NCBI RefSeq assembly: GCF_000372885.1
Contig: NZ_KB889967.1
Span: 3,299,430 to 3,363,429, forward strand
Length of the DNA stretch: 64,000 nt
Direction: 5' to 3'
From: Methyloversatilis thermotolerans
Lineage (GTDB): Bacteria > Pseudomonadota > Gammaproteobacteria > Burkholderiales > Rhodocyclaceae
The position numbers were made by a program, and so were the translations under genes. Positions 1 to 64,000 of the stretch are shown piece after piece (the stretch's first letter is position 1; each line of letters begins with the position of its first letter). The notes beneath the pieces are model-generated. The model saw nothing but the letters and a program-made list of their open reading frames with translations. It was not told the DNA's origin and did not search any database.

Positions 1-765
1 GAGGCGATCCGCAACCTGCTGGTGCCCACGCCGGATGGTGCGGGCATTCCGCTGTCCAGCCTGGCCACCATCGACGTGCGCGACGGCCCGGCGCAGATTT
101 CGCGCGAAACCGGCAAGCGCCGCATCGTGATCGGCATCAATGTCGCGAATCGTGACCTCGGCGGTTTCGTGGCAGAGCTGCAGCAGAAGGTGCAAGCCCA
201 GGTGCAACTGCCCGAGGCCTACTACTTCGAATGGGGTGGGCAGTTCCAGAACATGGAGCGCGCGCTGGGTCACCTGTCCATCATCGTGCCGATCACGGTG
301 GCAGCGATTTTCTTCCTGCTGTTCCTGCTGTTCGGTTCGCTGCGCTTTGCCACCCTCATCATCACGGTGCTGCCGTTCGCATCGATAGGAGGTGTGGTCG
401 GACTGTTCGTCAGTGGGGAATACCTGTCGGTGCCGGCATCGGTGGGCTTCATCGCGCTGTGGGGCATCGCCACGCTGAACGGGGTCGTGCTGGTGTCCTA
501 CATCCGGGGCCTGCGCAACGAGGGCATGGAACTGATGCAGGCTGTCGTGCAGGGCGCGAAGATGCGTTTCCGGCCGGTCATGATGACGGCGACGGTAGCG
601 ATGCTGGGCCTCGTGCCCTTCCTGTTCGCGACCGGGCCGGGCTCGGAGGTGCAGCGCCCGCTTGCCATCGTGGTGATCGGCGGGCTCATCACCTGCACGC
701 TGCTCACGCTGGTGGTGGTGCCTGCGCTGTATACATGGTTCGACGACAAGCCGTTCGAAGCTTGA
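1..765 (+). CDS. CzcA/CusA-type heavy-metal RND efflux pump, C-terminal part
   Basis: The reading frame is open from the first base, so only the last 254 or so residues are present. They cover the end of the periplasmic porter domain and the last group of membrane helices. Hydrophobic segments begin with a helix rich in Ile, Val and Phe (IIVPITVAAIFFLLFLLFG) and continue with four more ending at VVVPALYTWF, the usual end of HME-RND proteins. The motif GIATLNGVVLVSYI is typical of the CzcA/CusA group rather than of drug-exporting AcrB types. Such proteins are inner-membrane proton antiporters that push divalent or monovalent metal ions through a CzcB adaptor and an outer-membrane channel. The metal cannot be told because the N-terminal half, with the TM4 motif, lies outside the window. 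The PII-like gene directly downstream supports a metal-efflux operon. Confidence 0.9.
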   Translation, partial: EAIRNLLVPTPDGAGIPLSSLATIDVRDGPAQISRETGKRRIVIGINVANRDLGGFVAELQQKVQAQVQLPEAYYFEWGGQFQNMERALGHLSIIVPITVAAIFFLLFLLFGSLRFATLIITVLPFASIGGVVGLFVSGEYLSVPASVGFIALWGIATLNGVVLVSYIRGLRNEGMELMQAVVQGAKMRFRPVMMTATVAMLGLVPFLFATGPGSEVQRPLAIVVIGGLITCTLLTLVVVPALYTWFDDKPFEA

Positions 766-850
766 GCTTGACAAATGGATGCGCCACATCGACCTGCCGC
801 CTGCCCGGCGGGGCGGTGTGCGCACACCGCAGGGTTATGGAGAACGCGAC

Positions 851-1189
851 ATGAAGGAAATTCGGGCCGTCATCCGGCCGAACAAGCTGCCCAAGCTGCG
901 CACTGTGCTGCGTGAAATGCCCGGTTTTCCGGGCATGACGGTGGGCAAGGTGGAGGGTTTCGGCGCGCCGAAGACCCATGTGCCGCACAACATCAAGGAG
1001 GAGCTGACCGATTACTCGGCCAAGGTGAGGATAGAAATCGTGTCGCCCGATGAAATGGTCGATGACATCGTGAGGCGCATCATCAACATCGCCTGCACCG
1101 GTCAGACCGGAGATGGACTGGTCTGGGTGGTGCCGATAGACCGCGCGGTGTTCATCAACAAGACCACGGTGGGGTCGCCGCACGGCTGA
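851..1189 (+). CDS. PII-like protein of the metal-efflux-linked group (PII-NG type)
   Basis: A 112-residue protein with the overall PII (GlnB/GlnK) fold pattern: an N-terminal MKEIRAVIRPNKL strand-helix, a T-loop at about residues 37-57, and the B/C-loop region TGQTGDGLVWV at 83-93. It departs from GlnB at key sites. There is no Tyr at the uridylylation position, the ATP-contacting Lys of GDGK is Leu90, and the Arg pair at 101/103 is Phe and Asn. Sant'Anna and colleagues described a PII-NG group encoded beside heavy-metal RND pumps; position and sequence fit that group. A role in metal response is inferred from context. The start at 851 is chosen because GGAGA lies 7 bases upstream and the conserved PII N-terminus begins there. 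It is probably cotranscribed with the pump and is followed by a strong terminator. Confidence 0.85.
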   Translation: MKEIRAVIRPNKLPKLRTVLREMPGFPGMTVGKVEGFGAPKTHVPHNIKEELTDYSAKVRIEIVSPDEMVDDIVRRIINIACTGQTGDGLVWVVPIDRAVFINKTTVGSPHG

Positions 1190-1217
1190 TTGCCGCCAGC
1201 TTTCGCGATGAACCGGG

Positions 1218-1252
1218 CCGGTACGCTCTTTCCGGGGCGTACCGGTCTTTTT
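1218..1252 (+). terminator. Rho-independent terminator after the PII-like gene
   Basis: A perfect 9-bp stem (CCGGTACGC at 1218-1226 with GCGTACCGG at 1237-1245) with a 10-base loop is followed by TCTTTTT. It lies 28 bases after the stop of the PII-like gene and closes the efflux operon. Confidence 0.85.
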
Positions 1253-1268
1253 GTCTGCGCGCGTGGAA

Positions 1269-1454
1269 TCAGATTCCGGGGCGCGCCTCGGGATGGCGCA
1301 GCAGCCAGGCGGCGTAGCGTCTTTCGTAGTCGAGCTTGTGTTCCTGGTACACCGTCCACACGCAGCGGTCACAGCCGGACTCGCAGCATTCGGATTCGGA
1401 GGGCATGTCGGGGGCGATCGGGGCGGGGTCGTCCAGCAGCAGTTCTTCGGTCAT
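1269..1454 (-). CDS. Oxidoreductase-like domain (OXLD) small protein
   Basis: A 61-residue protein with the cysteine cluster SECCESGCDRCVW at residues 21-33, followed by a Tyr/Arg-rich helix ending in AAWLLRHPE. This Cys-rich segment matches the oxidoreductase-like domain family (PF09791) known as the N-terminus of OXLD1-type proteins; in bacteria it occurs as a stand-alone small protein of unknown function. The cysteines could bind metal or be redox-active, which is inference. Its ATG overlaps the stop codon of the upstream HPt gene by four bases (ATGA), so the two are translationally coupled. Confidence 0.75.
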   Translation of the reverse strand: MTEELLLDDPAPIAPDMPSESECCESGCDRCVWTVYQEHKLDYERRYAAWLLRHPEARPGI

Positions 1455-1828
1455 GAATCCAGTCGTTCTCGAATGAGACGGGCCGCATTTTCGTACTGCC
1501 CGCGCAGCTTTGCCAGCGTGATCGATGCTGCAGCGCAATCCGGATGCTGCGCGTCCAGGGCGTGTTCGAGCTCGCGCGCCGCACTTGCCGTTCTTGCGGC
1601 GCCCACGTTCAGGCTGCTGCCCTTTATCGCATGAGCGCACAGACGTGCGGACTCGATGTCCCGCTGCTCGAGCGCGTGCTGAAGTTGCTCGAGACGGGCA
1701 TCGGTGTCCTCCGCCCAGGCAGACAGCACCACATCCAGTGAGCCACCCACCATTTTGCCGAGTTCTGTCAGCCGGGCGGTGTCCATCACAGGCCGTGGGT
1801 CCACATCGCTGTCCGGGAGGTCGCCCAT
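1451..1828 (-). CDS. Stand-alone histidine phosphotransfer (HPt) protein
   Basis: A 125-residue all-helical protein with the HPt signature AHAIKGSSLNVGA around residue 65, in which the His accepts a phosphoryl group and the KGSS turn is standard. HPt proteins relay phosphate between a hybrid sensor kinase and a response regulator. No hybrid kinase lies next to it, so its partners are encoded elsewhere. It lies 13 bases downstream of the DUF1840 gene on the same strand and overlaps the OXLD gene by four bases, giving a three-gene reverse-strand operon. The start is the first ATG of the frame; a second Met at residue 15 (start at 1786) is possible because the family core begins near there. Confidence 0.8.
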   Translation of the reverse strand: MGDLPDSDVDPRPVMDTARLTELGKMVGGSLDVVLSAWAEDTDARLEQLQHALEQRDIESARLCAHAIKGSSLNVGAARTASAARELEHALDAQHPDCAAASITLAKLRGQYENAARLIRERLDS

Positions 1829-1841
1829 CTGCCCGCCGCCG

Positions 1842-2162
1842 TCAGCTTTCCCAGATCACCGGCTCGCCGGCCTGCAGCGAGCGCTCGAGCTGCTCCACCA
1901 GGGGCGCCGCTCGCTGTGCCAGCGATACCGGCATCAGCATCGCAGGCGGCCGGTCTTCGTCGTCGTCCTCGGCTACCGATCGCTCGGTCTCGCGGCTCGC
2001 GGCCACCGCCGCCTTCAATGCCGCGATGGCGGCCGGAAGTTGTTCCAGCGTGATAATTCCGCGCGCCTCGAAAGGTTTGCCGATCGCCTGCAGCAACTGT
2101 TCCGCGTTTTCGCCGAACATGAGGGTATCGGCCGTGGCCCGGGATTTGAAGGTGACGATCAT
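1842..2162 (-). CDS. DUF1840 family protein
   Basis: A 106-residue soluble protein beginning MIVTFKSRATADTLMFG, the typical opening of DUF1840 proteins of betaproteobacteria. A mid-protein acidic stretch (AEDDDEDRP) is followed by a C-terminal helical segment PLVEQLERSLQAGEPVIWES. Function is unknown for the family. The start at 2162 is preferred over an in-frame Met further upstream because GGAG lies eight bases before it and the family N-terminus begins here. It is divergent from the ROK kinase gene, with about 70 bases between starts, and is first in an operon with the HPt and OXLD genes. Confidence 0.8.
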   Translation of the reverse strand: MIVTFKSRATADTLMFGENAEQLLQAIGKPFEARGIITLEQLPAAIAALKAAVAASRETERSVAEDDDEDRPPAMLMPVSLAQRAAPLVEQLERSLQAGEPVIWES

Positions 2163-2231
2163 GAATGCAGCTCCACTTTGCGCAGATATCGGAATGAACA
2201 CCATTTTCGCGCGCCTTGCGCCGGAGGCGTC

Positions 2232-3122
2232 ATGCGTATAGGCATCGATCTGGGCGGAACCAAGACCGAACTGGTCGTACTCGATGAGTTCGGTGCGGTC
2301 CGTATGCGCGACCGGCGCCCAACCCCTGGCGGCGACTACCTCGCCACGGTAACCCAGATCGCCGCCATGGTGCGCGACGCCGAGATCGCGGTGAACGTCC
2401 GCTGCAGCGTGGGGGTGGGCACGCCAGGATCGATTTCGCCGCGCGACGGACTGATGCGCAACGCGAACTCGACCTGCCTGAACCGCCGGGCGCTGAAGCA
2501 GGATCTGGAGTCTGCGCTCGCACGTGAAGTTCGTCTGGCGAATGACGCAAACTGTTTCACCTTGTCCGAGGCGGTCGATGGTGCGGGCAGCGGTGCTCAG
2601 GTGGTATTCGGCGTCATCCTGGGCACCGGGGTTGGCGGCGGCATCGCGATTGCCGGTCGCGTGCTCGCCGGCGCCAACGGTGTGGCCGGCGAATGGGGCC
2701 ACAACCCTCTGCCCGGGGCGGGCAATGGCGACGGTCAGGCGCAGCCTTGCTATTGCGGACGCACCGGCTGCATCGAAACCTGGTTGTTCGGGCCGGCGCT
2801 GACTGCCGATCATGTGCGCCATGGTGGCGCGCACATGTCTGCGGCCGATATCGCCGAGGCCGCCATGGCCGGGAATACGGACTGCGTTGCATCGCTGCAG
2901 CGCTATGAAGAGCGTCTGGCTCGCGCGCTCGCGGGTGTGATCAATCTGCTCGATCCGGATGTCATCGTGCTCGGCGGAGGTCTGTCGCGGCTCGAGCGGC
3001 TCTATCGCACGGTGCCTGAACTGTGGCGGCCGCACGTGTTCTCCGATTCCATCGTCACGCGATTGCTGCCGCCCGTACATGGCGATGCGTCGGGTGTGCG
3101 CGGTGCGGCCTGGCTGTGGTGA
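2232..3122 (+). CDS. ROK family sugar kinase (fructokinase/N-acetylglucosamine kinase type)
   Basis: A 296-residue protein of normal ROK length. It opens with the ATP-binding motif GIDLGGTKTELVVLD, has the central GTGVGGGIAIAGRVLAGANG, the substrate motif GEWGHNPLP with the ROK Glu-His pair, and the zinc-binding cluster CYCGRTGCIETW (HxCxCGxxGCxE pattern). A second glycine-rich site, VIVLGGGLS, lies near the C-terminus. ROK kinases phosphorylate hexoses such as fructose, mannose or GlcNAc with ATP in the cytoplasm; which sugar this one uses cannot be read from the sequence. GGAGG sits four bases before the ATG. It appears to be a single-gene transcription unit. Confidence 0.88.
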   Translation: MRIGIDLGGTKTELVVLDEFGAVRMRDRRPTPGGDYLATVTQIAAMVRDAEIAVNVRCSVGVGTPGSISPRDGLMRNANSTCLNRRALKQDLESALAREVRLANDANCFTLSEAVDGAGSGAQVVFGVILGTGVGGGIAIAGRVLAGANGVAGEWGHNPLPGAGNGDGQAQPCYCGRTGCIETWLFGPALTADHVRHGGAHMSAADIAEAAMAGNTDCVASLQRYEERLARALAGVINLLDPDVIVLGGGLSRLERLYRTVPELWRPHVFSDSIVTRLLPPVHGDASGVRGAAWLW

Positions 3123-3228
3123 GGGGCTGTGCGACCCTGCCTGGTCGATGTAAGGTCTGCCGCGGCAGGCGGTCTACTGCAACGAAAGCCGGATCGGCCG
3201 GCTTCAACCACCCATGAAGGAGAGCACC

Positions 3229-3495
3229 ATGAAGGCATCCGTCGCACTTGGCGCAGCACTGGCATCGGTACTGGCCATGAGCGTGGCTACCCAGACCGCA
3301 TCCGCCGCCGAAGGCAAGGACAAGGAAAAATGTTTCGGGGTTGCGAAGAAGGGCGCGAATGACTGCGCATCGGCCAATGGCAGCCATAGTTGCGCCGGCC
3401 AGGCCAAGACCGACAACGATCCGAACGAATGGAAATTCGTCGCGGCCGGCACCTGCGAAAAGATGGGTGGCAAGACCATGCCGCCGGGCAAGTAA
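3229..3495 (+). CDS. DUF2282 bufferin-type metallophore precursor (BufA1/GigP-like)
   Basis: An 88-residue secreted protein. The Sec signal peptide runs to about residue 27 ([10 protein letters not shown]). The mature part carries four cysteines (35, 46, 55, 76) in the DUF2282 arrangement [13 protein letters not shown]...SC...GTC. DUF2282 proteins are the BufA1 bufferins, ribosomal peptides whose cysteines are converted to thiooxazolones by BufB/BufC and which bind copper in the periplasm; the Cupriavidus homologue is GigP of the gold-induced gig operon. AAGGAG at 3217-3222 fits the ATG at 3229 better than the in-frame ATG at 3214, which would overlap the ribosome site. First gene of a four-gene operon. 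Confidence 0.88.
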
Positions 3496-3542
3496 GGTTG
3501 TCCGGTATCCGGGGCGCATGCCCCGGTGACATGCTTCAAGCC

Positions 3543-4376
3543 ATGAACCCCATCCCCCGCTGCGGCATCGGCCTGCGCCAGCCGCACTACACCGCACTCG
3601 TGCAGTCGCTGCCGCCGCTCGGTCTGCTCGAGGTGCACAGCGAAAACTACTTCCACGACGGCGGCGCCGCTCTGCGCGTGCTGGAGCGGGTGCGCGAGCA
3701 CTATCCGCTCAGCCTGCATGGCGTCGGTCTCGCCCTGGCGTCGGCCGATGCCGACGACGACGGCCATGTGGAACGTCTGGCTGCGCTGGTCGAGCGTGTC
3801 GAGCCGGTGCTCGTTTCCGAGCATTTGTGCTGGGGCCGCGTGGACGGCCGGCATTTCAACGATCTGCTGCCCTTTCCGTACACCGCTGAAGCGCTGCATC
3901 GCGTTGCCGCACGCGTGTCGGCCTTGCAGGACCGGCTCAAGCGCCGGCTGCTGATCGAGAACCTGTCGGCCTACGTACGCTTTGCCGACAGCGAAATGAC
4001 CGAGGCGGACTTCCTTGCGGACCTGGTGCGCCGCACCGGTTGCGGGCTGTTGCTCGACCTGAACAATCTCTACGTGAACGCCTGCAACTTCGACGAGGAT
4101 GCGCGAGGCGTGCTGGATGTCCTGCCATTGCACGCGGTCGGCGAAATTCATCTGGCAGGACACGAAATCACCGAGCACGGTCGCATCGATACGCATGGAC
4201 AAGCGGTGTGCGAAGCGGTGTGGACGCTGTTCAGCGAGGTGAGACGGCGAGGTGTGAAGGCGCCCGCGCTGATCGAGTGGGACACTGCTCTGCCGGCGCT
4301 GGACGTCCTGGTCGACGAAGCGGCGCGTGCCGACGGCATCGATGCGAGGCAGATGGCCGATGTCGACGCTGCTTGA
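3543..4376 (+). CDS. bufB: DUF692 bufferin-modifying enzyme (BufB/MbnB family)
   Basis: A 277-residue TIM-barrel protein of the DUF692 (UPF0276) family, which includes MbnB of methanobactin synthesis. Metal-ligand motifs are complete: LLEVHSENYF (29-37), HGVGL (59-63), SEHLCW (92-97), IENLSAY (138-144), LDLNNLYVNA (171-180), EIHLAGH (201-207), DTHG (216-219) and IEWD (244-247). Family members use two or three iron ions to oxidise cysteine side chains of a precursor peptide, here probably the DUF2282 product just upstream. An in-frame ATG at 3531 would add four residues; neither start has a strong ribosome site. Its end overlaps the next gene by 17 bases, so coupling with the partner protein is likely. 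Confidence 0.88.
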   Translation: MNPIPRCGIGLRQPHYTALVQSLPPLGLLEVHSENYFHDGGAALRVLERVREHYPLSLHGVGLALASADADDDGHVERLAALVERVEPVLVSEHLCWGRVDGRHFNDLLPFPYTAEALHRVAARVSALQDRLKRRLLIENLSAYVRFADSEMTEADFLADLVRRTGCGLLLDLNNLYVNACNFDEDARGVLDVLPLHAVGEIHLAGHEITEHGRIDTHGQAVCEAVWTLFSEVRRRGVKAPALIEWDTALPALDVLVDEAARADGIDARQMADVDAA

Positions 4377-5133
4377 ATCGCAGCGGCTCTTCGCCGCTGC
4401 CTTGCTGACGCCCGGTGGCGACGATGCCCTGCTTCATCGCCTGTCGGGCGAGCCGGCGCGCAACCGGGCGCTGCTGTCGATCTATCGCAGGACGTCGATT
4501 GCCAATGCGGTCTCTGCGCTTGAACTCAGTCATCCGGTCTGCGCCAGGCTGGTCGGAGCGCAGGGTTTCGAGGCGCTGGTGCGTCATTACCGGGTGGCGA
4601 TCGCATCGCGCGACGGTGATCTGAATCGCTACGGTTTGTTGTTCGCCGACTTTCTCGACGGCTTCGAGCCGGCGCGTGCGCTGCCCTATCTGCCGGATGT
4701 CGCACGACTCGAATGGCGGGTTCATGCGGCGTCAATGGCTGCCGATTGCGAGCCCGCGGATCACACGGTATTCGCCGCTTCCAGCATCGATGAGCTGGCC
4801 GTGTCCACGTTGCGGTGCACGCCCGGATTCGCGCTTCTGGAAAGTGCGTGGCCGGTGGTCGATATCTGGTCGCAGCATCAGGAAAGCGATCGTGATCCGC
4901 AGGTCGAGCTGGCGCGCGGCGAGTGCGCGGTGGTGTGGCGGGAGGGCTTGCGGGTGAGGGTCATCGCGGTGACGCAGGCCGAGCATGCGTTCTGGGCCGT
5001 CGTGTCTGCAGGCGGCAGCATCGAGCAGGGCTGGCATGCCGCCAGCGCGCTGCAATCCGGTTTTGATCTGGCCGCAAGCCTGGCGGGCGCCATCGCCCAC
5101 GGCTGGCTCGCGGCATCCGTACGGGAGAAATGA
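4360..5133 (+). CDS. bufC: DUF2063 bufferin maturation partner (BufC/HvfC family)
   Basis: A 257-residue soluble protein with the N-terminal DUF2063 DNA-binding-like helical region: ESQRLFAAALL, then RNRALLSIYRRTSIANAVSALELSHPVCARLVG and a DGFEPARALPYLPDVARLEW segment. The C-terminal half is mixed alpha/beta. In bufferin and methanobactin-like clusters this protein is the obligate partner of the DUF692 enzyme and presents the precursor peptide. The start at 4360 is used because it lies inside the end of bufB with a GAGGC upstream; in-frame Met codons at 4327 and 4342 would lengthen an N-terminus that is not conserved. The downstream DoxX gene starts at or just after its stop. Confidence 0.85.
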   Translation: MSTLLESQRLFAAALLTPGGDDALLHRLSGEPARNRALLSIYRRTSIANAVSALELSHPVCARLVGAQGFEALVRHYRVAIASRDGDLNRYGLLFADFLDGFEPARALPYLPDVARLEWRVHAASMAADCEPADHTVFAASSIDELAVSTLRCTPGFALLESAWPVVDIWSQHQESDRDPQVELARGECAVVWREGLRVRVIAVTQAEHAFWAVVSAGGSIEQGWHAASALQSGFDLAASLAGAIAHGWLAASVREK

Positions 5134-5135
5134 CC

Positions 5136-5603
5136 ATGAATGCCTTGCATCGATTGCGTGCGGTGACCGAGCGGGTCGCTGGTCTGGCCGATGTGCTGCA
5201 GCCCGCGCTGCTGCTGCTGCTGCGGCTGTATCTCGCATCGGTGTTCTTCAAGTCGGGCCTGACCAAGATCGCCGACTGGGACACCACGCTCTTCCTGTTT
5301 ACCGAAGAGTACGCGGTACCGGTGCTGCCGCCGCCGCTGGCCGCCTTCATGGGCACCGCGGGTGAGCTCGCACTGCCGGTACTTCTCGTACTGGGACTGG
5401 CCGGCCGTTTTGCCGCGCTGGGGCTGTTCGTGGTGAATGCCGTGGCGGTTCTGGCCTACCCGGCGTTGTGGGGATTCGAATGCCCCGCCGCGATCCAGTC
5501 GCACTTCGCGTGGGGCTTCGGACTGTTGCTTCTGGTCGGTTTCGGGCCGGGCGGCTGGTCGCTCGACCGGTTGCTCGTGCGCCGGATCGGCGCAGCGCGC
5601 TGA
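5136..5603 (+). CDS. DoxX family membrane protein of the bufferin/gig operon
   Basis: A 155-residue integral membrane protein with four predicted helices and the DoxX pattern LRLYLASVFFKSGLTKIADW near the N-terminus, then FMGTAGELALPVLLVLGL and a C-terminal helix GFGLLLLVGFGPG. In gig operons (gigPABT) and many bufferin operons the fourth gene encodes such a protein, which may supply quinone-linked redox power; that role is inference. An ATG at 5130 overlaps the stop of the preceding gene, but GGGAG at 5123-5127 is better spaced for the ATG at 5136. It ends the operon; the next gene begins 92 bases later. Confidence 0.85.
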   Translation: MNALHRLRAVTERVAGLADVLQPALLLLLRLYLASVFFKSGLTKIADWDTTLFLFTEEYAVPVLPPPLAAFMGTAGELALPVLLVLGLAGRFAALGLFVVNAVAVLAYPALWGFECPAAIQSHFAWGFGLLLLVGFGPGGWSLDRLLVRRIGAAR

Positions 5604-5695
5604 TACATCCGGCAACATCCGCATCATGGCGGATGGGAACATCACGGGCAGGATGCGTGCCCCATCCGGTACCCACCGGCTTCACACGTATCCCC

Positions 5696-6214
5696 ATGAA
5701 AAAGAAACTCGACCCGTTGCGATGGACATCCGGCGCACGGGCATTCGGTCTGCCGGCACTTGGCCTGTTCCTTTGCGCGTCACCGGCGCATGCGCAGGAC
5801 AAGGGCCACACGATAGGACTTCAATTCGCTCCCTACGTCCTGCATTGGGACAGCGATCCCGAGCACGACAACACACCGGGCCTGATCGGCGTGGAATACA
5901 TGGCGCCGTCGCAATGGCTGGCGGGGGCTTCCATCCTGAGAAACTCGTTCGGTCAGCCGACCGAGTATTACTACGCCGGCAAGCGCTGGGATCTCGACGG
6001 CCTGAGCCCCAATCTCTACGCCAAGGTGACCGCGGGTGCCCTGGTCGGTTACACCGGGCGTTACGAGGACAAGATTCCCTTCAACCACGATGGCGTGGCG
6101 TTTGCAGTCATCCCGGCGATCGGCTATCAGGTGGATCGATTCAATGCCCAGGTCGCGCTGCTGGGCACCGCTGGCGTAATGTTCACCATAGGGGTGGATC
6201 TGTTCAAATGGTAG
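5696..6214 (+). CDS. Secreted outer-membrane-like protein of unknown function
   Basis: A 172-residue protein with a signal peptide (MKKKLDP..., hydrophobic core FGLPALGLFLCA, cleavage after SPAHA). The mature part alternates hydrophobic and polar residues with many aromatic residues (LQFAPYVLHWD, GVEYMAPSQWLAGAS, NLYAKVTAGALVGYTGRY) and ends in ...GVDLFKW. This is the pattern of a small outer-membrane beta-barrel. Homologues in databases are often labelled sn-glycerol-3-phosphate transporter, which the sequence does not support. Function is unknown. Followed after 39 bases by a separate small gene with its own strong ribosome site. Confidence 0.6.
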   Translation: MKKKLDPLRWTSGARAFGLPALGLFLCASPAHAQDKGHTIGLQFAPYVLHWDSDPEHDNTPGLIGVEYMAPSQWLAGASILRNSFGQPTEYYYAGKRWDLDGLSPNLYAKVTAGALVGYTGRYEDKIPFNHDGVAFAVIPAIGYQVDRFNAQVALLGTAGVMFTIGVDLFKW

Positions 6215-6253
6215 GTGCGGCTTCGAGCCGTGCCGGCGGGCAGGAGGATCTGT

Positions 6254-6628
6254 ATGGCCATCAGCTGGATAGGAGCGGTCAAGGCGGTGCCCTGGGGCGA
6301 TGTCATCGCGGCGGCACCGGGCGTGGTGCAAGGCGCAAATGCGCTGTGGGAAAGGGTGGCGAGGAAACGCGGCCGTGACGAGGCGGCCCCTGCCGTCCAC
6401 CCGGGCGAACCGGAGGGCGATCGCATCGCGGCGCTGGAACGAACGGTGGTCGAGCTGCAGAAGGAAGCGCTCGCATCGTCGCAACTCATACGTACCCTGG
6501 CGGAACAGAACGCTCAGCTCATCGCAAAGGCCGATGCGCTGCAGCTTCGCGTGCGTGTGCTCACACTCGCCGGGGCAGGTCTGCTGGTCGCGGTCGTGGC
6601 GACTCTGGCGTCGGTACTCGGGCGCTAG
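6254..6628 (+). CDS. Small coiled-coil protein with C-terminal membrane anchor
   Basis: A 124-residue protein. Residues 1-35 are mildly hydrophobic with the pattern WIGAVKAVPWGDVIAAAPGVV, residues 55-105 form a heptad-rich helix (RIAALERTVVELQKEALASS...), and the last 20 residues are one membrane helix (TLAGAGLLVAVVATLASVLG). The start at 6254 follows a near-perfect AGGAGG at 6242-6247. No family is recognised with confidence. The topology suggests a tail-anchored inner-membrane protein. Confidence 0.65.
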   Translation: MAISWIGAVKAVPWGDVIAAAPGVVQGANALWERVARKRGRDEAAPAVHPGEPEGDRIAALERTVVELQKEALASSQLIRTLAEQNAQLIAKADALQLRVRVLTLAGAGLLVAVVATLASVLGR

Positions 6629-6873
6629 CGCGCGCAAATCCGGGTACCGCGTACGCCGGGCGGCCAGGAGCGGCGGTGCGGCATGCTGCGGCCGCCGACT
6701 CCGTTCTGTTCCGGCCTTGTCGCAGGCAACCATGCCGCCGCGATGCACGCGATCCGCTCGGGATCACACGACGGTCCGGGCGGCACCGGCCGCGGCGCGC
6801 CATCGGCTGCCTGCCGATGACCGGGTGCGGCCGGGCGCGGATCAGGCCTCGTCCGCAGCCCGCGGCGGGGCGT

Positions 6874-7329
6874 CTACGCCACCGCGCGATACTGTTCCTT
6901 CAGTTCGCGCACGCGGTCGTGATTGCGCTGGACGCCGATGAGCTGGCGCTGCACCAGCAGACGCACATTGGGCGGCAGATCTTCGGCGAGCGCCTGACGA
7001 TAGCTTTCGAGCGCGCGGTCCTCGCCGCGTTCGGCTTCATCCAGCATGGCGACGTTGTCGTCGCCCGGGAAGGCGCTGCGCAGGGACAGCCAGCCGCGAT
7101 GCAAGGCGCCTTTCACGCTGCCGCCGGTACCCGGTTCTGCCCCGGCCTGCGCCACCGCCCGTTGCAACTCGGCGGCTGCCGCCTGGCACTCCAGAGCGCG
7201 GTCGTTGAACATGGACTTGAGCGGGGCGGCGGTCGCGTGTTCCGCGCATTCGCGGAAGCCGTATTCGCCGTCCTTGCACGTTTCGATCAGTGCGTTCAGC
7301 GTATCGATGACCTTGGAAGCGTTTGTCAT
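6874..7329 (-). CDS. PA2169 family four-helix-bundle protein (DUF2383)
   Basis: A 151-residue helical, ferritin-like protein. Features are NALIETCKDGEYGFRECAEHA near the N-terminus and a DEAERGEDRALESYRQALAEDLPP segment, both characteristic of DUF2383/PA2169 proteins. Members are often induced in stress or stationary phase, but the biochemical role is unknown. The start at 7329 follows AGGAGACGACC, whereas an upstream in-frame Met lacks support. The 245 bases between this gene's end and the convergent gene at 6628 contain no recognisable gene. Confidence 0.8.
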   Translation of the reverse strand: MTNASKVIDTLNALIETCKDGEYGFRECAEHATAAPLKSMFNDRALECQAAAAELQRAVAQAGAEPGTGGSVKGALHRGWLSLRSAFPGDDNVAMLDEAERGEDRALESYRQALAEDLPPNVRLLVQRQLIGVQRNHDRVRELKEQYRAVA

Positions 7330-7471
7330 GGTCGTCTCCTGGCAGGTGATGCGGCGCCGGCGGGATGCCGGCACGCCACTGAACTTGCATGCTAGGCGTC
7401 AGCGGACGGCCGGTCTGTGGGCTGCCGGCGCAGGACGCTGTAGGTGTGCGCCGACCTGCGCCGAACCGGCA

Positions 7472-9472
7472 TCACAGCTTGAAACGACCCACCAGTTCGC
7501 CCAGGTGGTCCGAGGTCCGGCCAAGCTGCTGCAGGGTCTGCGAAGTATGCTGGATGGCCGCGTCGGTGCTCTGCACGACCGTCGATGCCTGCTCTGCCGA
7601 TTGCGCGAGCGCTGTCGTCGCCGCAGACTGTTCCCGTGTGGCATCGGCAATTTCCCGCACACGCCCGGCGGCGCGGTTCATTGCCTGTTCAATGCCGACG
7701 ATTTCCTCCGCCACCCGCACGGCACGCTGGACACCGGATTCCACCGCGCCGCGCGTTGCGTGCATGCGACTGACCGCATCGCCGGTCTCGCTGCGCATCG
7801 CTTCTATCATTTCGCGGATTTCGGTGGTGGCGCCGCTGGTGCGTTCCGCCAGCTTGCGGACCTCGTCGGCGACCACCGCAAAGCCGCGTCCCTGCTCTCC
7901 GGCGCGCGCCGCTTCGATCGCGGCGTTGAGCGCCAGCAGATTGGTCTGGTCCGCGATTTCCCGGATCACCTGGACGATGCCATTGATCTGCTGCGAGCGC
8001 TCTGCCAGCCCGTTCAGCGAACTGGCGAGCGTTTCCATGCTCCCCGCGATGTCGCGCATATGACCCTGCATGTCATGCACTGCGGCACCACTGCGCTGCG
8101 AGGCTGCACGCGTGTCGGTCATGGTGTCGTCGGCCTCCTTCGCGTGATCCGCGATGTGGCCGATGGAAACGGTGATCTGCTCTATCGTTGCTGCATTGGC
8201 ATTGGTGCTGCCGGACAGCAGGTGGGAACTGTCGGCAATGCGCTCCGTCGTGTGGCGGACGTCGTGCAGGCCCTGCACCAGCGCATGGCTCTGGTCGCGC
8301 ACGTCACTGAACATGCGTTGCAGCGTCGACAGGAAGGCATTGACCGAACGTGCCACCCGTCCGAGTTCATCCTGACCGCCCGTTTCGGGAAGGCGCCGCG
8401 TCAGGTCACCTTCGCCGCCGGCGAGCGCCTGCATGGCGTCGGCCAGCGTCTGCAGCGGACGGGTGAGCGCGCCGAGCAGCAAGGACAGCACACTGCCCGT
8501 GATGAGCACGCTGACCACACCCATGGCAATGGCGGTATAGCGCAGGCTCGCCGCCGATTCGGTGATGACCGCCTCCGGCACCGATACGACGCTGCCCCAC
8601 CAGGCATCGGCGTCGGTCAGCGCCACCTTCTGCAGGAAATGCAGCACCCCCTGGTCGTCGCGCCAATGCAGGCCGCGTCCTTCGCGCAGCGCGGCAAGCG
8701 CTTCGGCGGGCAGATGACTGGCCGTCTTGCCGATCAGCGCGCCGTCGCGGTGCGCGACCACGGTGCCACCGGGCGTGTAGAGCGAAACGGCGCCGACGCC
8801 GAAAGGCTTCATCGTGTCCAGCATGCTGACGACCCCATCCAGCGCCATGTCGACGCCGGCAATGCCAATCACCTGACCCTCTTTCCGCACCGGCTGGACC
8901 AGCGAGGTGATGAGCATGGGTCTGCCGGCCACGACATACTCGTAGGGATCGGCCAGATACGCCTTTCCGGTCTGCTTGGGCTTCAGGTAGTAGTCGCCGG
9001 CGCCCGGCTTGTCGTAATCGACCAGCGGTTCGAGCGAAATCTTGTCGCCATTGCGGCTCCAGTAGGGAACGAAGCGTCCGCTCGCATCGTGGCCGGCGGT
9101 GCCGGCGAAGTTCTCGTCACGACCATCGAAAGTGTGGGCGTCCCAGCCTGTGTAGACGCCGAGCAGGCCGGGGCGACCCTGGAGTACCGCCTGCAACAGC
9201 GCATTCACGTCTGCGCGGTCCGGCGTGCCGTGTGCGCGCATCCCCTCGAGCGACAGCGCCAGCGTGGACGACACCGACATCGCGTCGTCCAGGGTATTGC
9301 CCACCGCGCGGGCCGTTTCAAGCGCCACAGTGTCTGCGCGGGCCATGCCCTGTTCGAGTATGGCCTGCTCGGCGCGCCATGACAGCACACCGAGCGTGAT
9401 GGAAAAGCCAAGCACCACGGTGGCCACGGTGGACCACAGCAGTTTGGCGCGCAGGCTGAGGGATTGCATCAT
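7472..9472 (-). CDS. Methyl-accepting chemotaxis protein with periplasmic dCache domain
   Basis: A 666-residue chemoreceptor. A first membrane helix at about residues 9-30 is followed by a large periplasmic domain of dCache type, with [14 protein letters not shown] and the second-lobe [11 protein letters not shown]...[10 protein letters not shown] second helix ([23 protein letters not shown]) leads to a HAMP domain. The conserved signalling hairpin around [36 protein letters not shown] is complete, flanked by Ala/Gln-rich methylation helices. There is no C-terminal CheR-binding pentapeptide. The ligand is unknown, though dCache domains commonly bind amino or organic acids. A second Met immediately follows the first and is better spaced from GGAG. 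Monocistronic. Confidence 0.92.
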
Positions 9473-9685
9473 CCATCTCCGGAAGCGGGTTATCGATACA
9501 TGTGTACGTCGACCTTCCGCCGTCGTTACTTAAGGATGACTTTTGGTGCATGGCATGCACCACATCCGGAATGTGTCTCTCAGGCGACACACTCCGGGCC
9601 GTATCCGGCGCTGTACCGGCCTGTTGCAGCACGGATGACGGGAGCGGCACGCTATCTTGGCGGTCCCCAGTGCAGGCCAGAACCC

Positions 9686-10252
9686 GTGGATATCCACTCT
9701 CCCCGACTTGTCCTCAAGCCGATGGACAGCGCCTTTCTCCGCGCCACCCTGGAGCGACGCCCGGCCGCCGCGCTGTCCGTGCTGGCCGGCTTTTGCGTGC
9801 CGGAGGACTGGCGCGAGGAAGTCGATCTTGCGGCGCTGCGTCTCGGCGATCTGCAACAGGACGCCGCGTTTGCACCGTGGTCCTTGCGCGCGGTCGTGTT
9901 GCGCGAACCGGAGCTCATGATCGGCCATGCGGGTTTTCACACGGTGCCGGCGCCGGAATACCTCGCCGCCTTCGCGCCCACCGGGGTTGAACTTGGCTAC
10001 GCGATCTATCCGGCCTATCGCCGCCGCGGCTACGCGCGCGAAGTCCTGACCGCGCTCGTGCGCTGGGCGCATGTCGATTGTGGCGTCACACAGTTCGTCG
10101 CATCGGTCCAGCCGCACAACGCGGCATCTTCGTCCTTGTTGTGCAGCACCGGTTTCGTTCGCATCGCATCCTTCATCGATCCGGTCGACGGGCTGGAAGA
10201 TGTCATGCGGCTGGATGGCGACGCTCTGACCCGGCTGGTCGGCGGCGATTGA
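9686..10252 (+). CDS. GNAT family N-acetyltransferase
   Basis: A protein of about 188 residues with the GNAT pattern of the RimJ/RimL-like group: SPRLVLKPMDSAFLRATL at the N-terminus, the acetyl-CoA motif A region VELGYAIYPAYRRRGYAREVLTAL with the R-R-x-G-Y-A loop, and the downstream motif B FVASVQPHNAASSSLLCSTGF. It should transfer acetyl from acetyl-CoA to an amine; the substrate is not predictable. The start is uncertain. The GTG at 9686 fits the family N-terminus, while an in-frame ATG at 9635 would add 17 residues without conservation. Its stop abuts the convergent PQQ-protein gene with no space. Confidence 0.75.
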   Translation: MDIHSPRLVLKPMDSAFLRATLERRPAAALSVLAGFCVPEDWREEVDLAALRLGDLQQDAAFAPWSLRAVVLREPELMIGHAGFHTVPAPEYLAAFAPTGVELGYAIYPAYRRRGYAREVLTALVRWAHVDCGVTQFVASVQPHNAASSSLLCSTGFVRIASFIDPVDGLEDVMRLDGDALTRLVGGD

Positions 10253-11998
10253 TCAGTCCGGCGGGCCGAACACGATGACCGCGTCGCCCTGACGATACCC
10301 CCAGATCGCGCTGCCGCCGGCCGCGACCGCGACATAGGGTTTGCCATCCAGCGTGAAACCTATCGGTGGCGCGTTTACGCCGGCGCCGGTCTGGAATCGC
10401 CACAGCCGCCGGCCGGTGAGACTGTCGAATGCCGACAGGTGGCCATCGCCTTCGCCGGTGAACACGACGCCTGACTTCAGTGCCAGCACACCGCCGACCA
10501 GCGGCTGGTCGGTCTTCACCGTCCATTTCAGTTTTCCTCGCTGTTTCAGATCGAGCGCGGCCAGCACGCCCCAGCGCGCTTCGTCGGCCGGCTCCATGCT
10601 GTCGTAGCGCTGTGCGGGCTTGTCGGCGGTGGCCGGCGTTTCCTTGATCCAGTAACGCATGGGCATGTGCATGGCGGCGACGAAGGCGAGGCCGCGACCG
10701 CTGTCCACCGCAGCGGGCGACCAGTTGACGCCGCCCGCCACACCCGGCGTGATGCGCGTGCCTTCACGGCTGGCTGCGGCAAACAGATTGTCCTGCGGCA
10801 CGAAGGGGTCGGATTTGTACAGCAGACGACCGTCGCGGCGGTCATGCACATAGAACCAGCCGAGCTTGGAGGCCTGTCCGACCGCCGGCACGACACGCCC
10901 GTCGGATTCGCGATGGTCGAACAGCACGGCGGGACTGGCCACGTCATAGCCCCATCTGTCGTGCGGAACCTGCTGGTAATGCCAGGCGTAACGCCCGGTC
11001 CGCGCATCGATGGCCACCAGCGACGCGGTGTACAGATTGTCGCCAGGGCGCGTGCTGTCGTTGATCTGCGGACTGGGGTTGCCCACGCCGAAGTACAGCA
11101 GGCCGGTTTTCGCGTCGTAGGCCGGCGCGTTCCAGACCGATCCGCCGCCATATTCCCACGCGTCGCGATGGCGCTCCGCCTGGGCCCGCTCTTCAGCGAC
11201 ATTGCGGTTCAGCGCCAGGCCGTCCGCAGTGCGCTCGACGAAATCGCCTTCCCAGCCGCCATCTTCCGGTTTGCGCACGGTGTCGAACTGCCATACGCGC
11301 TGTCCGGTCTTCGCGTCGAACGCGGCCAGAAAGCCGATGCCGCCGTACTTGCCGGCCAGACCTACAACCGCGGCGAGCTGTCCGGCCCGGCCCTGTGCAT
11401 CGATATGCAGGCCATAGCCCACCCCGTTGATGCCCACGATCACCTTGCCATCCACCACCAGCGGGGCGGCGGCCGCTCCGACGCCCGAGCCGCCGCCGAC
11501 TTCGCCCTTGATGCCTTCACCGCTTTCGGTGATCGCGCTGTCAGGCTTCGCCAGTTCGATGTCCCAGAGCGGCCTGCCGGTCGAGGCATCCAGCGCCACC
11601 AGCCGGGCATCGACCGTGGCGACGAACACACGCCCGTCATCCACCGCCACGCCGCGGTTGGCCGGACCGCAGCACAGCTTCCCGCTGCGCTTCCTGTGTG
11701 TGTAGCGCCACAGTTCCTCGCCGCTGCGTGCGTCGAGCGCGACCACGTGCGAGCCGGGCAGCGATACGTACATGCGGTCGCCGACCACGATGGGCGTGGC
11801 CTGGAAGGTTGCCGCGATGCCGCTCTGATAGATCCACTTCGGCACCAGCTTGCGCACGGTCTTGGGGGTGAGGCCGGGCAGGTCGGCGAGCCGGGTGTTC
11901 GCCGGATCCAGTCCGAAACTGGGCCACTCGCGATCGGCGGCTGGCGCGGCCTGGGCCAGACACAACATGATGAGGGCGGGGCAGAGCACTCGGCGCAT
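10253..11998 (-). CDS. Periplasmic PQQ-dependent dehydrogenase-like beta-propeller protein
   Basis: A 581-residue protein with a signal peptide cleaved near residue 20 (AQAAPAAD) and eight propeller blades marked by repeated A-x-D-x-x-T/S-G-x-x-x-W motifs. It has the vicinal cysteine pair typical of quinoprotein alcohol dehydrogenases (KLCCGPANRG, Cys109-Cys110) and the stretch RPGDNLYTASLVAIDARTG. At the catalytic segment, where methanol dehydrogenases have PHDEWDYA and lanthanide enzymes WDYD, this protein reads PHDRWGYD, so the usual catalytic Asp is Gly350 and an Asp is at 352. It has no cytochrome c domain and no membrane anchor. Substrate, metal and activity are therefore open. It stands alone, with no pqq or cytochrome gene in the window. 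Confidence 0.8.
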   Translation of the reverse strand: MRRVLCPALIMLCLAQAAPAADREWPSFGLDPANTRLADLPGLTPKTVRKLVPKWIYQSGIAATFQATPIVVGDRMYVSLPGSHVVALDARSGEELWRYTHRKRSGKLCCGPANRGVAVDDGRVFVATVDARLVALDASTGRPLWDIELAKPDSAITESGEGIKGEVGGGSGVGAAAAPLVVDGKVIVGINGVGYGLHIDAQGRAGQLAAVVGLAGKYGGIGFLAAFDAKTGQRVWQFDTVRKPEDGGWEGDFVERTADGLALNRNVAEERAQAERHRDAWEYGGGSVWNAPAYDAKTGLLYFGVGNPSPQINDSTRPGDNLYTASLVAIDARTGRYAWHYQQVPHDRWGYDVASPAVLFDHRESDGRVVPAVGQASKLGWFYVHDRRDGRLLYKSDPFVPQDNLFAAASREGTRITPGVAGGVNWSPAAVDSGRGLAFVAAMHMPMRYWIKETPATADKPAQRYDSMEPADEARWGVLAALDLKQRGKLKWTVKTDQPLVGGVLALKSGVVFTGEGDGHLSAFDSLTGRRLWRFQTGAGVNAPPIGFTLDGKPYVAVAAGGSAIWGYRQGDAVIVFGPPD

Positions 11999-12204
11999 GG
12001 CGGTCAGTCATGGTGGTGGAGCCGGCATCATAGGGTGACGCCGTCGCAGGGTCATCCGGCGGTGCACGATGAATGACGCGCGCTGATCCGTTCGGATCAT
12101 GAAGCGGCCGGGCGTCGGCCCGCAGTCCTGTAACGCGTCTTGCGGAAAGTAGCGGCGCGCATCGGATGTCCGTCCGGTGCTCCGTCCACTATCCGGAGAT
12201 ATCC

Positions 12205-12960
12205 ATGTTCCGCCATACCGCCCTTGCACTGGTGCTGGCTTCGCTCGGCTTCAGCGCACACGCCGCGCTGAGCGCCGGCGACATCGCCCTCACCTCTTTC
12301 AACGCTGACGAGGATGGCCTGTCCTTCGTCGCGCTGGCCGATATCGATGCCAATACGACCATCTACTTCTCCGACAATGAATGGAACGGTTCCGCCTTCA
12401 ATACCGGCGAGAGCTACAACCAGTGGTCGTCCGGGTCGTCGGTCATCGCCGCCGGCACCGTGGTGCGTCTGTCGGCCTATGACAAGACTTCGCTGTCCGC
12501 GTCGGTCGGCACGCTGAGCCGCGTGTCCGTGTCCGGCAGCTCGAACTGGGGCATCGCCAATTCGAACGAGACGGTCTACGCCTATCTGGGCACGAGCGCG
12601 ACCGCTCCGACTTCTTTCCTGGCCGCCATCACCAATGGCAGCTTCACCGCCGATGGCTCGCTCACCGGCACCGGCCTGAGCGAAGGCGAAAGCGCCATCC
12701 GCCTGAATGCCTATGCCACCAGCGCTTCGCCGGACTATGCCGAGTACACCGGGCCGCGTACCGGCCTGACTGCTGACGCCTACCGCGCGCTGCTGGCCGA
12801 TGCGAAGAACTGGACCGTCGATACCGCGAATGGCAGTTACGCCAGCACGGTGCCCGACACCACGAACTTCCAGATCGCCGTGGTGCCGGAACCGGAAACC
12901 TACGCGCTGCTGCTGGCCGGCCTCGGCCTGATCGGCGTCGCCGCCCGTCGCCGCGGCTGA
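12205..12960 (+). CDS. PEP-CTERM sorting-signal protein
   Basis: A 251-residue exported protein. A signal peptide (MFRHTALALVLASLGFSAHA) precedes a Ser/Thr/Asn-rich beta domain (LTSFNADEDGLSFVALADI...). The C-terminus is a textbook PEP-CTERM signal: VPEPETYALLLAGLGLIG followed by AARRR. Exosortase (EpsH/XrtA) cleaves such tails in exopolysaccharide-producing bacteria; no exosortase gene is in the window. The start at 12205 follows CGGAG with six bases spacing. The body resembles lamin-tail-like beta domains found in extracellular proteins, but that is a weak match. It ends directly before a strong terminator. Confidence 0.88.
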   Translation: MFRHTALALVLASLGFSAHAALSAGDIALTSFNADEDGLSFVALADIDANTTIYFSDNEWNGSAFNTGESYNQWSSGSSVIAAGTVVRLSAYDKTSLSASVGTLSRVSVSGSSNWGIANSNETVYAYLGTSATAPTSFLAAITNGSFTADGSLTGTGLSEGESAIRLNAYATSASPDYAEYTGPRTGLTADAYRALLADAKNWTVDTANGSYASTVPDTTNFQIAVVPEPETYALLLAGLGLIGVAARRRG

Positions 12961-12974
12961 GCGACCGGTTCATC

Positions 12975-13007
12975 GGCGCGGAATCCTGGCGGTTCCGCGC
13001 CGATTTT
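12975..13007 (+). terminator. Rho-independent terminator after the PEP-CTERM gene
   Basis: A perfect 9-bp stem, GGCGCGGAA at 12975-12983 and TTCCGCGCC at 12993-13001, with a nine-base loop, followed by GATTTT. It separates the PEP-CTERM gene from dnaE. Confidence 0.75.
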
Positions 13008-13041
13008 CCCTGGCGCAGTGTGCGGGTAGTAAACTTCGCGC

Positions 13042-16000
13042 ATGTCTGCTCCCGCCTTCGTTCATCTCCGGCTTCATTCCGAATTTTCCATCGTCGACGG
13101 CATCGTGACGGTCGACGCCGCGGTCAAGGCCGCCGCGCAGGACGGCATGCCTGCGCTCGCCGTGTCCGACCTGACCAATGTGTTTGCGCTGGTCAAGCTT
13201 TACAAGGCTGCGCGCGGCAAGGGCGTGAAGCCCATCTGCGCGGTCGACGTCTATGTCACGAATGACGCCGAACGTGACAAGCCGCACCGCCTGCTGCTGC
13301 TGGCGCGCAATCGCGAAGGCTATGGCACGCTCTGCCGTCTGCTCACACGCGCCTACCTGGAGAACAAGTACCGCGGCCGCGCCGAAATCAGGCGCGAGTG
13401 GCTCGAGCGCGACGCCGAGGGCACGACCGGCCTGATCGCGCTGTCCGGCGCGATGCAGGGTGATGTCGGCGTGGCCCTTCTCGCCGGCAATATGGAATCG
13501 GCCCGCCGCGCCGCCAGCGAATGGCTGCGGCTGTTCGATGGCGACTACTGCATCGAACTGCAGCGTGCCGGCCACCCGAATACCGAGGCCTATATCGCGG
13601 ATGCCTGCGCGCTGGCGTCCGAAATGGACATTCCGGTGGTCGCCACGCATCCGGTGCAGTTCATGGCGCGCGAGGACTTCAAGGCGCACGAGGTGCGGGT
13701 ATGCATTGCCCAGGGCTATGTGCTGACCGACAAGCGCCGGCCGCGCGAATTCACCGAACAGCAGTACTTCAAGACCTCGGCCGAAATGGCCGAACTGTTC
13801 GCCGACATTCCGGAGGCGCTCGCCAATACCGTGGAGATCGCGCGCCGCTGCAATCTCACGCTCACGCTGGGCAAGAACTTCCTGCCCCAGTTCCCGACCC
13901 CGCCCGGCATGACCATCGACGACTTCATGATCGCCGAGGCGAAGGCCGGTCTGGAAAGGCGGCTGGCCCAGCTCTATCCGGACGCGGCAGAGCGCGAACA
14001 GAAGCGGCCGGAATACGAGGCGCGGCTCAAGTTCGAGTGCGACACCATCATCCAGATGGGTTTTCCCGGCTACTTCCTCATCGTGGCCGATTTCATCAAC
14101 TGGGCCAAGAACAACGGCGTGCCGGTGGGGCCGGGGCGCGGGTCCGGCGCCGGTTCTCTGGTGGCCTATTCGCTCGGCATCACCGATCTCGATCCGCTGG
14201 CCTATGCGCTACTGTTCGAGCGCTTCCTGAATCCGGAACGGGTGTCCATGCCCGACTTCGACGTGGACTTCTGCCAGGACAACCGCTGGAAGGTGATCGA
14301 GTATGTGCGCCAGAAGTATGGCGCCGACGCGGTGAGCCAGATCGCCACCTACGGCACCATGGCCTCGCGCGCCGTCATCCGCGACGTCGGCCGCGTGCTC
14401 GACATGGGCTACAACTTCTGCGACCAGTTGTCCAAGCTGATCCCGGTCGTGCAGAACAAGCCGCTGTCGCTGGCCGAGGCGCGCGAGCAGGCGCCGCAAC
14501 TGGCCGAGCGCGAACAGGCGGAAGAAGAGGTGGCGGAGCTGCTGCGGCTGTGCGAGCCGCTGGAAGGTCTGACCCGCGGCGTCGGCATGCATGCCGGCGG
14601 CGTGCTGATCGCCCCCGGCAAACTCACCGATTTCTGCCCGCTCTACCAGCAGGACGGCGACGACGCCTCTCCGGTGAGCCAGTTCGACAAGGACGACGTG
14701 GAAGCCATCGGCCTGGTGAAGTTCGACTTCCTGGGCCTGCGCAACCTCACCATCATCGAGCTGGCGCTGGACTACATCGAGCGCATGACCGGTGACAAGC
14801 CGGACCTGCTCAGCCTGCCGTTCACCGATCCGGCCGCCTACCAGATCCTGAAGGACGCCAATACCACCGCCATCTTCCAGCTTGAATCCGAGGGCATGAA
14901 GAAGCTGCTCGGCAAGCTCGCGCCGGACCGCTTCGAGGACATCATCGCGGTGCTGGCGCTGTACCGGCCGGGCCCGCTGGGTTCCGGCATGGTGGATGAC
15001 TTCATCCTGCGCAAGAAGGGCCAGCAGGCGATCGACTATTTCCACCCGGACCTGGAAGCCTGCCTGTCGCCGACCTACGGCGTCATCGTGTACCAGGAAC
15101 AGGTGATGCAGATTTCGCAGATCATCGGCGGCTACACGCTCGGTGGCGCGGACATGCTGCGCCGGGCCATGGGCAAGAAGAAGCCGGAGGAAATGGCCAA
15201 GCATCGCGCCACCATCGCCGAGGGGGCCGCGAAGAAGGGCTACGACCCGCAGCTTGCCGAGCAGTTGTTCGACCTGATGACCAAATTCGCGGAATACGGC
15301 TTCAACAAGTCGCATACCGCCGCCTATGCCGTCGTTACCTATCACACCGCCTGGCTGAAGGCGCACCACTGCGCCGCCTTCATGGCCGCGTCGCTGTCGT
15401 CCGACATGGACAACACCGACACGGTGAACATCTTCTATCTCGATGCGAAGAAGAACCGGCTGACGGTGCTGCCGCCCGACGTGAATCAGTCGGAGTACCG
15501 CTTCGTGCCGGTATCGCGCAGCGAAATCCGCTACGGCCTGGGCGCGGTGAAGGGCACCGGCGAACAGGCGGTGAACTGCATCCTGGAAGCGCGCAGGTCC
15601 GGCGGTCCGTTCAAGGACCTGTTCGATTTCTGCATGCGGGTGGATCGCCGCATGGTGAACCGCCGCACCATAGAGGCGCTGATCCGCGCCGGCGCCTTCG
15701 ACGGCACGCTGGCCGGCACGCCGCACGACCGCAATACGCTGATGGCCAGCGTCGCGCTGGCCATGGAGGCGGCCGAGCAGGCCGCGGCCAATGCGCACCA
15801 GGGCGGGCTGTTCGACGACGCGCCGGCCGGGCAGGGCGCACCCGCGCCCGAATACATTCAGGTCAAACCCTGGCCCGAACGCGAGAAGCTGGCCAACGAG
15901 AAGCAGGCGCTGGGCTTCTATCTGTCCGGGCATCCCTACACTACCTATGCGCAGGAGTTCTCGCGCTTCGCACGGCGCAAGCTGGCCCAGCTCGAGTCCT

Positions 16001-16524
16001 CGCGCGATCCGACGGTGGTCGCCGGCCTGGTGGTCAGCTCGCGCGTGCAGATGACCAAGCGGGGCAAGATGGCCTTCGTGGCGCTGGACGACGGCAGCGC
16101 GCAGATCGAGGTATCGGTGTTCAATGAGCTGTTCGAGGCCTCGCGCAACAAGTTGCGCGAGGACGAGGTGCTGGTGGTCGAGGGGCGTGCGCAGTTCGAC
16201 GAGTACTCGAATTCGATGCGGGTGGTGGCGGACACGCTGCTCACCGCAGGCGAGGCGCGCGCGCGCTTTGCCCGCCGGCTGGAACTGAAGCTCAATGGCG
16301 AAGTGAGCGAGCTGGGACCGCAGGCGGCCTGTGCCAGGCTGCGCAGCCTGCTCGAACCGTTCCGCAGCGAAGGCGGTTGTGCGGTGCGGCTGCACTATCG
16401 CCGCAGCGACGCGGTCGGACCGCTGGATTTCGGCGATCCCTGGCGTGTCAGGCTGGACGATGCACTGTTCGAGGGCTTGCGCGACTGGCTGCCTCCGGAC
16501 GCGGTGACGGTGGCCTACTCATGA
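13042..16524 (+). CDS. dnaE: DNA polymerase III alpha subunit (DnaE1)
   Basis: An 1160-residue C-family replicative polymerase of normal DnaE1 length. The PHP domain opens at FVHLRLHSEFSIVDG. The polymerase core contains GPGRGSGAGSLVAYSL, the catalytic pair PDFDVDFCQDNR and the third acidic site KFDFLGLRNLTII. A helix-hairpin-helix region and an OB fold (VVAGLVVSSRVQMTKRGKMAFVALDD) follow near the C-terminus. It extends DNA from primers as the catalytic subunit of the replisome. The ATG at 13042 is used; the PHP domain starts six residues later, which matches homologues. Its stop overlaps the start of the cupin gene (ATGA). Confidence 0.97.
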   Translation: MSAPAFVHLRLHSEFSIVDGIVTVDAAVKAAAQDGMPALAVSDLTNVFALVKLYKAARGKGVKPICAVDVYVTNDAERDKPHRLLLLARNREGYGTLCRLLTRAYLENKYRGRAEIRREWLERDAEGTTGLIALSGAMQGDVGVALLAGNMESARRAASEWLRLFDGDYCIELQRAGHPNTEAYIADACALASEMDIPVVATHPVQFMAREDFKAHEVRVCIAQGYVLTDKRRPREFTEQQYFKTSAEMAELFADIPEALANTVEIARRCNLTLTLGKNFLPQFPTPPGMTIDDFMIAEAKAGLERRLAQLYPDAAEREQKRPEYEARLKFECDTIIQMGFPGYFLIVADFINWAKNNGVPVGPGRGSGAGSLVAYSLGITDLDPLAYALLFERFLNPERVSMPDFDVDFCQDNRWKVIEYVRQKYGADAVSQIATYGTMASRAVIRDVGRVLDMGYNFCDQLSKLIPVVQNKPLSLAEAREQAPQLAEREQAEEEVAELLRLCEPLEGLTRGVGMHAGGVLIAPGKLTDFCPLYQQDGDDASPVSQFDKDDVEAIGLVKFDFLGLRNLTIIELALDYIERMTGDKPDLLSLPFTDPAAYQILKDANTTAIFQLESEGMKKLLGKLAPDRFEDIIAVLALYRPGPLGSGMVDDFILRKKGQQAIDYFHPDLEACLSPTYGVIVYQEQVMQISQIIGGYTLGGADMLRRAMGKKKPEEMAKHRATIAEGAAKKGYDPQLAEQLFDLMTKFAEYGFNKSHTAAYAVVTYHTAWLKAHHCAAFMAASLSSDMDNTDTVNIFYLDAKKNRLTVLPPDVNQSEYRFVPVSRSEIRYGLGAVKGTGEQAVNCILEARRSGGPFKDLFDFCMRVDRRMVNRRTIEALIRAGAFDGTLAGTPHDRNTLMASVALAMEAAEQAAANAHQGGLFDDAPAGQGAPAPEYIQVKPWPEREKLANEKQALGFYLSGHPYTTYAQEFSRFARRKLAQLESSRDPTVVAGLVVSSRVQMTKRGKMAFVALDDGSAQIEVSVFNELFEASRNKLREDEVLVVEGRAQFDEYSNSMRVVADTLLTAGEARARFARRLELKLNGEVSELGPQAACARLRSLLEPFRSEGGCAVRLHYRRSDAVGPLDFGDPWRVRLDDALFEGLRDWLPPDAVTVAYS

Positions 16525-17006
16525 GCGAGGACACGCGCTGGATAGACCGCGCGCTGCTCGATGCGGTGTCGGCGCGTGCGCGTGACAGCGCGCGCGGCCG
16601 GATGAACCTGAATTTCCATCCGCATGACGCGCATCCGGCGCACAGGCTGCTCAATGCGATCGAGCCGGACAGTTATGTAAGGCCGCACCGCCATCTTGAT
16701 GCTTCGAAGGACGAAACCATTCTGTGCCTGCGCGGTCGTCTCGGGTGCATACTGTTTGCCGACGATGGTGCGGTGCAGGACTGTTGCGTGCTGCAGCCGG
16801 ATGGCGAGCGCATCGGCGTGGATATCGCGCACGGCCAGTTCCACAGCCTGGTCGCGCTGGAAGCCGGATCGGTCATGTTCGAGGCCAAGGCCGGGCCGTA
16901 CCGGCCGCTGGAGACGGCGGAATTCGCACCCTGGGCGCCAGCGGACGGCGAGGCGGCCGAGCGCTGGCTGGCCTGGATGAAGGGGCTTTTCGCATCGGCC
17001 GGCTGA
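16521..17006 (+). CDS. WbuC-family cupin-fold metalloprotein
   Basis: A 161-residue protein with the WbuC pattern RGRMNLNFHPHDAHPAHRLLNAIEPDSYVRPHRH followed by ETILCLRGRLGCILFADDG. Histidines in the HRH segment and the later GQFHSLVALE supply a cupin metal site. WbuC proteins often sit in O-antigen loci, but the family is also found alone, and its reaction is unproven. The ATG overlaps the dnaE stop codon by four bases, which places it in the dnaE operon. Confidence 0.78.
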   Translation: MSEDTRWIDRALLDAVSARARDSARGRMNLNFHPHDAHPAHRLLNAIEPDSYVRPHRHLDASKDETILCLRGRLGCILFADDGAVQDCCVLQPDGERIGVDIAHGQFHSLVALEAGSVMFEAKAGPYRPLETAEFAPWAPADGEAAERWLAWMKGLFASAG

Positions 17007-17092
17007 GCCGACAATGGCCGACGCGCAACGGGCGAGCGTGCCACGCGTCCCTATCCCTGCCGCATGGCCGGTAGCCAGGAGGATTTCACGAA

Positions 17093-17167
17093 ATGACACA
17101 GAAGCTCTTCAGTCCGCGCAATGTCTGCCGTGAACGCTGTCTGAACCCGTTTTCTTCCGGATACTGA
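17093..17167 (+). CDS. Possible 24-residue leader ORF in frame with the downstream response regulator
   Basis: ATG at 17093 follows a perfect AGGAGG (17077-17082, spacing 10) and encodes 24 residues beginning MTQKLFSPRNVC before a TGA at 17165-17167. The downstream response regulator starts with GTG at 17174 in the same frame and has almost no ribosome site of its own. The short ORF may therefore serve to load ribosomes for the regulator, or the two may be one gene interrupted by a stop. No family is recognised. Confidence 0.35.
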   Translation: MTQKLFSPRNVCRERCLNPFSSGY

Positions 17168-17173
17168 ACTGCC

Positions 17174-17902
17174 GTGCAGAACGCCCGAATCGCATTGCTT
17201 GAAGACGACCCGGTCCAGGTCGAAATTCTCGGCGGCTGGCTGAAGGCGGCCGGCCATGACGTGCATACCTTCATGCGCTCGCGTGATCTGATGCGCGAGG
17301 CGGTCCGTGAAAGCTTTGACCTGCTGCTGATCGACTGGGAACTGCCCGATCTGCCGGGCGCGGATGTGCTGCGCTGGCTGCGCACCGAAAAGGCGCTGCA
17401 CACCCCGGTCATCTTCGTGACCGCGCGTCAGGAAGAGGACGACATCGTGACCGCGCTGTCTGCCGGCGCCGACGACTACATCGTGAAGCCTGCGCGACGG
17501 ATGGAACTGCTCACCCGTATCGAGGCAGTCCTGCGCCGCAGCCGCCCGCCGGCCGACCAGCCGGTGATCGATGCCGAGCCCTACCAGTTCGACCTGAATT
17601 CGCACACCGCACGGCTGAATGGCGAGGAGGTCGAACTGACCGAGCGCGAATTCGAACTCGCGGTTTTCCTGTTCCGCAATGTGGGCCGCCTGGTGTCGCG
17701 CGGTCACCTGCTCGAATCGCTTTGGGGTCGCAAGGGCGATGTGCCTACCCGCACCGTCGATACCCATATGTCGCGTGTGCGGTCCAAGCTGGCACTGCGT
17801 CCGGAGAACGGCTATCGCCTGGCGTCGACCTACAACTACGGCTATCGCCTCGAGCGGGTGGCCGACGACCTCAGGCGTGCAGACGAACAGCCCGCCGCCT
17901 GA
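17174..17902 (+). CDS. OmpR/PhoB-family response regulator
   Basis: A 242-residue protein. The receiver domain (residues 1-120) has the acidic pair in IALLEDDPVQ, the phosphoacceptor Asp in LLLIDWELPDLPG, Thr in IFVTARQ and Lys in YIVKPARR. The C-terminal winged helix (about 135-230) has VELTEREFELAVFLFRNVGRLVSR and DTHMSRVRSKL, the usual DNA-recognition helix. The start codon is GTG at 17174, six bases after a short in-frame ORF, and lacks a clear ribosome site. No sensor kinase is adjacent, so it is an orphan regulator here. A strong terminator follows. Confidence 0.88.
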   Translation: MQNARIALLEDDPVQVEILGGWLKAAGHDVHTFMRSRDLMREAVRESFDLLLIDWELPDLPGADVLRWLRTEKALHTPVIFVTARQEEDDIVTALSAGADDYIVKPARRMELLTRIEAVLRRSRPPADQPVIDAEPYQFDLNSHTARLNGEEVELTEREFELAVFLFRNVGRLVSRGHLLESLWGRKGDVPTRTVDTHMSRVRSKLALRPENGYRLASTYNYGYRLERVADDLRRADEQPAA

Positions 17903-17922
17903 GGCCTTCCGTGCGCAAATGT

Positions 17923-17948
17923 AAAAGGAGCCGCTGGCTCCTTTTTTT
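17923..17948 (+). terminator. Rho-independent terminator between the response regulator and mscL
   Basis: A perfect 10-bp stem, AAAAGGAGCC at 17923-17932 with GGCTCCTTTT at 17936-17945, a three-base loop and a run of seven T. The A-rich 5' arm gives U residues on the other strand as well, so it probably works for the convergent mscL too. Confidence 0.88.
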
Positions 17949-17974
17949 CTCTGCAGCGGACGACGCCGCCGGGG

Positions 17975-18403
17975 CTACTTGTTCAGCGCGTCGCGGATCT
18001 GGCGCAGCAGCACGATGTCTTCCGGCGGTTCGGCCGGAGCGGCAGGTGCTGCCGGTTCGTCGCGCTTCAGCCGGTTGATCTGCTTCACCATCATGAAGAT
18101 GATGAAGGCCAGGATGACGAAATTCAGCGACACGGTCAGGAAGCTGCCCCACGCGAACACCGGCACGCCTGCCTTTTTCAGATCGGCCAGCGTATTCGGC
18201 ACGCCGGGCGGGATGTCCTTCAGCACGAAATAGAACTGGCTGAAATCCAGTCCGCCGAAAATCGCGCCGACGACCGGCATGATGAGATCGGCCACCACCG
18301 AATCGACGATCTTGCCGAAGGCGGCGCCGATGATCACACCGACCGCGAGATCGACCACATTGCCCTTCATCGCGAAGGCCTTGAATTCGGATACGAAGCT
18401 CAT
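17975..18403 (-). CDS. mscL: Large-conductance mechanosensitive channel MscL
   Basis: A 142-residue membrane protein of normal MscL length. It begins [35 protein letters not shown], containing the N-terminal helix and TM1 with the gate Gly/Ala pattern. A periplasmic loop (residues 50-80) is followed by TM2 ([18 protein letters not shown]) and a C-terminal cytoplasmic helix ([13 protein letters not shown]). It opens under membrane tension and protects cells against hypo-osmotic shock. It is a single-gene unit with a convergent terminator. Confidence 0.95.
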
Positions 18404-18588
18404 GCGGTTCTCCTCTGTTCCATGTGGGACTGCCGATCGGCCGGGAAGATAGCACAGCCGCCCCGCGCAGCGCTTCCGGGTCAGCTGCGGCCTTCTCTGT
18501 TACGCTCGCGGGCCATCGTGCTCAACGAGTGCCCCGACGGGACAGTCCTGCTGCTCATGCCCGACTGTCCGTTTCGCATGGAGAAGGC

Positions 18589-20826
18589 ATGAAGATAATC
18601 AGATATGCAGCATTTGCGCTCGGCAGCATCGCGGCGCTGATCGCCGCTGCAGTGCTCTATGTCGCGATCACGTTCGATGCCGAGCGCCTGAAGGTCGAGC
18701 TGAAACGGGTGGTGCAGGAACAGAAGCAGCGCACGCTGGAGGTGGAAGGACAGGTCGATCTGTCTTTCTACCCCAATCTGGGCCTTTCGCTCGGTCGCGT
18801 CACGCTGTCCGAGCCGGGCAGTGCGGACCGTTTCGCAGAGCTCGAGTCGGCGCGGGTGTCGGTCGCCGTTCTGCCGCTGTTGTCGGGCGAGCTGGTGGTG
18901 GACGAGATACGCATAGACGGGGCCCGGCTCAGCGCGGTGCGGCTCAAGGACGGACGTTACAACTTCGCCGATCTGCTGAGTAACGAAAGCCGGGACAACT
19001 CGCCTGTCAGGTTCGACGTCGCGGGTTTCCGTCTGTCGAATTCATCGCTGTCCTACCGTGACGAGGCAAGCGGTGTCGAGCTTTCGCTGGATGGCATGCA
19101 GCTCACCGTAGGCAGGATCGCGCAGACCGCAAGGGGGAAGGTGCAGCTGTCGGCCCATGCGCGTTCGGCCCGACCGGCCGCGGATGCACGTCTGACTCTC
19201 GACGCTTCGTATGATTACGACATGGTTGCGGGGCGGTACGAAATCGGCCAGGTGGCGCTTTCGCTCGAAGGCGAGGCGATGGACATGCAGAATCTGAACG
19301 GGCGTTTCTCCGCGGACCGGCTGGTCATGTCCGGCGATGGCGCCATGCAGATCGGCAAGCCGGCGCTTGAGTTGTCGGGACGCCGCGCCGAAGACGCACT
19401 GTCACTCGGCGCGGCCTCGCCCGCCATTGCATTCGACGGCAGCCGCTGGCAGGCAGATGAGGCGAAACTGGCATTCAGGCTCAGCGCGCCGGCGCGCACG
19501 GTCGCGGCCGATCTGGCCCTGACCGGCGCGAGCTACGTGGTGGAAGACGGTGTGTCAGCGACGGTGACGCTCAAGCTGGATGCGAGCGAAGGAAGCCGCA
19601 ACGTCAAGGTGAGCGTGGCGTCCCCGGTCCGCGTCCGGCCCGAGTTGCCCGCCGTCGAACTGCCTGCGCTCGAGGGCGAACTGCTGGCCAGCGATCCGTC
19701 ATGGCCAGCGGGCAGTGCGAAGCTGACGATGAACGGTCGCGCCGCCGCCGATTTCGCGCAGAAACGCGCGGATCTGGCGGTTGAGGGCCGCCTCGACGAG
19801 GAGCCGCTGTCGATCAAGCTCGCTGCGATGCGCTTCGAGCCGCTGGCCCTGACGCTTGATGTCGAGGCGGCGCGCATCGACATTGACCGCTATATTGCCC
19901 CGGATACCGGCGATGCGGCGGCACGGCCGGACGATGCGGCGATCGATCTATCGCCGCTGCGTGCGCTGGATGCCGGCGGCCGCGTCCGCATCGGTGCGCT
20001 GGGCGCCGCCGGACTCAAGCTCGACAAGGTCGCTGCCGACTTCAAGCTGGCGAAGGGCCGGCTGGAACTGGCGCCCTATTCGGCCCAGCTCTACCAGGGG
20101 CGGCTGGACGGGCGCTTCATCGTCAATGCGGAGAACCGCCGCATGGCGCTCACGCAGACCCTGAAAGATGTCGATCTGCATCCGCTGCTGTCCGCCGCGG
20201 CCGGCGTGGACATGCTGGAAGGACGCGGCAGTCTGTCGCTGGACCTCAGCGGCGGCGTCAGCTCGCTGGCCGAACTCAAGTCCTCGCTCGCCGGCAGTGC
20301 GCGCGTCAGCCTGCGCGACGGGGCGGTGCGCGGCATCAATCTGGCGCAGAGCCTGCGTGAGGCGAGAGCCATGCTGGTTGGCGGGCAAGCCGCCGAGCAG
20401 AAGGCCCGTGCCGGTGAAAAGACCGACTTGTCCGAGCTCAGCGCAAGCTTCCGCATCAAGGACGGCATCGCCCGCAACGACGACCTGAAAGCCAGTTCGC
20501 CTTTCCTGCGCCTGGCCGGCAACGGGCAGATCGATCTGCCCGCGTCCAGCCTGGACTATCACGCGCGGGTGAGCGTGGTCGCCACCAGCAAGGGGCAGGA
20601 CGGGCGCGCGCTGCACGATCTGGCGGGCATCACGCTTCCGGTGCGCCTCTCGGGTCCGTTCGGCGATCTGTCCTATCGGCTGGAACCCGGCAATCTGATC
20701 AAGGAGGCGGCCCGGGCCACCCTGCAGGATCAGGGCGCCCGTGTGCGCGATGCGGCCACCGACAGGCTGCGGAAAGGACTGGGCGAAGGTGCCGGCGACG
20801 CGTTGAAAGGCCTGATCGGCCAGTGA
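18589..20826 (+). CDS. AsmA family protein
   Basis: A 745-residue protein with one N-terminal membrane anchor (IIRYAAFALGSIAALIAAAVLYVAI) and a long periplasmic beta-rich body. The AsmA motifs are present: N-terminal LKVELKRVVQEQKQRTLEVEGQVDLSFYPNLGLSLGRVTLSEP, and C-terminal GRGSLSLDLSGGVSSLAELKSSLAGSARVSLRDGAVRGINL. AsmA-like proteins belong to the repeating-beta-groove superfamily thought to carry phospholipids to the outer membrane. GAGAAGG lies just upstream of the ATG; the open frame extends to 18424 without conservation. It stands alone. Confidence 0.88.
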   Translation: MKIIRYAAFALGSIAALIAAAVLYVAITFDAERLKVELKRVVQEQKQRTLEVEGQVDLSFYPNLGLSLGRVTLSEPGSADRFAELESARVSVAVLPLLSGELVVDEIRIDGARLSAVRLKDGRYNFADLLSNESRDNSPVRFDVAGFRLSNSSLSYRDEASGVELSLDGMQLTVGRIAQTARGKVQLSAHARSARPAADARLTLDASYDYDMVAGRYEIGQVALSLEGEAMDMQNLNGRFSADRLVMSGDGAMQIGKPALELSGRRAEDALSLGAASPAIAFDGSRWQADEAKLAFRLSAPARTVAADLALTGASYVVEDGVSATVTLKLDASEGSRNVKVSVASPVRVRPELPAVELPALEGELLASDPSWPAGSAKLTMNGRAAADFAQKRADLAVEGRLDEEPLSIKLAAMRFEPLALTLDVEAARIDIDRYIAPDTGDAAARPDDAAIDLSPLRALDAGGRVRIGALGAAGLKLDKVAADFKLAKGRLELAPYSAQLYQGRLDGRFIVNAENRRMALTQTLKDVDLHPLLSAAAGVDMLEGRGSLSLDLSGGVSSLAELKSSLAGSARVSLRDGAVRGINLAQSLREARAMLVGGQAAEQKARAGEKTDLSELSASFRIKDGIARNDDLKASSPFLRLAGNGQIDLPASSLDYHARVSVVATSKGQDGRALHDLAGITLPVRLSGPFGDLSYRLEPGNLIKEAARATLQDQGARVRDAATDRLRKGLGEGAGDALKGLIGQ

Positions 20827-20846
20827 GCGGCGCCGGCCGGTGCTTG

Positions 20847-21266
20847 TCAGACCGGCATGTCCCAGGCCGCGCCGATGGCCGCGATGCCGGCACGGGCAAC
20901 GATGGCATCTTCGCTCGATTTCACGCCGGACACGCCGACCCCGCCAACGCACTGACCGTCGACGATGATCATTTCGCCGCCTTCCAGCGGCAGCACCGGC
21001 ATGCGCAGCGCGGCCAGCCGGCCGCTGTTGACCACATCCTCGACCGCCTTGCTGGGCTTGCGCGCCAGCGCGCAGGTGCGCGCCTTTTCCGGTGCGATCT
21101 GGGTACTCATCGGCGGCGCGCCGTCGAGGCGCTGCAACCACATCAGGTTGCCGCCATCATCGACGATGGCAATGGTGACGGCCCAGTTGCGGCGCAGGGC
21201 CTCGGCTTCGGCCGCGGCGGCAATCTGCTTTGCGTCATCGAGGGTGAGGGTGAGGCGGGTTTTCAT
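20847..21266 (-). CDS. GlcG/HbpS-like DUF336 protein
   Basis: A 139-residue protein with the GlcG pattern LTLDDAKQIAAAAEAEALRRNWAVTIAIVDDGGNLMWLQRLDGA, a PEKARTCALARKPS segment, and C-terminal GGEMIIVDGQCVGGVGVSGVKSSEDAIVARAGI. The family includes HbpS (haem-binding) and GlcG of glycolate loci; the reaction is not known. It is convergent with the AsmA-like gene. The 259 bases between it and ackA hold no gene. Confidence 0.82.
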   Translation of the reverse strand: MKTRLTLTLDDAKQIAAAAEAEALRRNWAVTIAIVDDGGNLMWLQRLDGAPPMSTQIAPEKARTCALARKPSKAVEDVVNSGRLAALRMPVLPLEGGEMIIVDGQCVGGVGVSGVKSSEDAIVARAGIAAIGAAWDMPV

Positions 21267-21460
21267 GGATAGTCTCCGTCAGGTGGGCGGGTCTGGCGAC
21301 CTCTGGACTGACGGGGAAGTACGGCGCGAAGCTTTCGGACAGGCGTCGATTCCCCGGCGACGCGTGCCGTGACGGGTGGTCCGGCCGGGCGCAGGCGGGC
21401 GGGGGGATGGTCGCGCGCACTGTGCGTCTTGCTGCAGCCCGCATCCTACACCGACCGATG

Positions 21461-21480
21461 GCGGCCGGGTTCCCGGCCGC
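21461..21480 (-). terminator. Possible terminator hairpin downstream of ackA
   Basis: GCGGCCGGG (21461-21469), a two-base loop, and CCCGGCCGC (21472-21480) form a very stable 9-bp hairpin 46 bases past the ackA stop. No T-run follows on the reverse strand, so it may act as a 3' stabilising or Rho-assisted structure. Confidence 0.35.
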
Positions 21481-21525
21481 GACGGCGGCGTGCGCCGTGT
21501 GCCAACTGCGGCACGCCGCGTGTGT

Positions 21526-22707
21526 TCAGGCCGGTGCACCCGACAACAGCCGTGCCGCGCAACGCGCCGCTACCCTGCCTTCGTCGGTCGGTACCACCCA
21601 GACTTCGATGCCGCTCGCCGGATCGTCGATGCGCATCATGGCGCTGCCGTTGGCCGCCTCGTTGCGCTGTGCATCGATGCGCACGCCCATCCACGAAAGT
21701 GCCGCGCACACATCGGTACGCAGCACGACGTCATGCTCGCCGATGCCACCGCTGAAGGCGATCGCGTCCAGCCCGCCGATGCAGGCGGCCATGGCGCCCG
21801 CATCGTGCACGATACGGTGGGTGAACAGCGCGATCGCCTCCCGCGCCTCGGGGCGGTCGGCCGCGCGCAGCGTGCGCATGTCGGCCGACAGGCCGGACAC
21901 GCCGAGCAGGCCGCTCTCCCGGTACAGCAGCGTCTGCAGCCGGTCGTGATCCCAGCCGCGCTGCATCAGATAGAGCAGCACGCCGGCATCCAGCGCGCCG
22001 CTGCGGGTGCCCATCATCAGGCCGTCGAGTGCGGAAAAACCCATCGTTGTGGCCTGGCTGCGGCCGTCGACGGCGGCGCACAGGCTGGCGCCATTGCCCA
22101 GATGGGCCATGAGCACGCGACCGCGGGCGCGCCGCGATGCGCCGAGCAGGCAGGACATGATGTATTCGTAGGAAAGGCCGTGAAAGCCGTAGCGGCGTAT
22201 GCCTTCGTCGTGCAGTGCGCGCGGCAGCGCGAAGCGGCTGGCGGTGTCGGATACCGTCGCATGGAAGGCGGTGTCGAAGCAGGCCACCTGCGGCGTATCC
22301 GGAAACGCGCTGCGGAAGGCGCGGATGCCGGCTACATTGTGCGGTTGATGCAGCGGTGCGAGCGCGTCCAGTGCCGACAGCGCGGTCAGCACTTCGTCGG
22401 TCACCACGACCGGTTCGCGGAAGCGGCTGCCGCCATGAACCACCCGGTGCGCCACCGCCTGCATGTCGCGCGGATGTCTGTCAGCGATCAGGCGGCGCAG
22501 CGCGTCCAGCGCCGCGCCATGCCCGCCGCCGGGCAAGGTCTGTTCGCCGCGCTCGCCGCCTTCGCGCCAGCGCATGAACGGTGCGCCGCCGGGTTCCAGA
22601 CCCTGGATGCTCCCGATCAGTGTCGCTGCGGCAATGTCGGCGCCCTGCAGCGGATGCAGCGAGAACTTGAGCGAAGAGGACCCGGCATTGACCGCGAGTA
22701 TGGCCAT
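21526..22707 (-). CDS. ackA: Acetate kinase
   Basis: A 393-residue member of the ASKHA superfamily. Motifs are the N-terminal ILAVNAGSSSLKFSL, the central AVAHRVVHGGSRF, HQPHNVAGI, FDTAFHATV, the phosphate site RRYGFHGLSYEYI, AHLGNGASLCA and the C-terminal FSGGIGEHDVVLR. It interconverts acetate plus ATP and acetyl phosphate. It lies two bases downstream of the phosphate acetyltransferase fusion gene, so together they form a complete acetate-acetyl-CoA pathway. Confidence 0.95.
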   Translation of the reverse strand: MAILAVNAGSSSLKFSLHPLQGADIAAATLIGSIQGLEPGGAPFMRWREGGERGEQTLPGGGHGAALDALRRLIADRHPRDMQAVAHRVVHGGSRFREPVVVTDEVLTALSALDALAPLHQPHNVAGIRAFRSAFPDTPQVACFDTAFHATVSDTASRFALPRALHDEGIRRYGFHGLSYEYIMSCLLGASRRARGRVLMAHLGNGASLCAAVDGRSQATTMGFSALDGLMMGTRSGALDAGVLLYLMQRGWDHDRLQTLLYRESGLLGVSGLSADMRTLRAADRPEAREAIALFTHRIVHDAGAMAACIGGLDAIAFSGGIGEHDVVLRTDVCAALSWMGVRIDAQRNEAANGSAMMRIDDPASGIEVWVVPTDEGRVAARCAARLLSGAPA

Positions 22708-22709
22708 GA

Positions 22710-24161
22710 TCAGTCAGTGATCGTGTTGCGCGCGCCGTTCCTGGCGCTCGCCACCAGCACGCCCAGCAGCGCCGAGGCCACCCGCGACATCGGGCCGTCG
22801 GCGCGACTGGTGAGCGCGATCGGTACGCGGGCGCCGAGCACCAGGCCGGATGCCGTTGCGCCGCCCAGGTACTCGAGCTGCTTGGCCAGCATATTGCCGC
22901 TCTCGAGGTCCGGCACCGCCAGGATATCGGCGTCACCCGCCACACGTGAGACGATCTGCTTGATCTGTGCGGCATGGGCCGATATCGCATTGTCGAAAGC
23001 CAGCGGGCCATCGAGCACGCCACCCCTGATCTGTCCACGGTCCGCCATCTTGCACAGGGCGGCGGCGTCCAGCGTGGAGGGCAGGTTGGGACTGACCGTT
23101 TCCACTGCCGACAGCAGGGCGACCTTGGGCTCGACGATGCCCAGGATGTGCGCGAAATCGATGGCGTTCTGCACGATATCCACCTTCTCCGCCAGCGTCG
23201 GCCGGATATTCAGCGCGGCATCGGTGATGAGCAGCGGCTTGCTGTAGGTCGGCACATCGAAGCGGAATACATGCGACATGCGCCGGCCGGTGCGCAGTGC
23301 CGGCCGGCCCAGCACCGCGTGCAGCAATTCGTCGGTATGCAGGCTGCCCTTCATCAGCATGCCGACATCGCCTGCAGCGGCCATGTCCGCCGCCATGTCC
23401 GCCGCCGCGTGACTGTGCGGCGCCGGAATCAGTTCGGCGTGTTCGAGCGTGAGACCGGCCTCTTCTGCCGCGCGTCGTATGCGTGCCTCAGGACCGATGA
23501 GCAGCGGCACGATGAGGCCGTGCCGCGCCGCATCCAGCGCGCCCTGCAGCGAACCTCCGTCGCACGGGTGGACCACCGCGCAGCGCACCGGCGCGATGCC
23601 CTGGCCGAGAGCCAGCAGTTCGCGAAAGCGTGCTTCCGGGTCGAACAGCTGGATGCGCGGCGCCCGCACATGTTCGATGCGCAGCTTGCGCACCGGGGCC
23701 AGTACCCGGGCGATGCCATGCAGCACCCGTTCGCCGCGCTGGTTCACCACCTGGCAATCAAGTTCCACCAGTTTCTTCGCTTCGTCCTTGCGCGTCACCG
23801 TGACACTGACCGCCAGGGTGTCGCCGATGCGCACCGGACGCGAGAAGTGCAGCACCTGTTCGACATAGATGGTGCCCGGACCGGGAAACCGGGTACCCAG
23901 CAGCGTGGAAATGAGGGCGCCGCTCCACATGCCGTGCGCGATCACGCCGTGGAAGGCGGTGTCTTCCGCGTACTCCGGGTTCATGTGCGCCGGATTGGTG
24001 TCGCCCGATACCGCCGCGAAGGCCTGGATGTCGGCGGGTGTCAGCGTGCGCAGCAGGCGGGCGCCCTGGCCCGGTTGCAGTTCGTCGAAGGTGACGTTCT
24101 CTATCCACTCCGGACGGGGTGTGTCGTGATCGGGGGGCGTCATCATCATGGCGGTATGCAT
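22710..24161 (-). CDS. Bifunctional MaoC-like enoyl-CoA hydratase / phosphate acetyltransferase
   Basis: A protein of about 483 residues with two domains. The N-terminal 150 residues form a MaoC hot-dog hydratase domain with the signature FAAVSGDTNPAHMNPEYAEDTAFHGVIAHGMW, in which Asp and His are catalytic. The rest is a PTA/PTB domain with SLHTDELLHAVL, RRMSHVFRFD, LLITDAALNIRPTLAEK and GPLAFDNAIS. It should transfer acetyl or butyryl between CoA and phosphate, feeding the acetate kinase encoded downstream; the hydratase substrate is unknown. The frame opens at 24200 inside fabI; the Met at 24161, preceded by GGAGA and just outside fabI, is chosen as start. This fusion is known in other proteobacteria. 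Confidence 0.88.
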   Translation of the reverse strand: MHTAMMMTPPDHDTPRPEWIENVTFDELQPGQGARLLRTLTPADIQAFAAVSGDTNPAHMNPEYAEDTAFHGVIAHGMWSGALISTLLGTRFPGPGTIYVEQVLHFSRPVRIGDTLAVSVTVTRKDEAKKLVELDCQVVNQRGERVLHGIARVLAPVRKLRIEHVRAPRIQLFDPEARFRELLALGQGIAPVRCAVVHPCDGGSLQGALDAARHGLIVPLLIGPEARIRRAAEEAGLTLEHAELIPAPHSHAAADMAADMAAAGDVGMLMKGSLHTDELLHAVLGRPALRTGRRMSHVFRFDVPTYSKPLLITDAALNIRPTLAEKVDIVQNAIDFAHILGIVEPKVALLSAVETVSPNLPSTLDAAALCKMADRGQIRGGVLDGPLAFDNAISAHAAQIKQIVSRVAGDADILAVPDLESGNMLAKQLEYLGGATASGLVLGARVPIALTSRADGPMSRVASALLGVLVASARNGARNTITD

Positions 24162-24168
24162 TTCTCCA

Positions 24169-24942
24169 TCAGTCGATGGCGTGATAGCCGGCGTCGACAT
24201 AGAGCGTCTGCCCGGTCATGCCGGAGGACGCGTCGGAACACAGGAAGGTGGTGAGCTGCGCGATTTCGTCCAGCGTGACCAGCCGGCCGAGCGGTGCCTT
24301 GCGCCGGGCGTCGTCGAGCAGGCGGTCGAAATGGGCGAGCCCGGAGGCGGCGCGCGTCGGGACGGGGCCGGGCGATACGGCGTGCACGCGTATCGCCTGC
24401 GGCCCCAGTTCCATCGCCATGTAGCGCACCATGGATTCGAGCGCCGCCTTCACCGGTCCCATCAGCCCGTAATCGGGTACCGCCTCGTCGGCGCCCAGGT
24501 AGGACATGGTGACCAGGCTGCCACCCGCCGGCATGTGGGGCAGGCACCGCCGCGCCAGACGCGCGAAGCTGTGGCAGGACACGTCCATCGCGTGTGTGAA
24601 GCCGGCACTGGAACTGTCGACCACGCGACCGTGCAGGTCCTCGAGAGGCGCCCATGCGATCGAGTGGATGACGAAGTCGATCTGGCCGAGATATTGCGCT
24701 GCGGCATCGACCAGAGCTGCCAGTTCGCCGTCGTTCTCGACGTTGCACGCGTGCAGCGGGCTGGCGATGCCGTCGGCCAGCGGCTGCACCCAGTTGCGCG
24801 CCTTGTCGCTGGCGCACGACAGCACGAGTTGCGCGCCCTGCGCGTGCGCCAGCCGCGCGCAGCCCCAGGCGATGCTGTGTTCGTTGGCCAGGCCGACGAT
24901 CAGCCCCTTCTTGCCCGTCAGCAAAGGGAGAATCTCGGCCAT
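24169..24942 (-). CDS. fabI: Enoyl-ACP reductase FabI
   Basis: A 257-residue divergent short-chain dehydrogenase. The NAD-binding region is KGLIVGLANEHSIAWGCARLAHAQGAQL, the catalytic motif Y-x6-K is in DYGLMGPVKAALESMVRYMA, and the SPGPVPTRAASGL and GMTGQTLYVDAGY segments match FabI. The family reduces trans-2-enoyl-ACP with NADH in fatty acid synthesis. Because it heads an operon with a MaoC-PTA fusion and ackA, this copy may be a specialised or second FabI linked to acyl-CoA/acetyl metabolism, which is inference. The start at 24942 matches the family N-terminus; the frame extends upstream without conservation. Confidence 0.9.
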   Translation of the reverse strand: MAEILPLLTGKKGLIVGLANEHSIAWGCARLAHAQGAQLVLSCASDKARNWVQPLADGIASPLHACNVENDGELAALVDAAAQYLGQIDFVIHSIAWAPLEDLHGRVVDSSSAGFTHAMDVSCHSFARLARRCLPHMPAGGSLVTMSYLGADEAVPDYGLMGPVKAALESMVRYMAMELGPQAIRVHAVSPGPVPTRAASGLAHFDRLLDDARRKAPLGRLVTLDEIAQLTTFLCSDASSGMTGQTLYVDAGYHAID

Positions 24943-25262
24943 GGACGTGTCTCGCTCGAAGTTGTTCGGAGTATGCACCTTAGCGCATCCCGGTTGCGCA
25001 ATTCTTGCTGCAGCGCAAACAAGGGTTTTCGCGGTGTTTCCTGCCGCCGGCCGGCGGAGCGCAGCCGCCCTGCATGCCGGCAAACCCCTCTCCGGTGCGG
25101 GTTTCCGGGGTTGCGGTGCACCATAAGTTGCGCCGCATTTATAAGCTTGCCGTAAGGTTTCCTGCCTAGCATCCGCCACGCTGCAGTCAAGGCGCCCGGC
25201 GCCGACGGTCCGCCCGTCGGCACGATGGACCGGGTCATCAATAAACACGGAGGAGGACATCC
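24943..25262. promoter_or_regulatory. 320-base divergent intergenic region between fabI and the symporter genes
   Basis: No gene is seen here. It must hold the divergent promoters of the fabI-MaoC/PTA-ackA operon and of the DUF4212-symporter operon. A short inverted repeat, TTGCGC at 24994-24999 and GCGCAA at 25013-25018, lies on the fabI side and could be an operator, but the arms are only six bases. Near the symporter gene an A/T-rich patch (GCATTTATAAGC, about 25135-25146) is the likeliest core-promoter area, though no -35/-10 pair with proper spacing stands out. GGAGGAGG at 25251-25257 is the ribosome site of the DUF4212 gene. Confidence 0.5.
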
Positions 25263-25517
25263 ATGGACGGTAAGAGCGCAGGCTACTGGAAAGCCACGCT
25301 TGGCCTGCTGACCAAGATCCTGATCATCTGGTTCGCAGTCTCTTTCGGTGCCGGCATCCTGTTTGCCGACGCACTGAACGGCATCCATCTGGGCGGCTAC
25401 CCGCTCGGTTTCTGGTTCGCGCAGCAGGGTTCGATCTACGTCTTCATCGCGCTGATCTTCTATTACGCGAAGAAGATGGGCGATATCGACCGCGAGTTCG
25501 ACGTACACGAGGACTGA
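25263..25517 (+). CDS. DUF4212 small subunit of a sodium:solute symporter
   Basis: An 84-residue protein with two predicted membrane helices (LGLLTKILIIWFAVSFGAGILF and GSIYVFIALIFYYAKKMG) and the DUF4212 pattern GYPLGFWFAQQGSIY, ending in an acidic tail. Such proteins always pair with VC_2705-type symporters, much as YjcH pairs with ActP. An excellent GGAGGAGG ribosome site precedes it. The symporter gene starts four bases after its stop. Confidence 0.9.
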   Translation: MDGKSAGYWKATLGLLTKILIIWFAVSFGAGILFADALNGIHLGGYPLGFWFAQQGSIYVFIALIFYYAKKMGDIDREFDVHED

Positions 25518-25521
25518 GCAC

Positions 25522-27330
25522 ATGGATCTGCAAACAACCATCTACATCGTGGTCGGTCTGAGCTTCGCGCTCTACATCGGCATCGCCATCTGGGCCCGTG
25601 CCGGGTCCACGGCGGAGTTCTACGCCGCAGGCGGCGGCGTGCATCCGGTCACCAACGGCATGGCGACGGCAGCCGACTGGATGTCGGCCGCGTCCATCAT
25701 TTCGATGGCGGGCCTGATTTCCAACATGGGTTACGGCGGCGGTCTGTTCCTGATGGGCTGGACCGGCGGCTATGTGCTGCTGGCCATGCTGCTCGCGCCC
25801 TACCTGCGCAAGTTCGGCAAGTTCACCGTGCCGCAGTTCATCGGCGACCGCTTCTACTCGAAGTCGGCCTCGACGGTGGCGGTGATCTGCCTGCTGACCG
25901 CGTCCATCACCTACATCATCGGCCAGATGACCGGCGTCGGCGTCGCGTTCTCGCGCTTCCTCGGCGTGTCCAGCGACACCGGCATCTATGTCGGCATGGC
26001 CATCGTGTTCGCGTACGCGGTGTTCGGCGGCATGAAGGGCATCACCTATACCCAGGTGGCGCAATACATCGTGCTCATCCTGGCCTACACCATCCCGGCC
26101 ATCTTCATTTCGCTGCAGCTCACCGGCAACCCGATTCCGCAACTGGGTCTGGGTTCCAACCTGGTCGGACAGGATCTGTCCCTGCTGGCGAAACTCGATC
26201 AGGTGGTGACCGATCTCGGCTTCGGCAAGTACACGACGACCACGGCGGGTTCCACGCTCAACATGTTCGTCTACACCATGTCGCTCATGATCGGTACCGC
26301 CGGTCTGCCGCACGTGATCATGCGTTTCTTCACCGTGCCCCGGGTGAAGGACGCGCGCTCGTCGGCGGGCTGGGCGCTGGTGTTCATCGCCATCCTCTAC
26401 ACCACCGCTCCGGCGGTGGCCGCGATGGCGAAGACCAATCTGATCCGTACGGTCACGCCCGGCGTCGTGATGAGCAATGCCGATCCTTATCAGGCCGGCT
26501 CGCAGATCGAGTACGAAAAGCGTCCGGACTGGATGAAGCGCTGGGAAGCCACCGGCCTGCTGAAGTTCGAGGACAAGAACGGTGACGGTCGTATCCAGTA
26601 CTACAACGACAAGAGCGAGGACGCGGCTTTCAAGACGAAGGCCGAAACGGCTGGCTGGAAGGGCAACGAGCTGACGGTGAACGCCGACATCATCGTGCTG
26701 GCCAACCCGGAAATCGCGCTGCTGCCGAACTGGGTGATCGCGCTGGTGGCGGCCGGCGGCCTGGCTGCCGCGCTGTCGACCGCGGCCGGTCTGCTGATGG
26801 CGATTTCCGCCGCCGTGTCGCACGATCTGATCAAGGGCGTGTTCAAGCCGGACATCAGCGAAAAGGGCGAACTGATGGCGGGCAAGATTTCGATGGCGGT
26901 GGCCATCGTGATCGCCGGCTGGCTGGGTCTGAACCCGCCGGGCTTCGCTGCGGGTACCGTCGCGCTGGCCTTCGGCATCGCCGCCTCCTCGCTGTTCCCC
27001 GCCATCATGATGGGCATCTTCTCGAAGAAGATGAACAAGGAGGGCGCCATCGCCGGCATGCTGGCAGGTCTCGCGGTCACGCTGTTCTACGTGTTCGCGC
27101 ACAAGGGCATCTTCTTCGTGAAGGGAACCGAGTACCTGGATCTGATCGGCGGCGCCAACAGCTTCTTCGGCATCACGCCGGAAGCGTTCGGTGCGGTCGG
27201 TGCCTTGTTCAACTTCATCGTCGCCTTCGTGGTCGACAAGGTGACCAAGGAACCGCCGGAGCACATCCAGCACATGGTTGAAGCCGTGCGTATCCCGCGC
27301 GGTGCCAAGGCGGTCGACGGCGCTCACTGA
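25522..27330 (+). CDS. Sodium:solute symporter, ActP-like (VC_2705 subfamily)
   Basis: A 602-residue membrane protein with about 13 helices of the SSS family: FYAAGGGVHPVTNGMATAADWMSAASIISMAGL at residues 33-65, GQMTGVGVAFSRFLG, AYAVFGGMKGITYTQVAQYIVL and GLPHVIMRFFTVP. Between helices, at about 311-395, there is a soluble insert containing DKNGDGRIQYYND (351-363), an EF-hand-like loop. The next helices, WVIALVAAGGLAAALSTAAGLLMAIS, are typical of acetate and monocarboxylate carriers. It probably imports acetate or another short-chain acid with sodium. Divergent acetate kinase/phosphotransacetylase genes support that. A double hairpin terminator follows. Confidence 0.9.
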   Translation: MDLQTTIYIVVGLSFALYIGIAIWARAGSTAEFYAAGGGVHPVTNGMATAADWMSAASIISMAGLISNMGYGGGLFLMGWTGGYVLLAMLLAPYLRKFGKFTVPQFIGDRFYSKSASTVAVICLLTASITYIIGQMTGVGVAFSRFLGVSSDTGIYVGMAIVFAYAVFGGMKGITYTQVAQYIVLILAYTIPAIFISLQLTGNPIPQLGLGSNLVGQDLSLLAKLDQVVTDLGFGKYTTTTAGSTLNMFVYTMSLMIGTAGLPHVIMRFFTVPRVKDARSSAGWALVFIAILYTTAPAVAAMAKTNLIRTVTPGVVMSNADPYQAGSQIEYEKRPDWMKRWEATGLLKFEDKNGDGRIQYYNDKSEDAAFKTKAETAGWKGNELTVNADIIVLANPEIALLPNWVIALVAAGGLAAALSTAAGLLMAISAAVSHDLIKGVFKPDISEKGELMAGKISMAVAIVIAGWLGLNPPGFAAGTVALAFGIAASSLFPAIMMGIFSKKMNKEGAIAGMLAGLAVTLFYVFAHKGIFFVKGTEYLDLIGGANSFFGITPEAFGAVGALFNFIVAFVVDKVTKEPPEHIQHMVEAVRIPRGAKAVDGAH

Positions 27331-27346
27331 GTTCGGCGACAGCCCC

Positions 27347-27407
27347 GGACGCGGCCCGGCAGGGCCGCGTCCAGAAGGCCCCGCCGGCGACCCTGGCGGG
27401 GCCTTTT
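27347..27407 (+). terminator. Tandem hairpins terminating the symporter operon
   Basis: Two perfect 11-bp stems lie back to back. The first is GGACGCGGCCC/GGGCCGCGTCC (27347-27372). The second is AAGGCCCCGCC/GGCGGGGCCTT (27375-27405), running into TTTT. The second has the shape of a Rho-independent terminator; the first is a long GC stem without T-run. Confidence 0.8.
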
Positions 27408-27463
27408 CACTTTGCAGTCCGGAGCCTTGCGGATTTCGCAACCGTGCCGGCAGGAGATGTCAG

Positions 27464-27820
27464 ATGGTGTTCGATGTCAGCGTTGCATTGACCTGGATCC
27501 TGTTCCTCGCGCTGTTTCCGATGAGTTTCTTCTGGTTGCGTCGTGCCTGGCGCATCGCGGTCAAACGCGATTTTTCCGAGGTGGCCCTCAAAGCGGGTGA
27601 GCCGCCGGCGGATGCCGAGCGCTGGGCGCCCTATGAACTGGTGATCAATGCTCTGGCCGGTATCATCCTTGTGTTCGTGATAGGGGGTATCGTGACCGCA
27701 ACCTTGAATTACGAAACATGGTCGGCCATTGCCGGTTCGACCATCTGGTGCAAGCTGATGGCGAGTTTCGCGCTCGGCCGGCATGCGCATCTGAAGTCCC
27801 GCTCCGGCAAGACGGTGTGA
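27464..27820 (+). CDS. Small two-helix membrane protein of unknown function
   Basis: A 118-residue protein. Helix one is VALTWILFLALFPMSFFWL near the N-terminus, followed by RRAWRIAVKRDFSEVALKAGEPPADAERWAPYE, and helix two is LVINALAGIILVFVIGGIVTATL. The C-terminal 35 residues are soluble with basic residues. No family is recognised. AGGAG seven bases before the ATG supports the start. It lies between the symporter terminator and the CheY-like gene and may belong to the same functional module, which is only positional evidence. Confidence 0.65.
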   Translation: MVFDVSVALTWILFLALFPMSFFWLRRAWRIAVKRDFSEVALKAGEPPADAERWAPYELVINALAGIILVFVIGGIVTATLNYETWSAIAGSTIWCKLMASFALGRHAHLKSRSGKTV

Positions 27821-27904
27821 ACAAGCGCTGGCGGGCTGATCCATGACAAGGTGGCGCGATGCTTCACGCGCCAGACTGAACGATCAGTCGGCGGAGGACG
27901 GGAC

Positions 27905-28276
27905 ATGGCATGCAGCATGCTGATTGCCGATGGCGAGCCCACGATAAGACAGGCGCTGGACCATCTGATGACGCGCGAAGGCTATTCGGTCAGCGTCGCC
28001 GAGGATGCGTCACATCTTGACGCAACGCTGGAGCGGGTGCATCCCGATGTGCTCTTGCTCGATGCAGCCTTGCCCGGGCGTTCCGGTTATGAAATATGCC
28101 AGGAAATCCGGCGTCGCGCCGATGCGCGGCCGGTCCGCATCGTGCTTCTGTCGTGCTCGACGCGGCATGACGACGCCATGCGCGGACGCGCACTCGGGGC
28201 CGACGCGGTGCTGGCCAAACCGTTCACCGCGCGCGAGCTGCTGCGGACGGTGCAATCCCTGACCGCTGGACAGTGA
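27905..28276 (+). CDS. Single-domain CheY-like response regulator
   Basis: A 123-residue receiver domain without output domain. The phosphoacceptor Asp is in LLLDAALPGRSG, the switch Ser in LLSCST and the Lys in VLAKPFTARELL. The acidic pocket reads IADGEPTIR, so one of the two usual acidic residues is Gly; Asp and Glu flank it. GGAGG seven bases upstream supports the ATG. The stop codon overlaps the GTG start of the kinase-exonuclease gene (GTGA at 28273-28276), so the two proteins are coupled and presumably act together. Confidence 0.85.
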   Translation: MACSMLIADGEPTIRQALDHLMTREGYSVSVAEDASHLDATLERVHPDVLLLDAALPGRSGYEICQEIRRRADARPVRIVLLSCSTRHDDAMRGRALGADAVLAKPFTARELLRTVQSLTAGQ

Positions 28277-30465
28277 CGGTGAGCCGCAGCCGTCGCCCCG
28301 ACCGGCGGTTCTGGTTCGCTCTGGCGGCGCTCATCGGTCTGCTGCTGGCCTGGGGCACCCTCAGTGCGGCGCTGCTGTTGTCCACCCTCGACGCAGCCCA
28401 GCGTGCGCAACTGTCGACCCTGTTCGAAGGCCGGTGGCCCCTGCCGCTGGTGGCGCTGCTGTGCGTGCTGCTGCCGGCCGCCTACGGACTCATGCTTCTC
28501 TACCGGCGCCTGATCGGCGATTTCGCCTGCCTTGCCGACGAGGCGGGCATCCTGCTCGATACCGACACCGAACGCATGCTGCCGGAGCGAGGCAGCGACG
28601 AACTGCGTGCGCTGGTGCGAAGGATCAATGGCTTTGTCCGGCAACGCCGCGACTTGCGTGCCGATATCGCGGCGCGGATAGAGGCGAGCAGCCGTTCGCT
28701 CGAGCGCGAACGCAGCCGGCTGGCCGCGCTCATGTCGGAGCTGAGCCAGGCCATCGTGGTGTGCAATATGGATGGCCGCATCCTGCTGTACAACAACCGC
28801 GCCCGGCTGCAGTTCCGCACCCTGTCCGACACACCCCTGCTGGCCGATGGCGCCGAGCTGCTCGGGCTCGGCCGATCGATCTACGCGGTGTTCGACCGGC
28901 AGTTGGTGGTGCACGCGCTGGATTCCCTTGCTCACCGGCTGCAGCGCGGTGCCGCCAGTCCGCTTGCGCAGTTCGTCACCACCACGCGCAGTGGCCAGTT
29001 GCTGCGTGTGCAGGTGGCACCGGTAAGAGAGGCGGACGAGGGCGCGTGCACCGATTCTGCGCTGGGCGGTTTCGTGCTCATGCTGGACAACATCACGCGC
29101 GCCTTCGAGGACGAAACCGCGCGTGACCGCATGCTGCTGACCTTGACCGACGGCAGCCGCGGATCGCTGGCCAGCATGCAGATGGCGATAGACATGCTCG
29201 ACTGCCCGGATCTGGATGAGCCTACGCGCATGCGGTTCCAGACAGTGATCCGGGACGAGGTGGGCGCGATGACGGCGCGCGTGAAGGAACTGGCGGAGTA
29301 CGCGGCGCGCGGCATGAAGACCCGCTGGCCGCTGGAGGACATGCTGGGTTCCGATCTGGTCAATGCAGCCGTGCGCCGGATAGGTGCGCTTCCCGGCATG
29401 CGTGTGCTGGCTGACGAGGTCGCGGCCGAGGTATGGCTGCGCGTGGACAGCTATTCCCTGCTGCAGGCGCTGGCCTATCTGGCGGCTCGCCTGAACGACG
29501 AATATGACATCCGGGCGCTGCAGATCAGGCTGGAGGCGTCGCCGCAGGACGACCGCGCGCATCTCGATCTGATCTGGCAGGGTCAGACCATGAGCACCGA
29601 AACCATCATGGGCTGGCAGATGGATGCGATGAACGCCGGCGACGAGCGGTCCACGCTATCCGTGCGCGAGGTGGTGGAACGGCACGGCGGCGAGTTCTGG
29701 CTGGAGCGCGAACGCGTGCGCCATCGCGCATTCTTCCGCTTCCGCCTGCCGCGGCTGAAGGCCTGCGATGTCACCGACAGCGAAACCTGCATGCGCGCCG
29801 AAGGGCGACCGGAATTCTACGATTTCGACCTGTTCGCGCTCAGTGAATCCGGGCGGGCACTGGTGGACAGACCGCTGTCCGAACTGGCGTATACCGTGTT
29901 CGATACCGAAACCACCGGGCTCGATCCTTCGGCGGGCGACGAAATCATCCAGATCGGTGCGGTGCGCATCCTGAACCGGCGACTGCTCCGGCAGGAAAGT
30001 TTCGAACAGCTGATAGACCCCGGTCGTCCGATTCCCGCGGCGTCGATACCGATACATGGCATCACGCAGGACAGGGTGAGCGGACAGCCGGCGATCGATG
30101 CCGTGCTGCCCGCCTTCCATGCCTACGCCCGCGACACCGTGCTGGTCGCGCACAACGCCGCCTTTGACATGCGCTTCCTGCAGTTGAAGGAAGCACGTAC
30201 CGGTGTGTGTTTCGATCAGCCGGTACTCGATACCTTGCTGCTGTCGGCCCTGGTCCATCCCGGACTGCCGTCGCACCGGCTGGATGCGATCGCCGAGCGT
30301 TTCGGCGTCGTCATCACCGCGCGCCACACCGCTCTGGGCGACGCCCTGGTCACCGCGGAAGTGCTGCTCAAGCTGCTGCCGCTGCTTGCCGGCATGGGCA
30401 TACACACGCTGGGTGAGGCGATGGATGCCTCCCAGAAAACCTATTTCGCCCGCCTCAAGTACTGA
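28273..30465 (+). CDS. Membrane sensor fused to DnaQ-type 3'-5' exonuclease (degenerate histidine kinase plus DEDDh domain)
   Basis: A 730-residue fusion. Two membrane helices (about 13-37 and 57-78) are followed by a HAMP-like region and coiled coil (78-150) and a PAS-like domain (152-275, with ELSQAIVVCNMDGRILLYNNRA). A histidine-kinase-like core follows at about 280-495. The H-box is degenerate: where SHELRTPL is expected it reads DGSRGSLA (293-300), with no His. The N-box lacks Asn (LLQALAYLAARL), and only the G2-like ERHGGEFWLE survives. The C-terminal 538-710 is a complete exonuclease: Asp544 and Glu546 in FDTETTGL, Asp632 in HNAAFDMRF, His685 and Asp690 in RHTALGD. The kinase part is probably a sensor or ATP-free scaffold, and nuclease activity is predicted. 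Start is GTG. The pairing of such a nuclease with ActP-like symporters and CBS-DUF294 genes is known in pseudomonads, as separate genes. Confidence 0.88.
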   Translation: MTVSRSRRPDRRFWFALAALIGLLLAWGTLSAALLLSTLDAAQRAQLSTLFEGRWPLPLVALLCVLLPAAYGLMLLYRRLIGDFACLADEAGILLDTDTERMLPERGSDELRALVRRINGFVRQRRDLRADIAARIEASSRSLERERSRLAALMSELSQAIVVCNMDGRILLYNNRARLQFRTLSDTPLLADGAELLGLGRSIYAVFDRQLVVHALDSLAHRLQRGAASPLAQFVTTTRSGQLLRVQVAPVREADEGACTDSALGGFVLMLDNITRAFEDETARDRMLLTLTDGSRGSLASMQMAIDMLDCPDLDEPTRMRFQTVIRDEVGAMTARVKELAEYAARGMKTRWPLEDMLGSDLVNAAVRRIGALPGMRVLADEVAAEVWLRVDSYSLLQALAYLAARLNDEYDIRALQIRLEASPQDDRAHLDLIWQGQTMSTETIMGWQMDAMNAGDERSTLSVREVVERHGGEFWLERERVRHRAFFRFRLPRLKACDVTDSETCMRAEGRPEFYDFDLFALSESGRALVDRPLSELAYTVFDTETTGLDPSAGDEIIQIGAVRILNRRLLRQESFEQLIDPGRPIPAASIPIHGITQDRVSGQPAIDAVLPAFHAYARDTVLVAHNAAFDMRFLQLKEARTGVCFDQPVLDTLLLSALVHPGLPSHRLDAIAERFGVVITARHTALGDALVTAEVLLKLLPLLAGMGIHTLGEAMDASQKTYFARLKY

Positions 30466-30489
30466 CCAGGACAGCCGCACCCGCTGTGC

Positions 30490-32325
30490 TCAGCGACGCA
30501 GTCCCTGGTAGCGCTGGCCGAGCACGCTCTGCAGCGTCTGCACCACCGAGAATGCATCCTTGAGCTGGCTGCGTTCGAAATTCGACAGTTCGTCCGGCGA
30601 CACATGGTTGTCGGCGCCCACGCCCTGTGCGATCTGGCGCGCCTGGTGCCGGATGCGCAGCGTGGCGATGAATTCGAGTGCATCGCTCAGGTCGCGTGCG
30701 CTCTGCGCGCTGATTTCGCCACTGTCCGCCGCGATGGCCAGGCGGTCGTGGGTGTTCACGGCCTCATGCCCGCCTGCCAGCGCATACACGCGTGCCAGAT
30801 CGACCACCGGCACGATGCCGCCATGCTTCAGGTCCAGCGTACCCTTGTGCTCGCCGCTGCGCTGCACCGACAGCGAACGGAACAGGCCCAGTGGCGGCGT
30901 GTGGGTGAGCGCATTGCCCACCATGTGAGCCAGGAACAGGCGGTTGCCGCGTGTCCGTGCGAGCACCTCGGCGCGCAGCGCATCCAGCAGCTCGCTGCGT
31001 CCCCCGATCGCGCGCAGATCGAAGAACACGCAGGTGAGCATGAGCGCCTTGGGTTCGGGCTGGGCGGTCCAGCGGTCGAAGTAGTTCAGCCATCGAGTGC
31101 GTGGCTGTCGCCACTGGTCGGTCATGGCCATCATGTCGCCCGGGCAATGGACATAGCCGCAGGCATCCAGGCCGTCGCACACCCAGGTGGCGAACTGCCG
31201 GAAGTACTCGCCATGCCTTGCCTCGTCATAGGCATCGTCGAGCACCAGGCAGTTGTCCTGGTCCGACTTGGCGGTCTGTTCGCTGCGTGCCTGCGACCCG
31301 GCCGCGACCCACACGTAGTCGACCGGCGGCGCGCCGAAGCGTGCTTCGGCGAGCTGCAGCAGGCGGCGCGTGATCGCGTCGGTAATCGCGGTGATGATGT
31401 GGCCGGTGCTGTAGGCCGAAGCACCGGCTGCGGCCAGCGCCTGCTGCAGGCTGCGCACGCGCGACGCCGCTTCGATCAGACCGGCGACGTCCTGCTGGCG
31501 ATAGATGTCGCCGGCCAGATAGACTGCCGACGTACTGTGCTGCGGACTCAGGTCGGTCGCGCTGACCATGCCCGCCACGGTCGAGCCATCCATGAGGGGC
31601 ACGTGATGGATGTTGTGGCGCGCCATCAGCAGCAGTGCTTCGAAAGCCGGTTTGCGCAGGTCCATGGTGATGGGGGCGGTGCTTGCGACGTCGATCACCG
31701 GACGCCCGGTGTCCACACCCTGGGCGATGACGCGGCTGCGCAGGTCGCGGTCGGTCACCACGCCCACCAGTTGTCCGTCCTTCACGAGCAGTGCGGATGA
31801 CACACGATGTTCCGCCATCAGCCGTGCGGCATCGCGCACGGGCGTGCCGGGCGCAACCGTTACCGGTGCTCTGCGCGCGAGCGCGCGTACCGGCGTGGTC
31901 ATCAGGTTGAGCAAGGGGTCGTTGCCGCGGGGGGGCGGCCCTGAACCCCGCAGCGTGAGGAAGGCCTGCAATACCGGCTGGCTGGCGCATGCTGCGTCGA
32001 TGTCGGCAGCCCCGATACGGGCCAGCGTTGCGCGGTCCGCCCTGACCGACCAGGGGTCGGGTACGGTGGCCGGCGTGCCGTGGCCGAACAGATCGCCCGG
32101 CCCCAGCTTCGCAGTACACGCCTGTTCCGTGTGAACGAGCGAAATGCGGCCGTCGATCACCATGTAGAGGGCCTCGCCGTCTATCGTCGCATCACCGTCG
32201 AGGACGACGATCTGTGTCCCGTCCAGCAGCGCCTCGCGCGCCGCGGGATCGAGCTGCGAGAACACGCGCTGGGCCGCCAGCGCACGTCTGAGTACACGTT
32301 TGTCTGCGCCATCGTCCATCGGCAT
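30490..32325 (-). CDS. cNMP-like / CBS pair / DUF294 nucleotidyltransferase protein
   Basis: A 611-residue soluble regulator. Residues 15-125 resemble a cyclic-nucleotide-binding fold, but the phosphate cassette (FGHGTPATVPDPWSVRADRA) lacks the usual Glu and Arg-Ala, so cNMP binding is doubtful. Two CBS domains follow at about 150-260 (VSSALLVKDGQLVGVVTDRDLRSR and IHHVPLMDGSTVAGMVSATDL). The DUF294 nucleotidyltransferase domain has GSQARSEQTAKSDQDN (343-358), the G-S...D-x-D motif shared with GlnD. The C-terminal DUF294_C helical domain has GNALTHTPPLGLFR. CBS pairs bind adenosine nucleotides. It converges on the kinase-exonuclease gene. A second ATG at 32319 is possible. Confidence 0.88.
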   Translation of the reverse strand: MPMDDGADKRVLRRALAAQRVFSQLDPAAREALLDGTQIVVLDGDATIDGEALYMVIDGRISLVHTEQACTAKLGPGDLFGHGTPATVPDPWSVRADRATLARIGAADIDAACASQPVLQAFLTLRGSGPPPRGNDPLLNLMTTPVRALARRAPVTVAPGTPVRDAARLMAEHRVSSALLVKDGQLVGVVTDRDLRSRVIAQGVDTGRPVIDVASTAPITMDLRKPAFEALLLMARHNIHHVPLMDGSTVAGMVSATDLSPQHSTSAVYLAGDIYRQQDVAGLIEAASRVRSLQQALAAAGASAYSTGHIITAITDAITRRLLQLAEARFGAPPVDYVWVAAGSQARSEQTAKSDQDNCLVLDDAYDEARHGEYFRQFATWVCDGLDACGYVHCPGDMMAMTDQWRQPRTRWLNYFDRWTAQPEPKALMLTCVFFDLRAIGGRSELLDALRAEVLARTRGNRLFLAHMVGNALTHTPPLGLFRSLSVQRSGEHKGTLDLKHGGIVPVVDLARVYALAGGHEAVNTHDRLAIAADSGEISAQSARDLSDALEFIATLRIRHQARQIAQGVGADNHVSPDELSNFERSQLKDAFSVVQTLQSVLGQRYQGLRR

Positions 32326-32455
32326 TCATGCTCCTCCGCAAGGACCCGCTCCGATGACACCGGATGCGGCGCCCGTCAGTGCGCAGCATGCCTGTATTCG
32401 GCAGGTCCCGCTTGATCGTGAGCAAGCGGGACGGCCAGGTCGGGCGACCGCTGCG

Positions 32456-33439
32456 TCAGTCCTGCGTCGCGGGTGCGGACCGGGACGGCGGCCCGCGACG
32501 CAAGGACAGCACGACCGATGCGGCGATGAGGGTGGCGACCACACCCAGGGACAGCAGGATGGGAATCTTCACCAGATCGATCAGCAGCATCTTGGCGCCG
32601 ACGAATACCAGCACCAGCGCCAGACCGTACTTCAGCAGCGAGAAGCGGTCGGCCATGTCGGCCAGCAAGAAGTACATCGAGCGCAGGCCGAGGATGGCGA
32701 ATACGTTCGAGGTGAGCACGATGAAGGGGTCGGTGGTGATGGCGAAGATGGCCGGGATGGAATCCACCGCGAAGATGAGGTCGGTCAGCTCGACCAGCAC
32801 CAGCACCAGGAACAGCGGCGTCAGATAGCGCACCATGCGGCCGCCTTCTTCCTTCATCACGAAGAAGCGCTCGCCCTCGAGCCGGTCGGTCACCTTCATG
32901 TGGCCGCGTATCCAGCGGATGACCGGATTCCGCTCCAGGTCGGGCTGGTGCTCGGCCATGAACCACATCTTGACGCCGGTGACCAGCAGGAAGGCGCCGA
33001 ACACGTACAGCAGCCAGTGGAACTGGGTGATGAGCCAGGCGCCCGCGAAAATCATGCCGGTGCGCATGACGATGGCGCCCAGTACGCCGTACACCAGCAC
33101 GCGCTTCTGCAGTTCGAGCGGAATGTGGAAGAAGCTGAACAGCATGAGCCATACGAACACATTGTCGATGGCAAGCGACTTCTCGATCACGTAGCCGGTC
33201 AGATATTCGAGCGCTTTCTGGTCGGCGACCGCCCGGCCGGCGCTGCCGGCGAGATACCACCACAGCAAGCCGGCGAAGGCCATCGATACGCTGACCCAGA
33301 TGCCCGACCAGATGGCCGCTTCCTTGACGCTCACGCGATGTTGCTTGCCGCCACCGACCACGAACAGGTCGATCGCCAGCATGACGAGGACGATGCCGAA
33401 GAAGCCGGCCCACATCCACCAGGTGCCTATTGTTTCCAT
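32456..33439 (-). CDS. alx: Alx/TerC family manganese exporter
   Basis: A 327-residue membrane protein of the TerC family with about nine helices. Diagnostic motifs are [21 protein letters not shown] and [20 protein letters not shown], each with acidic residues inside helices that can bind Mn, plus a cytosolic loop with [11 protein letters not shown]. coli Alx is a pH- and manganese-controlled Mn exporter. The ATG at 33439 is chosen because the family starts there; the frame runs upstream through the leader region, which contains a yybP-ykoY riboswitch, the regulator of alx in E. coli. Confidence 0.9.
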
Positions 33440-33529
33440 CAGAAGAGTTCCGTCGAGTGTCTGCCTCGTGCCGCGTCTGCGGCACCCCGGTCCATGCGCT
33501 GGCGCACGGACCGACCGGCGGACCGGAAC

Positions 33530-33662
33530 GACCTTTGCCATCGCGGCAAAGGTCTTGCTCGCGCCGTGCCGTCTTGCACGGCGCGGCGCCCGGTGTGCCG
33601 GATCGCCCGGTGGGCGGATCGGAATGACGACACAGCGGTTGGAGCTACTCCCCCTTGGGACC
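33530..33662 (-). promoter_or_regulatory. yybP-ykoY manganese riboswitch in the alx leader
   Basis: On the reverse strand the 5' end reads CCAAGGGGGAGTAGCTCC (about 33659-33642), the hallmark GGGGAGTAG of this class. It is followed by TCATTCCGATCCG, internal GC hairpins and GCAAGACCTTTGCC (about 33558-33545), the second conserved loop. The last element forms a perfect 10-bp stem with GGCAAAGGTC (33539-33530), a likely expression-platform helix. It ends about 90 bases before the alx start. Known members bind Mn(II) and turn on Mn exporters. The exact 5' boundary and the terminator or anti-RBS mode cannot be settled by eye. Confidence 0.78.
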
Positions 33663-33777
33663 TGCGAAAGATAGCGGCCGGTGCCATCACTGCGCTGCCG
33701 GACGATTCCTACAGGCGTGCCGGGGCATGATCCGCAGGCGGTTCCGACCGGGCGGAGGAACCGGCTTCGAACGCCTG

Positions 33778-34551
33778 TCAGGCGATCACCAGTTCGGCAC
33801 CCGGTGCGATCGAGCCGCCCCGCACGACCTGCAGATAGACGCCCAGGTCGCGATGTCCGTAGCGTTCCATCATGGTGGCCGGCAGATTCATGTCGCGCAG
33901 GGCCGTCTGCGGGTTCACGCTGGTGGCGGCGCAGCGCGGCGTACGCATCACCACTTTGAAGCGCACTTCGCCGATGCTCAGTTCGCGGTCCAGCCAGCCC
34001 GCCTCTTCCCAGGGGGCCGCGCCATCGATATAGAGGTTGGCGCGAAAGCGCAGAGGGTCGAGCTCCACGCCCCATTCTTCGCCCATGTGGCGCACCGTGG
34101 CCAGATTGATCAGGGACACGGCGTTCATCATGCCATGCGACAGCACGCTCACATCGGTGAAGCGGAAACCTTCGCCGGCGACGAAAGCGGGCGGCGCCTC
34201 GAAACGGGCGTCCAGCCGGCCATAGACGAAGCGGGCGAAGTCGGCGCAGCCACCGGCGTCATCCAGGTCCACTTCCAGACATTCGCCACTGGCGTCGCGC
34301 ACGGTGAGCCGGCGCGCCTCGTCGTCCAGATGCGTGGTCAGCGCCGCCAGCGCTGCATGCGACATGAGGGCGATGAAATCGGTCTTGGGACGGGGCTGGT
34401 AGGTCGCCGGATCGTAGTCCCAGCCGCCATTGGTGATGGCATAGACGCGGTCGAGCGGCAGTCCCTCGCCGGCGCGCAATGCGACCTGGTCCATGGGCTC
34501 GGCCGACAGGCCCTTGATCGGATAACGGTAGAGCTGACGCAGCGTGATCAT
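33778..34551 (-). CDS. MOSC domain protein
   Basis: A 257-residue protein with the N-terminal MOSC beta-barrel motif [22 protein letters not shown] and the C-terminal MOSC core [46 protein letters not shown], with the conserved Cys of molybdenum-cofactor sulfurase-like proteins. Members such as YcbX/mARC reduce N-hydroxylated compounds or carry sulfur. The start at 34551 matches the family; the frame runs upstream without conservation. It is divergent from the BigR-type gene, whose operator is about 100 bases away. Confidence 0.85.
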
Positions 34552-34646
34552 GGCGAAAACCCGTATGTGGCGGATGCGCCGCATGCTCGCTTCGGCGAGG
34601 CGCTGCGGCAATAAGTCATTCGACGCAGTCGGGCAGTAACAATTGA

Positions 34647-34675
34647 TTGAAAAACAATATATAGATTGGTATATT
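34647..34675 (+). promoter_or_regulatory. Sigma-70 promoter of the BigR-type operon
   Basis: TTGAAA (-35, 34647-34652) is separated by exactly 17 bases from TATATT (-10, 34670-34675), a near-consensus pair in an otherwise GC-rich chromosome. The predicted transcript start, about seven bases on, coincides with the A of the ATG at 34682, so the mRNA may lack a leader. Confidence 0.65.
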
Positions 34676-34676
34676 G
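34655..34676. promoter_or_regulatory. Operator palindrome for the BigR-type repressor
   Basis: CAATATA (34655-34661) and TATATTG (34670-34676) form a perfect 7-bp inverted repeat with an eight-base spacer. It covers the spacer and -10 of the promoter. AT-rich palindromes over the promoter are typical ArsR-family operators, and BigR binds such a site in its own promoter. Bound repressor would block RNA polymerase. Confidence 0.65.
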
Positions 34677-34681
34677 AATGC

Positions 34682-35005
34682 ATGGATCGGCCAGCTCTCG
34701 ATGAACTGCGTACCCGGGCGTCGCGGGCCTGTGCCCTGCTGCGAGCGCTCGCCCACGAGGACAGGCTGGTGCTGCTGTGCCAGCTCAGCGGTGGCGAGCA
34801 CACGGTGGGTGAACTGGAAGCCAGGCTGGGCATCGTGCAGCCCACGCTGTCCCAGCAGCTTGGGGTGCTGCGTCGCGAAGGCCTGGTGGATACGCGACGC
34901 GACGGCAAGTACATCCATTACCGCATCGCCAGCGACGACGCGCTGGCCCTGTTGCGCACCTTGCACGCGCGCTTCTGCAACGAGTCCGATGGAGTCGCCC
35001 CATGA
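34682..35005 (+). CDS. bigR: BigR/SqrR-type ArsR-family persulfide-sensing repressor
   Basis: A 107-residue winged-helix protein (recognition helix VQPTLSQQLGVLRREGLV, wing RRDGKYIHYRI). Cys33 in VLLCQL and Cys99 in ARFCN are 66 residues apart, the same spacing as the sensing pair of BigR and SqrR (about Cys41-42 and Cys107-108). These proteins leave DNA when reactive sulfur links the two Cys. A TTG at 34643 could extend the frame but lies upstream of the predicted promoter -10. The end overlaps the next gene by four bases. The two YeeE-like permease genes downstream fit a BigR operon. Confidence 0.85.
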   Translation: MDRPALDELRTRASRACALLRALAHEDRLVLLCQLSGGEHTVGELEARLGIVQPTLSQQLGVLRREGLVDTRRDGKYIHYRIASDDALALLRTLHARFCNESDGVAP

Positions 35006-35439
35006 CGATTGCCTGGCATGCCTTCACCCCATGGTCCGCGCTGGCCGGTGGCGCGCTGATCGGTCTGTCCGCCGCGCTGCTGATACTGGGAGCCGGCCGC
35101 ATCGCCGGCATCAGCGGCATACTTGGCGGCCTGTTCGTACCGCGCAGCCCGGATACGCGCTGGCGCCTGGCCTTCCTGATCGGCCTGATCGCCGCCCCCG
35201 TGCTGTGGGGACTGTTCCTGCCCCTGCCCGCGGTGCCGCCGGTGGCCGGCACAGAGGTCATCGTGCTGGCCGGACTGCTGGTCGGTGTCGGTACCCGCTA
35301 CGGCTCGGGATGCACCAGCGGCCACGGCGTGTGCGGGCTGTCGCGCCTTTCGCCGCGCTCGCTGGCGGCGACGCTGGTCTTCATGGGCGCGGGCTTCGCC
35401 ACCGTCTACGCGGTGCGTCATCTTCTGTCCGGAGCTTGA
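35002..35439 (+). CDS. YeeE/YedE half-transporter, first subunit
   Basis: A 145-residue membrane protein with four helices and the signature [26 protein letters not shown], whose cysteine is essential for thiosulfate passage in YeeE-type proteins. It is a half-size YeeE fold, completed by the next gene. In BigR operons such pairs (sometimes called PmpA/PmpB) move sulfur compounds across the inner membrane. Its ATG overlaps the bigR stop codon. Confidence 0.88.
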
Positions 35440-35441
35440 AC

Positions 35442-35864
35442 ATGCAGGTCGTGATCGCTCTCGCTGCCGGTCTGCTGTTCGGCGTCGGCCTGTTGCTGTC
35501 GGGCATGGCCCAACCCGCCAAGGTGATCGGCTTTCTGGACCTGGCAGGGGAATGGGACCCGTCTCTTGCGCTGGTGATGGCCGGGGCCATCGCGCTTGCG
35601 CTGCCGGCGTTCACCGTGGCAAGGCGTCGCAGCCGTGCCTGGTCGGGCGATGCCCTGGTATTGCCGACGGCACACCGCATCGACGCCCCGCTCGTGCTGG
35701 GCAGTCTGGCTTTCGGTGTCGGATGGGGGCTGGCCGGTTACTGCCCCGGCCCGGCCCTGGTGTCGCTCGGTCTCGACTCGGCCGCCGCCGACACCTTCGT
35801 GCTGGCCATGCTGGCCGGCATGGCCCTGCACGCGCTGATCACGCGGTGGCGCAGACCGGCGTGA
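35442..35864 (+). CDS. YeeE/YedE half-transporter, second subunit (DUF6691)
   Basis: A 140-residue membrane protein with four helices: GLLFGVGLLLSGMAQPAKVIGFLDLAGEWDPSLALVM, then LGSLAFGVGWGLAGYCPGPALVSLG with a conserved Cys in GYCPGPAL. It is the complementary half of the YeeE fold. GGAG lies seven bases before the ATG at 35442, two bases after the stop of the first half. Its last 26 bases overlap the end of the convergent nitronate monooxygenase-like gene. Confidence 0.87.
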   Translation: MQVVIALAAGLLFGVGLLLSGMAQPAKVIGFLDLAGEWDPSLALVMAGAIALALPAFTVARRRSRAWSGDALVLPTAHRIDAPLVLGSLAFGVGWGLAGYCPGPALVSLGLDSAAADTFVLAMLAGMALHALITRWRRPA

Positions 35865-37050
35865 GCAGGTGATCGAACAACGCACGCACGCTGCGGATCT
35901 GGTTGCCGAAGGGCAGCGTGCCGCGGCCGCGGAAGAACAGCCCGGTCCTGACGTCGCCGCGCATCGCGGCCGCGAGTTGGTGGTCGATGCAGAACTGCCC
36001 CCAGCCCTTCAGGCCGTCGCGCAGGCCGCACTGGGCCAGGCAGTCGAAGTGCTTCGCACAGCGTGACTTGGGATGCGCTGCCGCCTGTGTGCGTTCGATC
36101 AACGACAGGTATTTCTGCAGCCAGGGTGTGCGCACCGCCCGCGCCGGCAGGCCGGCCACGCTGGTGAATTCGACCAGGTCGTCCTCGCTCGCGCCGGCCA
36201 GCACGCGCTTGAAGGTGTCGTCGGCATCGCATTCCTCGGTGACCGCAAAGGCGGTACCAAACTGAACCGCAGAGGCGCCCAGCGCCTGCATGCGGCGGAT
36301 GTCCTCGTTCGAACGCAGGCCGCCGGCGACGATGAGCGGCACCGTATCGGCCAGGCCGGCCCGGTGCAGCACGTCCAGCGTCTCCGGTACCACGCGCTCG
36401 AACTCGAAACGCGCGTCGTGCGTGTCCTCGATGCGTGCCGCGCCCAGGTGGCCGCCGGCCCAGCCGGGGTGTTCCAGCACGATGGCGTCCGGCATGCGCT
36501 GCTTGCGTTCCCACTTGCGCAGCAGCAGGTGGACGCCGCGCGCATCCGACAGGATGGGGATGAGCGCGGCCTTCGGGTGTTCGCGCGCCAGATCGGGCAG
36601 ATCCAGAGGCAGGCCGGCACCGACCACCACGGCGTCGATGCCGCATTCGAGCGCGGTCTTCACATGCGAGGCATAGGCGCTGATCGCGCGCATCACGTTC
36701 ACTGCGAGCATTCCGTGTCCGCCGGAAAGGGCGCGCGCGGCGCGGATTTCGCGGCCGAGCGCCTCGACGTTGGCGGCATCGATGCGAGCCTTCGCCGCCT
36801 CGCCATGCAGACCGCGTGTCGCGTCCATCAGATCGGGATGGTGACGGCGCAGGTCGACCGACGATATCGTGCCCACGCCACCCTGCTGCGCGACGGTACC
36901 CGCCAGCCTGTGCGCCGACACGCCGACACCCATGCCGCCCTGCACGATGGGCAGCAGGCGGCGTCCGGCCAGGTGCAGCAGCTTCAGGCCACTGCGCGCA
37001 AAGGATTCAGCGTGCGGGAGATCGGTGGCGGGCTCGACCGTTGACGGCAT
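35839..37050 (-). CDS. Nitronate monooxygenase-like flavin enzyme
   Basis: A 403-residue TIM-barrel flavoprotein of the 2-nitropropane dioxygenase/YrpB family. It has the N-terminal LPIVQGGMGVGVSAHRLAGTVAQQGGVGTIS motif, the FMN phosphate site IVAGGLRSNEDIRRMQALGASAVQFGTAF, and LEHPGWAGGHLGAARIED with the usual catalytic His (GGHLG). The family oxidises alkyl nitronates or acts as NAD(P)H:quinone reductase. The C-terminal 100 residues, with FDCLAQCGLRDGLKGWGQFCIDHQLAAAMRGD, are typical of the long bacterial subgroup. Its 3' end overlaps the convergent permease gene. Confidence 0.85.
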   Translation of the reverse strand: MPSTVEPATDLPHAESFARSGLKLLHLAGRRLLPIVQGGMGVGVSAHRLAGTVAQQGGVGTISSVDLRRHHPDLMDATRGLHGEAAKARIDAANVEALGREIRAARALSGGHGMLAVNVMRAISAYASHVKTALECGIDAVVVGAGLPLDLPDLAREHPKAALIPILSDARGVHLLLRKWERKQRMPDAIVLEHPGWAGGHLGAARIEDTHDARFEFERVVPETLDVLHRAGLADTVPLIVAGGLRSNEDIRRMQALGASAVQFGTAFAVTEECDADDTFKRVLAGASEDDLVEFTSVAGLPARAVRTPWLQKYLSLIERTQAAAHPKSRCAKHFDCLAQCGLRDGLKGWGQFCIDHQLAAAMRGDVRTGLFFRGRGTLPFGNQIRSVRALFDHLLTPVCATA

Positions 37051-37100
37051 GGCGGAAGGTTCGTAAGTGGCGGGCGATCAAGATAGCCGCCACCTCACCC

Positions 37101-37128
37101 GTGCGGCTTGAGCGAGGTCAAGCCGCAC
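37101..37128 (-). terminator. Hairpin between gcvP and the flavin-enzyme gene
   Basis: An 11-bp perfect stem, GTGCGGCTTGA (37101-37111) with TCAAGCCGCAC (37118-37128), and a six-base loop lie just after the gcvP stop. No T-run follows on the reverse strand, so termination would need Rho or be partial. Confidence 0.45.
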
Positions 37129-37160
37129 GCAGGCGCGTGCGCAGGCAAGGCGGGCCGCCT

Positions 37161-40076
37161 TCACTCGTCGTGCGCATAGGCCGACAGAGGCGGGCAGGTG
37201 CACACCAGATGACGGTCACCGGCCACGTTGTCCACCCGCGCCACCGGCGGCCAGTACTTGTCGCGGTCCGGCGACGCACAAGGGAAGAAGGCGGCGCGCC
37301 GGCTGTACGGGCGCGCCCATTCGTCGGCGATCAGCAGGTCGTGCGTGTGCGGTGCGTGCTTGAGCAGATTGTCCTCGCGGTCGGCGCGGCCGGCTTCGAT
37401 GTCCGCGATCTCGCCGCGGATGGCGATCATCGCATCGCAGAAGCGATCGATCTCCGCGCGGTTCTCGCTTTCGGTCGGTTCAATCATCATGGTGCCGGGC
37501 ACCGGGAAGGAAATGGTGGGCGCATGGAAGCCGTAATCCATCAGTCGCTTCGCCACATCCTCCACCGTCACGCCGCTGCTGTCCTTCAGCGGCCGCAGGT
37601 CGACGATGCATTCGTGCGCGACACGCCCGCGCTTGCCGCTGTACAGGACGGGGTAGTGTGGCGCCAGCCGGTGCGCGATGTAATTCGCATTCAGGATGGC
37701 GACCTGGGTTGCACGCTTCAGTCCGGCCGCGCCCATCAGCGCGATATAGGCCCACACGATGGGCAGTATGCCGGCCGAACCCCAGGGCGCGGCGGATATC
37801 GTGCCTATGGTGCCGGCCGCGCCCGCAACCGGGTTCACGCCCTGTACCACCGGGTGGTCGGGCAGGAAGGGGGCGAGGTGCGGCGCCACACCTATCGGCC
37901 CCATGCCCGGTCCGCCGCCGCCGTGCGGAATGCAGAAGGTCTTGTGCAGATTCAGGTGGCACACGTCGAAGCCGATGTCCGCCGGGCGCACCAGTCCGAC
38001 CATGGCATTCATGTTGGCGCCATCCATGTACACCTGGCCGCCATGCGCATGGATGAGTGCGCAGATGTCGCGCACACCTTCCTCGAACACGCCGTGCGTG
38101 GACGGGTAGGTCATCATGAGCGCGGCCAGCCTGTCGGCGTGCAGCGCCGCCTTGGCCGCCAGATCGTCGCGGTCCACATTGCCGTGCGCGTCGCAGTCCA
38201 CGACCACCACCTCCATGCCGGCGAGCACGGCGCTGGCCGGGTTGGTGCCGTGCGCCGATGCCGGAATCAGGCACACGACGCGATGACCCTCGCCACGCGT
38301 CCGGTGATACTTGCGGATCACCAGCAGTCCGGCGTACTCACCCTGGGAACCGGCGTTCGGCTGGAAGGACATGGCGGCGAAGCCGGTGATTTCGCACAGC
38401 CGCTCTTCCAGTTCCTCGAACAACTGCTGGTAACCCTGGGCCTGTTCCAGCGGCGCGAACGGATGCAGCGCAGCGAACAGGCGGTAGCTCACCGGCACCA
38501 TTTCCGTCGTCGCGTTCAACTTCATGGTGCATGAGCCGAGCGGGATCATCGAGCGGTCCAGCGCGATGTCGCGCGCGGCCAGCCTGCGCATGTAGCGCAT
38601 CATTTCGGTTTCCGAGTGATAGCGCTGGAACACCGGGTGGGTGAGCACCGGCGTACGCCGCCGCAGTGCATCCGGTATGCAGTCGGTTGCCCCGGAATCC
38701 ATGCGGCCGAGATCGAGCAGCGTGTCGGCGCGGGTCGCGAATACCGACAGCAACAGCTTCAGTTCGCTGCGGCGCGACGTTTCGTCGAACGCGGCGGACA
38801 GGTGGTCGGCATCGATCACGTGCAGATTGAATCCGGCCGCGCGGGCCCGCGCGGCGATGCGGCGGGCGATGCCCGGTACGCGCACCTGCACCGTGTCGAA
38901 GAAGCAGTCATGGACCACGGTGAAGCCCAGCGCGCGCAGACCGTGCGCGAACAGCACCGCCATGCGGTGCACACGCTCGGCGATGGTGCGCAGTCCCTGC
39001 GGGCCGTGATATACGGCGTAGAAGGCGGCGATCACCGCCAACAGCACCTGGGCGGTGCAGATATTGCTGTTCGCCTTTTCCCGCCGTATGTGCTGCTCGC
39101 GTGTCTGCAATGCCATGCGCAGCGCCGGGCGGCCGGCGGCATCTGTGGACACGCCGATGATGCGACCGGGCATCTGCCGCTTGTGTTCGTCGCGGCAGGC
39201 GAAAAAGGCCGCGTGCGGACCGCCGTAGCCCATGGGCACGCCGAAGCGCTGCGCGCTGCCCAGCACGATGTCGGCGCCCAGACCGTCCTCGCCCGTGGTT
39301 CCGGGCTCCTTCAGCAGCACCAGCGCCAGCGGGTCGGCCGCCACCGCCGACAGTGCGCCTGCGGCACGCGCAGCCGCGATCACCGGCGCCGGGTCGCGCA
39401 GGCGGCCGCTGGAGCCCGGGTAGCTCAGCAGTAGCCCGAAATACTCGCCGTCCACGCCGGCCCACGGATCGCACTCCACCACTTCGATGCCCAGCGGCTC
39501 GGCGCGTGTGCGCACCACCGCCCGCGTCTGCGGATGGGTATCGGCATCGACGATGAAGCGCGGCGACTTCACCCTGGAAATGCGATGCGCCATGGTCATT
39601 GCCTCGGCGGCGGCGGTCGCCTCGTCCAGCAGCGACGCATTGGCGACCGGCAGGCCGGTCAGATCGATCACCATCTGCTGGAAGTTCAGCAAGGCTTCCA
39701 GCCGGCCCTGCGAAATTTCCGCCTGGTAGGGCGTGTAGGCGGTGTACCAGGACGGGTTCTCCAGCACGTTGCGCTTGATGACATTGGGCGTGATGGTGTC
39801 GTGATAGCCCATGCCGATCAGACTGGTGTGCAGTTCGTTGCGCGCGAACATGCGGCGCAGCGCATCGTCGACCACGCGTTCCGAGCGCGGTGGCGGCAGG
39901 TTGAGCGGCTGATCGAGCAGGATGTCGGACGGGATGGTCTGGTCGATCAGTGCGTCCAGACTGGCCACATCCAGCGCGGCAAGCATGACCGCGAGATCGC
40001 GCTCGTCCGGACCGATATGCCGGCGAATGAAGTCACCGCGATCTTCGAGTGCTTCCAGGGTGGGACGCTTTTCCAT
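37161..40076 (-). CDS. gcvP: Glycine dehydrogenase (decarboxylating), P protein
   Basis: A 971-residue PLP enzyme of full length with N- and C-terminal halves of the P protein fused. The N-terminal half has [17 protein letters not shown], and the C-terminal half contains the Lys-bearing PLP site in [23 protein letters not shown]. It decarboxylates glycine and passes the methylamine to lipoyl-GcvH in the cytoplasm. The ATG at 40076 is the likely start, with AAGGA upstream; a TTG two codons earlier is less likely. gcvT lies 96 bases upstream on the same strand. The usual gcvH is not between them. Confidence 0.96.
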
Positions 40077-40172
40077 GTTCAACTGTCCTTTCCGGACCGC
40101 TTGTGGCGGCCCTTTTCACAAGGTACCGGCGGTCCGTCGCATCGACGGCGCCACCGGAGTCGAGTACAGCAT

Positions 40173-41288
40173 TCAGCGCGTATAGCGGTGGGGCACGAAG
40201 GGCAATGCGGTCAGCGCGGCAGGCACCCGCTGCCCGCGTGATTCGATGAACAGGGCGGTGCCGGCTGCCTTCGCTGCACGCTCGATGGAGGCCATCGCGA
40301 TCGGCCGGCCCAGCGACGGGCTGTGATTGCCGCTGGTGACGATACCGAGCTCGCGTCCGTCGGCATCGGTCACCGTGCTGCCGGCGCGTTGGGGCGCACG
40401 ACCTTCCGGCAGCAGGCCGACGCGCATGCGAGACGGTGGCGTGACGAACTCGCCCAGGATGGCCGCGGCTCCTGGAAAGCCACCCGCCCGCCCGCTGCCG
40501 GCGCGCCGTGCCGGGGCCACCGCCCAGCCCAGCGAGGCGGCCACCGGCGTCGTCCGTTCGTCGATATCGTTGCCGTACAGGCACATGCCGGCTTCCAGGC
40601 GCAGCGTGTCGCGCGCGCCGAGGCCGATCCAGCGGACATGAGGATGTTCCAGCAGGCGCGTGGCGAAGGCCGGGGCCGCCACGGCCGGCAGCGAAATCTC
40701 GAAACCGTCCTCGCCGGTATAGCCGCTGCGGCTCACCCGCAGGTCCTGCGGGAAGGTGCGCACGTCGAGGAAGCGCATGCCGGGCAGATCGCCGTACGGC
40801 TGCAGAACAGCTTGCGCATCCGGTCCCTGCAGTGCGAGCAGTGCGCGGTCCTCGCGCACTGTCCAGGTACAGTCGGCGCCGGGAGGGTGCGCGTTGAACT
40901 GCGCCAGCACGGCAGCCCGCCGCGACGCGTTGCACACGACATGGAAGAAGTCGCCGAGGCGCTGGATCATCAGGTCATCGATCAGACCGCCGGCCGTGTT
41001 GGGCATGAGCGTGTAGGTCTGGCGTCCGTCCGCCAGACCGACCAGATCGGCGGTGGTGAGCGATTCCAGCCAGGCCGCTGCGCCGGTGCCGGAAACGTCG
41101 ATCTGGCCCATGTGGGACACGTCGAACAGACCGGCATGGGCGCGTGTGTGCAGATGCTCCTGCACGATGCCTGCCGCGTACTGGACCGGCATGTCCCAGC
41201 CAGCGAAGGGCACCATGCGGGCACCGGCCGCGACATGCAGCGGGTGCAGCGGTGTGGTGTGCAGCGAGGATGGCGCGTCGTGGTCCAT
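40173..41288 (-). CDS. gcvT: Aminomethyltransferase, glycine cleavage T protein
   Basis: A 371-residue protein with the T-protein signature LHPLHVAAGARMVPFAGWDMPVQY, FDVSHMGQIDVSG, the folate-site ESLTTADL and YTGEDGFEIS, plus the C-terminal LGIVTSGNHSPSLG barrel. It moves the methylene group to tetrahydrofolate and frees ammonia. It is the first gene of the gcvT-gcvP operon. The 131-base gap before the divergent methyltransferase gene is too short for the tandem glycine riboswitch common upstream of gcvT, and none of its motifs is seen. Confidence 0.95.
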   Translation of the reverse strand: MDHDAPSSLHTTPLHPLHVAAGARMVPFAGWDMPVQYAAGIVQEHLHTRAHAGLFDVSHMGQIDVSGTGAAAWLESLTTADLVGLADGRQTYTLMPNTAGGLIDDLMIQRLGDFFHVVCNASRRAAVLAQFNAHPPGADCTWTVREDRALLALQGPDAQAVLQPYGDLPGMRFLDVRTFPQDLRVSRSGYTGEDGFEISLPAVAAPAFATRLLEHPHVRWIGLGARDTLRLEAGMCLYGNDIDERTTPVAASLGWAVAPARRAGSGRAGGFPGAAAILGEFVTPPSRMRVGLLPEGRAPQRAGSTVTDADGRELGIVTSGNHSPSLGRPIAMASIERAAKAAGTALFIESRGQRVPAALTALPFVPHRYTR

Positions 41289-41419
41289 CTGGACTCCTTT
41301 CGGGGGTACCGTAGCGCGTGTTCTGCCTTGTGGGCCCGGACATGATAGGCCATGCGCAATGCCCGTTTCTGCCGCATTGCGTCACGCTACAATTGCGGCT
41401 TCTTTCAGGGGATGGACTC

Positions 41420-42073
41420 ATGGATATCGAACAGGCTCGCTTCAATATGGTGGAACAGCAGATCCGGCCGTGGGACGTGCTGGACCAGGACGTGCTCGAC
41501 CTGCTGTTCATCGTGAAGCGTGAACTTTTCGTGCCGCCCGCGCTGCGCGAGCTGGCTTTCGTCGACACCGCCATCCCGCTTGGTCATGGCGCATCCATGC
41601 TGGAACCCAAGATCGAGGCGCGCGTGATGCAGGAGCTGAAAGTGCGCAGCACCGACAGCGTGCTCGAGATCGGCACCGGTTCCGGCTATATGGCCGCCTT
41701 GCTGGGCGCACGCGCCAGCCAGGTGACCTCGGTCGAGATCGACCCTGCGCTTGCGCAGAAGGCGCGCGAGAGCCTGACCGCCGCCGGTGCGCTGAACGTG
41801 CGCGTCGAAGTGGGCGATGCCGCGACTGGCTGGCCGGTCCATGCGCCCTACGATGTCATCGTGGTGTCCGGCGGACTGCCGGTGTTGCCGCAGGAACTGG
41901 TCGCCCAGCTGCGTCCGGGCGGTCGTCTGGTCGCTTTCATCGGCGAAGATCCGCTGATGCACTGCACCCTGATCAAGCTCAATGCAGACGGCAGCCAGAG
42001 CAGCGAAGTGCTGTTCGAAACCGTGGTGCCCACGCTGAAGAACGCGCGCGGCGCCCAGCGCTTCGTTTTCTGA
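41420..42073 (+). CDS. Protein-L-isoaspartate O-methyltransferase-like SAM enzyme
   Basis: A 217-residue PCMT-family methyltransferase. Motif I is VLEIGTGSGYMAALLG at about residues 82-97, motif II VEIDPALAQKAR, and the N-terminus ARFNMVEQQIRPWDVLDQDVLDLLFIVKRELFVPP is that of the betaproteobacterial subgroup near rhodanese and tolC genes. The catalytic Thr/Ser region of true Pcm (LPLGHGASMLEPKI here) is changed from the MVA...Q pattern, so repair of isoaspartate is uncertain. AGGGGA lies upstream of the ATG. The rhodanese gene follows after 11 bases. Confidence 0.85.
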   Translation: MDIEQARFNMVEQQIRPWDVLDQDVLDLLFIVKRELFVPPALRELAFVDTAIPLGHGASMLEPKIEARVMQELKVRSTDSVLEIGTGSGYMAALLGARASQVTSVEIDPALAQKARESLTAAGALNVRVEVGDAATGWPVHAPYDVIVVSGGLPVLPQELVAQLRPGGRLVAFIGEDPLMHCTLIKLNADGSQSSEVLFETVVPTLKNARGAQRFVF

Positions 42074-42084
42074 AGGGACTGGCG

Positions 42085-42408
42085 ATGCAGCAGCTTTCCG
42101 TGACCGACCTGGCGGCCTGGCTGGCCGATGACAGCCGCGACAAGCCGCAACTGCTGGATGTGCGGGAACAGCAGGAGTGGGCCATCTGCCACATCGATGG
42201 CGCCCGGCTCATGCCGATGAACACCGTACCGTCGCAGATCGATGCGCTGGACCCGGACCAGCCTGTCGTGTGCGTCTGCCACCATGGTGGCCGCTCGATG
42301 CAGGTGGCCATGTTCCTGGAGCGCAACGGATTCGGTCAGGTCTACAACCTGGCCGGTGGCGTGGACGCCTGGGCCACCCAGGTCGATAACTCGATGCCGC
42401 GCTACTGA
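42085..42408 (+). CDS. Single-domain rhodanese-like protein
   Basis: A 107-residue rhodanese fold with the catalytic loop [13 protein letters not shown], in which Cys is the persulfide carrier, and the CH2 motif [10 protein letters not shown]. The C-terminal segment [20 protein letters not shown] matches the GlpE-like group. It can carry sulfane sulfur in the cytoplasm. It probably forms an operon with the methyltransferase gene. Its last seven bases overlap the convergent VOC gene. Confidence 0.88.
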
Positions 42409-42866
42409 GTCAGTGCCACGATCACGTCGGGCGGCGCCTGCACCAGTTCGATCAGCACGCCCTCGCCGCACAGCGGAAACTGTTCGTTGCCGCGCGGATG
42501 GACGAAAACGATGTCGTGTCCGGCCGCGCCGCGCCGTATGCCGCCGGGCGCAAAGCGCAGACCCTGGGCGGTGAGCCATTCCACCGCACGCGGCAGGTCG
42601 TCCACCCACAGGCCGACGTGATTGAGCGGTGGTTCGTCCACCCGCGGCTTCCTGGCCGGATCCAGCGGCTGCATCAGGTCCACCTCGACCCGGTGCGCGC
42701 CTCGGCCGAGCACCGCGATGTCCTCCACCACGTTCTCGCGTTCCGACGTGAAGTCGCCCTCCAGCCCGAGGCCGAACAGGTCCACCCACAGAGTGCGCAA
42801 CTTCATGCGATCCGGCCCGCCGATGGCGATCTGCTGCAGGCCGAGTATGCGGAAGGGACGATTCAT
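42402..42866 (-). CDS. VOC/glyoxalase superfamily protein
   Basis: A 154-residue protein with two beta-alpha-beta-beta-beta modules ([28 protein letters not shown] and [33 protein letters not shown]). The VOC metal-ligand pattern is seen at His in NHVG and Glu in VLIELVQAP. The reaction cannot be named; such proteins include lyases and dioxygenases. Its ATG overlaps the stop of lgt by four bases, so the two are cotranscribed. Confidence 0.8.
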
Positions 42867-43678
42867 GGACGGGCTCCTTTCTGGCGATGGGCCAGCACCA
42901 TCATGACGACGCCGGCAACGATCATGGGCAGGCTCAACCACTGTCCCATGGACAGACCGCCTGCCAGCAGACCCAGGAAATCATCCGGTTCGCGGCCGAA
43001 TTCGGCCAGGAAGCGGAAGCAGCCGTAGCCGATCAGGAACATGGCCGATACCGCGGCCACCGGGCGCGGCTGGCGCGCATACCACCACAGCAGCGCGAAC
43101 AGTGCCAGCCCTTCGCCGGCGAACTGGTAGAGCTGGGAAGGATGGCGCGGCAGCATGTCCACGCTCGGGAAGATCATGGCCCAGGGCACATCGGTCACCC
43201 GGCCTACCAGTTCGGCATTGATGAAATTTCCCAGCCGGCCCGCCGCAAGCCCGAGCGGCACCAGCGGCGCGATGAAATCGGTGAGCTGCAGGAAGCGCCA
43301 GTCCATGCGCCGCGCGAACAGCGCGCAGGCCACCAGAACACCGAGAAAGCCGCCGTGAAAGCTCATGCCGCCCGACCACACGGCCGGTATTTCCATCCAG
43401 TGTTCGAGGTAGTAAGCCGGCTTGTAGAACAGCACATAGCCGAGACGGCCGCCCAGCACCACGCCCAGCACGCCATAGAACAGCAGATCGTCGATCTGCT
43501 TCGCATCCAGCGTCGCCACGCCCTGCGCGGCCATGCGTCGCGCGTGCACGCGGCCCAGCAGCATGAAGGCGACGAAGGCGACCAGATACATGAGACCGTA
43601 CCAGCGCACGGCCAGCGGTCCGATCTCGAAAGCGATCGGCGAAATGGTGGGGTGGATCAGGTAGTCGTGAATGGGCAC
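42863..43678 (-). CDS. lgt: Prolipoprotein diacylglyceryl transferase
   Basis: A 271-residue inner-membrane enzyme with seven helices. It has the Lgt signature [22 protein letters not shown], the conserved [14 protein letters not shown] and the C-terminal [19 protein letters not shown]. It moves diacylglycerol from phosphatidylglycerol to the lipobox Cys of prolipoproteins, the first step of lipoprotein maturation. Confidence 0.96.
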
Positions 43679-43740
43679 GGGGAAGCTTGGCGGACGGCGT
43701 GAAAGCGGAGTGTACCGCGAGCGCGGCCGACCACCCCGGT

Positions 43741-44361
43741 TCAGCCATTGCAGCCGATGGAAAAGCGTTCGTCCATCAGGGCACGTCGCTGCGCCCGGTA
43801 GTACTCGGCCATCGGCACTGTCAGCGCCTGCCGGGTGGTGGCGTCGATCTGCCGGATGCTCGCGTCGATGGCGGCGCAGCGCGTCCCTTCGTCGCGGACC
43901 GGCACGGCGCTCACCTGCGCCATCGGTCGGGGGGCGGCATTCCGGGCCCGCTCGGCGCGCACGCGTGCCAACTGTTCGGCATAGCTTCGATCGGGCTGCA
44001 GCCCGGCACTTGGTGCCGGCAGGGCGACTGCTACGCTGTTGGCGCCGCAGGGGCGGTCGGCATAGATCACGCGTGCGCCGTCAACGCAGCGATGGATGCC
44101 GGAGGCCGGTACGGTGGACCGGGTGGCCAGCGGCGCGACTATGGCCGCCGCGGCGGGCGGAGACAGCGGGGTGGGCGTCGGTGCGCGGGGTGCGGCCATC
44201 TGCCTGGACAGCTCGCCGACCGGTGCGGTGGGCCGCCCCATGTCCCACATGAAACCGAGCACCAGTGCGCCGGTGAGCACGGCGCACAGTGCACCCGTTG
44301 CGGCCCGTCGGTTCAGTGTCCGATGCCAGGCCGATGCGGAATTCCGTGAATGTCTGTCCAT
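43741..44361 (-). CDS. Exported or membrane-anchored protein with DUF4124-like segment
   Basis: A 206-residue protein with one N-terminal hydrophobic segment ([17 protein letters not shown]) after a basic head, then a Pro/Ala-rich linker. The segment [20 protein letters not shown] resembles the DUF4124 motif, which has a W/C-V-D...Y-S/A-D-R-P pattern. The C-terminal half is helical with [28 protein letters not shown]. In-frame Met codons at 44400 and 44424 are possible starts; 44361 is chosen because the membrane anchor then sits near the N-terminus. Function unknown. Confidence 0.65.
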
Positions 44362-44460
44362 GGTGAGTCCGGCGGTCGCCACGAAGCGGGTCACCTGCAT
44401 TGTCGGCCTGCTCCGGCAGGTCATGCCAAGGAAATGATCACGATTGCGCGGCCCGCGCGG

Positions 44461-45423
44461 TCATTTCAGCCATCCCTTGCGCCGGAAGTACCAGAACGGC
44501 AGCGCGACGCTGAGGGCCATGAGCACCAGCGAAAACGGATAGCCCCAGCTCTGCCGCAGCTCCGGCATGTATTCGAAATTCATGCCATAGATGCTGGCAA
44601 TGAGCGTGGGAGGCAGCATGGCGACCGAGGCGACCGAAAAGATCTTCACCACCTTGTTCTGGTTCAGGTTGATGAAGCCGATGATGGCATCCATCAGGAA
44701 GTTGATCTTGTCGAAGATGAAAGCGGTGTGGCCGTTCAGCGACTCGATGTCGCGCAGGATCTGCTTCACCTGGTCGGTCTGGGCCTTGCTCAGACGGTGC
44801 TCGCGCATGAGCCAGGACAGCGCGCGCCGTGTATCCATCAGGTTGCGGCGTATCGTGCCGTTCAGGTCTTCGTTGCGCGCGAGGCGGGTGATGCTTTCGG
44901 CCGCATCCTCGTCCGAGCCGCGCTGTTCGCCGAGCACGCGCGCACTGACCGATTCCAGCTCGGCGTAGATGTCCTCGAGCGCGTCGGCGGACTGTTCGAC
45001 ATCGAGCGCGAACAGTTCGACCACGATGTCGGTCGGCTGGGTGACGCGACCCGGACGCGCCCGGCTGCGCAGCCGCAGCAGCCGCATGATGGGCAGGTCC
45101 TCGTCGTGCAGGCTGACCAGCCGTTGCCGACCGATCACGAAGCGCAAGGCCTCTGTGGTGTAGCTGCTGGCGCGGCCGATCAGCATGTCGGTGCGCAGAT
45201 GCAGGGCGCCGTTCTCGTCGATGAAGGCGCGGGCACTCGCCTCGATGTCGGCGTCGTCGTCCGGCGCATCGACGCCTATGCCGGCCTGTTCCAGCAGCCA
45301 GACCGTTTCCTTGGCGTCCGGAGACACCGCGTCTATCCAGACGATGCGGTCCAGCGACGCATCCACCGCATCGTCGGCAATGTGCGACAGTCGTCCGTCA
45401 ACCAGGGCATAGCAGTGCAGCAT
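44461..45423 (-). CDS. corA: CorA family magnesium/cobalt transporter
   Basis: A 320-residue protein with the cytoplasmic N-domain, a long stalk helix, and two C-terminal membrane helices, the first followed by the GMN motif in ASIYGMNFEYMPELRQSWGYPF. The tail RRKGWLK is basic as usual. It forms a pentameric Mg(II)/Co(II) channel. A long neutral segment, INLNQNKVVKIFSVASVAMLPPTLI, is typical of the CorA-I group. Monocistronic. Confidence 0.93.
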   Translation of the reverse strand: MLHCYALVDGRLSHIADDAVDASLDRIVWIDAVSPDAKETVWLLEQAGIGVDAPDDDADIEASARAFIDENGALHLRTDMLIGRASSYTTEALRFVIGRQRLVSLHDEDLPIMRLLRLRSRARPGRVTQPTDIVVELFALDVEQSADALEDIYAELESVSARVLGEQRGSDEDAAESITRLARNEDLNGTIRRNLMDTRRALSWLMREHRLSKAQTDQVKQILRDIESLNGHTAFIFDKINFLMDAIIGFINLNQNKVVKIFSVASVAMLPPTLIASIYGMNFEYMPELRQSWGYPFSLVLMALSVALPFWYFRRKGWLK

Positions 45424-45513
45424 GGAAAAGCCTTTCGAAGGTGGTGCGCGGGCATGCGTGGCGGCTGCATGCGCAAGCGTGCCGTCGCCGGCGCGCGATG
45501 ACGAACCGGGCGG

Positions 45514-46203
45514 TCAGCTCCGCGCGCCGAACAGCGCGCTGCCGACGCGTACGAGGGTGGCGCCTTCGGCGATGGCGGCCTCGAGGTCTTGCGACATGCC
45601 CATGGACAGGGTGTCCAGCGCGTGACCGCGCGCGTTCAGTTCGTCCCTCAACTGCCGTAAATGGGCAAAACGGCGGCGCTGCAGGGCGGCATCGTCGGTC
45701 GGCTCGGGAATGGCCATCAATCCGCGCAATGCCAGCCGCGGCAGCCGGGCGACGGCGTCCGCCAGTGCCGGCAGTTCATCCGGAGCGACGCCGCTCTTCG
45801 ATGTTTCGCCGCTGACGTTGACCTGAATGCATACATTGAGTGGCGGGCGGTGTGCGTCGCGCTGTTCGGACAATCGGGAGGCGATCTTTTCGCGGTCTAT
45901 CGAATGCACCCAGTCGAACCAGGTGGCCACCGGCCGCGTCTTGTTGCTCTGGATCGGGCCGATGAAATGCCAGTCCAGCTTCAGCCCGGCCTCGGTCAGC
46001 CGTTGCGCCTTGTCGCAGCCTTCCTGTACGTAGTTCTCACCGAAGGCGGTCTGGCCGGCCGCGTGGGCGGCAATGATGTCCGCATCGGGTTTGGTCTTGC
46101 TCACCGCCAGCAGCAGGATGTCGGCAGCGTCGCGGCCACAGGCGCGCGCCGCTTCGGAGATACGGTGCCGAATGGCTTGCAGGTTGTCTGAAACACTCAT
46201 CAT
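45514..46203 (-). CDS. yggS: PLP homeostasis protein YggS (PLPBP)
   Basis: A 229-residue TIM-barrel protein with the Lys-bearing PLP site in ILLLAVSKTKP and the segments AFGENYVQEGCDKAQRL and WHFIGPIQSNKTRPVA, all diagnostic of YggS/PROSC. It binds PLP without catalysis and maintains PLP and amino acid balance. It is divergent from pilT, the usual neighbourhood. A second Met directly after the first is also a possible start. Confidence 0.94.
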   Translation of the reverse strand: MMSVSDNLQAIRHRISEAARACGRDAADILLLAVSKTKPDADIIAAHAAGQTAFGENYVQEGCDKAQRLTEAGLKLDWHFIGPIQSNKTRPVATWFDWVHSIDREKIASRLSEQRDAHRPPLNVCIQVNVSGETSKSGVAPDELPALADAVARLPRLALRGLMAIPEPTDDAALQRRRFAHLRQLRDELNARGHALDTLSMGMSQDLEAAIAEGATLVRVGSALFGARS

Positions 46204-46266
46204 AATGCCCTGAATTTCTTCGGATTATAGTGGCCCGTCACGGCCCGCCAACGATGGAGACCCGCC

Positions 46267-47310
46267 ATGGACATCACCGAACTGCTCGCGTTTTCCGTCA
46301 AGAACAAGGCGTCCGACCTGCACCTCTCGGCCGGTCTGCCGCCGATGATCCGCGTGCATGGCGACGTGCGCCGGATCAATCTGCCGCCGATGGAGCACAA
46401 GGACGTGCACGGCATGATCTACGACATCATGAACGACACCCAGCGCAAGGTGTACGAGGAGCACCTGGAGTGCGACTTCTCGTTCGCGGTGCCCAATCTC
46501 GCCCGCTTCCGGGTCAATGCCTTCGTGCAGAACCGCGGCGCTGGCGCCGTGTTCCGCACCATTCCGTCCAAGGTGCTCACGCTGGAGGACCTGAAGGCAC
46601 CCAAGATTTTCCAGGACATCGCGAATACGCCGCGCGGCATCGTGCTGGTGACCGGTCCGACCGGCTCCGGCAAGTCGACCACGCTGGCGGCCATGGTCGA
46701 TTACATCAACGAGAACGAGTACGGCCATATCCTGACCGTCGAGGACCCGATCGAGTTCGTGCATGAATCCAAGCGCTGCCTGATCAACCAGCGCGAGGTC
46801 GGGCCGCACACGCTCAGTTTCTCGAATGCGCTGCGCTCGGCACTGCGGGAAGATCCGGACGTGATCCTGGTGGGCGAAATGCGTGACCTGGAAACCATAC
46901 GGCTGGCGCTGACCGCGGCCGAAACCGGTCACCTGGTGTTCGGCACGCTGCACACCTCCAGCGCCGCGAAAACCATCGACCGTATCGTCGACGTGTTTCC
47001 GGCCGAGGAAAAGGACATGGTGCGCGCCATGCTCTCCGAGTCGCTGCGCGCGGTCATTTCGCAGACCCTGCTCAAGACCAAGGATGGCAGTGGTCGCGTT
47101 GCGGCGCACGAAATCATGATCGGTACCCCGGCCATCCGCAACCTGATACGCGAGAACAAGATCGCGCAGATGTATTCCGCCATCCAGACCGGTCAGGCGA
47201 TGGGCATGCAGACGCTGGATCAGAACCTCACCGAACTGGTTCGCCGCAACGTCATTTCCCCGGCCGAAGCGCGCACCCGTGCGCAGAACAAGGATATGTT
47301 CGCCGGCTGA
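46267..47310 (+). CDS. pilT: Twitching motility retraction ATPase PilT
   Basis: A 347-residue hexameric ATPase. It has the N-terminal ITELLAFSVKNKASDLHLSAGLPPMIRVHGDVRR, Walker A GPTGSGKSTTLAAM, the Asp box LTVEDPIEFVH, Walker B VILVGEMRDLETI, His box TGHLVFGTLHTSSA, and the C-terminal AIRNLIRENK motif required for retraction. It depolymerises type IV pili at the inner membrane. GGAGA lies upstream of the ATG. pilU follows 58 bases later. Confidence 0.96.
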   Translation: MDITELLAFSVKNKASDLHLSAGLPPMIRVHGDVRRINLPPMEHKDVHGMIYDIMNDTQRKVYEEHLECDFSFAVPNLARFRVNAFVQNRGAGAVFRTIPSKVLTLEDLKAPKIFQDIANTPRGIVLVTGPTGSGKSTTLAAMVDYINENEYGHILTVEDPIEFVHESKRCLINQREVGPHTLSFSNALRSALREDPDVILVGEMRDLETIRLALTAAETGHLVFGTLHTSSAAKTIDRIVDVFPAEEKDMVRAMLSESLRAVISQTLLKTKDGSGRVAAHEIMIGTPAIRNLIRENKIAQMYSAIQTGQAMGMQTLDQNLTELVRRNVISPAEARTRAQNKDMFAG

Positions 47311-47368
47311 ACATGCGCCACAGCGGCTACACTGGACACAGTACACCCCACGCCCGCGGAGAGCGCAG

Positions 47369-48499
47369 ATGGAAAGAGACCAGGCCCTCAAATTCATGTA
47401 CGACCTGCTGCGCCTGATGGTGACCAAGCGCGGCTCGGATCTGTTCGTGACCGCCGGATTTCCGCCCGCCATCAAGGTCGACGGCCGCATCATCCCGCAG
47501 TCCAACCAGTCGCTCACGCCGCAGCACACGGCCGAACTGGCGCGCGCCATCATGAACGACCGCCAGGCGGCCGAATTCGAGTCGACCAAGGAATGCAATT
47601 TCGCGATCTCGCCGGCCGGCATCGGCCGCTTCCGCGTGAATGCCTTCGTGCAGCAGGGCAAGATCGGCGCGGTGCTGCGCACCATCAATTCCAAGATTCC
47701 CACGCTGGACGAACTGAACCTGCCGCCGGTATTGAAGGACGTGGCGATGACCAAGCGCGGTCTGGTCATCTTCGTCGGCGGCACCGGCACCGGCAAGACC
47801 ACCTCGCTGGCGGCCCTGGTCGACTGGCGCAATACCAACAGCTACGGCCACATCATTACGATCGAGGATCCGATCGAGTACGTGCATGAGCACAAGAACT
47901 GCGTGGTGACCCAGCGCGAGGTCGGGCTCGATACCGCGGACTGGGAAATCGCGCTGAAGAACACGCTGCGCCAGGCGCCCGACGTGATCCTGATGGGTGA
48001 AATCCGCGACCGCGAAACGATGGAGCACGCGATCCAGTTCGCCGAAACCGGCCACCTGTGCCTGGCCACGCTGCACGCCAACAGCGCCAACCAGGCGATA
48101 GACCGCATCATCAACTTCTTCCCGGAGAACAAGCGTGAACAGTTGCTGATGGATCTGTCGCTGAACCTGCGCGCGATGATTTCGCAGCGGCTGGTGCCTC
48201 TGAAGGAAGGCAAGGGTCGCGCGGCAGCGATCGAAATCATGCTGAATTCGCCGCTGATCGCCGATCTGATCTTCAAGGGCAATGTCGGCGACATCAAGGA
48301 CGTGATGAAGCGTTCGCGCGAACTGGGCATGCAGACCTTCGACCAGGCGCTGTTCGATCTGTACGAAGCCGGTCGCATCAGTTACGAGGACGCGCTGCGC
48401 AATGCCGATTCGGTCAACGACCTGCGGCTGCAGATCAAGCTCAACAGCAAGGAAGCGAAGGACCGCAACCTCAACACCAGCGGTCTCGATCTGGTGTGA
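47369..48499 (+). CDS. pilU: PilT-dependent retraction ATPase PilU
   Basis: A 376-residue PilT paralogue with Walker A GGTGTGKTTSLAAL, Asp box ITIEDPIEYVHEH, Walker B VILMGEIRDRETM and His box TGHLCLATLHANSA. PilU lacks the PilT C-terminal motif and has an extended tail, here SVNDLRLQIKLNSKEAKDRN. It supports high-force pilus retraction together with PilT. The start at 47369 follows GGAGAG. Order pilT-pilU with divergent yggS is the common betaproteobacterial arrangement. Confidence 0.95.
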   Translation: MERDQALKFMYDLLRLMVTKRGSDLFVTAGFPPAIKVDGRIIPQSNQSLTPQHTAELARAIMNDRQAAEFESTKECNFAISPAGIGRFRVNAFVQQGKIGAVLRTINSKIPTLDELNLPPVLKDVAMTKRGLVIFVGGTGTGKTTSLAALVDWRNTNSYGHIITIEDPIEYVHEHKNCVVTQREVGLDTADWEIALKNTLRQAPDVILMGEIRDRETMEHAIQFAETGHLCLATLHANSANQAIDRIINFFPENKREQLLMDLSLNLRAMISQRLVPLKEGKGRAAAIEIMLNSPLIADLIFKGNVGDIKDVMKRSRELGMQTFDQALFDLYEAGRISYEDALRNADSVNDLRLQIKLNSKEAKDRNLNTSGLDLV

Positions 48500-48514
48500 C
48501 GGTGCGGCGGCTCT

Positions 48515-48730
48515 TCAGCAGCCGCACTGGCGTATCACCGGTCTGATCGCCAGCAGTTCCAGCGTTTCGTCCACGCTCAGTCCGGATTCGAGCAGGGCCG
48601 CACCATCGAAGCACCAGGACAGGTCGGTGTGCGGTTCCAGCACGGTCTGACCGGTGCTGCTGTCGAACACCTCGTGCAGCCAGAAATTGTGCTCGCTGCG
48701 GCTGCGTACCTGGAAACGTCGCTCGCTCAT
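48515..48730 (-). CDS. Small conserved hypothetical protein
   Basis: A 71-residue soluble protein beginning MSERRFQVRSRSEHNFWLHEVFD and ending in VIRQCGC with a terminal Cys-x-Cys. It has no membrane segment and no recognised domain. Its ATG overlaps the stop codon of the Bcr/CflA gene by four bases (ATGA), which argues for real, coupled expression. Function unknown. Confidence 0.7.
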   Translation of the reverse strand: MSERRFQVRSRSEHNFWLHEVFDSSTGQTVLEPHTDLSWCFDGAALLESGLSVDETLELLAIRPVIRQCGC

Positions 48731-49908
48731 GGATGCTTCGCGCGATAGCGCAGCCAGGCCAGCCAGCCGACGAGGATGAAACCGGCCATGCCGCACGCCA
48801 GGTGCAGCGGTTCGCCCCACAGCAGCGGCACCACCAGTCCGGCGGCGGCGGCGTTGGTGAGCGACTGTGCGAACGCCTGGCAGGACGACACCATGCCGCG
48901 CGATCTGGGAAACAGTTCCAGTGCCAGCAGCGACAGTATGGGCATGGCCAGTGCCTGCCCCACGTTGTACAGCGCGATCGGCAGTACCGCCCAGGGCAGC
49001 GCCGCCGGCATCAGCAGATTCATCGCGACATTGATGAAGGCCGCGGCAAGCATGATGGCGTAGGCGATGCGCAACTGCGTGGCCTGCGGCATGCCGCCGG
49101 CGAGTCGCCGCGACAGCCAGGAACCGGTCATCATGCCCGCCACGGTCGGACCGAACAGCCAGGCGAAGCCCTGAGGCGACACGCCCAGGTGATCGATCAG
49201 GAAGGCGGGTGCCGACATCACGTACAGGAAGAAACCGGCGAAGTTCATCGACACCGCGATCACCAGCGCGCGCAGCGCCGGACTGGAATACATGTGCAGG
49301 TAATCGCGCGCCAGCTTCACCGGATGCAGACTGCGCCGATGCGCCGGGTCCAGCGTTTCCGGCAGCCGGAACCAGCACACTCCCCACATCACCGCGGCAT
49401 ACAACGCGAGAAAGCCGAATACCGCGCGCCAGCCGAACAGGCCGTACACCCAGCCGCCTATGATGGGGGCCGCGGCCGGGGCCAGCGCGAACAGCAGCTG
49501 TATCGTGCTCATCAGGCGCTGTGCCTCGCGGCCGTCGAACAGATCGCGCACGACGGCGCGTCCCACCACCATGCCGGCGCCGGCGCACACCCCCTGCAGC
49601 GCGCGCGCGATCCACAGATGTTCGATCTGCGTGGCCAGCGCGCAGGCGACCGAGGTGATGAAGAACATGGCCAGCGACCACAGCACCACGCGCCGCCGCC
49701 CCAGCGCGTCGGCCAGCGCACCGTGCCAAAGCGTCATCAGCGCGAAGGCAGCCAGATAGATGGTGAGCGACTGCTGCACCTCGAGCCGGGTGGCACCCAG
49801 ATCGGCGGCGATGGCCGGGAAGGCGGGCAGATAGGTGTCGATCGCGAACGGACCGATGGCCGTCAGGCCGGCCAGGGTCAGCGCAAGGCTGCGCGGCGAG
49901 CGGCTCAC
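48727..49908 (-). CDS. Bcr/CflA family multidrug efflux transporter
   Basis: A 393-residue major-facilitator protein with 12 helices. It opens with LTLAGLTAIGPFAIDTYLPAFPAIAADL and has the motif GALADALGRRRVVLWSLAMF, followed by RALQGVCAGAGMVVGRAVVRDLFDG, the Bcr/CflA signature. It exports drugs such as chloramphenicol, bicyclomycin or sulfonamides in exchange for protons; the real substrate is unknown. It is flanked by overlapping small genes on both sides (ATGA at each end). Confidence 0.92.
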   Translation of the reverse strand: MSRSPRSLALTLAGLTAIGPFAIDTYLPAFPAIAADLGATRLEVQQSLTIYLAAFALMTLWHGALADALGRRRVVLWSLAMFFITSVACALATQIEHLWIARALQGVCAGAGMVVGRAVVRDLFDGREAQRLMSTIQLLFALAPAAAPIIGGWVYGLFGWRAVFGFLALYAAVMWGVCWFRLPETLDPAHRRSLHPVKLARDYLHMYSSPALRALVIAVSMNFAGFFLYVMSAPAFLIDHLGVSPQGFAWLFGPTVAGMMTGSWLSRRLAGGMPQATQLRIAYAIMLAAAFINVAMNLLMPAALPWAVLPIALYNVGQALAMPILSLLALELFPRSRGMVSSCQAFAQSLTNAAAAGLVVPLLWGEPLHLACGMAGFILVGWLAWLRYRAKHP

Positions 49909-50312
49909 TCTGCCGGTACCGCGGCAGGCGCCGTCATCGGCATGAGCGATCGTTCTGCATCCGGCACATCGACCACGCGCACATCGTCGACGAAATACTG
50001 GGTTTCGCCGAAGCAGGAGGTGGGCACACCGATATGCTGTTCGTAATGAAGCGACACGCGCTTTCCCATGCTTTCATTGAGTTTCTTCGCGACTTCGGGA
50101 TCGCGCACGCTGAATTCGAACTTCTCGGTCAGCGTGCCGGGCATGGTCACCATGGCCAGCTCGCCTTCCCAGGTCTTGCAGATCCAGCCCTTGCTGGAAA
50201 ACTTCTGCACGTAGCCGGCGCGCTCGCCGCTGGAATAGCTCCAGTTCAGCACCAGCCAGGTGTAGCCGCCGAACAGCGCGATGAGTGCCGCAAGTACCGA
50301 GAACAGGCGCAT
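49905..50312 (-). CDS. Conserved hypothetical membrane-anchored protein
   Basis: A 135-residue protein with one N-terminal helix (LFSVLAALIALFGGYTWLVLNW) and a periplasmic domain containing SSGERAGYVQKFSSKGWICKTWEGELAMVTMPGT and two Cys (residues about 49 and 106). GGAG seven bases before the ATG at 50312 supports this start; the frame extends upstream into the gap before metF without conservation. The family is conserved in betaproteobacteria but uncharacterised. Its stop overlaps the MFS gene start. Confidence 0.72.
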   Translation of the reverse strand: MRLFSVLAALIALFGGYTWLVLNWSYSSGERAGYVQKFSSKGWICKTWEGELAMVTMPGTLTEKFEFSVRDPEVAKKLNESMGKRVSLHYEQHIGVPTSCFGETQYFVDDVRVVDVPDAERSLMPMTAPAAVPAE

Positions 50313-50329
50313 GGGTGGGCTCCGTCCGC

Positions 50330-51169
50330 TCAGAGGCCGAGCCGCTGCCAGATGGTCGACGTGAGTCCGGCCTGGTTCAGCGTGTAGAAATGCAGGCCCG
50401 GCGCGCCGCCGGCGAGCAGCCGTTCGCACAGCGTGGTCACCACGTCCAGGCCGAAGGCTTTCACGGATGCGGCGTCGTCGCCGAAGCTTTCGAACTTGCG
50501 CTGCATCCAGCGCGGGATTTCCGCGCCGCAGGCCTCCGAAAAGCGCGAAATTTTCGAGAAATTGGCAATCGGCATGATGCCGGGGTAGATCGGTGCATCG
50601 ACACCGAGCGCACGCGCGTCATCGACGAAGGCGAAGTAGGCGTCGGTGTTGTAGAAGTACTGCGTGATCGCCGAATCGGCACCGGCCTGCATCTTGCGCA
50701 CGAAGTTCTGCAGGTCGCGGCCGGCATTGCGCGCCTGCGGATGCACTTCCGGATAGGCCGCCACCTCGATGTGGAACCAGTCACCGGTTTCCGTGCGGAT
50801 GAACTCCACCAGTTCGTTGGCGTAGCGGAAATCGCCCGGGTCGACCACGCCCGACGGCAGGTCGCCGCGCAGCGCAACGATGTGGTGGATGCCCTCGTCG
50901 CGGTAGCGCTGCAGGATGGAGCGGATGTTGTCCCGGGTGGACCCGATGCAGGACAGATGAGGTGCGGCATTCAGACCTTCCGCCTTCATTTCCAGCACGG
51001 TGTCCAGTGTGCGGTCGCGCGTGGTGCCGCCCGCGCCGTAGGTGACCGAAAAGAAGGCGGGATTGAGCTGCCTGAGCTGGCGACGGGTCGCACGCAGCTT
51101 TTCCGCCCCCTCTTCGGTGGCGGGAGGAAAGAATTCGACGCTGCAGACGCGTTGTGAAGTGTCAGTCAT
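50330..51169 (-). CDS. metF: Methylenetetrahydrofolate reductase
   Basis: A 279-residue flavin enzyme with VCSVEFFPPATEEGAEKL at the start, the folate/FAD segments FFSVTYGAGGTTRDRTL and HLSCIGSTRDNI, ALRGDLP, FRYANELVEFIR, and the NADH-linked IYPGIMPIANFSKI. It reduces methylene-THF to methyl-THF for methionine synthesis. It overlaps the end of the upstream TlyA-type gene by eight bases, so it is expressed from a promoter further upstream. It links to the glycine cleavage genes nearby through one-carbon metabolism. Confidence 0.95.
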   Translation of the reverse strand: MTDTSQRVCSVEFFPPATEEGAEKLRATRRQLRQLNPAFFSVTYGAGGTTRDRTLDTVLEMKAEGLNAAPHLSCIGSTRDNIRSILQRYRDEGIHHIVALRGDLPSGVVDPGDFRYANELVEFIRTETGDWFHIEVAAYPEVHPQARNAGRDLQNFVRKMQAGADSAITQYFYNTDAYFAFVDDARALGVDAPIYPGIMPIANFSKISRFSEACGAEIPRWMQRKFESFGDDAASVKAFGLDVVTTLCERLLAGGAPGLHFYTLNQAGLTSTIWQRLGL

Positions 51170-51938
51170 GATGGTCGGGGGCCGGGCGCCGGGCCGCGAA
51201 CAGGAAGAACTCGCGGTTGCCGTCACCGCCGGTGATCGGGCTGTCGAAATAGTCCAGGGTGCGCAGGCCGTTCTCGTCGGCGAAGCGGCGCATGCGCACT
51301 TCCAGGGCAGGGTATTGTGCCGCATCGCGCACGATGCCGCCGTTGCCCAATGCGTCGGGTCCGAGTTCGAACTGCGGTTTGACCAGCGCAAGCACCCGTC
51401 CATGCGCTGCCAGCAGTGCCGCCCAGCGCGGCAGCAGCAGCGTGAGCGAAATGAAGCTGGCGTCGCACACGATGAGGTCGAAGCCACGCGGCGGCAGGTG
51501 CGGACCCAGCATTGCCGCATCGAGTGCGCGCGCATTCAGGTGTTCCAGACAGGTGACGCGCGCATCTTCGCGCAGCCGTGCGGCCAGCTGGCCATGGCCG
51601 ACATCCACGCCGACCACGCCTTGCGCGCCCTGCTGCAGCAGGCAGTCGGTGAAGCCACCGGTGCTCTGGCCGACGTCCAGGCACACCTGTCCCGCCACAT
51701 CGATGCCGGTCCGTGCCAGGGCGCCGGCGAGCTTGAGTCCGCCGCGCGACACATAGCGGTCTTCCGGCGCGGGCTGCACCCGCAGTTCGGCGCTGTCCGG
51801 GATGTCCTGCGCCGGTTTGGTCACTGACGTCAGTCCGGCCACGTCGACCATGCTCACCCGACCGGCGGCGATCAGGCCCTGCGCGGCGGTGCGTGAGCGG
51901 GCAAGCCCGCGTGCGACAAGCAATTGGTCGGCTCTCAT
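51162..51938 (-). CDS. TlyA family rRNA methyltransferase (S4 domain plus FtsJ-like)
   Basis: A 258-residue protein with an S4 RNA-binding domain at the N-terminus (MRADQLLVARGLARSRTAAQGLIAAGRV) and an FtsJ-like SAM domain with YVSRGGLKLAGAL, VCLDVGQSTGGFTDCLLQQGA, LIVCDASFISL and LVKPQFELGP, the K-D-K-E-like catalytic set. TlyA proteins 2'-O-methylate rRNA and are often mislabelled hemolysin. The start at 51938 begins with the S4 domain. It overlaps metF by eight bases. Confidence 0.9.
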   Translation of the reverse strand: MRADQLLVARGLARSRTAAQGLIAAGRVSMVDVAGLTSVTKPAQDIPDSAELRVQPAPEDRYVSRGGLKLAGALARTGIDVAGQVCLDVGQSTGGFTDCLLQQGAQGVVGVDVGHGQLAARLREDARVTCLEHLNARALDAAMLGPHLPPRGFDLIVCDASFISLTLLLPRWAALLAAHGRVLALVKPQFELGPDALGNGGIVRDAAQYPALEVRMRRFADENGLRTLDYFDSPITGGDGNREFFLFAARRPAPDHHD

Positions 51939-52060
51939 GGTGTTCCGGTATCGATGCAAGTCCTTGATTGTAAAAACGGCTGCGCGGCGCCCGCTTTCGC
52001 GGTGACCCGCGCACCTGCCCTCGTTTCATCATCGTGTCCGGGGGCGGAAGGTCCTTTCGG

Positions 52061-54286
52061 TCACACGTCCACCGGATCCACGTCGACATGCCAGCGCAGG
52101 CCGCGCGCCAGACGCAGCCGGTACAGATTGGCGATCCAGGGCTGCAGCAGCGCGCGCAGTGCGGGCCGGCTGCGCGACTCGACGACGAGCTGGGCGCGTT
52201 CGCGGTTGGCGCGCCGGACCATGCGCATCGGCACCACATCGTAGATCTGCACGCCTTCCACCTGCAGGGCCCGCGCCGCGCGTCGTGCCGCCTCGAGGAA
52301 CTCAAGCGCCACAGGCAGTTCCGGCGCGTCGGCGCTCAGCAGCGCCTGGAAGCCGTGCGGCGGCAGGCCGAGCAGCGCGCGCTCGGCCAACTGGCTGCGC
52401 GCGAAGCCATCGAAGTCATGGGCGACCAGCGCGGCGAACAGGGGATGTTCCGGTTGCGCGGTCTGTATCAGCACTTCGCCCGCGCTGTCGCCGCGTCCGG
52501 CCCGACCGCCGACCTGCATGAGCTGGGCGAACAGTCTTTCCTGCGCGCGGAAGTCGGCGGCGTGCAGCGAGGCATCGGCCCCGATCACGCCCACCAGCGT
52601 GATGCGCGGAAAATCATGGCCCTTGGCCAGCAACTGGGTGCCGACCACCAGATCCACCTCTCCCTGGCGTATCAGGTCGAGCTGGGACTGCCAGTGTTCG
52701 CGTCCGCGCACATTGTCGCGGTCTATGCGCAGCAGCCGCGCCTGCGGGAAGCGCTGCGCCAGCGTCTCCTCCAGCCGCTGCGTGCCGCGGCCATAGCCCT
52801 GGATGTCCTGGTTGCCGCATTTCGGGCAGGCCGGCGGCACCGGACCTTCGGCGCCGCAATGGTGGCAGCGCAGCCGGCGGTCGGCCGCGTGCAGTACCAG
52901 ATGGGCGCTGCACTGGGTGCAGCCGGCAGCCCAGCCGCAGGCGGGGCAGCTCAGCACCGGCGCGTAGCCGCGGCGATTGATGAAAAGCAGGGTCTGTTCG
53001 CCGCGCGCCAGCCGGCTTTCTATGGCGTTCACCATGGGCTGGCTCAGACCGTCGGTGGCGCGGAATACGCGGCTGTCCACCAGGTGCACCGCGGGCAGCT
53101 TCGCCTCGCCGGCGCGCGCATTCAGGCGCAGCCAGCGATAGCGGCCGTCCATGGCATGGCGCAGCGACTCCAGAGACGGGGTGGCACTGCCCAGCACGAT
53201 GGGCACGTTCTCGTTACGCGCGCGCCAGATCGCTACATCGCGTGCCGAATAGCGTACGCCCTCGGTCTGACGGAACGAAGGATCGTGCTCCTCGTCCAGG
53301 ATGATGCAGCCCAGGCGCGGCAGCGGTGCGAAGACCGCGAGCCGGGTGCCGAGCAGGATGTCCGCTTCGCCCGACTGCGCCGCCGCCCACGCCATGGCGC
53401 GCGCGCCATCGCTCATTTCACTGTGCATCACGTGCAGGCAGGCGCGCGGGAAGCGGGCGGCGACGCGCGCCTGCAGTTGCGGGGTGAGCGCGATTTCCGG
53501 CACCAGCAGCAGGCTTTGCCGGTCGTTGGCGATCTGCGCTTCGATCAGCCGCAGATAGACCTCGGTTTTGCCGCTGCCGGTGACGCCGTGCAGCAGGCTG
53601 GCGCGGTACCCGTTGTCGCCCAGCAGTGCAGCCAGTGCCGCCGCCTGTCCTTCGGTCAGCACATGGGCCGGTTCGGCCGCGACCGCAGGCTGGGCCGGCT
53701 CCAGCCAGCCCTGTTCGAGCAGGCGGACGATGGCTGTCCGCGCGCGCGTCGACAGCGCGCACAGTTCGGCTTCCGACATTTCGCCGGCCGCGATCAGGGC
53801 CTGGATGAGCTTGCGGCCTACATCCCGCGTCGGCAGATCGTCCATGCCCGACCGTCCGGCCGCTGTTACCCGGTAGCGGCGGAGCGCCCGTTCCGCCCGC
53901 CGTGCACTGATGGCGGGCGGTGCCGCCATCGCGGCGACCTCGCCCACCGGTTGCTGGTAATAACCGGCGATGAAGTCGACCAGGGCGCGCCAGGTCGCCG
54001 GCAGCGGCGGCGTGGCGCGATCGAGCGCGAGCAGGGGCTTGATGCGCTCGGGCGCAAGCTCGCCCACGTCCTTGCGGCCCCATACGATGCCCCACAGTTC
54101 GCTCCGCCCGAAGGGCACTTTCACGCGGTCACCCGGCTCGGTATCGGGAAAATCGCGCGCGTCGTAGTCGAACAGCGCCGGAATGGGGCGGGGCAGGGCC
54201 ACCTCGACCAACGATTGTGACAGTTTTGCTGCGGTGCTTTCCAAGCTCTGGCGCCGAGTGTTAATGGATTCAGTGGCTTGCGTCAT
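52061..54286 (-). CDS. priA: Primosomal protein N' (PriA helicase)
   Basis: A protein of about 741 residues. The N-terminal 3'-DNA-binding domain has VEVALPRPIPALFDYDAR, the helicase core GVTGSGKTEVYLRLI and DEEHDPSFRQ, and a zinc-binding region with eight Cys (CPACGWAAGCTQC...CHHCG...CPKCG). The motif QGYGRGTQRLEETLAQRFP leads to RIDRDNV and GTQLLAKGHDFP. It restarts stalled replication forks. The Met at 54286 is chosen; another in-frame Met lies at 54325 and neither has a strong ribosome site. hemE lies upstream on the same strand. Confidence 0.95.
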   Translation of the reverse strand: MTQATESINTRRQSLESTAAKLSQSLVEVALPRPIPALFDYDARDFPDTEPGDRVKVPFGRSELWGIVWGRKDVGELAPERIKPLLALDRATPPLPATWRALVDFIAGYYQQPVGEVAAMAAPPAISARRAERALRRYRVTAAGRSGMDDLPTRDVGRKLIQALIAAGEMSEAELCALSTRARTAIVRLLEQGWLEPAQPAVAAEPAHVLTEGQAAALAALLGDNGYRASLLHGVTGSGKTEVYLRLIEAQIANDRQSLLLVPEIALTPQLQARVAARFPRACLHVMHSEMSDGARAMAWAAAQSGEADILLGTRLAVFAPLPRLGCIILDEEHDPSFRQTEGVRYSARDVAIWRARNENVPIVLGSATPSLESLRHAMDGRYRWLRLNARAGEAKLPAVHLVDSRVFRATDGLSQPMVNAIESRLARGEQTLLFINRRGYAPVLSCPACGWAAGCTQCSAHLVLHAADRRLRCHHCGAEGPVPPACPKCGNQDIQGYGRGTQRLEETLAQRFPQARLLRIDRDNVRGREHWQSQLDLIRQGEVDLVVGTQLLAKGHDFPRITLVGVIGADASLHAADFRAQERLFAQLMQVGGRAGRGDSAGEVLIQTAQPEHPLFAALVAHDFDGFARSQLAERALLGLPPHGFQALLSADAPELPVALEFLEAARRAARALQVEGVQIYDVVPMRMVRRANRERAQLVVESRSRPALRALLQPWIANLYRLRLARGLRWHVDVDPVDV

Positions 54287-54357
54287 GTCGTTCAACAAGA
54301 CTCGGCGTTTCTCTGTGCAAGACACTCATCCGGCAGGTTTTTGGCTGCCCGAAAAGC

Positions 54358-54366
54358 TGTGGATAA
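54358..54366 (-). promoter_or_regulatory. DnaA box (perfect consensus)
   Basis: TGTGGATAA on the plus strand is TTATCCACA on the reverse strand, the strongest DnaA box. It lies about 70 bases upstream of the priA start in an AT-rich gap. DnaA could regulate priA here; this is inference from the site alone. Confidence 0.6.
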
Positions 54367-54532
54367 CTTTGTGGGAAACTTCGTTGCAATCCGTCATACA
54401 GGACTTCTGAACGCTCACCAAAAAAGATTCCCACCGTCAAGAAAAAATTTTTCCTTTGAAAATCATTCTGTTGGCAGGGCGGTGTCCGGAGGCAAACAGG
54501 ACTTTGGCTTGCAGGCGACGTGTGAGGGCGAC

Positions 54533-54541
54533 TGTGCATAA
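54533..54541 (-). promoter_or_regulatory. DnaA box (TTATNCACA type)
   Basis: TGTGCATAA on the plus strand reads TTATGCACA on the reverse strand and fits the TTATNCACA consensus. It is in the same orientation as the box at 54358 and 175 bases from it. Confidence 0.5.
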
Positions 54542-54573
54542 GTCAACCCCTTCAAGCAAACGACATGCACGCA

Positions 54574-54597
54574 AACAGGGCGTGTACGCGCCCTGTT
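54574..54597 (-). terminator. Hairpin terminator after hemE
   Basis: AACAGGGCG (54574-54582) pairs with CGCCCTGTT (54589-54597), a perfect 9-bp stem eight bases past the hemE stop. On the reverse strand the 3' arm runs into TTTGC, a short T-run, so termination may be incomplete. Confidence 0.55.
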
Positions 54598-54604
54598 CCT
54601 GGAT

Positions 54605-55672
54605 TCATCGCCCCCGGATGGCGCGGCTGTGGCGATGCACCTCGTCGACCAGCGCGGCAACGTGCTCGGGCGGTGTGTGTTGCGATATGCCGTGGCCCAG
54701 GTTGAATACATGGCCGGGATGATTGCCGTAGCTGTCAAGGATGCGGCGTGCTTCCGCACGTATGCCTTCCGGCTGCGCGAACAGCGCGGTCGGATCGAAA
54801 TTGCCCTGCAGCGCCACCCTGTCGCCCACGCGCCGGCGGGCTTCGCCGATATCGGTGGTCCAGTCCAGCCCGAGCGCGTCGGCGCCGGTTTCGGCCTGCA
54901 TTTCCAGCCACTGTCCGCCGCCCTTGGTAAACAGGATGACCGGCACGCGCTGCCCGTCCTTCTCCCGTGTCAGGCCCTGCACGATGCGCTGCATGTAGGC
55001 CAGCGAAAACTCGCGATAGCCGTGCGCCGACAGTGCGCCGCCCCATGAATCGAACACCATGACGGCTTGCGCGCCCGCCTCGATCTGCGCATTCAGGTAG
55101 TCGGTGACCGCCTGGGCGGTGACGCCCAGCATGTGGTGCAACAGTTCCGGCCGGTCCAGCATCAGCGTCTTCAGATGCCGATAGTCGTCCGATGCCCCGC
55201 CTTCGACCATATAGCAGGCCAGCGTCCACGGACTGCCGGAAAAGCCGATCAGCGGCACGCGCCCGTCGAGGGCGCGGCGGATTTCACTCACCGCATCAAT
55301 GACGTACGACAGCTCCACCGTGGGATCGGGTGCCGCCAGCGCGCGGATGGCCTCTTCCGAACGCAGTGGACGTTCGAACTTCGGCCCTTCGCCCTCGGCG
55401 AAATACAGGCCCAGCCCCATGGCGTCCGGCACCGTCAGGATGTCGGAAAACAGGATGGCGGCGTCCAGCGGGAAGCGCTCCAGCGGCTGCAGCGTCACTT
55501 CGCAGGCCATGGCGGGCGACTTGCACAGGTTCAGGAAGCTGCCGGCGCGCCGACGCGTCGCACAGTACTCGGGCAGGTAGCGACCCGCCTGCCGCATCAG
55601 CCAGATCGGCGTGTGGTCCGTGGGCTGGCGCAGCAGCGCGCGCAGGAAGGTGTCGTTGCGAAGTGTGGCCAT
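54605..55672 (-). CDS. hemE: Uroporphyrinogen decarboxylase
   Basis: A 355-residue enzyme with the HemE signatures [20 protein letters not shown] near the N-terminus and [17 protein letters not shown] in the middle, plus [16 protein letters not shown] and [13 protein letters not shown]. It converts uroporphyrinogen III to coproporphyrinogen III in haem synthesis. The Met at 55672 opens [17 protein letters not shown], the conserved N-terminus; the frame extends nine residues upstream without support. hemE next to priA is common in betaproteobacteria. Confidence 0.96.
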
Positions 55673-55732
55673 GGAATGTCCCGGAGGTTCAGTACGCAAG
55701 GATAGCCGATGGCGTGCCTGCCCGCCGCCCGC

Positions 55733-57178
55733 TCATTTGCGCCAGAATCCCGGGCTGAAGATGATGAGCAGCGACATGACCTCCAGCCGGCCGAGCAGCA
55801 TGGCGAAGCTGCACACCCAGGTCTGGAAGTCGCTCAGCCCCTGGTAGTTGCCCGCCGGCCCGACCACACCCAGGCCCGGCCCCGCATTGTTGATCGTCGC
55901 GATCACCGCGCTGAAGGCCGACATGAAGTCCAGGCCCGACAGAAGCAGCACGAAGGTGAGCAGCACCACGCTCATGAAATAGAGGAAGATGAAGCCCAGT
56001 ACGGACTGTGCGACCGATTCCGGCACGCAGACGCGGCCGACCTTGAGCGGGATCACCGCGTTCGGGTGCACCAGCCGCAGCATGTCGCGCCGCGCCTGCC
56101 CGATCAGGATGAGGGTGCGCACCATCTTGATGCCGCCGCCGGTCGAGCCTGAACTGGCCGTGACGCAGGACAGGAAGAGCATCCACAGCGGTACGAAGAT
56201 CGGCCACTGACCGTAGTCAGTGCTGGCGAACCCGCAGTCGGTCGCGATCGACACAAGGTTGAAACTCACGTGGCGCAGCGCCGTCCAGTAGCCCGGATAG
56301 GTACCCGTCCAGACCAGGTAGCCGGCCAGCAGCGCACTGCTTCCCAGGCAGGCGATCAGCACGCCACGCACTTCGAAATCGGCCAGATAGACGCGCAGGG
56401 AGCGCCCGCGGAACGCGAGGAAGTGGGTGGCGAAATTCATGGCCGCGATCAGCATGAACACGGTGAGCACGCCCTCGATCCAGGGCGAATCGAACGCGCC
56501 GATGCTGGCATCGCGCGTCGAGAAACCGCCCAGTCCCATTGCGGCAAAGGCGTGACAGATCGCGTCGAACCAGTCCAGACCGGCCAGTTTCAGGGCCAGC
56601 ACGCACACCAGCGTGATGCCCAGATACACCAGGTAGAGCGCCTTCGCGGTATCGGCGATGCGGGCGGTGAGCTTGCTGTCCTTCATCGGCCCCGGCGTTT
56701 CCGCCTTGTAGAGCTGGCTGCCGCCCACGCCGAGCAGAGGCAGGATGGCGACCGCGAACACGATGATGCCCATGCCGCCTATCCAGTTCAGCAGATGGCG
56801 CCACAGATTGATCGATTGCGGCGCGTGGTCCAGACCGGTCATCACGGTGGCGCCGGTGGTGGTGAGGCCGGACATCGTTTCGAAGAAGGCATCGGTGAAG
56901 CTCATGTCATGCGCCAGCACCAGTGGCAGTGCCGCGATCGACGACATCAGTATCCAGGACAGGGTCACCAGCAGGAATCCGTCGCGTGGCTTGAGTTCGC
57001 GCATGTGGCGGCGGGTCGCGATGTAGAGCAGGGCGCCGCCGGCGGCGCTGATGGCCATGCTGTCGATGAAGTTCCACACCATGCCGTCGTGGTAGATCAG
57101 CGAACACAGTATCGGAGCGAGATAGGTCAGGCTGAAAACGATCTGCAGCCGGCCGAGGACATTCGCGACATGCAGCAT
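55733..57178 (-). CDS. trkH: Potassium uptake protein TrkH
   Basis: A 481-residue membrane protein with about ten helices and repeated P-loop filter sequences, for example TMSGLTTTGATVMTGLD, AFAAMGLGGFSTRDAS, ATDCGFASTDYGQ and INNAGPGLGVVGP. It is the K+-conducting subunit of the Trk system in the inner membrane. Its start overlaps the trkA stop codon by one base, so the pair is made from one mRNA. Confidence 0.95.
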   Translation of the reverse strand: MLHVANVLGRLQIVFSLTYLAPILCSLIYHDGMVWNFIDSMAISAAGGALLYIATRRHMRELKPRDGFLLVTLSWILMSSIAALPLVLAHDMSFTDAFFETMSGLTTTGATVMTGLDHAPQSINLWRHLLNWIGGMGIIVFAVAILPLLGVGGSQLYKAETPGPMKDSKLTARIADTAKALYLVYLGITLVCVLALKLAGLDWFDAICHAFAAMGLGGFSTRDASIGAFDSPWIEGVLTVFMLIAAMNFATHFLAFRGRSLRVYLADFEVRGVLIACLGSSALLAGYLVWTGTYPGYWTALRHVSFNLVSIATDCGFASTDYGQWPIFVPLWMLFLSCVTASSGSTGGGIKMVRTLILIGQARRDMLRLVHPNAVIPLKVGRVCVPESVAQSVLGFIFLYFMSVVLLTFVLLLSGLDFMSAFSAVIATINNAGPGLGVVGPAGNYQGLSDFQTWVCSFAMLLGRLEVMSLLIIFSPGFWRK

Positions 57179-58581
57179 CAGAAGAATCCGAGTCCGACCT
57201 GGAACAGTTTTTCCACCCGGCTCACCATGCGCCGGTTCGCGCAGAACACGACGACATGGTCGTCCTCCGCGATCACCGTGTCGTGATGCGGCATGATGAC
57301 CTCGTCGCGCCCCCGCTCATCGCCGTCGCCCTGCCGTCGCCGGACGATGGCGCCTATCATTGCGCCCTCGGGCAAGCCGATCTCGTCTATCCGACGTCCC
57401 ACCACCTTGGACGTGCGACGGTCGCCGTGCACCACCAGTTCCAGCGCCTCGGCGGCACCGCGCCGCAGGCTGTGAACGGCGACCACGTCGCCGCGGCGCA
57501 CGTGAGCCAGCAGAGAGCCTATGGACACCTGGGCGGGCGAGATGGCCACATCGATGCGGCCGGCCTGCACCAGGTCGACATAGGCGCGCCGGTTGATCAG
57601 TGCCACCACCCGATGGGCGCCCATGCGCTTGGCCATCAGCGAGGACATGATGTTGTTCTCGTCGTCATTGGTCAGCGCGAGATACAGATCCATGTCGTCG
57701 ACGTTTTCCGCCTCGAGCAGCATTTCGTCCGTGGTGTCGCCCTGCAGCACCAGCGTGTCGTGCAGGCTGGATGCAAGGAATTCCGCGCGCGGCCGCGAGT
57801 GTTCGATCAGCTTCACCTCGTAGTTCTTTTCCAGCGACGCGGCGAGCCGGAAGCCGATATTGCCGCCGCCGGCGATCATGAGCCGGCGCATCGGCTTGTC
57901 CAGCGGGCGCAGTTCGGCGGTGACCGCGCGCACCGATTCGGTGGCGGCCAGGCAGAACACCTCGTCGCCCGGCTCGATCACCGTGTCGCCATCCGGCGCG
58001 ATCGCGCGGTCATGCCGGAATATCGCGACGATGCGCGCATCGATGTGTGGCAGATGCTCGCGCAGCGTCTTGATCTGGCGGCCTACCAGCGGCCCGCCGC
58101 CAACCGCGCGCACGGCGATCAGCGTGATGCGGCCGCCCGCGAACTCGATCACCTGCAACGCTTCCGGGAAGGCGATCAGGCGCTTCAGGTAATCGGTGAC
58201 CTCCTGCTCCGGGCAGATCGAGAAATCGACCGCGAAATTGTCCTCGTCCAGCAACTGCGGATGGTCGGTGTAATCCATCGAGCGCAGCCGGGCGATGCGG
58301 GTGGGCAGGTTGAACAGCGTGCGCGCGATGCGGCAGGCGCACAGATTGGTCTGGTCGGACGCGGTGACCGCGACCAGCAGGTCGGCATCGTCGGCGCCCG
58401 CCTGCGCCAGCACGGCCGGGCTCGCCGCATTGCCGACCACCACACGCAGATCCAGCCTGTCCTGCAAGGCCTGCAGGCGTGGCACATCGGTATCCACCAC
58501 CGTGATGTCATTGGCTTCCGACACCAGATTTTCGGCGACCGACGAACCGACCTGACCTGCTCCGAGAATGATGATCTTCAC
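57178..58581 (-). CDS. trkA: Trk system NAD-binding regulator TrkA
   Basis: A 467-residue cytoplasmic protein with two RCK modules, each a Rossmann fold plus TrkA_C domain. The nucleotide sites are IIILGAGQVGSSVAENL at residues 2-18 and MIAGGGNIGFRLAASLE near 235-251, each with a later acidic residue for ribose. It gates TrkH in response to NADH/ATP. It is the first gene of the trkA-trkH operon. Confidence 0.95.
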   Translation of the reverse strand: MKIIILGAGQVGSSVAENLVSEANDITVVDTDVPRLQALQDRLDLRVVVGNAASPAVLAQAGADDADLLVAVTASDQTNLCACRIARTLFNLPTRIARLRSMDYTDHPQLLDEDNFAVDFSICPEQEVTDYLKRLIAFPEALQVIEFAGGRITLIAVRAVGGGPLVGRQIKTLREHLPHIDARIVAIFRHDRAIAPDGDTVIEPGDEVFCLAATESVRAVTAELRPLDKPMRRLMIAGGGNIGFRLAASLEKNYEVKLIEHSRPRAEFLASSLHDTLVLQGDTTDEMLLEAENVDDMDLYLALTNDDENNIMSSLMAKRMGAHRVVALINRRAYVDLVQAGRIDVAISPAQVSIGSLLAHVRRGDVVAVHSLRRGAAEALELVVHGDRRTSKVVGRRIDEIGLPEGAMIGAIVRRRQGDGDERGRDEVIMPHHDTVIAEDDHVVVFCANRRMVSRVEKLFQVGLGFF

Positions 58582-58687
58582 GCCATGGCCCGCTGAGGAA
58601 AGTGGCGCGAGTGTAGCGGGAATGGCAGGTGGCCGGCTTGATCAGGGTCTGACCGCCCGGCCGCCGGATGGCGGGTGTGCCGCGGGT

Positions 58688-59320
58688 TCAGCTTGCGGTA
58701 CCGGCCAGCATGCCTTCCCTCTCGATGAAGGCGATGATGGCATCGAGGTTGTGGCCGGTCTTCATGTTGGAGAACAGGAAGGGGCGCTCGCCGCGCATCT
58801 TCTTCGCATCGCGCTCCATCACCTCGAGCGAGGCGCCCACCATGGGCGCGAGATCGATCTTGTTGATGATGAGCAGATCGGACTTGCAGATGCCCGGCCC
58901 GCCCTTGCGCGGAATCTTGTCGCCCGCCGCCACGTCGATCACATACAGCGTGAGATCGGACAGTTCCGGGCTGAAGGTGGCTGCCAGATTGTCGCCGCCG
59001 GATTCGATCAGGATGATTTCCAGCCCGGAGAAGCGCGCGTTCAGCCGCGCCACCGCCTCCAGATTGATCGACGCGTCCTCGCGTATCGCGGTATGCGGGC
59101 AGCCGCCGGTTTCCACGCCGACGATGCGCTCCGGCGGCAGTGCCTCGTTGCGCACCAGGAATTGCGCATCCTCCTCGGTATAGATGTCGTTGGTCACCGC
59201 GGCGATGTTGTAGCGGTCGCGCAATGCGCGGCACAGCGCCAGCGTGAGCGCGGTCTTGCCGGAGCCGACCGGGCCGCCTATGCCCACGCGCAGCGGCGGG
59301 CGGGGAGTGGATGCGGTCAT
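58688..59320 (-). CDS. ureG: Urease accessory GTPase UreG
   Basis: A 210-residue SIMIBI GTPase with P-loop [19 protein letters not shown], the Cys-Pro-His metal motif in [28 protein letters not shown] and NKIDLAP. It delivers nickel with GTP hydrolysis to apo-urease in the UreDFG complex. It is the last gene of the cluster, separated from ureF by 138 bases with no ORF. Confidence 0.96.
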
Positions 59321-59458
59321 TGTGCTGTCCTTTCGTCAGTGTCAGTCATCATGTTGCCGCGGCATGAGCGTCCACCGGTCGCGATGCGGCTGCGCATCAT
59401 CCGCCGCTGGCGATTCATGGCCTGTCGCGACCGGCGAGCGCAGTCGCAGGAGACGGGG

Positions 59459-60136
59459 TCATGAGCGGAACAGCCGCGAGTACTGGGTTTCGTGCCGGCA
59501 ACTGGCGATCGCCAGGCCGGGCGCGAAATTGCTCCATGCCTCGCGCGGCAGCGCAGCCGCGCGCGCCACATGTGGCGGTATCGCCTCGCCCAGCGCCATG
59601 AGCAGGCGCTGGCCCGCGGTCTGGCCCAGCGGCACCGCCTTGATCGCCGCCATCACCTGGTTTTCCGCCCAGGCCCAGGCCCAGGCGGTCAGCGCATCGT
59701 CCACCGGCACCGCCAGCGCGACGGCAGCCGCCGACCATGCGGTGGGATAGGCCACCTCGCCCAGCGCGCGCAGGGGTGCCGCCACCGCCGCGCAAGCGTC
59801 CAGCGCCTGCACGAGCTGCACGCAGGAATAGCCCATCTGCACGGTTTCGGCGCGCAGTTCGGCCGCTTCACGGCTGGCCAGGTAATCGTCGTTCAATTCG
59901 CGCACAGCGGCCGGATCGTCCGCCGCCCAGGCGCGCATCAGCGCCGCCAGCAGCGGCAGTTCGAACTGCGCGATGCCGGCGTCGAATACCGCCGCTATCC
60001 ACTCGCCGGCATCGGCTTCGCTGCGGATGGCGCCGCTATCCACCTGCCACTCCAGGCCCTGGGAATAGCTGAACGCGCCGACCGGCAGCGTCGGGCTGGC
60101 CAGATGCAGCAGGCGCACCAGCGCAAGCGGAGTCAT
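59459..60136 (-). CDS. ureF: Urease accessory protein UreF
   Basis: A 225-residue helical protein with [27 protein letters not shown] at the N-terminus, the UreF hallmark, and a C-terminal [24 protein letters not shown]. UreF links UreD and UreG in the activation complex. It overlaps ureE by four bases. Confidence 0.95.
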
Positions 60137-60642
60137 GGTCGCGATCCGAACAGATGCAGCCGCGCGCCGGTCTCTTCCGCATGGGCATGCGCATGGTGGG
60201 CCGGGTGGCCACCATAGGCGCCGGCTTCCGGTTCGAAGGGCGCACGGGTGACGGCGACAGCCAGGCCCAGGCCTTCCAGCATCTGCGACAGCACATGGTC
60301 GGCCGCCAGCCGCAGCAGGCCCGGCTTCACCTCGACCGCCACATGGCGATTGCCGAGGTGATAGGCAGCGCGCGCGAGCAGCAGCGGGTCGTCGCAGCGC
60401 GCCTCGATCACCTCCTCGTCCGCCGCGCGCACCGCCACCACCCGGCCGTCGCTGCCGGCCAGCCGGTCACCGCCGCGTAGTATGGTGCCGCGCGGCAGGA
60501 ACAGCCCGACCTCTTCGCCCGAATCCAGGCGCGTGCGCAGCCGGCACTTGGCGCGCAGTTCGAAGGTCAGCGTCAATGTATCGGCCGGCGCGGCGTCGGC
60601 CGGCGCGGCGTCGGCCGGCGCGAAGGTTTCTATCAGCAGCAT
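60133..60642 (-). CDS. ureE: Urease accessory nickel chaperone UreE
   Basis: A 169-residue protein with the two-domain UreE fold ([37 protein letters not shown], then [34 protein letters not shown]). The C-terminus carries a His-rich Ni-binding tail ([14 protein letters not shown]). Near the N-terminus is a repeated Pro-Ala-Asp-Ala stretch encoded by a 15-base tandem repeat, absent from typical UreE. The start at 60642 opens MLLIETFAP; an upstream in-frame Met is unlikely. It lies 117 bases after ureC. Confidence 0.93.
60581..60622. repeat. 15-base tandem repeat inside ureE
   Basis: The unit TCGGCCGGCGCGGCG occurs at 60581-60595 and 60596-60610, with a third partial copy of 12 bases at 60611-60622. 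It keeps frame and encodes Pro-Ala-Asp-Ala-Ala repeats near the UreE N-terminus, so copy changes would not break the gene. Confidence 0.85.
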
Positions 60643-60759
60643 GAAGTCCGTTCCAGCGCGGTGAGTGCCCAGGCGGCAGGTGTCCGCGCGCATCGATGCG
60701 GTGCGTGACGGATCCGCCTGCCTCACCGATGCCGGCAACCGTCGCCGGCACCGCTACAT

Positions 60760-62472
60760 TCAGAAGAGGAAATACCGCTGTGCCATCGGCAGCACCTCGG
60801 CCGGTTCGCAGCTGAGCAGTTCGCCGTCGGCGCGCACCAGGTAGTTCTCCGGATCGACCTCTATCGTCGGTTGCCAGTCATTCAGCACCATGTCGGCCTT
60901 GCGCAGCGTGCGGATGTTGCGCACCGGCTCGAGCCGCTTCGCCAGGCCCAGCCCGGTGACGCGCGGATTGTTCATCGCCGCCTGCGACACGAAGGTGAGC
61001 GAGGTCTTGAGGCCGCCGGCATAGCTGCCGAACATCGGCCGGTAATGCACCGGCTGTGGCGTCGGGATGGAGGCGTTCGGATCGCCCATCGCGGCGGCGG
61101 CGATCATGCCGCCCTTCAGGATCAGGCTGGGCTTGACGCCGAAGAATGCAGGGCGCCACAGCACCAGATCGGCCAGCTTGCCCGGCTCGACCGAGCCGAC
61201 GATGTGACCGATGCCGTGCGTGATGGCCGGGTTGATCGTGTATTTCGCGATGTAGCGGCGCACGCGGAAATTGTCGGCGGCCGGCGAACGGCCCTGCGCG
61301 TCGGACAGCGTGCCGCGCTGCACCTTCATCTTGTGTGCCGCCTGCCAGGTGCGGATGATCACCTCGCCGACGCGGCCCATGGCCTGCGAGTCGGACGACA
61401 TCATCGAGAAGGCGCCGAGGTCGTGCAGGATGTCCTCCGCGGCGATGGTTTCGCGGCGGATGCGGCTTTCCGCGAACGCCACGTCCTCGGCGATGCCCGC
61501 ATCCAGGTGGTGGCACACCATGAGCATGTCCAGATGCTCGTCTATGGTGTTCACCGTGTACGGCATGGTCGGGTTGGTCGACGACGGCAGCACATTGGGC
61601 AGGCCGGCGGCGCGCAGGATGTCCGGCGCATGGCCGCCGCCCGCGCCTTCCGTGTGGAAGGTGTGGATGGTGCGGCCCTTGAATGCATCGATGGTGGCTT
61701 CGACGAAGCCCGATTCGTTCAGCGTGTCGGTGTGGATGGCCACCTGCACGTCCATCTCGTCGGCCACCGACAGGCAGGTGTCGATGGCGGCAGGCGTGGT
61801 GCCCCAGTCCTCGTGCAGCTTGAGGCCGATCGCACCGGCTTCGACCTGTTCGCGCAGCGGCGCCGGCTGCGATGCGTTGCCCTTGCCGAGGAAGCCGAGA
61901 TTCATCGGGAAGGCGTCCGCCGCGGACAGCATGGAATGGATGTGCCAGGGCCCCGGCGTGCAGGTGGTGGCATAGGTGCCGGTGGCCGGCCCGGTACCGC
62001 CGCCCAGCATGGTGGTGACGCCGGACATGAGCGCCTCTTCGATCTGCTGCGGGCAGATGAAGTGGATGTGGCTGTCTATGCCGCCCGCGGTGACGATCAT
62101 GCCTTCGCCGGCGATGATTTCGGTGCCGGGGCCGATCACGATGCCGACACCCGGCTGGATGTCCGGATTGCCGGCCTTGCCGAGGGCGGCGATGAAGCCG
62201 TTCTTGATGCCGATGTCGGCCTTCACGACGCCCCAGTGATCGATGATGAGCGCATTCGTGATGACCGTATCCATCACGTCGGCGGCGCAGCGCTGGCTCT
62301 GGCCCATGCCGTCGCGTATCACCTTGCCGCCGCCGAACTTCACCTCGTCGCCGTACACGGTGTAGTCGCGCTCGACTTCGACCCACAGCTCGGTGTCCGC
62401 CAGCCGCAGGCGGTCGCCGGTGGTCGGGCCGAACATTTCCGCATAGGCCTGCCGGCTGATGCGTGTGCTCAT
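60760..62472 (-). CDS. ureC: Urease alpha subunit
   Basis: A 570-residue amidohydrolase. The nickel site is complete: HIHF (His pair) at about residue 136, the carbamylated Lys in [11 protein letters not shown], His in [13 protein letters not shown] and GGGHAPD, and the catalytic flap [10 protein letters not shown]. It hydrolyses urea to ammonia and carbamate with two Ni(II). The ATG at 62472 begins [21 protein letters not shown] as in homologues; the frame continues upstream without conservation. A small unknown ORF separates it from ureB. Confidence 0.97.
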
Positions 62473-62479
62473 GCGCGCG

Positions 62480-62695
62480 TCAGTCCCTGAACATGCTGCG
62501 CGAACGCGCGGCGCGACGGCGCATCCACAGGGCGCCCAGGCCACCGGCCACGGCGGCGGCGACCAGCAGCGCGATGTGGTCGGGCTCGCTCATCAGGTGC
62601 AGCAGCGTGCTGCCGACATTGCCGTGATGCCCGCCCGGATGGGCAAGGGCGGCGCTGCTGGTGGCGAGGGCAATCAGGGGGGCGATCATCTTCAT
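62480..62695 (-). CDS. Small exported membrane-anchored protein between ureB and ureC
   Basis: A 71-residue protein with a signal-like N-terminus ([25 protein letters not shown]), a His-rich HPGGHHG just after the predicted cleavage site, and one C-terminal helix ([19 protein letters not shown]) with a basic tail. The His cluster after export suggests a metal-handling role, perhaps nickel entry for urease; this is inference from context. It ends seven bases before the ureC start, so it belongs to the operon. Confidence 0.72.
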
Positions 62696-62746
62696 GTCGG
62701 GTCTCCGGTGGTGTCATCCATGGTGGCGGGGTGGAGGCGGAAGGGA

Positions 62747-63061
62747 TCAGTCGAGCGGGCCCTGTATGCGGCCCTTGAATCCATAGACCTTGCGTTCGCC
62801 GGCCAGCGCGACGAGCTGCACGGTGCGCAACTGTCCGGGTTCGAAGCGCACCGCGGTGCCGGCGGCGATGTCGAGCCGGAAGCCGCGTGCCGCCGCGCGG
62901 TCGAAATCGAGCGCGTCATTGGTTTCAGCAAAGTGGTAATGCGATCCGACCTGTATCGGGCGGTCGCCGGTGTTGCGCACGTCCAGCGTCAATGTGGGCC
63001 GGTCGGCGTTCAGTTCGATGTCGCCGTCGGCGACCTGCATCTGTCCGGGTATCAGTGACAT
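62747..63061 (-). CDS. ureB: Urease beta subunit
   Basis: A 104-residue small beta protein with [55 protein letters not shown], including the conserved GSHYHF and [22 protein letters not shown]. It forms the (alpha-beta-gamma) urease trimer. It sits 36 bases after the 92-residue ORF. Confidence 0.96.
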
Positions 63062-63097
63062 GTCATCGGGGGCGTGGGAGTGTCAGTGGAGGCGCGC

Positions 63098-63376
63098 TCA
63101 ACCCGAACGCGCACCAAAACGGTAATCGCGGGCCGGCTTCATGCCCTCGGACGGTGCCGCGGGCTCGCGTCGGCGTTCGAGCATTTCGCGCACCAGCAGC
63201 AGGCTCACCAGGAGCTCTTCGTCGTCGGTGCGCTCCTCGATGTCGGCCAGCGTGCGCACACGATAGTCGAGATCGGTGCGCAATGCGTCGAGATTGACCG
63301 ACTCGCCCAGAGTGCGGCGCACGCCCAGCTTGAAACGCGCCAGCCGGCGCGCGAGCTCCATGTCGTCGTCACTCAC
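63098..63376 (-). CDS. Hypothetical helical protein between ureA and ureB
   Basis: A 92-residue mostly helical, charged protein (MSDDDMELARRLARFKLGVRRTLGESV..., then ERTDDEELLVSLLLVREMLERRREP). It has no cysteine, no His cluster and no membrane segment. It is nine bases after ureA. No family is recognised. Its place inside the urease operon suggests a role in urease assembly or control, without direct evidence. Confidence 0.7.
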   Translation of the reverse strand: MSDDDMELARRLARFKLGVRRTLGESVNLDALRTDLDYRVRTLADIEERTDDEELLVSLLLVREMLERRREPAAPSEGMKPARDYRFGARSG

Positions 63377-63385
63377 GGCGCGCCC

Positions 63386-63688
63386 TCACGGAATCGGATG
63401 ATGAACGGTGACCAGCTTGGTGCCATCCGGAAACGTGGCTTCCACCTGGATGTCGGGAATCATTTCCGGCACCCCTTCCATCACGTCGGCGCGCGTCAGC
63501 AGCGTGGTGCCATGGCTCATCAGTTCCGCCACGGTGCGGCCGTCGCGCGCACCTTCCATGATGGCGGCGGTGATGTAGGCGACCGCTTCCGGGTAATTGA
63601 GCCGGAGACCGCGCGCCTTGCGGCGCTCTGCCAGCAGCGCGGCGGTGAAGATGAGCAGCTTGTCCTTCTCGCGGGGTGTCAGTTCCAT
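63386..63688 (-). CDS. ureA: Urease gamma subunit
   Basis: A 100-residue protein of exact UreA length with [64 protein letters not shown], all conserved, and C-terminal [24 protein letters not shown]. It is the first structural subunit gene. It lies 19 bases downstream of ureD. Confidence 0.97.
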
Positions 63689-63707
63689 ATTGTTCTGTGT
63701 GTGCCCG

Positions 63708-64000
63708 TCAGGTGTTCCAGATGCGCGGCGTACGCGCAGGCCGTCCGGTCATGGCCGGACGTATCAGCGCCCAGAGATGCACGAACCATGCCCGGGCTTC
63801 CTGCGTACAGCCGCCACGATAGCGCGCAATCAGCATGCCGGGCAGACGGGTGACTCCGCAACTGCTCGCCTTGCCTGTCGGTGCCGGCACGGCGCGACAG
63901 CCGGCGAGCAGGGCGTCGTCGGCGTCGAAGCCGGCCGCGATCAGGCTGCCGAAAACCGGTGCGCCCGCCAGCCCCGCGGGCGAACCAAGCAGCGGACCGC
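63708..64000 (-). CDS. ureD: Urease accessory protein UreD, C-terminal part
   Basis: The frame is open to the window edge; about 97 C-terminal residues are visible. They include [67 protein letters not shown], of which the final [11 protein letters not shown] and [12 protein letters not shown] are the UreD ending. UreD binds apo-urease first in the UreDFG activation complex. The N-terminal part is outside. Confidence 0.92.

Follow-up and report, generated by a model that had tools for sequence, protein, structure and literature searches.

A pseudo-histidine kinase fused to a predicted DEDDh exonuclease, widely conserved and often located among acetate-related genes

The 64,000-nucleotide stretch of Methyloversatilis thermotolerans DNA analysed here (the window) encodes, at 28273..30465 of the forward strand, a 730-residue protein in which a degenerate sensor kinase core and an exonuclease domain form a single chain, as an earlier sequence-only reading had proposed and as the open reading frame, domain searches, an AlphaFold model and homologues confirm. 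The gene starts with GTG, and GTGA is common to its start and to the stop of the upstream gene for a CheY-like receiver (27905..28276, forward strand), which bears out the four-base overlap noted earlier. Judged from homologues, the kinase-nuclease fusion is real and widely conserved: full-length homologues were found far outside the source genome, in 21 of the 41 genomes searched, a count that includes the source genome, and in records whose labels name several phyla, and the fusion profile was matched in at least 21 of 369 genomes, a lower bound because scoring was limited to five candidates per genome. The recurrence of the same architecture in many genomes rules out an assembly artefact. 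Of 334 relatives, the best 80 were kept as genome loci, and the 97-row alignment omits those of the 80 with open frames shorter than 440 residues (L106, L130, L147 and L151); A2 accounts for 57 of the fusions and A3/A5 for 30. No paper on the fusion was found in the open-access library searched, a scope outside which most subscription journals fall.

The AlphaFold model (pLDDT 86.5), in which the kinase-like and exonuclease domains are both visible, opens with two helices (residues 11-38 and 56-96). The segment of residues 11-78 (28303..28506), with its short loop, is predicted from sequence to lie in the membrane and is followed by linker helices (residues 79-156, 28507..28740) and a PAS-like domain (residues 157-273, 28741..29091), identified from the model and a sub-threshold PAS_4 match. 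The helices and PAS fold of the sequence-only reading are thus recovered in the model, but its HAMP domain is not established, the Pfam match being weak and below the cut-off (E 0.08, residues 98-122). Cys164, at the start of the PAS-like domain, is retained in 79 of the 97 aligned homologues.

A Pfam scan of the fusion at E 0.1 returned neither HisKA nor HATPase_c. Kinase ancestry is indicated by an hhalign match between its profile and that of kinases encoded next to the fusion in relatives (99.1%, E 6.3e-19), by profile matches to solved kinases (best E 2.3e-10) and by Foldseek matches of the model, which are whole-chain superpositions with high rmsd; all three point to the two-helix DHp and CA arrangement of the histidine kinase fold, here represented by pseudo-DHp helices (residues 275-350, 29095..29322) and a pseudo-ATPase domain (residues 355-494, 29335..29754). 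In the hhalign alignment, the H-box His corresponds to Asp293, the N-box Asn to Arg406 and the G1 Asp to Trp435, in agreement with the losses recognized earlier, and the G2 GLGL stretch falls into a gap. Across the 97 rows, the H-box position contains no His among 83 residues (47 Glu, 21 Asp; 14 gaps), position 406 is Arg in 53 rows and Asn in none, and Trp435 is kept in 86. No alternative conserved phospho-His was identified, His four residues upstream of the H-box position (289) being present in only 19 of the 97 rows, with Leu289 in the window. Lacking the H-box His and the N, G1 and G2 ATP-site motifs of active sensor histidine kinases, the core is, by its sequence, a pseudokinase.

The C-terminal domain (residues 539-707, 29887..30393) is a predicted DEDDh 3'-5' exonuclease, matching RNase_T (PF00929) over residues 542-698 with an E-value of 8.4e-37 and 127.7 bits against a cut-off of 24. 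All five catalytic residues (D544, E546, D632, H685 and D690) are present at the positions assigned to them before, and the set is kept in 95 of 95 nuclease-spanning rows of the alignment, 80 genome loci having been seeded on two DEDDh motifs; of the 23 matches fetched with a nuclease-free profile, 20 carry the first exonuclease motif. The closest sequences and folds are the exonuclease domains of the DnaQ epsilon, PolC and DinG types, the nearest solved chain by sequence being the T. maritima PolC exonuclease (2p1j), but whereas those domains have a polymerase or helicase partner, this one is joined to a signalling core.

The fusion often sits among genes that are acetate-related by their domains. 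In the window, an acetate/propionate kinase of the ackA family (21526..22707), a MaoC-phosphate acetyltransferase (PRK08190; 22710..24200) and a FabI enoyl-ACP reductase frame (24169..25260, domain residues 112-362, with the true start probably inside), all on the reverse strand, are followed on the forward strand by a DUF4212 protein gene (25263..25517), an SSS/SLC5 symporter of the VC_2705 family (25522..27330; TIGR03648, E 3.1e-246) and a 118-residue small membrane protein kept in several relatives, comparison with which set its start (27464..27820). Convergent with the fusion lies a CBS-DUF294-DUF294_C nucleotidyltransferase (30490..32325, reverse strand). A scan for sigma-70-like promoters gave 0, against 1.3 in shuffles. 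The fullest cluster among relatives consists of symporter, SLC5-kinase, CheY-like receiver, fusion and DUF294 nucleotidyltransferase. Among 100 fusion loci, DUF294 was found in 77, an adjacent receiver in 61, the symporter in 49, the SLC5-kinase in 44 and acetyl-CoA synthetase in 27. The acetate link suspected earlier is supported; none of the partner genes accompanies the fusion in 5 of the 60 loci with 6 kb on both sides, and DUF294 is absent from 14 of these 60. An NTase-type acid pattern is present in 81 of the 85 DUF294 frames from fusion loci. Excerpts of two papers assign acetate genes, along with genes for a symporter and a CBS/nucleotidyltransferase protein, to the regulon of the SLC5/STAC two-component system CrbS/R, also named MxtR/ErdR (PMC5715377, PMC9927547).

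The kinase of the fullest clusters matches 10ed, described in the available text as CbrA SLC5-STAC (PMC13022988), over residues 47-665 (E 1.3e-76), and on this match its SLC5 identity rests; in a Pfam scan (E 0.1) and among the 25 NCBIfam matches shown, only kinase domains appear, and profile comparison with symporters yields a weak partial match (hhalign 85%, E 5.8e-6). When kinases were ranked by the pseudokinase profile, 44 from fusion loci scored 30-66 bits; of 28 other kinases, 24 were reported, none above 17.6 bits (69 of 75 proteins reported: these 24 and 45 of 47 SLC5-kinase frames, one at -0.2), in a sample whose SLC5-kinases all came from fusion-bearing clusters. The pseudokinase is thus much closer to the neighbouring SLC5/STAC-type kinase than to the others and therefore looks, in sequence, like its decayed paralogue. 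With the kinase query, the window genome yielded no match over the full length, in contrast to known SLC5/STAC systems; of its 51 matches, the ones listed span just the kinase domain. Elsewhere, genome G013 carries an SLC5-kinase on another contig and locus L141 a cut-off kinase.

The CheY-like gene is present and overlapping, as first described, but its degeneracy had been missed. The receiver most likely starts at the in-frame ATG at 27905, supported by alignment to relatives, rather than at the frame start at 27851, and has 123 residues with DG in place of the acidic pair DD, Gly having replaced one of its two metal-binding Asp residues; it retains the phospho-Asp, Ser and Lys. Receivers could be scored for 64 loci and the window (36 loci, some on short contigs, had none in range). 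All 43 with an SLC5-kinase in the locus keep the D-D-D-T/S-K phospho-acceptor set, whereas of the 22 without one, some in loci that end early, 6 are intact, 12 have DD changed to ED and 4, including the window's, are neither. The four genomes with degenerate receivers (G000, G006, G011 and G018) gave no full-length kinase match; neither did G017, whose receiver is intact, so other kinases may serve. Within the window's genus, identity between kinase-bearing species is 87% for receiver and fusion alike, and across the kinase loss it is 53% for the receiver and 75% for the fusion. Pairwise dN/dS values, which are based on few changes, range from 0 to 0.19 for receivers of kinase-bearing pairs (7 of 21 pairs computed) and reach 0.84 in L043/L044, a pair without the kinase whose receivers differ by only about 17 changes and whose fusions have 0.13; between the window and a kinase-bearing relative, where synonymous change approaches saturation, the receiver has 0.58 and the fusion 0.33. 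As these comparisons indicate, the receiver in this genus erodes where the kinase is missing, while the fusion is conserved.

Stand-alone relatives of the nuclease allow a further comparison. In P. putida, as far as the excerpted text goes, the stand-alone RNase_T exonuclease gene pp_0353 lies next to a CBS-domain gene in an acetate/pyruvate regulon (PMC9927547). Unlike the fusion, PP_0353-like relatives have no membrane, PAS or pseudokinase parts, and 14 of 15 such genes (all but L233, and without pp_0353 itself) have a clade to themselves in the nuclease tree, with a support of 1.0. The tree does not resolve the fusion nucleases from DnaQ-like domains (support 0.21). Derivation of the fusion from a pseudomonad-type stand-alone nuclease is therefore unsupported: the earlier contrast between separate genes and one chain holds, but the fusion is not simply the stand-alone gene joined to a sensor. 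DUF294 lies beside all 15 stand-alone genes and is thus a partner common to two lineages of the nuclease. Stand-alone genes occur in 12 of the 369 genomes, with one overlap with the fusion (G343) against 0.7 expected, leaving mutual exclusion unsupported, and in 3 of the 41 genomes, none with a full fusion, too few to count.

We give about an even chance to a scheme in which the fusion, as a DivL-like pseudokinase, senses the receiver in its phosphorylated state and gates an exonuclease tethered to the membrane, as part of short-chain-acid metabolism, with the input probably broken in the window genome. The output of DivL is control of CckA; that of the fusion would be an exonuclease. DivL of Caulobacter, as described in part of PMC4211667, and the fusion are both PAS-containing histidine kinase homologues without the acceptor His that have a single-domain CheY-like partner, degenerate in the window; the fusion differs in having Glu/Asp rather than Tyr at the His position and in having lost its ATP-site motifs as well. 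DivL (4q20) is also among the solved chains matching the neighbouring SLC5-kinase (E 3.2e-32). The docking, gating, catalysis, substrate and signal that we infer would be as follows: the kinase would sense a short-chain carboxylate signal and phosphorylate the receiver, which would dock on the pseudo-DHp bundle much as DivL is bound by DivK~P; the resulting change would pass to the C-terminal domain and tune its predicted activity, the substrate being a nucleic acid or a nucleotide and the DUF294 nucleotidyltransferase acting in concert. The regulator would be the lone receiver domain, not a LuxR-type response regulator such as CrbR (PMC5715377) and RpuR (PMC9100948), as excerpts present them. 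Less easily reconciled with the scheme are the receivers that are intact or carry ED although their locus has no SLC5-kinase, the fusion loci devoid of partner genes, a family (L209-L211) that has the pseudokinase but lacks the nuclease residues, and the absence of a pyruvate phenotype for the CBS-domain gene pp_0354 of P. putida (PMC9927547). Since the window genome gave no full-length kinase match, phospho-gating is probably not in operation there, and because the receiver is also eroding, control of the fusion would probably be left to its own PAS/membrane part, if it is gated at all.

That the nuclease is set by the PAS/membrane part alone in general, through a ligand or redox state, with the receiver a bystander or phosphate sink, appears rather unlikely to us: the fusion is conserved even alongside a decaying receiver or with none found (L054/G004), Cys164 is mostly kept and no receiver match was obtained in the loci of three delta-proteobacterial records (L102, L120 and L122), but the receiver is adjacent in the majority of loci and the pseudokinase is similar to the kinase encoded in its own clusters. 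We see a similarly small chance for a writer/eraser pair, compatible with receiver gating, in which nucleotides attached by DUF294 to a protein or to the 3' end of an RNA would be taken off again by the exonuclease, with the pseudokinase locating this eraser at the membrane. The frequency of DUF294 beside both nuclease lineages and its NTase-type pattern favour such a pair, while its absence from 23 of 100 fusion loci speaks against it, and we know of no DEDDh enzyme that removes nucleotides from protein. In P. putida, moreover, the pp_0353 and pp_0354 mutants differ in phenotype (PMC9927547).

The nuclease fold might instead be mainly a binding module with dispensable catalysis, since in L209-L211 the pseudokinase is present (best domain E-values of at most 2.7e-76) and the exonuclease motifs are missing; RNase_T scans of L209 and L211 gave no match. 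The model of L209, examined for a possible pseudo-exonuclease, drew on fusion sequences in its alignment, and the 50 fold matches shown for it are kinases, phytochromes and other sensors. The conservation of the DEDDh set makes this scaffold role very improbable. Equally slim are the prospects of the sequence-only reading's version, with the window receiver phosphorylated by another kinase or acetyl phosphate and gating the nuclease. The adjoining acetate kinase and phosphate acetyltransferase, the retained phospho-Asp, Ser and Lys and the kinase-domain matches in the genome agree with it, but the Gly in the acidic pair and the raised dN/dS of the receiver do not; the coupling of the receiver gene to the fusion gene that it described stands, and in many relatives the receiver's likely partner is the SLC5/STAC-type kinase.

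Returning to the DivL-like scheme, the findings suggest that a kinase, once duplicated, can give up its chemistry while retaining the surface on which receivers dock, and can acquire a nuclease, so that two-component signalling acts directly on nucleic acids; they may also bear on why the P. putida exonuclease gene is in the acetate/pyruvate regulon, a role that its authors, in the excerpted text, call unclear (PMC9927547). A widespread branch of this kind, acting through nucleic-acid chemistry and not through transcription, in which a transporter-kinase and its lone receiver would set the dead paralogue's exonuclease in opposition to a GlnD-like nucleotidyltransferase, the former erasing and the latter writing a nucleotide mark in carbon metabolism, is a distinctly speculative extension. 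Natural kinase losses open the wiring to comparative testing. A laboratory strain with the complete gene set, Paracoccus denitrificans PD1222, carries in a row DUF294 (PDEN_RS25395), a small frame, a kinase 67% identical to that of locus L036 (RS25405), an intact receiver (RS25410) and the fusion (RS25415).

The 730-residue fusion (28273-30465) contains an RNase_T domain at residues 542-698 (Pfam, E 8.4e-37), and all five DEDDh residues lie where the sequence-only reading had placed them; Pfam finds no kinase domain in the protein at E 0.1, and the HAMP domain proposed in that reading was not established. An AlphaFold2 model based on an alignment of 57 sequences (pLDDT 86.5, pTM 0.62) runs from two N-terminal helices through long linker helices and a PAS-like fold to two DHp-like helices (275-309 and 316-350), a CA-like domain and the exonuclease. 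Foldseek matched the model to sensor kinases, through long alignments with high rmsd, and to PolC, DinG and epsilon exonucleases, over about 160-190 columns. Annotated records give such proteins names like 'exonuclease domain-containing protein' or 'DNA polymerase III subunit epsilon', and searches of one open-access library found no description of the fusion. The PAS-like domain opens with a cysteine (residue 164, window 28762-28764) that 79 of 97 homologues share and that is a possible redox or ligand site.

Alignment with the kinase part of the neighbouring kinases in relatives (hhalign, 99.1%, E 6.3e-19) equates Asp293 with the H-box His, Arg406 with the N-box Asn and Trp435 with the G1 Asp; G2 is absent. 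The loss of the H-box His, noticed earlier in this one protein, extends to the family: none of the 97 aligned homologues has a histidine there (Glu in 47, Asp in 21, other residues in 15, gaps in 14), and Trp435 is conserved in 86. The full DEDDh set is present in 95 homologues, the remaining two stopping early in the alignment, a count biased by the seeding of the 80 genome loci on two nuclease motifs. A profile of PAS and pseudokinase only, free of this bias, matched at least 21 of 369 genomes of the class, and the first nuclease motif is present in 20 of the 23 matches fetched, the window's own excluded. One family (loci L209-L211) retains the pseudokinase and has lost the nuclease motifs, which points to a non-catalytic role at least there; its receiver, judged by inspection, is divergent and without the acidic pair.

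The fusion belongs to a recurrent gene cluster. Among 100 loci (20 from relatives of the window and 80 from named genomes, not independent of each other), the receiver gene adjoins the fusion in 61, DUF294 is present in 77, and the symporter, SLC5-kinase and acetyl-CoA synthetase genes occur in 49, 44 and 27 respectively; at least one partner gene occurs in 55 of the 60 loci with at least 6 kb on both sides. The window's symporter genes share one direction with the genes for a small membrane protein, the receiver and the fusion; the fusion starts inside the receiver's stop codon (GTGA overlap), and DUF294 is convergent with it. Divergent to the symporter genes lies an acetate-metabolism block of ackA, MaoC-phosphate acetyltransferase and fabI (21526-25260, minus strand). 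Paracoccus denitrificans PD1222 encodes in a row DUF294, a small ORF, an SLC5-kinase (67% identical to that of locus L036 and with its H-box preserved), an intact receiver and a fusion 50% identical to the window's, with Glu at the H-box position. The small ORF (L234 5249-5494) precedes the SLC5-kinase, as does, in the window's genus, the small membrane protein (window 27464-27820). CbrX, of which these may be counterparts, is described as a small CbrA partner encoded upstream of CbrA (PMC13022988).

The N-terminal half of the SLC5-kinase (residues 47-665) matches the solved CbrA SLC5-STAC structure 10ed (E 1.3e-76), reported as CbrXA SLC5-STAC (PMC13022988), and the Pfam matches and those listed from NCBIfam fall in its kinase part. 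The kinase appears to be of the SLC5/STAC type, and we name it by type rather than as a CrbS or CbrA orthologue. A profile of the pseudo-DHp/CA region scored 30.4-66.4 bits against 44 SLC5-kinases from fusion loci and at most 17.6 bits against other kinases, of which 28 were scored and 24 reported, drawn from loci of the best matches to the kinase in the genome searches; in most of 30 sequences compared, the first helix retains an I-R-A-x-x-E register following the lost His. The simplest reading of these sequences is that the cluster's kinase was duplicated and one copy then lost its chemistry, although the ancestor may be the SLC5-kinase family at large, since all scored SLC5-kinases came from fusion-bearing clusters.

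The window genome has no full-length SLC5-kinase match (the best covers the kinase domain only), and in its receiver Gly replaces one of the two metal-binding acids. The acceptor set is kept in 43/43 receivers with an SLC5-kinase in the locus. The 22 receivers whose locus has no SLC5-kinase scoring above 300 bits, some from loci that end early, divide into 4 degenerate (the window, L043, L044 and L055, the last uncertainly aligned), 12 with DD changed to ED and 6 intact; locus L141 carries a cut-off kinase, and in genome G013 (L051) the SLC5-kinase lies on a different contig. Genome G017, with an intact receiver and no full-length kinase match, counts against a strict kinase-receiver rule. Between kinase-bearing species of the window's genus, receiver and fusion are both 87% identical (21 pairs); across the kinase loss, identity is 53% for the receiver and 75% for the fusion (21 pairs). 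In the kinase-less pair L043/L044, dN/dS reaches 0.84 for the receiver, from about 17 changes, against 0.13 for the fusion; in the seven of 21 kinase-bearing pairs for which it was computed, the receiver value is 0-0.19. These comparisons make the SLC5-kinase the receiver's likely partner and indicate that the nuclease chain remains under selection once the kinase input is gone. The window's fusion stands apart from those of L043/L044 (L014/L015) in the tree, with modest supports of 60-65, which suggests two kinase losses within the genus.

DivL is described as a kinase homologue without kinase activity, a sensor that binds phosphorylated DivK (PMC4211667). The common logic would be a dead kinase homologue reading a single receiver, and by such logic the lone receiver would control the exonuclease; the fusion may represent a variation on DivL, set in SLC5/STAC clusters and with a nuclease as its output. 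Against this reading, many receivers without an SLC5-kinase look functional, delta-proteobacterial copies of the fusion adjoin other genes, and the L209-L211 family has lost the nuclease motifs. On the physiological side, Pseudomonas putida pp_0353, of the RNase_T family, is reported to share an operon with pp_0354, a CBS-domain gene, under the control of MxtR/ErdR; normal growth requires it on pyruvate but not on 20 mM acetate, and a part in mRNA decay is raised by the authors as speculation (PMC9927547). A search using a homologue taken from one of the window's relatives, judged PP_0353-like by context, gave 15 stand-alone loci (L219-L233), all with DUF294 adjacent, a pairing independent of the fusion, and these exonucleases form a separate clade (14 in the tree). 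Two nuclease lineages thus accompany the same nucleotidyltransferase, the basis for supposing that DUF294 adds nucleotides to a protein or RNA 3' end and the exonuclease takes them off, which we consider rather unlikely.

DUF294 also occurs as tandem pairs of a short (~350 residues) and a long protein (L048 11159-14216; also L049, L117 and L146); in L048, CBS domains are absent from the short protein, and its long partner carries both CBS and cNMP domains. The fusion in L102, a delta-proteobacterial record, adjoins purC (SAICAR synthetase) and selB (Pfam), and the delta-proteobacterial L120 and L122 have, by eye, similar ORF starts; no match to receiver, DUF294 or symporter was found in these three loci. 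The degenerate receiver and the pseudokinase with a motif-less exonuclease part (L209 2461-13999, L210 144-6229, L211 3509-8246) lie in surroundings resembling SOS mutagenesis loci: L209 has lexA, L209 and L211 have upstream an ImuA-like ORF and an IMS gene that is ImuB-like, and in L209 and L210, the latter starting near a contig end, a polymerase of DnaE type follows downstream; the names ImuA, ImuB and DnaE2 are putative assignments.
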